Virus record (IMG/VR): IMGVR_UViG_3300008261_000170
Location: 1-22,753 of that record
Direction: 5' to 3' (one strand)
Origin: a virus
Length of the DNA stretch: 22,753 nt
Positions 1 through 22,753 of this stretch are shown piece after piece (the first letter of the stretch is position 1; every line of letters starts with the position of its first letter). Position numbers and translations under genes: made by a program. The notes below the pieces were generated by a model. It was not told the DNA's origin. It saw only the letters and a list, made by a program, of their open reading frames with translations, and searched no databases.

Positions 1-3000
1 GATATTTTTTGACGTTGTGTTGCTTTTTGGTTGTAAATATCGTTTGCCGCACTTTCAATTTCTGCATCCGTCACGGATGGTGAAATGTTGAATTTACCCT
101 CGCTATCGAACACGTTGCGAATATGCTCTGCCAGAGTTTGCTCTTGGTTGTCAACCTTCCCTGTTTTGTAGTTGTTGATTGCTTGAAAAACCACGTCCTG
201 CGGGTTCATTTCGTATTCCGTTATGTTTTCCTCCCCCTCGGTGGCAGCAGACTCTTGATCAGATTCTAGTTTTTGGTAGATACCTTCCAGTTCGCTTTCA
301 TAGTTGGCAATGCGCTTGTCAGTTCCACCCTCTTCGTACATCTTTTCCAACTCGGCAGACAAGAATTTTGCCCTGTCGGTTTCTGCTGGCATGAATTGAG
401 TTGCCGATACTGATACCTCTGGTTCGCTTTCCATTGGTTCAAGTATAGCTTGCGTTGGATCAAACATGGATCGAACGCGCAACTTTCCATTCTCTACATC
501 AATGTACTCGGCAGGATGCAATAGATCTTGCTGATGCAATTGTAACTCCAATGGTTCAACATTGCCTTGCGCTGCTAGTCTTGCTATCTCCGTGTCAATT
601 TCCATTGCCTGAGCGAATTGCTCTGGACTCTGTAATTCGGCAAGAGGATTTTCTGCTGGAAGATAGTTTTTAACTGCCAACTCATAACTGAATGGCATCT
701 TTGCCAGTGCAGTTTCATCGTACGAATTAATTCTATCCATGCGTCTGGAACGAATAACTACGTCCCTGCTATCTTGTCCCTTTCGTTTAGGCAAGGTAGT
801 GCGGTCTGGATTCGCATCGCGGGTTTCCTTTCGATAGACATTGAATAGATCGTTGATCCTATTCTTCATTTCCATTGCTATCTCAGGGTCTGGATTAAGG
901 CCAATATGCCCCTGCAAGCCTTGTTTGTGGTTATAAAGGTATTGACGCACAGAGTCCCAAAATTTGGTCATGTCTCCACCCCACAACCTCAAGTTGCGAG
1001 GACGCTTTGCTGCCCAAGCATTAGCCTTGTCGTGCATCCGTGACATCGACATCGTTGTCATTAAAAAGTTGCCTTGTTTATCAAATTGAAAACCAAATGG
1101 GATTTCGGTTCTCATTTGTGGTTGCAATGCACGATACTTTTTGTCTCGTATTGCAGCTTGGTATTCAATTTCTACAATACTTCCATCTTTTCGACCCAAG
1201 ATTTCATTAAAGAATGCAATCTTACGTTTCAGTGATGGAGCAACAAGGTCGTTTGGCAGTGCATTAATTGCAGCAACCTGTGTTGGTGAAAGGGTTCCCC
1301 GATAGTTTCCGTTCCCTGTATCTTCCAACCTCACTCCAGACGCATCTTCAGGTGCTTCATCGATAGCCTTGCGGATTGCCTCCCCACGTTTCTTTGCTCT
1401 ACGCTTAGATTCCCTTGGGGAAATAATGCGAGGGGATCCATCTGCATTCCTAGCAATGCGTGTATCAACGCTAAGAGAAGTCCCGTCAGGCATTGCCTGA
1501 AGCGGAATATCAGGCCCAAGTGAAATCACGTTGCCTAACTCATCGACCAACTGACCATTTGCAAATCGATAGTCACTAATGAACGAATCCACCTTCACGT
1601 TGGGTGGAATAACAATTTCTTGAGTCTGACCATCTGGGGTTGTCATTTTGACAACTTGTTGTTGCTCGAAAAACTCGGAATCCTTGTATCGTTGCTGCAA
1701 TGCGCGATTGGTCGAAAATACTGTCAGCGGGATTTCAGCTTCATCTTTAACTGGATCAGAGTTGTAAACCAGAGATTCATTAAGGTCACGAAGACCCCTT
1801 TGATATTGGCGCATCATTGCGAGTGCCTCTGGGTTTAGTTCTCCACCAATAACAGATGAAAACTGACCTTGGTCATCAACAATGACTCCGTAATTACGGA
1901 GTGCTTCCTTGACTCGTTTTAACGCACCATTCTTTGTTCGACTTTCAATCCAGTCCACAACAGAACGTCCCACGGAGTCTAGGTTGCCCCGTAGATTGCC
2001 TTGGATTCCACCAGAAAGACCTGCCAACTCTGACAGATACTCTTCCTTCATGTAGTTCCTCAACTGGTCTTGATTGGCAAAATTAGACAAGAATGACGCT
2101 CCACCAGATGCATCCATTGCCGCAGCATATTGCAATGCAAATTTATCCAATTCAGAGTCTGGAATTACACCTTTTTTAACAACCTCAAATGTTCCATCTG
2201 GATTAATTACTTTTTGATCGAAAAGTTCTTTTCGGATCGGCGCAATCATGTCACGAACTTCTTGGAAGTTTGATAATGCGTGTTGCATTTCGTGATTGAT
2301 AACTCGGCCTAAGTTAAGTCCATCTCGTCCCATTTGTGTCACCAAATCACCATTAATGACAACTGTTGCACCTGTTTGATTTTGCATCTTCAGGTGGTTT
2401 GGTTTTCCAGTCTGCTCTGAAATTGCAAACCCTCTTGCGGTAGAGGATCCAGCTACATCTTGTAGATATTGCTTGATAGTTTGATCGGCTAAACCAAGCA
2501 TCTCTTTCTCTGATGGAGACAAACGAGGGTTGCCAACAAGTTGTTGAACTACACTCTCCGCATCAGTTAATGTCTTTCCATACAGATTGCGGTAGAAGTC
2601 CTCCATCTGATCTGGACGCAGAACCTTTACTTGAATGTTATTCAACCCCGCTGCCGCTCCAGTGGTCTTTGCCAAGTCCATTGCATCCGTGAAGCTCAAT
2701 TGAACTTGACGCTTAATTTCCGCTTCAGTTTGCGGAGTCGATTTGTCTAATGCTTTTCGTTGTTCTGCAAAATTATCAATTTGATCTTGGATTCGACGCT
2801 CGTCATCCTTGTTTATCTGAGCAACTTTTTTTGCCTCTAGATTTTTGATCTTTAGATCAAGAGCAGATTTGATGTTGTTGACATTCGACAACTCATCGAT
2901 GCTTGACATCAATGTTGGATCAGCGGTTTTAATGAATCTCTGAATGTCCGCATCTTCATCTTTACGCAATTGAGACGGATCTGGAGTAACGATGGCATCT

Positions 3001-4487
3001 ATCTTTTCAGCAAGCCCAGTTGTTGGATCAATCAAAGCACCACCACGCTCCATTAGTCTTGCTCCACCATACCCGCCAATACCCGCTCCAACTCCAGCAC
3101 TATAGCCAAGATCACGCGCAGTCTCAATATCAGGCAATCCAAGTGCCACATTCAATACAGCACCATTAACGGCAGGTTGAATAATAGCGTTAGATTGACG
3201 AACTGCCCAGTCAGCAAACCTTGCGCGTCCTTTGCCACCCATTGCCTGTGGCCCAAAAAGTTTTTTGGTTAGTTCACCAGATGTTGGTGCGCGTCCAGCT
3301 AGTTCAAACATTCCTCGTCTTCCTTGCCCAGCTTGACTTGCTACATCACCAATAGTCGTTGCAATACCCCTTGTCATCTTGGCAGGTAGTTTTGCAGGGC
3401 CAACAATTGTATTTGTTGCAGTTTTTACGAATGTATCTGGATCTCCAACCGCATATTCACCAATCTTGCGTGAAATGCCTTGAATCTTTTCAATTCCAGA
3501 TTCAAATCCACCAGCAGTTTTTGCCACTCCCTTGGCAAGCGGTGCAACAACACCTTTTAAAGCTAATTCTCCAGCCTTGCGTGTAACCTTACCAGTGGCT
3601 TTTGCAAAGGTGTTGGTAATTCGGTTGGTTCCCGGTAATGAAAGCGGATTAGCCACATCAAAAAGCAATGCAACATTTTCATTAATTTCGTCTTTAGTTA
3701 ATCCTTGTTCCTTTACTAACTCCTCATAAGCCTTTTTAGCAAGTTCTGCCTCTTCTGGAGTTGCTCCTTGAGCCAAAGCAGCAGCAGAAGCTAATTTTTG
3801 GAGCAATGGATTTTCAGCCAACAAACGAGCGGCATGATCGGGATTGTCTTCGTATATTTTTTGAGCAAACTGCCGCATTCCTTCACGAAGCATATATTTC
3901 TCAAATCGCTCATCGCTAGATTTTCCAAGCAATTTATCAGTAATACCGCTTCCAAACATTGAAAATCTTACTGCGGCATCAGCACCCTCTTGTATTCCTT
4001 CTGCAAAACCTACTGCTCCCGATCTCCATGTGTTTTTAGCTTCTTTTAATGTCTTCTCAGCCTCTTCTGGAGATTGAGACATGGCATCAATTGGCTTTAA
4101 AATACCTTTATACAAGAATTCACCAGCACCAGTTCCAAGTTGTTTTGCGATTTCAATCCCAGTAGGAACAAATGTTGTGATAGCCTCGGATGCTTTTTGA
4201 TTGATATCTTTTTTGTCTTCAGCATCAAACAGAATTCTCTCTTGCTCACGGGTCAATTCTTGACCTGATTGCTTCATTTGTTGAAGCGTACCTGCGTCTT
4301 TAATTTTAGTAGGACTATTATCTAGTTCATCTTCAGGGGGACTCCATTGATCTGGAGTATTTTCAACTAATTCAGCTTTAGGAGGACTCCATTGATTTGG
4401 AATATTTTTGACCGATTCATCCTCAGGAGGTTTCGATTGCTGTAGAACATTACTGTCTAATTCATCTTCAGGTGGTTGCCATGCCAT
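1..4487 (-). CDS. Giant internal-virion / polyvalent protein with HExxH motif (3' end off window)
   Basis: A reading frame stays open from ATG at 4487 to the left edge, giving at least 1495 codons with no stop, so the C-terminus is missing. The start follows the previous stop by one base (TAA-T-ATG). Residues 1-60 hold four 15-residue repeats with a W-x-PP-E-D-E-L core. A Gly-rich hydrophobic stretch lies near 455-472 and a charged, coiled-coil-like segment near 540-582. HEMQH is at 732-736 in the context RVINHEMQHALS, followed by an acidic helix-like segment with E815, E816 and E820. That layout suits a zincin-type peptidase, where HExxH binds zinc and a downstream Glu completes the site. 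Size, composition and last-in-operon position resemble giant podovirus ejection proteins such as T7 gp16, or large polyvalent proteins. No transglycosylase motif was recognised. Virion location and peptidase activity are inferred. Confidence 0.8.
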   Translation of the reverse strand, partial: MAWQPPEDELDSNVLQQSKPPEDESVKNIPNQWSPPKAELVENTPDQWSPPEDELDNSPTKIKDAGTLQQMKQSGQELTREQERILFDAEDKKDINQKASEAITTFVPTGIEIAKQLGTGAGEFLYKGILKPIDAMSQSPEEAEKTLKEAKNTWRSGAVGFAEGIQEGADAAVRFSMFGSGITDKLLGKSSDERFEKYMLREGMRQFAQKIYEDNPDHAARLLAENPLLQKLASAAALAQGATPEEAELAKKAYEELVKEQGLTKDEINENVALLFDVANPLSLPGTNRITNTFAKATGKVTRKAGELALKGVVAPLAKGVAKTAGGFESGIEKIQGISRKIGEYAVGDPDTFVKTATNTIVGPAKLPAKMTRGIATTIGDVASQAGQGRRGMFELAGRAPTSGELTKKLFGPQAMGGKGRARFADWAVRQSNAIIQPAVNGAVLNVALGLPDIETARDLGYSAGVGAGIGGYGGARLMERGGALIDPTTGLAEKIDAIVTPDPSQLRKDEDADIQRFIKTADPTLMSSIDELSNVNNIKSALDLKIKNLEAKKVAQINKDDERRIQDQIDNFAEQRKALDKSTPQTEAEIKRQVQLSFTDAMDLAKTTGAAAGLNNIQVKVLRPDQMEDFYRNLYGKTLTDAESVVQQLVGNPRLSPSEKEMLGLADQTIKQYLQDVAGSSTARGFAISEQTGKPNHLKMQNQTGATVVINGDLVTQMGRDGLNLGRVINHEMQHALSNFQEVRDMIAPIRKELFDQKVINPDGTFEVVKKGVIPDSELDKFALQYAAAMDASGGASFLSNFANQDQLRNYMKEEYLSELAGLSGGIQGNLRGNLDSVGRSVVDWIESRTKNGALKRVKEALRNYGVIVDDQGQFSSVIGGELNPEALAMMRQYQRGLRDLNESLVYNSDPVKDEAEIPLTVFSTNRALQQRYKDSEFFEQQQVVKMTTPDGQTQEIVIPPNVKVDSFISDYRFANGQLVDELGNVISLGPDIPLQAMPDGTSLSVDTRIARNADGSPRIISPRESKRRAKKRGEAIRKAIDEAPEDASGVRLEDTGNGNYRGTLSPTQVAAINALPNDLVAPSLKRKIAFFNEILGRKDGSIVEIEYQAAIRDKKYRALQPQMRTEIPFGFQFDKQGNFLMTTMSMSRMHDKANAWAAKRPRNLRLWGGDMTKFWDSVRQYLYNHKQGLQGHIGLNPDPEIAMEMKNRINDLFNVYRKETRDANPDRTTLPKRKGQDSRDVVIRSRRMDRINSYDETALAKMPFSYELAVKNYLPAENPLAELQSPEQFAQAMEIDTEIARLAAQGNVEPLELQLHQQDLLHPAEYIDVENGKLRVRSMFDPTQAILEPMESEPEVSVSATQFMPAETDRAKFLSAELEKMYEEGGTDKRIANYESELEGIYQKLESDQESAATEGEENITEYEMNPQDVVFQAINNYKTGKVDNQEQTLAEHIRNVFDSEGKFNISPSVTDAEIESAANDIYNQKATQRQKI
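4326..4475 (-). repeat. Four 45-bp spaced repeats encoding PPEDEL-type units
   Basis: A 15-base core, ttcatcttcagg plus ngg on the plus strand with small changes, recurs at 4326, 4371, 4416 and 4461. The spacing is exactly 45 bases. In the protein this is a 15-residue period beginning PPEDEL, PPEDES, PPKAEL and PPEDEL. The copies have diverged at synonymous and non-synonymous sites, so this is an old in-frame duplication and not an assembly artefact. Confidence 0.85.
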
Positions 4488-4488
4488 A

Positions 4489-6084
4489 TTATTTTTTAGT
4501 TCCAGTAACCCCGTTAAAAATATATTTTTGTCCAGACTTTAATTTTTTCCACTCTTCTTGCGATTTAATTTCTACAAGATTTTCTTGCGATTGAATGGGT
4601 TGAAAGTTTTGTGGCGTTTCAATAGATTGAATTTGTTCTTTAATTCCTTCTTTTGCCCTTGATACAATATTTTCAATCTCGTCAATGTTTTGTTTAAACA
4701 AAAAGAAACTTAGACTTGGATCAATTGACCCAAGATTAGATTCCAACAAACTTAATTCTCTTTCACTAATCGCACCCAATGCACCTCCTGTTGGAGATGA
4801 CGCTTTCATGTCTGCAAGTTTTTTGAATGCAATATTACCTTGTAACGCCTTGATTAGTTTTTCAACGTCCGAAGCATCGCTTCCGGGGATATAACTTAGC
4901 CAATTTGCTAAACCTCCAACTCCGGGAGAAATGCCCTTATAAATGCTTCTGATCTGATTAATCGTGCGAAGCATCGTATCAATTTCACCAAGAGGTTCTT
5001 TTAATGCTTTGACCTGCTGTTTAATTTCACCCTTGGGGATCAAATCGTAAGTTACATCACCAACTTGTTTTTTAGCACTTTTAACTGCTAAATTAGATGG
5101 GATTTGTTCTTGTGTTTGTTTTTTAACTGGAGGTTCAACCACATAATAAGTTTGACCATCAATAATCTGCTGCTTAACGGGCTTTACTTCATAATTTGGA
5201 AGTTGCTTTGCAAGCATTTGATTTGCCATTTCAGCGTCTTCCCAACTTTCATATGGAGCAATCAAATCGTTAGGTTCATATAATGGAGCAGCAGGACGAA
5301 CCTCTGGAGTTGGTGTAACAGGGATTGCAGTACGAACTTCAGGTTCAGGCACAGGTGCTGGAGGAACCATAACTCCTCCAGTTGCGGCTTGAATATTTCT
5401 AAGGGGAGGATTTGTAACCACTGCAATTTGCTCTTGTGAGATAACTGGTTCAAATGGAGCAGTTGCAATTGCTGATGGTTGTTGAAATGAAATATCAGAT
5501 AAAGCCCCTCCTCTTTTAAACCTACTCAAATCTGGCATTGGAAACTCTTCATCAACGGATGACAGTGGTGCTAATATCTGAGTTGGATCATCAACTGATG
5601 TTGGGCCTTGAGGCAAATCAGAATTATCAGAATTACCAACTGGAGTTATTGGATCTTTGAAAAACCCTTTTCTTTTTAGGTTAACAGGAACCTTATCTCC
5701 ACCACGCTCCGTTGTTAGAGATTTAATGTTTGCAAGTCTTGCTTCATTATAATCTTTTTCAAACTTTAGTTCTTCTGCGGTCTTTTCTGCTCTGATTCTA
5801 GCAAGCGTCTTGTCTCTATCAAATTTAAGTGCTTCCTTATCTGCTTCTTTAGCCTCATCATCCTTCGCTTTAATAGCAGCAAAAACAGGTTCAGCTAACG
5901 CTTGGAACCCTTTTGCAGCACCCATGCTGACTAACTCCTGCTGCGCGGACGGAACCTCGTATTTCGGCATTGGAGTAAACTGAACGCTTACTCCAACGTC
6001 GAGAGGTTTCAACGCAGAAAGAGGACTCGCCCCAAGACTTGCGGTCTGTGGAGTGTACGAATAGCCACCAGTGGGTAGTGCCAT
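4489..6084 (-). CDS. Putative internal virion protein, 531 aa
   Basis: The function is not recognised with certainty. The protein has a Gly/Pro/Ala-rich N-terminus and a charged, coiled-coil-like segment rich in Lys, Glu and Ala at about 65-125. A Pro/Val-rich linker with PEPEVR and PTPEVRP motifs lies near 225-270. A C-terminal helical region at about 415-450 contains a segment of the form F-x-x-L-A-D-M-K followed by PTGGALG-x-IS-x-x-E-L. That type of segment is often seen in phage structural proteins. The last 25 residues (EEWKKLKSGQKYIFNGVTG) look like a small beta module. The start follows the previous stop by four bases and no good ribosome site is visible, so coupling is likely. Its place just before the giant HExxH protein suggests an ejection-complex role; this is inference. 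Confidence 0.8.
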   Translation of the reverse strand: MALPTGGYSYTPQTASLGASPLSALKPLDVGVSVQFTPMPKYEVPSAQQELVSMGAAKGFQALAEPVFAAIKAKDDEAKEADKEALKFDRDKTLARIRAEKTAEELKFEKDYNEARLANIKSLTTERGGDKVPVNLKRKGFFKDPITPVGNSDNSDLPQGPTSVDDPTQILAPLSSVDEEFPMPDLSRFKRGGALSDISFQQPSAIATAPFEPVISQEQIAVVTNPPLRNIQAATGGVMVPPAPVPEPEVRTAIPVTPTPEVRPAAPLYEPNDLIAPYESWEDAEMANQMLAKQLPNYEVKPVKQQIIDGQTYYVVEPPVKKQTQEQIPSNLAVKSAKKQVGDVTYDLIPKGEIKQQVKALKEPLGEIDTMLRTINQIRSIYKGISPGVGGLANWLSYIPGSDASDVEKLIKALQGNIAFKKLADMKASSPTGGALGAISERELSLLESNLGSIDPSLSFFLFKQNIDEIENIVSRAKEGIKEQIQSIETPQNFQPIQSQENLVEIKSQEEWKKLKSGQKYIFNGVTGTKK

Positions 6085-6088
6085 AAGG

Positions 6089-6601
6089 TTAAGCCCCGCC
6101 GAATGTTAGTCCAGATGCTGAAGGAACTGCGAATTGATTGACCCGCTGGTTGCTACCACCTGCACCTTGGTTTGCCGCAGTTGTCATTGCAGGATTGACC
6201 ATCGTTGGGTTCAGCATATTTGCTCCAGTAGATGGAAGGGTTCCAGATGCCGCGCCAAGGTTTGCCATTGCGCCTTGACGTGCTGCATTGACATCGTAGC
6301 CAGTTCCCGTTGCTGCCGCTCCTGCACCTTGTGCCGCAAGCAAGCTACGTTGACGTGCAGCGGCATCCTCTGCTGCCTTTAGTGCATTCATACCACTAAT
6401 AGACTGCTGGGCGCGTTGTGACCCCTCACGCGCAAGCATGGAGGCTTGCTGATTTTGCGCTTCAATCATTGCGTTACGTTGAGAAAGATCCGTTTCGCGG
6501 CGCGCGCGAGAAGACTCCTCTCGATTTTGACGCATTTGCTCAAGCAACACTGGCGTGTTGTCTGGTGGTGGTGGTGGTGTAGGCATTGATCCTCCTCCCA
6601 T
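6089..6601 (-). CDS. Small Ala/Gln/Gly-rich virion protein, 170 aa
   Basis: A specific family is not recognised. The protein starts MGGGSMPTPPPPP, with a run of five prolines encoded by a ggt-type simple repeat on the plus strand. A long helical stretch rich in Arg, Gln, Ala and Glu follows at about 20-95, with an Ala/Gly-rich C-terminal half. This composition is typical of small internal-virion proteins such as the T7 gp14 type. The start is well supported by AAGGAG seven bases upstream. It is one of only a few genes here with a clear ribosome site and lies after the longest gap in the window. It probably belongs with the next two genes in an ejection cassette, judged by composition and position only. 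Confidence 0.75.
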   Translation of the reverse strand: MGGGSMPTPPPPPDNTPVLLEQMRQNREESSRARRETDLSQRNAMIEAQNQQASMLAREGSQRAQQSISGMNALKAAEDAAARQRSLLAAQGAGAAATGTGYDVNAARQGAMANLGAASGTLPSTGANMLNPTMVNPAMTTAANQGAGGSNQRVNQFAVPSASGLTFGGA

Positions 6602-6608
6602 AATATTA

Positions 6609-6614
6609 CTCCTT
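6609..6614 (-). promoter_or_regulatory. Shine-Dalgarno AAGGAG for the 170-aa gene
   Basis: The minus strand reads AAGGAG, then seven bases, then ATG at 6601. It lies in the 64-base gap after the cysteine-cluster gene, so this gene probably gets independent ribosome entry. No terminator hairpin or convincing promoter boxes were seen in the gap. Confidence 0.75.
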
Positions 6615-6665
6615 AATTTTAATGTTAATTGTTAGGTTGGTTGTTAGTGAAATACATTTAATATT

Positions 6666-6950
6666 TCAAATTGTCAATTTCTTTCTCGCCTCTTTGCACA
6701 AATCAGATCCGGGCTGGAATTGTCTGCAAGAATTCGGCCTGTCTGCATATACCATGCAACACACCTTCTCCCCAACTTTTCCATCCAAAGCAATGCATCT
6801 GGAATCGGTGGTTTTCATTAGCGGGTAGTCTTCCCTTTGCATTTCTTTCGGGATACCAGTCGCATCAGATCGATCTCTTCGCAGCACAGGCCAAGACCAT
6901 TTGAAGCAACAACAAGCACCGCACTTTTTGCAGTCGTATTCATTATCCAT
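6666..6950 (-). CDS. CxxCxxCC cysteine-cluster protein (YkgJ/UPF0153-like), 94 aa
   Basis: A small protein with ten cysteines. C7-x2-C10-x2-C13-C14 (plus C15) is the family signature. C52, C64-C65, C75 and C85 follow in the usual context, with YADRPNSCRQFQPGS-x-x-C near the end. This matches the zinc- or iron-chelating CxxCxxCC family (PF03692), whose biochemical role is poorly defined. Start: ATG at 6950 overlaps the TAA stop of the preceding virion gene (TAATG). An in-frame ATG at 6977 would add MGSPCYPCL, but it sits deep in the upstream gene and the shorter form begins right at the family motif. It may be an accessory gene inside the virion cassette, with metal-centre handling suggested only by the cysteines. 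Confidence 0.88.
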   Translation of the reverse strand: MDNEYDCKKCGACCCFKWSWPVLRRDRSDATGIPKEMQREDYPLMKTTDSRCIALDGKVGEKVCCMVYADRPNSCRQFQPGSDLCKEARKKLTI

Positions 6951-7528
6951 TAAGCACGGGTAGCACGGGGAACCCATCCCATTCCAGCATTAAATGATCC
7001 AGTTGTTCCGGGTGCGGTATGCTTTAGCATTTCTGATTGTGATCCAAATCCACCAACCCCACCAGCAGCACTGCCATAAGCACCAGCAGCAGATGTAACA
7101 AGAGACTGCATTGCATTAGCCCAACCCTGAGAAACTTTTTCCTCTCCAGTTTCTGGTACTGAATATGCCCCCATCGATGAAAATCCAAGACTTCCGCTTC
7201 CATCACCACTTCCACGTTGCATGGCAGACCACGCTGAAGCGGAATCAGACTGCGATTTTGCTGCGCGATCATACGGGGATGCTGCCGCTTGACCAACTTT
7301 TCCAAATGCGTCTTTTATAGCATCACCCATTTGGTTCTGTTGTTGCTTTTGGGGATTGTAATCTGGACGGGGTTGCGCTCCAGTTCCTAACTTGCCAGAA
7401 AATAGATTTTGCACTGTGTCACCAGATCGACCAATTGCATTTGATGCACTACCAAGAAGTCCACCGAATTGGCTATTAGCCACTGGTGTTGATGCTCCTG
7501 TTGCGTTTGCTGATTGTGATCCACCCAT
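6950..7528 (-). CDS. Gly/Ser/Ala-rich putative internal virion protein, 192 aa
   Basis: No named family is recognised. The protein is low in complexity: a Ser/Ala/Gly-rich N-terminus beginning MGGSQSANA, a Gln/Asn/Lys segment (NPQKQQQNQMGDAIKDAFGKV) around 60-80, and a Gly/Ala-rich C-terminal half (AAGAYGSAAGGVGGFGS). It could insert in or span membranes as podovirus ejection proteins do, but no clear transmembrane helix is visible. It starts four bases after the PP-loop gene stop (TAA-AATT-ATG), and its own stop overlaps the start of the cysteine-cluster gene. Assignment to the ejection cassette is by context. Confidence 0.72.
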   Translation of the reverse strand: MGGSQSANATGASTPVANSQFGGLLGSASNAIGRSGDTVQNLFSGKLGTGAQPRPDYNPQKQQQNQMGDAIKDAFGKVGQAAASPYDRAAKSQSDSASAWSAMQRGSGDGSGSLGFSSMGAYSVPETGEEKVSQGWANAMQSLVTSAAGAYGSAAGGVGGFGSQSEMLKHTAPGTTGSFNAGMGWVPRATRA

Positions 7529-7532
7529 AATT

Positions 7533-8375
7533 TTATTCTTCTTTGTTGTTCCAAGTTACTGGTTTAAATCCTAAGTCTGGTATTACGATGTCTTCGTAAG
7601 GTGCTAGATGTGAAATGTTAGTAATCTTTGCTTTTAGCTTTGGGCAATTGACGTGTGGGCCTTGATGCCGATCAACGCAGTTCAAACAGACAGGATAGAA
7701 GTCAGCATTGAGTGACTTGTCTGGATTATTCATCCATCCATGCTTTCCCTTTACATATCGTGTTGGGTCTGGCTGGACATTGTTAGTCTCAAGGTATTCA
7801 AATACATCCTCATCAGTCCAATCTTTTAGCAAGTAAAGCGAGACAGGATTTCCATCGACGTGACGAATATCTTGTGACAACGAAAGTTGCCCCTTCATTA
7901 GATCAGTGTCTCCACCTTTAGTTCCAATCCAAACTGCATTCCACGGAAAATTAAATGTACCAGTTGGACGCATTAGGAAATCATCCACACCACACATGAA
8001 AGATTCGTTTGCTTTTGGACGCTCAGTTCCCAAAGACAAAACAATGGAATTTTTACCCCACTGGAAATAGTGAAGCAAATCAAAGCGAACATCTCCCGTA
8101 TGAACATCAGGCCCATCTGCAAGCGTGTGTTTGAATGCGGGATATTCATACATCGTCAATTGCCAATCCTTGATTAGTTTGTCTGAATATGCATATCTTT
8201 CGCGGAATTTAGGCTGCCTAAATTGAACCACAGGGACATCAATTCCACACTTAAATTTTAGAAAGTGCAGAAGGACAGTTGAATCCTTGCCTCCAGACCA
8301 AAATATGACCGCATTGGGCCACTGTTTGTTCCAACGAACTGCTTTATCGATTGTTTTATGTATTAGGTTTTTCAT
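7533..8375 (-). CDS. PP-loop ATPase of the PAPS reductase/CysH family, 280 aa
   Basis: SGGKDS at 27-32 is the PP-loop that binds ATP or PAPS in the adenine-nucleotide alpha-hydrolase superfamily. The segment IGTKGGDTDL at 150-159 and LKDWTDEDVFEYLETNNV at 183-200 match the second half of PAPS-reductase domains, including the usual DWT-x-x-DV. The protein lacks the C-terminal ECGIH active-site motif of classical CysH. Instead it has C230-x2-C233, H237, H241 and C244, a possible metal or Fe-S site. The true reaction is therefore open: sulfonucleotide reduction, or sulfur transfer to DNA or tRNA, are both possible. The ATG at 8375 overlaps the upstream TAA stop (TAATG), and a longer in-frame extension would run into the upstream gene. 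It sits between two internal-virion-like genes. Confidence 0.88.
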   Translation of the reverse strand: MKNLIHKTIDKAVRWNKQWPNAVIFWSGGKDSTVLLHFLKFKCGIDVPVVQFRQPKFRERYAYSDKLIKDWQLTMYEYPAFKHTLADGPDVHTGDVRFDLLHYFQWGKNSIVLSLGTERPKANESFMCGVDDFLMRPTGTFNFPWNAVWIGTKGGDTDLMKGQLSLSQDIRHVDGNPVSLYLLKDWTDEDVFEYLETNNVQPDPTRYVKGKHGWMNNPDKSLNADFYPVCLNCVDRHQGPHVNCPKLKAKITNISHLAPYEDIVIPDLGFKPVTWNNKEE

Positions 8376-9190
8376 TAAACTATAATTGCCGCACCAAGGA
8401 TTGCTCCACCAGCAGCACCACCAGCAGTAAGCCATGATCCAGTTGCTGCATTTTTGCTTTGAGCATTTTGAGCCATTACTTGGTTCATCATATTGTTATA
8501 ATTTTGAGTGTCAGCAACATTGGCAGTGTGTGCAGATTGGATATTACCCATCGAACGATTAATTGCGTCTTGTGCTGTTTGACCAAGACCCTGCGCTCCA
8601 GATAGGACACCGCGTTGCCATTCTTGAAGACTCTGTTGGTTTTGTCCTTTTGCTGCTTGTTGTCCAGCAACCAATGAGCCGGGGTCAATGCCTCCCTGCA
8701 TTTGAGTTGCGTCTAGATACTTTTGACGCAGTGCCATATCCTCTAGCGCAATCTGTCGGCCTTGTGCCGTGGATTGATCAAACATGGCAGACCTGCCAAT
8801 TGTGGATCCCATGTCGAGTCCAGTCCCCATCATTTGAGCGAGTCCTTTTGTTTTTGCCCACTGACCTAGCTTTTGTTGCCAACTCTCAGGAGAGGTTAGA
8901 TTCTGTACAGTCTCACTCATGCCAGAACGCATCTTGGCTAGGGTGGGATCTACGTTTTCTTCAAATTGTCTAGCGCGATTTGCGTTTTCAATTCCTAGTT
9001 CAAATGCCTGTTGAGATACCTCGCTTGGGTTGAACTCTTGGTAAATTGGCTTTAGCTGGGTAGCCATCTCAAATAGTCTGCCTTGAGAAGCAAGACCACC
9101 ATACATCCCTTTGTTAGCTTCCGATGCCATCATCATGTTAAGATCAGGACGAGGACGTTGAATTTGAGGAGTATATGTTTTTCCACCCAT
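8375..9190 (-). CDS. Putative internal virion protein (T7 gp14-like character), 271 aa
   Basis: The protein begins MGGKTYTPQIQRPRPDLN and is mostly helical, rich in Gln, Met, Ala and Gly. It ends in a short hydrophobic Gly-zipper tail (LTAGGAAGGAILGAAIIV), which could associate with a membrane. This composition and its position three genes after the nozzle resemble podovirus ejection proteins of the T7 gp14 type, usually about 200 residues. No sequence identity was shown. It starts eight bases after the previous stop with no clear ribosome site, and its stop overlaps the start of the PP-loop gene. Confidence 0.78.
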   Translation of the reverse strand: MGGKTYTPQIQRPRPDLNMMMASEANKGMYGGLASQGRLFEMATQLKPIYQEFNPSEVSQQAFELGIENANRARQFEENVDPTLAKMRSGMSETVQNLTSPESWQQKLGQWAKTKGLAQMMGTGLDMGSTIGRSAMFDQSTAQGRQIALEDMALRQKYLDATQMQGGIDPGSLVAGQQAAKGQNQQSLQEWQRGVLSGAQGLGQTAQDAINRSMGNIQSAHTANVADTQNYNNMMNQVMAQNAQSKNAATGSWLTAGGAAGGAILGAAIIV

Positions 9191-9198
9191 AAGTTTAA

Positions 9199-9579
9199 TT
9201 AAGCTAAAGAATAAACTTCTCTTTTAAGAGGAGTCAACCCTAATTTTTCTATTATTTCGTTTGTAAAATTGGTTCGTTCATTGGCTAACGGAACTCCGAT
9301 GAACCCCGGTGAGTTTGAAATCTGGCAGTGTGCCTTCCAATCACTCATGGTTTGGATAACATCTTTTGGTCTAGTGTATTTAGGATGATATGCGGGATAG
9401 ATTGTTGGGATAAAAACATGATCTGAGTATCCAAATAGCACACCATCACGATAATGTGCATAAACATTAATATTAGGATGCTCAATAATTTTATGGTCAA
9501 AATCTTCAGCAAAATCAACAAGTTCCAAGAATTCATTGGTTCCTTTTTGAGCAAGTTTATATTCAATTTGTGGCCTCAT
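9199..9579 (-). CDS. Small virion-region protein, possibly gp13/GNAT-like, 126 aa
   Basis: Not confidently recognised. It is a compact, globular-looking protein with a mixed alpha/beta pattern, several aromatic residues (DGVLFGYSDHVFIPTIYP) and a terminal segment NEIIEKLGLTPLKREVY. The order of strands and the final helix-strand are reminiscent of short GNAT acetyltransferase-fold proteins that some T7-like phages carry in the gp13 position between nozzle and internal core genes. No acetyl-CoA loop (Q/R-x-x-G-x-G/A) is evident, so an enzymatic role is unsupported. It starts five bases after the previous stop. Confidence 0.7.
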   Translation of the reverse strand: MRPQIEYKLAQKGTNEFLELVDFAEDFDHKIIEHPNINVYAHYRDGVLFGYSDHVFIPTIYPAYHPKYTRPKDVIQTMSDWKAHCQISNSPGFIGVPLANERTNFTNEIIEKLGLTPLKREVYSLA

Positions 9580-9584
9580 ATGTA

Positions 9585-9839
9585 TTAATTAAATCCAACC
9601 AGAACATCGTCTGGGTTGGCTATGGTTTGTGTATAGTTAGCAAACCTGTCAGCTTGTGCTTTCAGGATATTGTTGCGAGTAGAGTTACTGCCACACACTG
9701 CACATGGCAAGCAATTATTTTGACCAGTCGTGAATGGGATTGATGAGTAAATTGGAACTACGGGATCGTCACCAAATGGGGATATGTACTTGTTTGGAAA
9801 GTTAGTGACCTCTTTGGTTGCTGTGATAATCGATGGCAT
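9585..9839 (-). CDS. Small protein with CxxCxxC motif, 84 aa
   Basis: An unrecognised small protein starting MPSIITATKEVTNFP, with a central CLPCAVC cysteine motif (C-x2-C-x2-C) and a polar C-terminal helix (NNILKAQADRFANYTQTI). ATG at 9839 lies one base after the nozzle gene stop (TAA-T-ATG), the same junction used elsewhere in this operon. A longer frame upstream would overlap the nozzle gene by 89 bases and is unlikely. The cysteines may bind a metal; nothing else indicates function. Confidence 0.68.
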   Translation of the reverse strand: MPSIITATKEVTNFPNKYISPFGDDPVVPIYSSIPFTTGQNNCLPCAVCGSNSTRNNILKAQADRFANYTQTIANPDDVLVGFN

Positions 9840-9840
9840 A

Positions 9841-11979
9841 TTAGCAGGGATTCTGTGCTTTAAATTGCTGTGCAGCGGCAGTTGCTGATTGAAGTGCAAG
9901 CACTCCAGCTTCCTCCTGCGCGTGTTCAAAACTAATGTAAGACAAGAACGTAGCAGATGCCGTAGCAGAAATTGATTTCGATGGGTTTACATCACAAGTC
10001 AATGTTGCGGTCTTGAATACTTTTGCGCTATATGAGTTGTCATTTGGCGATTGTTGCTCGTATGGATTAGGCAACAGGTCGATTAACAATGTTTCACCAG
10101 TCTGTGCCACAACGCAGGATTGCGTCTCGTCTCCCTGCGGAACACCTGTGGATTTCTCCTGCCAAGGATCCATAAAGAGTCGCACAATCTCTACTCCAAA
10201 TTCACCGCACCACTCGATTAACAAAGAAAACGCTTTGTCTACATCGTCGGTGAGATACGATTCGCAGGTTGAAACAAGTGAATTCCGTTGCGCCGATTCA
10301 GTGGTCAACCTTCGATACTGCGAGTTAAGGAAACCTAGATTCTGAATCTCTGACTCATACGGAGTGTTCTGCCATTGGTAGTCATCCGTGACCGCAAGAA
10401 TGCGCTTTTGAAGGATTGGGTTATATGCTCCCTTGCTGCCCCTGTAGGACACTTTTAGATCAACTGTGCCACCAATCTGCGTTGATTCGATTTCGGCATA
10501 CACAAACTTCTTGAGATCCATTTCGTCACCAAGCAATGGAGTTTCAAACTGCGAGTAAATCCGATTGTAAAGTGTGGTCGTAGTTTTGTCTGGATTGATC
10601 TGCAAGTATGAATCGATTCGTTCTGGTTGGAATGACTCCCAAAGGTGATTAAAAGATCCATCGTTCGTTGCAGCGTAATCGACGCTAAAGTGGAAGCACC
10701 GAGATTGCCCGTCAATGACACCTGTAGTCCATTCTACTGGACGTGTTCCTGTCCATACCCCTGCCCATGCAGGGAATCTGTTTTCTCCACTGCTCCATTC
10801 TGAGGCAGTGGCATAATCCAACACCATTGTGTCTGAATTTAATGTTTGAAGGTATGGAATAGAGTAAAGTAAATAGTTCTCAAAACCAATAGCGCAAATT
10901 TTTGTCGGGTCTGCTGCCATGAGTCGTTTTGCCCTAGCCATTTCAACGTCTTTAAATAAAACTTGAGATGATAGATATGCCGTTGCTGCAATATCGCCAG
11001 TCATCAGACCCCCTTGAGCGTACCACCACATCTGACCCGCTTGGAAAGCAATTGATTTTCCAGCCACACACCCAACAGTTGGGTAAAGGGTGGATTGGAA
11101 GTTTTCGGTTGTGACCCATTGTTCTCGATCAAGAACTCCAGACTTCAACTGAAAGGTAGAGCGATCAGTAAATACAATAAGACGTGTTGATGTATCTTGA
11201 CCAACATAACTTGCCATTCCAGTGACAGGGCGAGAAAAACTAAAATCTCCACGGGATGTTCCTGTGGTACGTTCTTTGAAAGAGGTTGGATCACCTAGAT
11301 CGGAGGCTAGTACGATGTTCTTATCAGCGATCCACATTCTGTTGCCAGAGTATGCCATCCAGTATCCAACGGGAATTGTGGAGAGTTGCGTTCCAACCTT
11401 GTCTGCACCATCCCAAAATGATGGATATGAAATGCCATCTTGTATCATCACAATTCGATGGGCAGGAGTAGCAAACTCGTCCGTTCCAGTCGATAGGTTT
11501 GCGGAGCGTGTAGCAAGCGCAAACACGAATTGATCCACGTCTGGTGACATCAAGATGTTTTTAAGTCGATAATCCTCCCAGTTGCTTGGCTGAACCAGCG
11601 GGAATGGCGAGTAGTAGACGTTGCCATTCACGGCAAAAACCATGTAGGACAACTCGCTTGCAACGACACCACTTCCATCCACGTCGAAGATTTTAGCTGG
11701 AGTGGTCGATACTATTCCGTCACGCTCGATTGTAAGTGCCGATTCCTTTTGTTTGTTGGAAGAAAAAAGAACGCCACCTTGGAAATTACCAGCGGGAAGG
11801 GAAAGTTGCATTTTATGCCCCGGCCTCGTTTGAACGATGCCACCACGGACATTAACATTTACACCCCACTTGCATTGGTTTTCTGGCAATGACCACGGGT
11901 TGCGAACGGAATTAACCCCTTGCACCCACCCAGTTGAGACTTTTTTTAGTCTTCCTGCTGTAATGTTTTCACTTTTCAT
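9841..11979 (-). CDS. Tail nozzle / tail tubular protein B-like (stabilisation protein), 712 aa
   Basis: The N-terminal segment, with NPWSLPENQCKWGVNVNV followed by RGGIVQTRPG, is a hallmark-like opening of phage nozzle or tail stabilisation proteins, in which each tail subunit forms a beta-propeller. The rest is beta-rich with repeated W and Y strands (YWMAYSGNRMWIADKNIVLAS, GQMWWYAQGGLMTG, KICAIGFENYLLYSIPY), as expected for propeller blades. T7 gp12 is 794 residues, so length fits. The C-terminal 170 residues diverge and end in an Ala/Gln-rich helix. It follows the adaptor gene by two bases (TAG-TA-ATG), matching the adaptor-nozzle order of short-tailed phages. The call is from motif character and order, without alignment. 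Confidence 0.72.
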   Translation of the reverse strand: MKSENITAGRLKKVSTGWVQGVNSVRNPWSLPENQCKWGVNVNVRGGIVQTRPGHKMQLSLPAGNFQGGVLFSSNKQKESALTIERDGIVSTTPAKIFDVDGSGVVASELSYMVFAVNGNVYYSPFPLVQPSNWEDYRLKNILMSPDVDQFVFALATRSANLSTGTDEFATPAHRIVMIQDGISYPSFWDGADKVGTQLSTIPVGYWMAYSGNRMWIADKNIVLASDLGDPTSFKERTTGTSRGDFSFSRPVTGMASYVGQDTSTRLIVFTDRSTFQLKSGVLDREQWVTTENFQSTLYPTVGCVAGKSIAFQAGQMWWYAQGGLMTGDIAATAYLSSQVLFKDVEMARAKRLMAADPTKICAIGFENYLLYSIPYLQTLNSDTMVLDYATASEWSSGENRFPAWAGVWTGTRPVEWTTGVIDGQSRCFHFSVDYAATNDGSFNHLWESFQPERIDSYLQINPDKTTTTLYNRIYSQFETPLLGDEMDLKKFVYAEIESTQIGGTVDLKVSYRGSKGAYNPILQKRILAVTDDYQWQNTPYESEIQNLGFLNSQYRRLTTESAQRNSLVSTCESYLTDDVDKAFSLLIEWCGEFGVEIVRLFMDPWQEKSTGVPQGDETQSCVVAQTGETLLIDLLPNPYEQQSPNDNSYSAKVFKTATLTCDVNPSKSISATASATFLSYISFEHAQEEAGVLALQSATAAAQQFKAQNPC

Positions 11980-11981
11980 TA

Positions 11982-14900
11982 CTAGAACATAACTGGATCA
12001 GTTCCATCGCCATACGTCAAATCATTCACCTGTGGTGGAACGAATGCGTGACCATCTTGGTGTTCTTGCTGGTTTTTCAAGTATGCCAAGGCAAACCCCC
12101 AGTAACGCAGTGCTTGTTCTGCGAAATCCTTATCTTCCAAATCGCAAGCGTGAACAGCAGTTATAATTGCGCGTGTATGCTCAATTGGGATGAAGTCGTA
12201 TTTACTAGTGATAACTGGAGGTTTTAGCCTGTAGGCAATTCTTACCCACGCGCATGGTTTGCCAATGCGGATCCTGCGGTACTGCGGGTTGACCTCTGTA
12301 GGGTGATATTGACCAATTAGGGTCAAATCGTTGCTGCGTCCGTAGTCCATAGCGTACAAGGATACAAATCCGTCTGTGATTGGCTTTTGAATGTTTGCAA
12401 CACTTTTCACCAAGATTGGATCTTGAATTGCATCTACGAAGAATCTGCTGTCCGTGGACAACCCGCTTGTCAAAAATGAAACCCTGCCAGTTGTGCTAGT
12501 TAGGTTTTGAGATTGTGACTTGGTAGTATACAATTCAAACTCATCGTTGTCGATGCGACGAATGAAGTATGTTGTTCCTGAAACCAATCCATTTGGAAGT
12601 ACATCTCCAGAATTGGCTCGTACAGTCACGGATTGACCCGTGGTGTAAAGCGAAGCGTCAGCAACAATGCTTGTGGATGGTGATGCCGTAAAGGTGCGTT
12701 GGATATCGAGCGACAACTGACCAGTGCCGGGGGTCGTAATTGGAACTAGCACACCTCCAGAATATACGTTAACGCTATCCCCAATCACCCTAACTTGGTA
12801 GTCCGTTCCAGCAACCAATGGAGATGGTAAAACCCCGCTTGTAGAAAATTTAACAGTTTCATTTTCTTGCAAGAATTGCACAGACGAGGGTTGAATTAGG
12901 TTGTTGTATGGAAGTGGAGATACAGAAAATCTCTTTGCAAAGTAAGACTGCCCAGTTCCAAATGACACAACACTAATCAAACCAGTCGTTCCACCCGCAA
13001 TTGCATTTGCCGAGGACGTATATGCTCTAGCAACTGACGTAGACGATACATTTAAGTATGCAGGAGTTGCGCCATTGTCAATTGCTGGGCTAGTTGTAGG
13101 CAATAAATAATCGGTTCCCCAATAAATCGTTTCTGGAGTTGTTAGGTTTGTAAAATCACCTAGCCACTTATTAGTGAATGATACTCCAAACACGCGAGAG
13201 AGAACAACATAGAATGTTCCAGTTGGAGAAGATGTAATGTTAATCTTGCTAAAATCAGCGTTCTTAACAGTAAAAACTCCAGTCGATGGATTTAATGGTG
13301 TTTCTGCGCGATACGATGTTCCAGAAAGTAATGGGGATGGAAGTGTGCCAGTCGAAGAGAATTGTACGAATACACCAGTGGATGGTGTGATTGATACTGT
13401 CGGTGGAGTTGTGTATCCAGTTCCACTAGTAACAACATTCAATGAAGTCACAACACCACCAGCAATGTTTGCTGTTGCGGTCGCTCCAGATCCACCACCA
13501 CCAGTTATTTCAATCTGCGGAGCATTTAAATATCCAGAACCTCCAGAAATTTGAGTGAATCCAACAACAAATGATGTCTGAATGGTCGCATTAGCAACCG
13601 CTTGAGTTCCTGTTTTTAGTTTAACCTTTAATGTTCCAGTTGCAGGAGATGAAAATGCTTGAATAGAACCAGTTGCAGGTGTGGAAAGCGCAGATGAAAC
13701 TGTGTATGTGAATGTTGTTCCAGATGCTGTTAATAGCGTTTTATTTCCATTGTATCCATCTGGGTCAGCACCACTGATTGCAATAACCTGACCAGCAGCA
13801 AACCCATGTGCAGCAGATGTTGTTGCAGTTGCGGTGGTTGATGTGCGGGTTAAAGCAGTAACTGAAAATGTTTGTCCAATTTCTGTAACCAATTGAATGG
13901 TAAATGAAGTTGAACTTAATACTGTTACAACGAAATCACCATTGTAAGCGGATTGATCTGCTCCAGATATTGTAACTGTATCACCAGTTCTATAGCTATG
14001 ATTGCCAGATGTATTAACAGTAACTGTAATACCATTTGTAACCATTGATGTAATGTTAATTAATGGAGATACAGGGGGAGCGGAAATTGTTACAGAAGGT
14101 GCGGTTGTGTAGCCAAATCCGGGGTCATCAATCACAATCGATGACAACTGGTAGGTGATAGAATTGCGAATAGCATATCCAGTCGCAGTTCTAACGGAAA
14201 TTGTGCTTCCAGATGGTGGTGCTGGAGGAGCGGAAAATGTCACTGTCGGATCGGCAGTGTACCCAGATCCTTGATCGGACAAGTTAACGGAGGTAACACT
14301 TCCAACAACGATTGGAGTGAAGTTTGCTCCCGCTCCAGATGGAGACGCAATAGAAAGACCCGGCGCGGTGATCTGACTAGCCTCTCCTGCCACAGCAGAT
14401 GCTGGAATTAACTTAATGAGTGAAATTGTACCAACTCCAGCGGAAGTAATCTTAATTGGGTTTACAAAGTTAGTGGGAGAAGATGCAAGTGCGTCCGCTT
14501 GTGTCGTATGGATCGAAACCGCTTTTGTATCTACGATATTTACAAAGTAGTTTTGATTCGACAACAGAGGTTGTGGAAGCGTTCCACCAGATGTGAAAAC
14601 TTGGACTTGATCACCTTGGGTAAGCAAGTGATCTATACTAAATGTCAACTTTGTCTCTGGCACGATTTCCTTTCGGATATCGACGTTGATTGGGTTTGTG
14701 GATCCAGTCGTGTGAACCTCGTTAACATTTGCTTGAGCGTCAGAAATAGAACTAAAAATCTGAAGGTGCGTTGCGTCTAGCAGATTTCCAAAATATGTAA
14801 CCCCAGAACGAATTCCAATTGGCAATGTCTGACCAGATGGGAATGTAAGCGGATTTGCTGTTGTTATTTCGATAGTAGGAGCAGACGCGAATTGAAGAGC

Positions 14901-15722
14901 AGTCACGACAAATGAAGTCCTAGAGTCTAGGAATTTCAATGGCCCTGCTCCTACTATACTTTGGAGGGAAAGTGGATAATTACCTGCTTGTGCGTTGAGG
15001 GAATCGTTGAAAATTTGAATGGTTAGCGCATCCAGAACACCAATGTAATAGACCTGACCATTGGAAAGTGGAACTGGGATAGTGCCAGAAATCGCCGTAA
15101 TTGCCATTCCTTGCCCAGAATCAAGCGTGTGAGGGGTTGCGGACACAAACTTGCCAATCGGGGTTACAGCAACCTCACGGGTGCGGATAGTGGCATCGTC
15201 TGGAGCAATTGTTCCGTAAGCAAAGTCACTCTGCGAATGGATTGGGATGAGAAGACCATCAACGCCAGTTCCGTCTTTTAATTGGCTACGCAAATCTCGA
15301 TTATTAGAATCAGTTCCAGTAAGACGAATGATCTTACCAACGTCATTCTCACTCTCAGCAATGGCAACCAACTGCGAGGGTTGGATGATTTGCATCAATG
15401 TCGCAACATAGCCTCGGTCATCCCATGCCCACTCAACACTGTTGAATTTACCACCTTTATTGACATGATATTGGAATAGACGATTGCGGAAGTAGACTGG
15501 GGAACCATCTACGTTTACCGCAAGGGGAACGTCTATTCCACGGGGAAGAGCAATAGTGCAACCATCCCAACCTGTGCAAACATCAACGTCCGCAGTGGAT
15601 TGCATCCAGTGTCCAGACTCCATAAGCGTCTGGACAGCTTGCGTGATTTTGCGGTAAACTCTTTTCTCGTCAGTAGTTCCTAAAATCTCCGCACATTCCT
15701 CAAAGATTTGTTCGACAAACAT
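11982..15722 (-). CDS. Oversized tail adaptor-like protein with about 890-residue beta-repeat insert, 1246 aa
   Basis: The ends resemble T7 gp11-type head-to-tail adaptors. Residues 1-60 are helical ([24 protein letters not shown]) followed by [11 protein letters not shown]. The C-terminal part, about 1085-1246, has [20 protein letters not shown], a strand with [11 protein letters not shown], and closing helices ([32 protein letters not shown]). Between about 190 and 1085 lie repetitive beta modules. One set is LP-x-x-L-x-x-G-x-x-Y units (six copies), another is GxGY-x-x-x-P-x-V strands (four copies), and a third is a pair containing ISGAD-x-x-x-YNG. Adaptors are normally about 200-400 residues, so the insert could decorate the neck or bind carbohydrate. 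The start comes nine bases after the previous stop with no clear ribosome site. Adaptor identity is likely but unproven. Confidence 0.72.
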
Positions 15723-15731
15723 GACGATAAA

Positions 15732-16049
15732 TTAGCGCATGGAACCCTCGGATGCAATAGAATTCAGAAAATCTTCTTCACTTGCCATTGCTGCATTTTC
15801 AGCAGCAGGAACATTACCTGCAAGCGATTCAGTCATGGCTTTTTGACCCTCAACATCAGCGGCAAGAGCATCAATCACTCCTGCAAGTTGCATGGCAATG
15901 CTGTGCAGTTCGTCAAATTTAGACTTGGCTACAGAAATAGTGACAGCACCCTCTTCTGCCATTGGAGAAGGGATTCCGCTCATGTCTTCAGGGAGATCCA
16001 TTCCCATTTCGGGTTCGGGCATTACTGCCTCAGTTGTTGGTTTTGCCAT
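15732..16049 (-). CDS. Small acidic protein, 105 aa
   Basis: No family is recognised. The N-terminal 35 residues are Met/Glu/Pro-rich (EPEMGMDLPEDMSG). The remainder is a likely amphipathic helix with many Ala and Glu (FDELHSIAMQLAGVIDALAADVEGQ). It could be a scaffold-like or capsid-associated helper, but nothing specific supports that. A GAGGA sequence nine bases before ATG, within the end of the previous gene, is a plausible ribosome site. It precedes the tail adaptor in the same operon. Confidence 0.68.
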   Translation of the reverse strand: MAKPTTEAVMPEPEMGMDLPEDMSGIPSPMAEEGAVTISVAKSKFDELHSIAMQLAGVIDALAADVEGQKAMTESLAGNVPAAENAAMASEEDFLNSIASEGSMR

Positions 16050-16054
16050 ATAAA

Positions 16055-16471
16055 TTAATCCTCGTCTTCTTCACCACCGATTTCAATCTCGATTTTAGTT
16101 GTTGGTTTTGCAGATTCAGCCTCTTCTAGTCCAGAGTCGATTGCTTCTTCATCGTCCATCTCATCTTCCATTTCCATTTCGGAGGATCCATTGGATTTAA
16201 TGCCACAGATACACAACTCAACACAATGACGCTTTTCGGTCTTGCCATCGCGCATTGTAGTCTCATCCTTCTCCATAGTCTTTCGGAAGTAGATGGTAGC
16301 TGCACCCTCTTTAGGAAGGTTTTTAAGCCCCTCTGCGTTCTCGAAATATAGGGATGGGTAGTGGTAGTCGCTTTTAGGCATTGCCATTTCTGGCATTGAC
16401 ATTGGCTTTACTTCCTCCCCAAGATCCGTAAATCCAGAGGGGAGATCGTATTTTTCCTTTGCGTATGGCAT
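16055..16471 (-). CDS. Acidic protein with two cysteines, 138 aa
   Basis: An unrecognised protein. The N-terminal half is mixed (YHYPSLYFENAEGLKNLP, then a beta-like YFRKTMEKDE), with CVELCIC near residue 90. The C-terminal third is very acidic (EMEMEDEMDDEEAIDSGLEE, ending GGEEDED). Such tails occur on scaffolds, chaperones and DNA mimics, but the sequence does not decide between them. The junction with the upstream S74 fibre is TAA-T-ATG, which implies coupled translation. Confidence 0.7.
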   Translation of the reverse strand: MPYAKEKYDLPSGFTDLGEEVKPMSMPEMAMPKSDYHYPSLYFENAEGLKNLPKEGAATIYFRKTMEKDETTMRDGKTEKRHCVELCICGIKSNGSSEMEMEDEMDDEEAIDSGLEEAESAKPTTKIEIEIGGEEDED

Positions 16472-16472
16472 A

Positions 16473-17945
16473 TTATTTAGCTTCCAATTCAGCTACCTTA
16501 GCGGAAAGCTCTTGAATTGCTTTGAGCATTGGAGCAATCAGTTCTTCGTAACCGATAGAAAGAACATCGTCTCCACCTTTTACAGAGTGATCTTGGAATC
16601 CACCGAAATCAATTCCTTTAGCGTCAAGAACCGCTTTTACTTCTTGAGCAATCAAGCCATGATGGAAGCGGCTACGTTTCTTGGAACCATCGTGAGTGAT
16701 GTTGGCAAGTTTTACGTCTTCAAGCCACTTGTCTTTTGCTACCTTATATGCAGCCTTTTCCGATTCTGTAGCATCTTGCTCTGGGGCTTTAGGTGCTTTA
16801 GCGCGATAATCTTCACGCATATCCCATTTGAAATCTACTGGACGAAGTGCGTTTACAAACTCAAGCCCAAGGGTTGTGTCACGAATATCAGCTTTATCTC
16901 TGATGTCGGAACGATTTTGGACTGCACCATATGCATAAGTTGTCGTTGCGGAATTTCCAAGTTGAACTTGATTGGAGCCAGTAACATCTGTATTATAGCC
17001 TAATCCAGTTGTATTAGTGTAATTACTGATATTTAATGAACTATATCCAATTGCTGTATTATTGCTTCCAGTTGTGGTTACCCCTAATGCATTATAACCA
17101 ACTGCTGTATTGAAATCTCCAGTTGTGTTGAATTGAAGCGAAGTCACTCCAACCGCTGTGTTTGCGGTTGCAACAGTGTTATCAAAAAGCGCACCATAAC
17201 CAATTGCTGTGTTGTTGATTCCAGTTGTGTTATCAAAAAGCGCACCATAACCAATTGCTGTGTTGTTGATTCCAGTTGTGTTATCAAAAAGTGCATTTAC
17301 ACCAGTTGCTGTATTGAAATCTCCAGTTGTGTTTGATTGAAGTGCGTTTGCTCCGACTGCGGTATTTGATGCACCAGTTGTATTTGCTTGCAGTGCGCTT
17401 GTTCCGCTTGCCGTGTTGTAGTTTCCAGTTGTGTTTGATTGAAGTGCGTTTACACCAACTGCAATGTTTTGAATACCAGTTGTATTTGCTTGCAGTGCGC
17501 TTGCTCCGACTGCGGTATTTGATGCACCAGTTGTGTTGACATTGAGTGAGCTTGCTCCGACTGCGGTATTTGCAGTTCCAGTTGTGTTGGCTGCGAGTGC
17601 TGATGCACCTGATGCTGTGTTTGATGCGATATTTCCACCACCTTTACCAACAGTAAGTCCGTTGATAAGCGTGTCGTTTGAAATGGTCTTAACTCCAGTG
17701 ATCGTTTGTGCCGTATCTGTTGTTACCATGTTGGCAGCAGGAATATTAGGAGCAGAAATCGCGCTAGTGAATGTCTTAACGCCAGTGATCGTCTGTGCGG
17801 TATCCGTTGTTACCATGTTGGCAGCAGGAATGTTAGGTGCAGAAATAGCGTTAGTGAACGTCTTAACGCCAGTGATCGTCTGTGCCGTATCCGTTGTGCA
17901 GATATCTACTGCAATTACTGCTTGTGTTGCTTTTGTGAGTGCCAT
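16473..17945 (-). CDS. Tail fibre with YadA-like head repeats and S74 intramolecular chaperone, 490 aa
   Basis: Residues 1-90 contain three 29-residue units with TTDTAQTITGVKTF. Residues about 108-325 are NTAVGxxAL-xx-NTTG units of 17 residues, the pattern of the left-handed beta-roll head of trimeric adhesins such as YadA. Residues 346-490 are an S74 peptidase/intramolecular chaperone domain: SDIRDK at 346-351, FVNALRPVDFKWD, HHGLIAQEV at 433-441-like spacing, and a helix YEELIAPMLKAIQEL at the end. In this family the domain trimerises, folds the fibre and cuts itself off just before the Ser, using a Ser-Lys dyad. Here S346 and K351 keep that spacing, so release is plausible. It is the last of the fibre genes and follows a small assembly-like protein. 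Confidence 0.9.
   Translation of the reverse strand: MALTKATQAVIAVDICTTDTAQTITGVKTFTNAISAPNIPAANMVTTDTAQTITGVKTFTSAISAPNIPAANMVTTDTAQTITGVKTISNDTLINGLTVGKGGGNIASNTASGASALAANTTGTANTAVGASSLNVNTTGASNTAVGASALQANTTGIQNIAVGVNALQSNTTGNYNTASGTSALQANTTGASNTAVGANALQSNTTGDFNTATGVNALFDNTTGINNTAIGYGALFDNTTGINNTAIGYGALFDNTVATANTAVGVTSLQFNTTGDFNTAVGYNALGVTTTGSNNTAIGYSSLNISNYTNTTGLGYNTDVTGSNQVQLGNSATTTYAYGAVQNRSDIRDKADIRDTTLGLEFVNALRPVDFKWDMREDYRAKAPKAPEQDATESEKAAYKVAKDKWLEDVKLANITHDGSKKRSRFHHGLIAQEVKAVLDAKGIDFGGFQDHSVKGGDDVLSIGYEELIAPMLKAIQELSAKVAELEAK
17176..17296 (-). repeat. 51-bp tandem repeat, two identical copies plus partial copy, in the S74 fibre
   Basis: A 51-base unit beginning gtgttatcaaaaagcgcac on the plus strand occurs at 17176-17226 and again at 17227-17277 with no difference seen. 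A third copy starts at 17278 and soon diverges. It encodes one 17-residue NTTGINNTAIGYGALFD turn. Neighbouring turns have the same period but diverged DNA, so this is a recent duplication. Confidence 0.9.
17686..17895 (-). repeat. 87-bp repeats encoding the TTDTAQTITGVKTF units
   Basis: The unit starting gttaccatgttggcagcagg recurs at 17722 and 17809, exactly 87 bases apart, and part of it recurs again near 17686. It encodes a 29-residue linker unit at the fibre N-terminus. Copies differ at several third-codon positions. Confidence 0.85.
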
Positions 17946-17976
17946 AATTTTATTTTAGTTTTGTTGTTAATTAATG

Positions 17977-18381
17977 TCAATTAAGAATGTCAGGCCAAGT
18001 GGCTTTAATTCCTGCTAGGTCATCTGGAAGTGGAGTCAACGTAACGTCACGCAACGCTTGCTTCGCAGCAACGATTTCAGCTTTCTTTGCTTCGTCGTTA
18101 CCCTCAACTGCCTTCATAAAGTCGATGTCGAGTTTTTGCAACTTTGGTGAACGAGCAGAACGGAACTTATCAAGATGAATAGCCTTCGCCTTCTCAATGT
18201 TTACCTTTGCGCCAGTTTCAGCGTCAAACTCGTATGCATTGAAGTAGTCGTTATCAATGTCAACTGACTCAACGATCTTGTATTCTACTCCTTCTGGAAC
18301 GTCTTTGATTGCGTTATTAACGTCACCGCATGGGATGACTACTGCTACTTGTCCGTTTGGTTGTGGGTAAGTGATAAGCAT
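17977..18381 (-). CDS. Tail-fibre-assembly-like small protein, 134 aa
   Basis: An N-terminal beta-rich part (MLITYPQPNGQVAVVIPCGD) with DYFNAYEFD around residue 50 is followed by a Lys-rich helical C-terminal half containing KAKAIHLDKFRSARSPKLQKLD and KQALRDVTLTPL. A helical segment of this kind, ending ALRDVT, is common in small proteins beside phage tail fibres, often annotated as tail-fibre assembly or chaperone. The exact family is not certain. ATG at 18381 lies four bases after the upstream stop. An earlier in-frame TTG at 18396 would overlap the upstream gene and is less likely. Its position between fibre genes supports an assembly role. Confidence 0.78.
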   Translation of the reverse strand: MLITYPQPNGQVAVVIPCGDVNNAIKDVPEGVEYKIVESVDIDNDYFNAYEFDAETGAKVNIEKAKAIHLDKFRSARSPKLQKLDIDFMKAVEGNDEAKKAEIVAAKQALRDVTLTPLPDDLAGIKATWPDILN

Positions 18382-18385
18382 AAAA

Positions 18386-18877
18386 TTAGTTTCCAAAGAT
18401 TTGAGCGCAAGTCCAAAAGCTATCCGCTAATATACCACCATCGTTAATAACATAAATACTTACAGCATTTATAGTTGGAGGTATTGCGTTGTTAATTCCT
18501 ACCATTGCTCCACCTAACAAAGCCCCTCCATTACTTATTTCTGCTGATCCTGTTACAACATAATTTGCATTAGCCATTGGAGTTGTGAATGTAATTGTAA
18601 AATACCCCTGTGCAGTTTTTGTAACGCTAGAAACATTGTATGACGATCTTGGTGGTATAGTGCCAGTAAGTTTCCCATTAAAATTCACCCATGCTTTGGC
18701 TACGTTAGCTCCACTAATTGATGTCGCAGGGATTGTGATATTTCCAGTTCCATCAAATGAAACTCCGTTAATCGTCCGTGCTGTGGTTAGTTTAAGTGCT
18801 GATGGAACTCCATCCGCACTCGTCAGCGTAGTTGTGTCGGTAAAAGTTACTCCTGCGGATGTGATTGTTGTTGGCAT
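18386..18877 (-). CDS. Short tail-fibre tip protein, paralogue of its upstream neighbour, 163 aa
   Basis: The protein contains TARTINGVSFDGTGNITIP near 32-50, a phrase common in phage tail fibres. A C-terminal tip domain from about 60 holds AWVNFNG, a VSSVTK-x-x-x-G-x-x-TITFTTPMANANYVV stretch, and ends in CAQIFGN. The same architecture and many of the same residues are seen in the gene just upstream, so the two are tandem paralogues. Such domains usually form the trimeric tip that touches the receptor. The start follows the previous stop by one base (TAA-T-ATG). The receptor is unknown. Confidence 0.82.
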   Translation of the reverse strand: MPTTITSAGVTFTDTTTLTSADGVPSALKLTTARTINGVSFDGTGNITIPATSISGANVAKAWVNFNGKLTGTIPPRSSYNVSSVTKTAQGYFTITFTTPMANANYVVTGSAEISNGGALLGGAMVGINNAIPPTINAVSIYVINDGGILADSFWTCAQIFGN

Positions 18878-18878
18878 A

Positions 18879-19391
18879 TTATGAGAAGATTTGAACGCAA
18901 ATTACGTTGCTGTCTGAACCATTGTTTGATGGGCCATTAGTGCAATACACTTGCAATGTTCCTGTTGCAAATGTCCGTGTCTGTAAAATTCTACTATCAG
19001 CACTACTGCCTAATGTTCCACTCATTCTTGCTGTTCCAACTGCACTATAATTAGCATCAGCCATTGCTGTAGTAAATGTAATCGTATAATCACCAGCGGC
19101 ATTTTTTAAAACAGAAGATACGTTTCCGTTTGCTCTGATAGTTTGATTAACCCCAATACTGCCAGTTCCATCAAAATTCACCCATGCTCGGCAAGCGTAA
19201 GATGGAGCAGAACCAGTCGTAGTTGATAGCTTGGTAGCAGTATCAGAATTTCCAGTCACGTTGCCAGTCACATTCCCAACCAAGTTTCCTGTGATGCCAC
19301 TCGTCGTAAATGTCGCAGATGTCGTTCCGTTGACTTTAACGTATCCCTGCGCTAAAGACGCATCGTTTTGTAGTGTTAATGATGTTGCCAT
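18879..19391 (-). CDS. Short tail-fibre tip protein, 170 aa
   Basis: The N-terminal part holds Thr/Gly-rich fibre strands (TGNLVGNVTGNVTGNSDTATKL). The C-terminal domain holds AWVNFDGTGSIGVNQTIRAN, then NVSSVLKNAAGDYTITFTT, then MADANYSAVGTARMSG, and ends ICVQIFS. This matches the tip domain of the following gene and a widespread phage fibre-tip domain. It starts six bases after the previous stop, with no clear Shine-Dalgarno site but an A/T-rich leader (AATAATATG). It is probably one of several receptor-binding components encoded in a row. Confidence 0.82.
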   Translation of the reverse strand: MATSLTLQNDASLAQGYVKVNGTTSATFTTSGITGNLVGNVTGNVTGNSDTATKLSTTTGSAPSYACRAWVNFDGTGSIGVNQTIRANGNVSSVLKNAAGDYTITFTTAMADANYSAVGTARMSGTLGSSADSRILQTRTFATGTLQVYCTNGPSNNGSDSNVICVQIFS

Positions 19392-19397
19392 ATTATT

Positions 19398-19919
19398 TTA
19401 GTATTTAATGCAAGGCAATAAAGCCATATTTTTAGGACGAGTTTCAGTATCTCCTATAGAACTAGTTTCTGCTGTCGGGGCATTTCCGTTTCCAATAGTA
19501 ATATAAAATCCACTAGTGCTTGTTGGCCCAGTTCCACTTGTTTGCCCATACGTTCCATTATTCCCTTGGTATGTCGTATGCTTGTGTGATTTATAAGCAT
19601 CTGCAATTTTTGATCCAAGTGTTCCAGCAGCAGTTCCATCTGAATTTGTTCCACTTCCTCTAACAAAATATCCTCTTAAATCTGGCAAAGCTCCAGCAGC
19701 ACCATACGTTGTATTAAGAATAGTGTATAGTGCAGAAAAATCAGCAGTTACGCCTTGAATAGTTCCGCTACCATTTGGAACTACGTCACCATTACAAATC
19801 AAAAATCCAGTTGGTGCAGTTGAAGATGCAAAGTGATATACACTTCCAGTTGGCACTGATCCATTCCCAGTGTAGTTTGGACTTACGATTCCTGTTGTTC
19901 CGTTAATTGTTACTGGCAT
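19398..19919 (-). CDS. Tail collar domain receptor-binding protein, 173 aa
   Basis: Residues 26-44 (GSVYHFASSTAPTGFLICN), 78-88 (LPDLRGYFVRG), H112-K-H114 and the C-terminal ETRPKNMALLPCIKY form the canonical phage tail collar signature (PF07484 type). This domain is found in short tail fibres and their tips, where histidine pairs can bind metal ions. The length of 173 residues leaves room only for a short N-terminal anchor plus the collar domain. The start is supported by AAGGAG eight bases upstream. It follows the collagen-like fibre and leads the set of short tip genes. Confidence 0.9.
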   Translation of the reverse strand: MPVTINGTTGIVSPNYTGNGSVPTGSVYHFASSTAPTGFLICNGDVVPNGSGTIQGVTADFSALYTILNTTYGAAGALPDLRGYFVRGSGTNSDGTAAGTLGSKIADAYKSHKHTTYQGNNGTYGQTSGTGPTSTSGFYITIGNGNAPTAETSSIGDTETRPKNMALLPCIKY

Positions 19920-19927
19920 AATTTTAT

Positions 19928-19933
19928 CTCCTT
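19928..19933 (-). promoter_or_regulatory. Shine-Dalgarno AAGGAG for the tail collar gene
   Basis: The minus strand reads TAAAGGAG, then eight bases, then ATG at 19919. The site abuts and overlaps the TAA stop of the collagen-like gene, so terminating ribosomes could restart here. Confidence 0.75.
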
Positions 19934-22080
19934 TATACTACTGTCCATACTGATCCTGCGGGTACTGTCACAATCACTCCTGCGTTGACTGTAATCGGCC
20001 CTGCGGTCATTGCGTTTTTTGTTAATGGGACAGAATAACTTGATGTCACGAATTGGTCGTTCAAGAAGAACACGGCATCCGTTCCTGCCCCAGTTGCTCC
20101 TGTGCTAGAACCAGTTGCTCCAGTCAAACCTGTCGCTCCATCCAAACCCGTGGCTCCTTGAGTACCAATGCCCGTAGCACCTGTGGCCCCAGTTGGGCCT
20201 CCAGATGGGCCAGTTGCACCCTGAATGCCATTTAGTGACACAATAACAATGACAACTCCGCTTGCTGGTGCTGTCGATAGCGTGATTGTGTATGGGCTTC
20301 CAGCAGTGATTGTATAGTTGTTTGGATCTTGCGAGATGCCATCAAATGCAACAAAGAACGCAGTTGAAAGGGTGGAAATCGCACCAGTTATATTGTAAAT
20401 AAGGGTGGTTCCATCAGAGGTATATGCCCAACGATCTCCACCAGCGGGGGAAATGGGGCCAGTAGCACCAGTCGCTCCTTCTCCAGTGGCCCCAGTCGCT
20501 CCGTCTAAACCGATTGGCCCAGTGGCCCCAGTGCTACCGATACCCGTAGCACCAGCAGGGCCGGGTGCGCCTAAAAGCGAAACGCTCCAGCTTGAAAATG
20601 TTCCAGAACCAATAATGGAGGTAATATTAGCAACCAATGCTCCAGTCAATGGGTTATAACTAACGATGCTGCCAGTCATCTGGTCAGTCGCGCTATTTGC
20701 AATAATGACAGATTGACCAATGCTTAAAGCAAGCCCAGTATCAACAGTTAGACTTTGCGTTCCTGTTGCAATTGTTAGTGAAGTGGTTGAACTGGTTGTA
20801 TATTTGTCTCCAGACAAACCCGTGGCCCCAGTACTGCCATCTAAGCCCGTGGCCCCAGTGCTACCCTCTAGGCCCGTGGCCCCAGTACTTCCCTCCACAC
20901 CTGTGGCCCCAGTACTTCCGATACCCGTGGCCCCAGTGCTACCCTCTAGGCCCGTGGCCCCAGTGCTACCGATACCCGTGGCCCCTGTCTCTCCAGTGGC
21001 CCCAGTAGCCCCGCCCGGTGTTCCTTGTGGCCCAGTGCTGCCAGTCGCACCTAATCCACCATCACCAGTAATTCCAATCATCCAATCAGCAAAGTTTCCG
21101 CTGCCTTGGACTTTGTCTACTTGCAACTTGACCCAAGAATCGTTTACTTCAATAACAATTCCCTCAACCCAATCCCACGGATATGCTGAATTAGCAACTG
21201 CACGAAGTCGAGATCCGTATGTCCACCCAATAGGAGCGGTTGGGCTAAAGTAAAATTGCTTGTATCCAAGCGTGATATCATGTGCTGTAAAACTTTGACG
21301 AACAATAACTGGGGAAATACCAGACGCGCCAGTGCTTCCGTCATCACCAGTGCTTCCCTTCAAGCCAGTGCTTCCCTGCAAACCCGTGGCCCCAGTCAAA
21401 CCTGTTGCACCAAAACCAGTTGCGCCCTGCAATCCCGTGGCTCCGTCAAGGCCCGTGGCTCCTGTTAAACCAGTAGCACCCAATCCAGTGCTTCCCTGCA
21501 AACCCGTTGCCCCAGTACCCCCCACATCTCCAGTGGATCCCTGCAAACCCGTGGCCCCAGTGCTGCCCACAACGCCACTAGCACCAGTGGCTCCAGCTTT
21601 GCTAGAAAGCTCAATGACAGTTAATTCTGATCCAGATGGAACGGGTGTTGAAAATGTTAATACTCTCGGAAGACTTGTGGAAATCGTGTAGTTAATTGGA
21701 TCTTGTACTACACCATCAATATATGCCAAGTAAGCATTACGATCAGGTTGCCATGCTCCAGTTAATGTAAAATTAGTTTGACCTGCTCCTGTAAATCCCC
21801 AACGCAAAAACGATCCATAACCATCGAGGCTATTTGCAAAGACACGAAGCAAGTAACAAAGCAAACCTTCACCTTCTTCGCGGGGAATTTGATCTACTTC
21901 AGCAGTGTTATTTGGGTCACAGGGGATATCCCAAACAACACGTCCATTAATTATAGTCTTATCGATTGTGCCATAAAGTGCATAGACAAGATTGCCAATC
22001 AATGAAGGCACAGATTCTGGGGACACTGACGGGTAAGGAACGTCTGGGCAACAAGTGGATGAAGAGTTAGAGCAAGACAT
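19933..22080 (-). CDS. Collagen-like tail fibre, 715 aa
   Basis: Four collagen-like Gly-x-x blocks (mostly GAT, GST and GLD-type triplets) lie at about 163-256, 339-423, 504-545 and 618-669. Between them sit beta domains. Two are of the type [16 protein letters not shown] (about 90-160 and 550-615), one is a [14 protein letters not shown] type and one a [14 protein letters not shown] type. The N-terminus is Cys-rich ([18 protein letters not shown]) and the C-terminal tip, about 670-715, ends in PAGSVWTVV. Collagen-like phage fibres form triple helices that space out trimeric domains. AAAGGA nine bases upstream supports the start. The protein probably forms a long side fibre. A damaged paralogue sits directly upstream. 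Confidence 0.88.
20813..20993 (-). repeat. 27-bp collagen repeats (GSTGATGLE-type units)
   Basis: The plus strand shows repeated cccgtggccccagt units separated by short variants (ctgccatctaag, gctaccctctagg, acttccgatac), with a basic 27-base or 9-residue period. These are the densest repeats of the second collagen block and are likely to be unstable and hard to assemble. Confidence 0.85.
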
Positions 22081-22089
22081 GAGGTATTA

Positions 22090-22095
22090 TCCTTT
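22090..22095 (-). promoter_or_regulatory. Shine-Dalgarno AAAGGA for the collagen-like fibre
   Basis: The minus strand reads AAAGGA, then nine bases, then ATG at 22080. It lies in the 62-base gap after the broken fibre gene. Confidence 0.65.
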
Positions 22096-22142
22096 AAAAT
22101 AAATTGTGAATATTGTTAATGCAAGCATTATTTTTGTAATAA

Positions 22143-22707
22143 TTATACTATTGTCCAAACTGATCCGCTTGGAATTGTTACAGCAACTCCAACATCAATT
22201 GTGACTGGGCCAAATGTACCTGCATTTTGAAGTGTTGGTATTGTGTAAGATGTGTTTACTGTCTGACCATTTAAAAAGAAAATAGCGTCTGTTCCTGCGC
22301 CAGTTGCTCCCCCAGCAGAACCTTATTGAATAATCATTTGGGTCTTGAAAGACACCATCAAATGCAACTAGGAACGCAGTTGACATTGTTGATATTGCTC
22401 CACTTATATTGTAGATAAGGGTGCTTCCGTCTGATGTATATGCCCACCTATCTCCACCAGCAGGGGAAACTGGGCCTGTGGCCCCAGTGCTTCCTTGCGT
22501 TCCAGCAACGCCAGTGGCCCCAGTGGCCCCAGTGGCCCCATCCATCCCATTGATTCCGCTGGCTCCAGTGGCTCCAACTGGCCCATTTGCTGGGCCTGTG
22601 GCTCCAGTGGCCCCAACATTAGGCCAATTGCAATCCATTGAATTTAATGGAGCGCAACCGCAATTTGTAGAACTTTGAGGACTTGGAATCCAGTTAAATT
22701 GAGCCAT
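22143..22707 (-). pseudogene. Frameshifted short collagen-like fibre gene
   Basis: From ATG at 22707 the frame reads [20 protein letters not shown], a collagen block (GATGATG and similar), then [11 protein letters not shown] and [15 protein letters not shown]. After this it becomes nonsense and stops at 22195. The +1 frame from about 22318 reads [19 protein letters not shown] and continues to a proper tip ending PSGSVWTIV and a TAA at 22143. The intact downstream fibre has the same two parts with about 65 residues between them. So this copy has lost roughly 195 bases and shifted frame, or the assembly has. There is no clear ribosome site before ATG; an in-frame TTG at 22725 is an alternative start. 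If translated, only a truncated protein would be made. Confidence 0.78.
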
Positions 22708-22734
22708 AGGAAAGAATTTAAACAATTACATTAA

Positions 22735-22751
22735 GACAATTATATTGTCAA
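22735..22751 (-). promoter_or_regulatory. Possible promoter/operator with inverted repeat
   Basis: The minus strand reads TTGACAATATAATTGTC just upstream of the first fibre gene. It contains a perfect TTGACA, an overlapping TATAAT and a 6-base inverted repeat, GACAAT-ata-ATTGTC. The TTGACA and TATAAT are too close to be a pair. A TGTAAT box 15 bases downstream of TTGACA is a weak match. The site could also be an operator. The window edge hides anything further upstream. Confidence 0.3.
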
Positions 22752-22753
22752 CG

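Follow-up and report, generated by a model that had tools for sequence, protein, structure and literature searches.

Two genes of this phage DNA, one encoding a PP-loop protein (PP) and the other a CxxCxxCC protein (CX), are found together across a large group of uncultured tailed phages, and sequence comparisons support the view that, within a late structural cassette, they work as a single functional unit. In close relatives, the slot that holds them between the neighbouring genes V1 and V3 is occupied by a YcaO-TfuA pair instead. Our preferred reading, which we hold tentatively and with somewhat less than even confidence, is that PP-CX and YcaO-TfuA are interchangeable late modules that modify a neighbouring structural protein, with PP-CX acting as the counterpart of YcaO-TfuA.

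The window, by which we mean the whole stretch of DNA analysed, is an IMG/VR virus record of 22,753 bases. Its genes are densely packed in one operon on one strand, and the order of transcription is the tail 'nozzle'-like gene, two small genes, V1, PP, V2, CX, V3, V4 and V5. The features relevant here are as follows.

9841..11979, minus strand: tail 'nozzle'-like protein; relatives match 'internal virion protein' and 'virion structural protein' PHROGs
9199..9579, minus strand: small protein 5' of V1, kept regardless of slot content
8375..9190, minus strand: V1, Cys-free, Ala/Gln-rich, ejection-type, with a bare hydrophobic Gly/Ala C-terminus; predicted to be the substrate of the pair or a partner
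8373..8377, minus strand: TAATG stop/start overlap between V1 and PP, one shared base
7533..8375, minus strand: PP, 280 aa, SGGKDS PP-loop, APS/PAPS-reductase (adenine nucleotide alpha hydrolase) fold
6950..7528, minus strand: V2, MGG-type, virion-like, between PP and CX; its stop overlaps the CX start
6948..6952, minus strand: TAATG stop/start overlap between V2 and CX, one shared base
6666..6950, minus strand: CX, 94 aa, CxxCxxCC protein (YkgJ/FliB-type motif)
6089..6601, minus strand: V3, MGG-type, virion-like, right-hand border of the slot
4489..6084, minus strand: V4, virion-like, matching PHROG 2534 'released from the phage upon host infection' (E 7.6e-9)
3..4487, minus strand: V5, giant, virion-like, cut by the window end; relatives reach ~3,160 aa or more

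The initial annotation had the coordinates and reading frames of PP and CX right, and it also correctly placed their starts (8375 and 6950) inside the stop codons of the genes upstream, with V2 as a third gene between them. Its description of the neighbours as virion-like stands for V4 by virtue of the PHROG match; V1, V2 and V3 have no annotated homologue, and we therefore infer their virion role from position, between the tail/internal-virion-protein-like gene and V4. The gene 5' of the nozzle gene matches tail and virion proteins among the PHROGs. Most junctions of the operon measure between -11 and 31 nt, with 64 nt behind CX. Because the other junctions are nearly as tight, the two TAATG junctions mean little by themselves, and they were discounted as stand-alone evidence. 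Among relatives, the stop codon of V1 and the start codon of PP share bases at 126 of 170 loci (106 of the TAATG type and 20 ATGA), and the conservation of this overlap, down to about 30% PP identity, exceeds chance.

Several other features of the operon were observed. V1 to V5, 2,659 aa in the window (3-9190), contain no cysteine at all; other operon proteins have some, and the V1-V5 counterparts are Cys-free in most relatives inspected. A small protein between nozzle and V1 (window 9585-9838; homologue L508:11135-11380), present with any slot content, carries a conserved CLPCxxCG-type motif and is possibly metal-binding. The C-terminus of V2 and small MGG proteins of relatives (e.g. L470:10337-10723) have a recurrent GMGWVPRA-type motif and V3-type proteins a GxxFGG ending, both of which look like shared assembly signals. 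At 19933-22725, the window encodes GATG/GSTG collagen-like repeat proteins, possibly tail fibres.

Viral contigs supplied the relatives of PP and CX, and removal of duplicates left 193 distinct PP loci. CX lies downstream on the same strand in 170 of these and is adjacent but inverted in 3; 15 are cut by a contig end and 5 are without CX. CX is thus beside PP or one gene off in 173 of 178 assessable distinct loci, which bears out over deep divergence the earlier proposal of an apparently undescribed functional unit whose genes co-occur between virion-type genes. Chance or artefact was rejected as the source of the pairing, given the many independent contigs from different metagenomes. The strict alternation with virion genes that had been described is not supported, as just 50 of 170 loci, the window's lineage included, have an intervening gene between PP and CX; in the other 120 the two are adjacent, often overlapping by 13 nt. 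This makes V2 an insertion specific to its lineage. The order V1-PP-CX is kept even where identity falls to about 30% for PP and about 60% for CX (L131, L133, L276, L277, L346). Independent occurrence, which the initial annotation had named as an argument against a unit, is partly borne out: in one clade PP sits at the usual place and CX is missing from the entire records, which reach 66 kb, and in four fragments CX adjoins RuvC-TerS-TerL, with the tail cassette lying outside these contigs and PP thus not assessable there. Two lone CX genes directly 5' of RuvC-TerS-TerL (L130:5867-6196, L132:5998-6297) mark a second CX position, apparently in the same phage group. In three loci (L131:2403-3447, L133:5235-6345, L277:7156-8309) PP is longer than elsewhere and shares considerably more than 100 nt with the CX frame, a single stretch thus encoding both proteins, and for L131 and L133 a programmed frameshift between the two genes may be considered on the strength of this large overlap.

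The content of the V1-V3 slot was sampled with the nozzle-like gene, a bait independent of both PP and CX. The sample comprises the 80 best matches to one query, and so leans to that part of the tree; 36 of these loci have at least 5.5 kb of sequence downstream. Within these 36 bait loci from the best 80 matches, PP and CX occur together in 15, PP alone in 8, neither in 13 and CX alone in none. Both genes are missing from the whole records of all 13 'neither' loci, and the module is therefore dispensable. The slot is empty in 11 of these 13 and holds YcaO and TfuA in the other two (L477, L508); no third cargo type was present among the 36 bait loci, 25 of which, all drawn from the best 80 matches, have an occupied slot.

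In L508 the alternative pair matches YcaO (PF02624, E 1.7e-60) and TfuA (PF07812, E 1.7e-28). Among NCBIfam models the slot YcaO and TfuA come closest to those for McrA-glycine thioamidation, below the equivalog cut-offs. As with PP, YcaO of L508 starts in the V1 stop through a TAATG, and TfuA overlaps YcaO. A scan for phage YcaO genes gave 31 loci, mostly with TfuA directly 3' and a V1-type gene directly 5', and neither PP nor CX was found in any of the 31. Many flanks of YcaO phages are almost the same as in PP-CX phages, with identities of flanking genes that reach 99%; for example, L535 shares with L406/L412 amino-acid identities of 96% (nozzle), 98% (V1), 97% (V4) and 96% (V5), and each of L544, L548, L552, L541, L534, L538 and L545 has its own close PP-CX partner. 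Between L544 and L282, 5.9 kb align at 92% nucleotide identity, ending in the 3' part of V1; beyond it the two differ completely, and they match again from the start of V3. In a FastTree backbone phylogeny built from 102 nozzle proteins, some of them on long branches, the YcaO and PP+CX states require at least 11 changes. The near-identical flanks, gene-exact borders and number of changes together show that two non-homologous pairs swap repeatedly at one spot.

The C-terminal end of V1 varies with slot content. In most YcaO phages, on several backbones, V1 ends in a conserved tail of about 75 aa, CW(V/I/L)ARxxFG..RWxxFR.., and two such tails match the NCBIfam CFI-box-CTERM model weakly (E 0.0014 and 0.0037, below cut-off). 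A CFI-box-like tail was seen in no locus with PP. The association has exceptions, as L530-L532 have YcaO and no V1 tail, and the V1 at L505:2850-3866, on a short contig, has the tail and no visible YcaO-TfuA. The V1 of PP phages terminates in a bare hydrophobic Gly/Ala stretch: its last 12 residues include a charged one in 4 of 167 PP phages versus 8 of 9 empty-slot phages (Fisher p 2e-10, an overstated value, the sequences being related). The V1 end is the simplest candidate for a target of both pairs. The covariation may, however, be hitchhiking, since the swap border lies in the V1 3' end, and a shared target sequence does not imply shared chemistry, since V1 of PP phages is without the Cys-containing tail.

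YcaO-TfuA, an ATP-dependent pair associated with McrA thioglycine and with thioamitides, is known to thioamidate McrA (PMC5589413), and its known substrates are peptide backbones (PMC5589413, PMC13063428). A slot that alternates such a pair with an Fe-S PP-loop/CxxCxxCC pair points to late protein modification. In our proposal, PP-CX would be a two-gene enzyme module in the V1-V3 slot of an ejection-type cassette, a slot that takes PP-CX, YcaO-TfuA or nothing, and its expression would be late, with translation coupled to V1. PP-CX would then be the non-homologous functional counterpart of YcaO-TfuA, and its target a structural protein of the phage, with the C-terminal end of V1 as the likeliest candidate. 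Within this reading, sulfur chemistry on the neighbouring structural protein would be likely. The more specific version, in which PP-CX installs a thioamide, a thiocarboxylate or an equivalent group on the C-terminal end of the ejected protein, interchangeably with YcaO-TfuA, we regard as possible and hold with low confidence; if true, a whole phage group would reserve one slot for the sulfur modification of its injection apparatus.

The main rival explanation treats the slot as a general landing site for late 'morons', where genes behind V1 are well expressed and harmless, and PP-CX and YcaO-TfuA are unrelated cargos with no common target. Empty slots do occur, and the evident dispensability and mobility of the module agree with a landing site. 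Against this stand the presence of only two cargo types in the 25 occupied slots of the 36 bait loci from the best 80 matches, the fact that both cargos are ATP-using enzyme systems related to sulfur chemistry, and the covariation of the V1 C-terminus with the cargo. We consider an indifferent landing site unlikely, though well worth keeping in mind.

Interchangeable protein modification remains the preferred reading, and its enzymatic side rests on the two proteins themselves. CX matches the Pfam CxxCxxCC family (PF03692; E 7.5e-8, 33.4 bits, cut-off 23), and the Cx2Cx2CC motif and eight cysteines are invariant in the CX family; no solved structural relative of CX was found. PP matches PAPS_reduct (PF01507; E 6.5e-6, 26.7 bits, cut-off 22.5), mainly over its N-terminal part, and its SGGxDS-type PP-loop core is kept in nearly all of the 170 relatives. 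An AF2 model from 53 sequences (mean pLDDT 93, pTM 0.89) replaced one from 13, which was of low quality around the cysteines in particular; the solved structures that resemble the later model most are CysD, CysH, APS reductase and TtuA, a [4Fe-4S] tRNA thiolase, with TM of about 0.35-0.5. Each of the 170 complete PP proteins has the four cysteines C128, C230, C233 and C244. When PP is aligned jointly with APS reductase and DndC, C128 and C230/C233 coincide with iron-sulfur ligands of these enzymes, and C244, in a CPK motif, is specific to PP; of the CC + CxxC ligands of the APS type, one Cys of the CC and the CxxC are thus invariant in PP, which adds a fourth of its own. We propose that PP would activate the target with ATP and carry a [4Fe-4S] cluster on C128, C230, C233 and C244 for sulfur transfer or redox chemistry, with CX as its metal-cluster partner. 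The invariant cysteines would agree with the earlier suggestion of a pair that assembles a metal cluster and makes use of it. We infer rather than observe the late expression, the cluster type, the ATP-dependent sulfur chemistry, the substrate and any virion role of PP-CX.

A different use of the same fold would be auxiliary sulfur metabolism, with PP reducing APS or PAPS for the supply of sulfite and cysteine and CX as a redox or cluster partner. The APS-reductase fold and the Fe-S cysteines agree with this, the literature commonly counts phage cysH among auxiliary metabolic genes, and at the place of the APS-reductase ECGLH motif a YC(G/N)LR or similar sequence is kept in 65 of 170 PP proteins, the deep members. 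In the other 105, the window included (Leu, in DLGFKP), this C-terminal catalytic Cys is Leu or Gln, although the four cluster cysteines stay. The Cys state maps to a single change on a PP tree built without those columns, which is read as a loss because APS reductases carry the Cys. With it gone, PP of the window clade is unlikely to be a plain sulfate-assimilation gene. The same loss weakens both a plain cysH auxiliary gene and the action on host sulfur that the initial annotation had entertained, in this clade at least. The gene moreover sits in a structural-gene slot, the Cys-free V1-V5 proteins (2,659 aa) point to no special cysteine demand there, and the YcaO-TfuA exchange is left unexplained. 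Ordinary sulfate assimilation is a poor fit for the window clade and improbable as a general account, although it may fit the deeper members, whose Cys-keeping branches may carry out ordinary sulfonucleotide reduction.

PP and CX might also be packaged and injected with the ejection proteins, with early effects on metabolites or on the nucleic acid of host or phage. Their position within an ejection-type cassette and the coupling to V1 would suit this; the PP and CX proteins, however, show no sign of packaging, and modification of a neighbour would account just as well for the exchange with YcaO-TfuA, and we give early action after injection little credence. A reduced DndC-type system for sulfur modification of nucleic acid is very improbable and was rejected: although cysteine positions are common to PP and DndC and deep members give weak DndC-model matches, the family score is far too low (L133 alone, 14.2 bits against a cut-off of 290.4), PADLOC gave no match for the window PP, no DndD, DndE or Ssp partner was seen next to the pair and no DndD or DndE in the cassette, and the exchange partner YcaO acts on peptides.

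No cultured relative came to light. PP, nozzle and YcaO relatives are absent from the 50,697 phage records of INPHARED, where CX occurs in only two Acinetobacter 'phage' records that are apparently bacterial host DNA. A search of one genome per bacterial or archaeal species yielded just two CX relatives, each in the order V1-PP-CX. One PP-CX relative (L277) comes from a Chthoniobacter MAG, on a contig of 76 kb (L277, L452-L455), where it appears to be integrated beside bacterial SMC and thymidylate kinase genes; it is therefore probably a prophage of Verrucomicrobiota. Two observations concern the terminase region of relatives: at L418:13005-15890, in a relative of the window, the terminase large subunit has an intein with a homing endonuclease (PF05203, PF05204), and at L428:9458-10078 a Cys-rich protein with two CxxC motifs adjoins TerL, with a similar N-terminus and position in L426 and L418.

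Searches of the open-licence literature found no description of such a module, nothing relevant on YcaO, the CFI-box or CxxCxxCC proteins in phages, and no report of thioamidation in virions. Protein thioamidation is known in a couple of cases only, McrA and the ribosomal protein uL16 (PMC13063428). A slot that can be filled by YcaO-TfuA, known for thioamidation, or by PP-CX, an unrelated pair of an Fe-S PP-loop and a CxxCxxCC protein, offers a genetic handle on both, and since near-identical phages differ mainly in the cassette, the modified protein should be traceable by direct comparison. The CxxCxxCC family gains a conserved partner, and caution is due with phage 'PAPS reductases' catalogued among sulfur auxiliary genes, which may instead modify proteins.

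No system is known to match the pair together with its slot and exchange; the component families are known, and the novelty lies in the module and not in its parts. CysH and APS reductase, including phage cysH (PHROG 424), share with PP the PP-loop fold and, for APS reductase, three of the four iron-sulfur ligand positions. Deep PP members resemble APS/PAPS reductases in their C-terminal catalytic-type Cys, where the window clade has Leu, and unlike CysH, PP is linked to a slot among structural genes and in most cases to CX. The PP family has a member in BFVD/UniProt, A0A6J7XPH8 from an uncultured Caudovirales phage, which is annotated only as a PAPS reductase and matches the PP model over its full length (TM 0.88/0.93, 29% identity). 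DndC and TtuA/TtcA share with PP an Fe-S PP-loop sulfur-transfer logic without the reductase Cys; C146, C280 and C283 of DndC, cluster ligands according to PMC12193691, align with C128, C230 and C233 of PP, which is about half as long. The FliB/YkgJ family (PF03692) has the CxxCxxCC motif of CX, and FliB, whose related motif CX4CX3CC binds [4Fe-4S], methylates flagellin (PMC8598068) and so modifies a structural filament protein; CX, at 94 aa, is without the remainder of FliB and shows no sign of SAM use. YcaO-TfuA, finally, has no sequence relation to PP-CX (the window PP and CX match neither YcaO nor TfuA domain models), and its phages mostly have the CFI-box-like V1 tail that PP phages are without; yet it is likewise a two-gene ATP-using pair, in the same slot behind V1 and with the same stop/start overlap logic.
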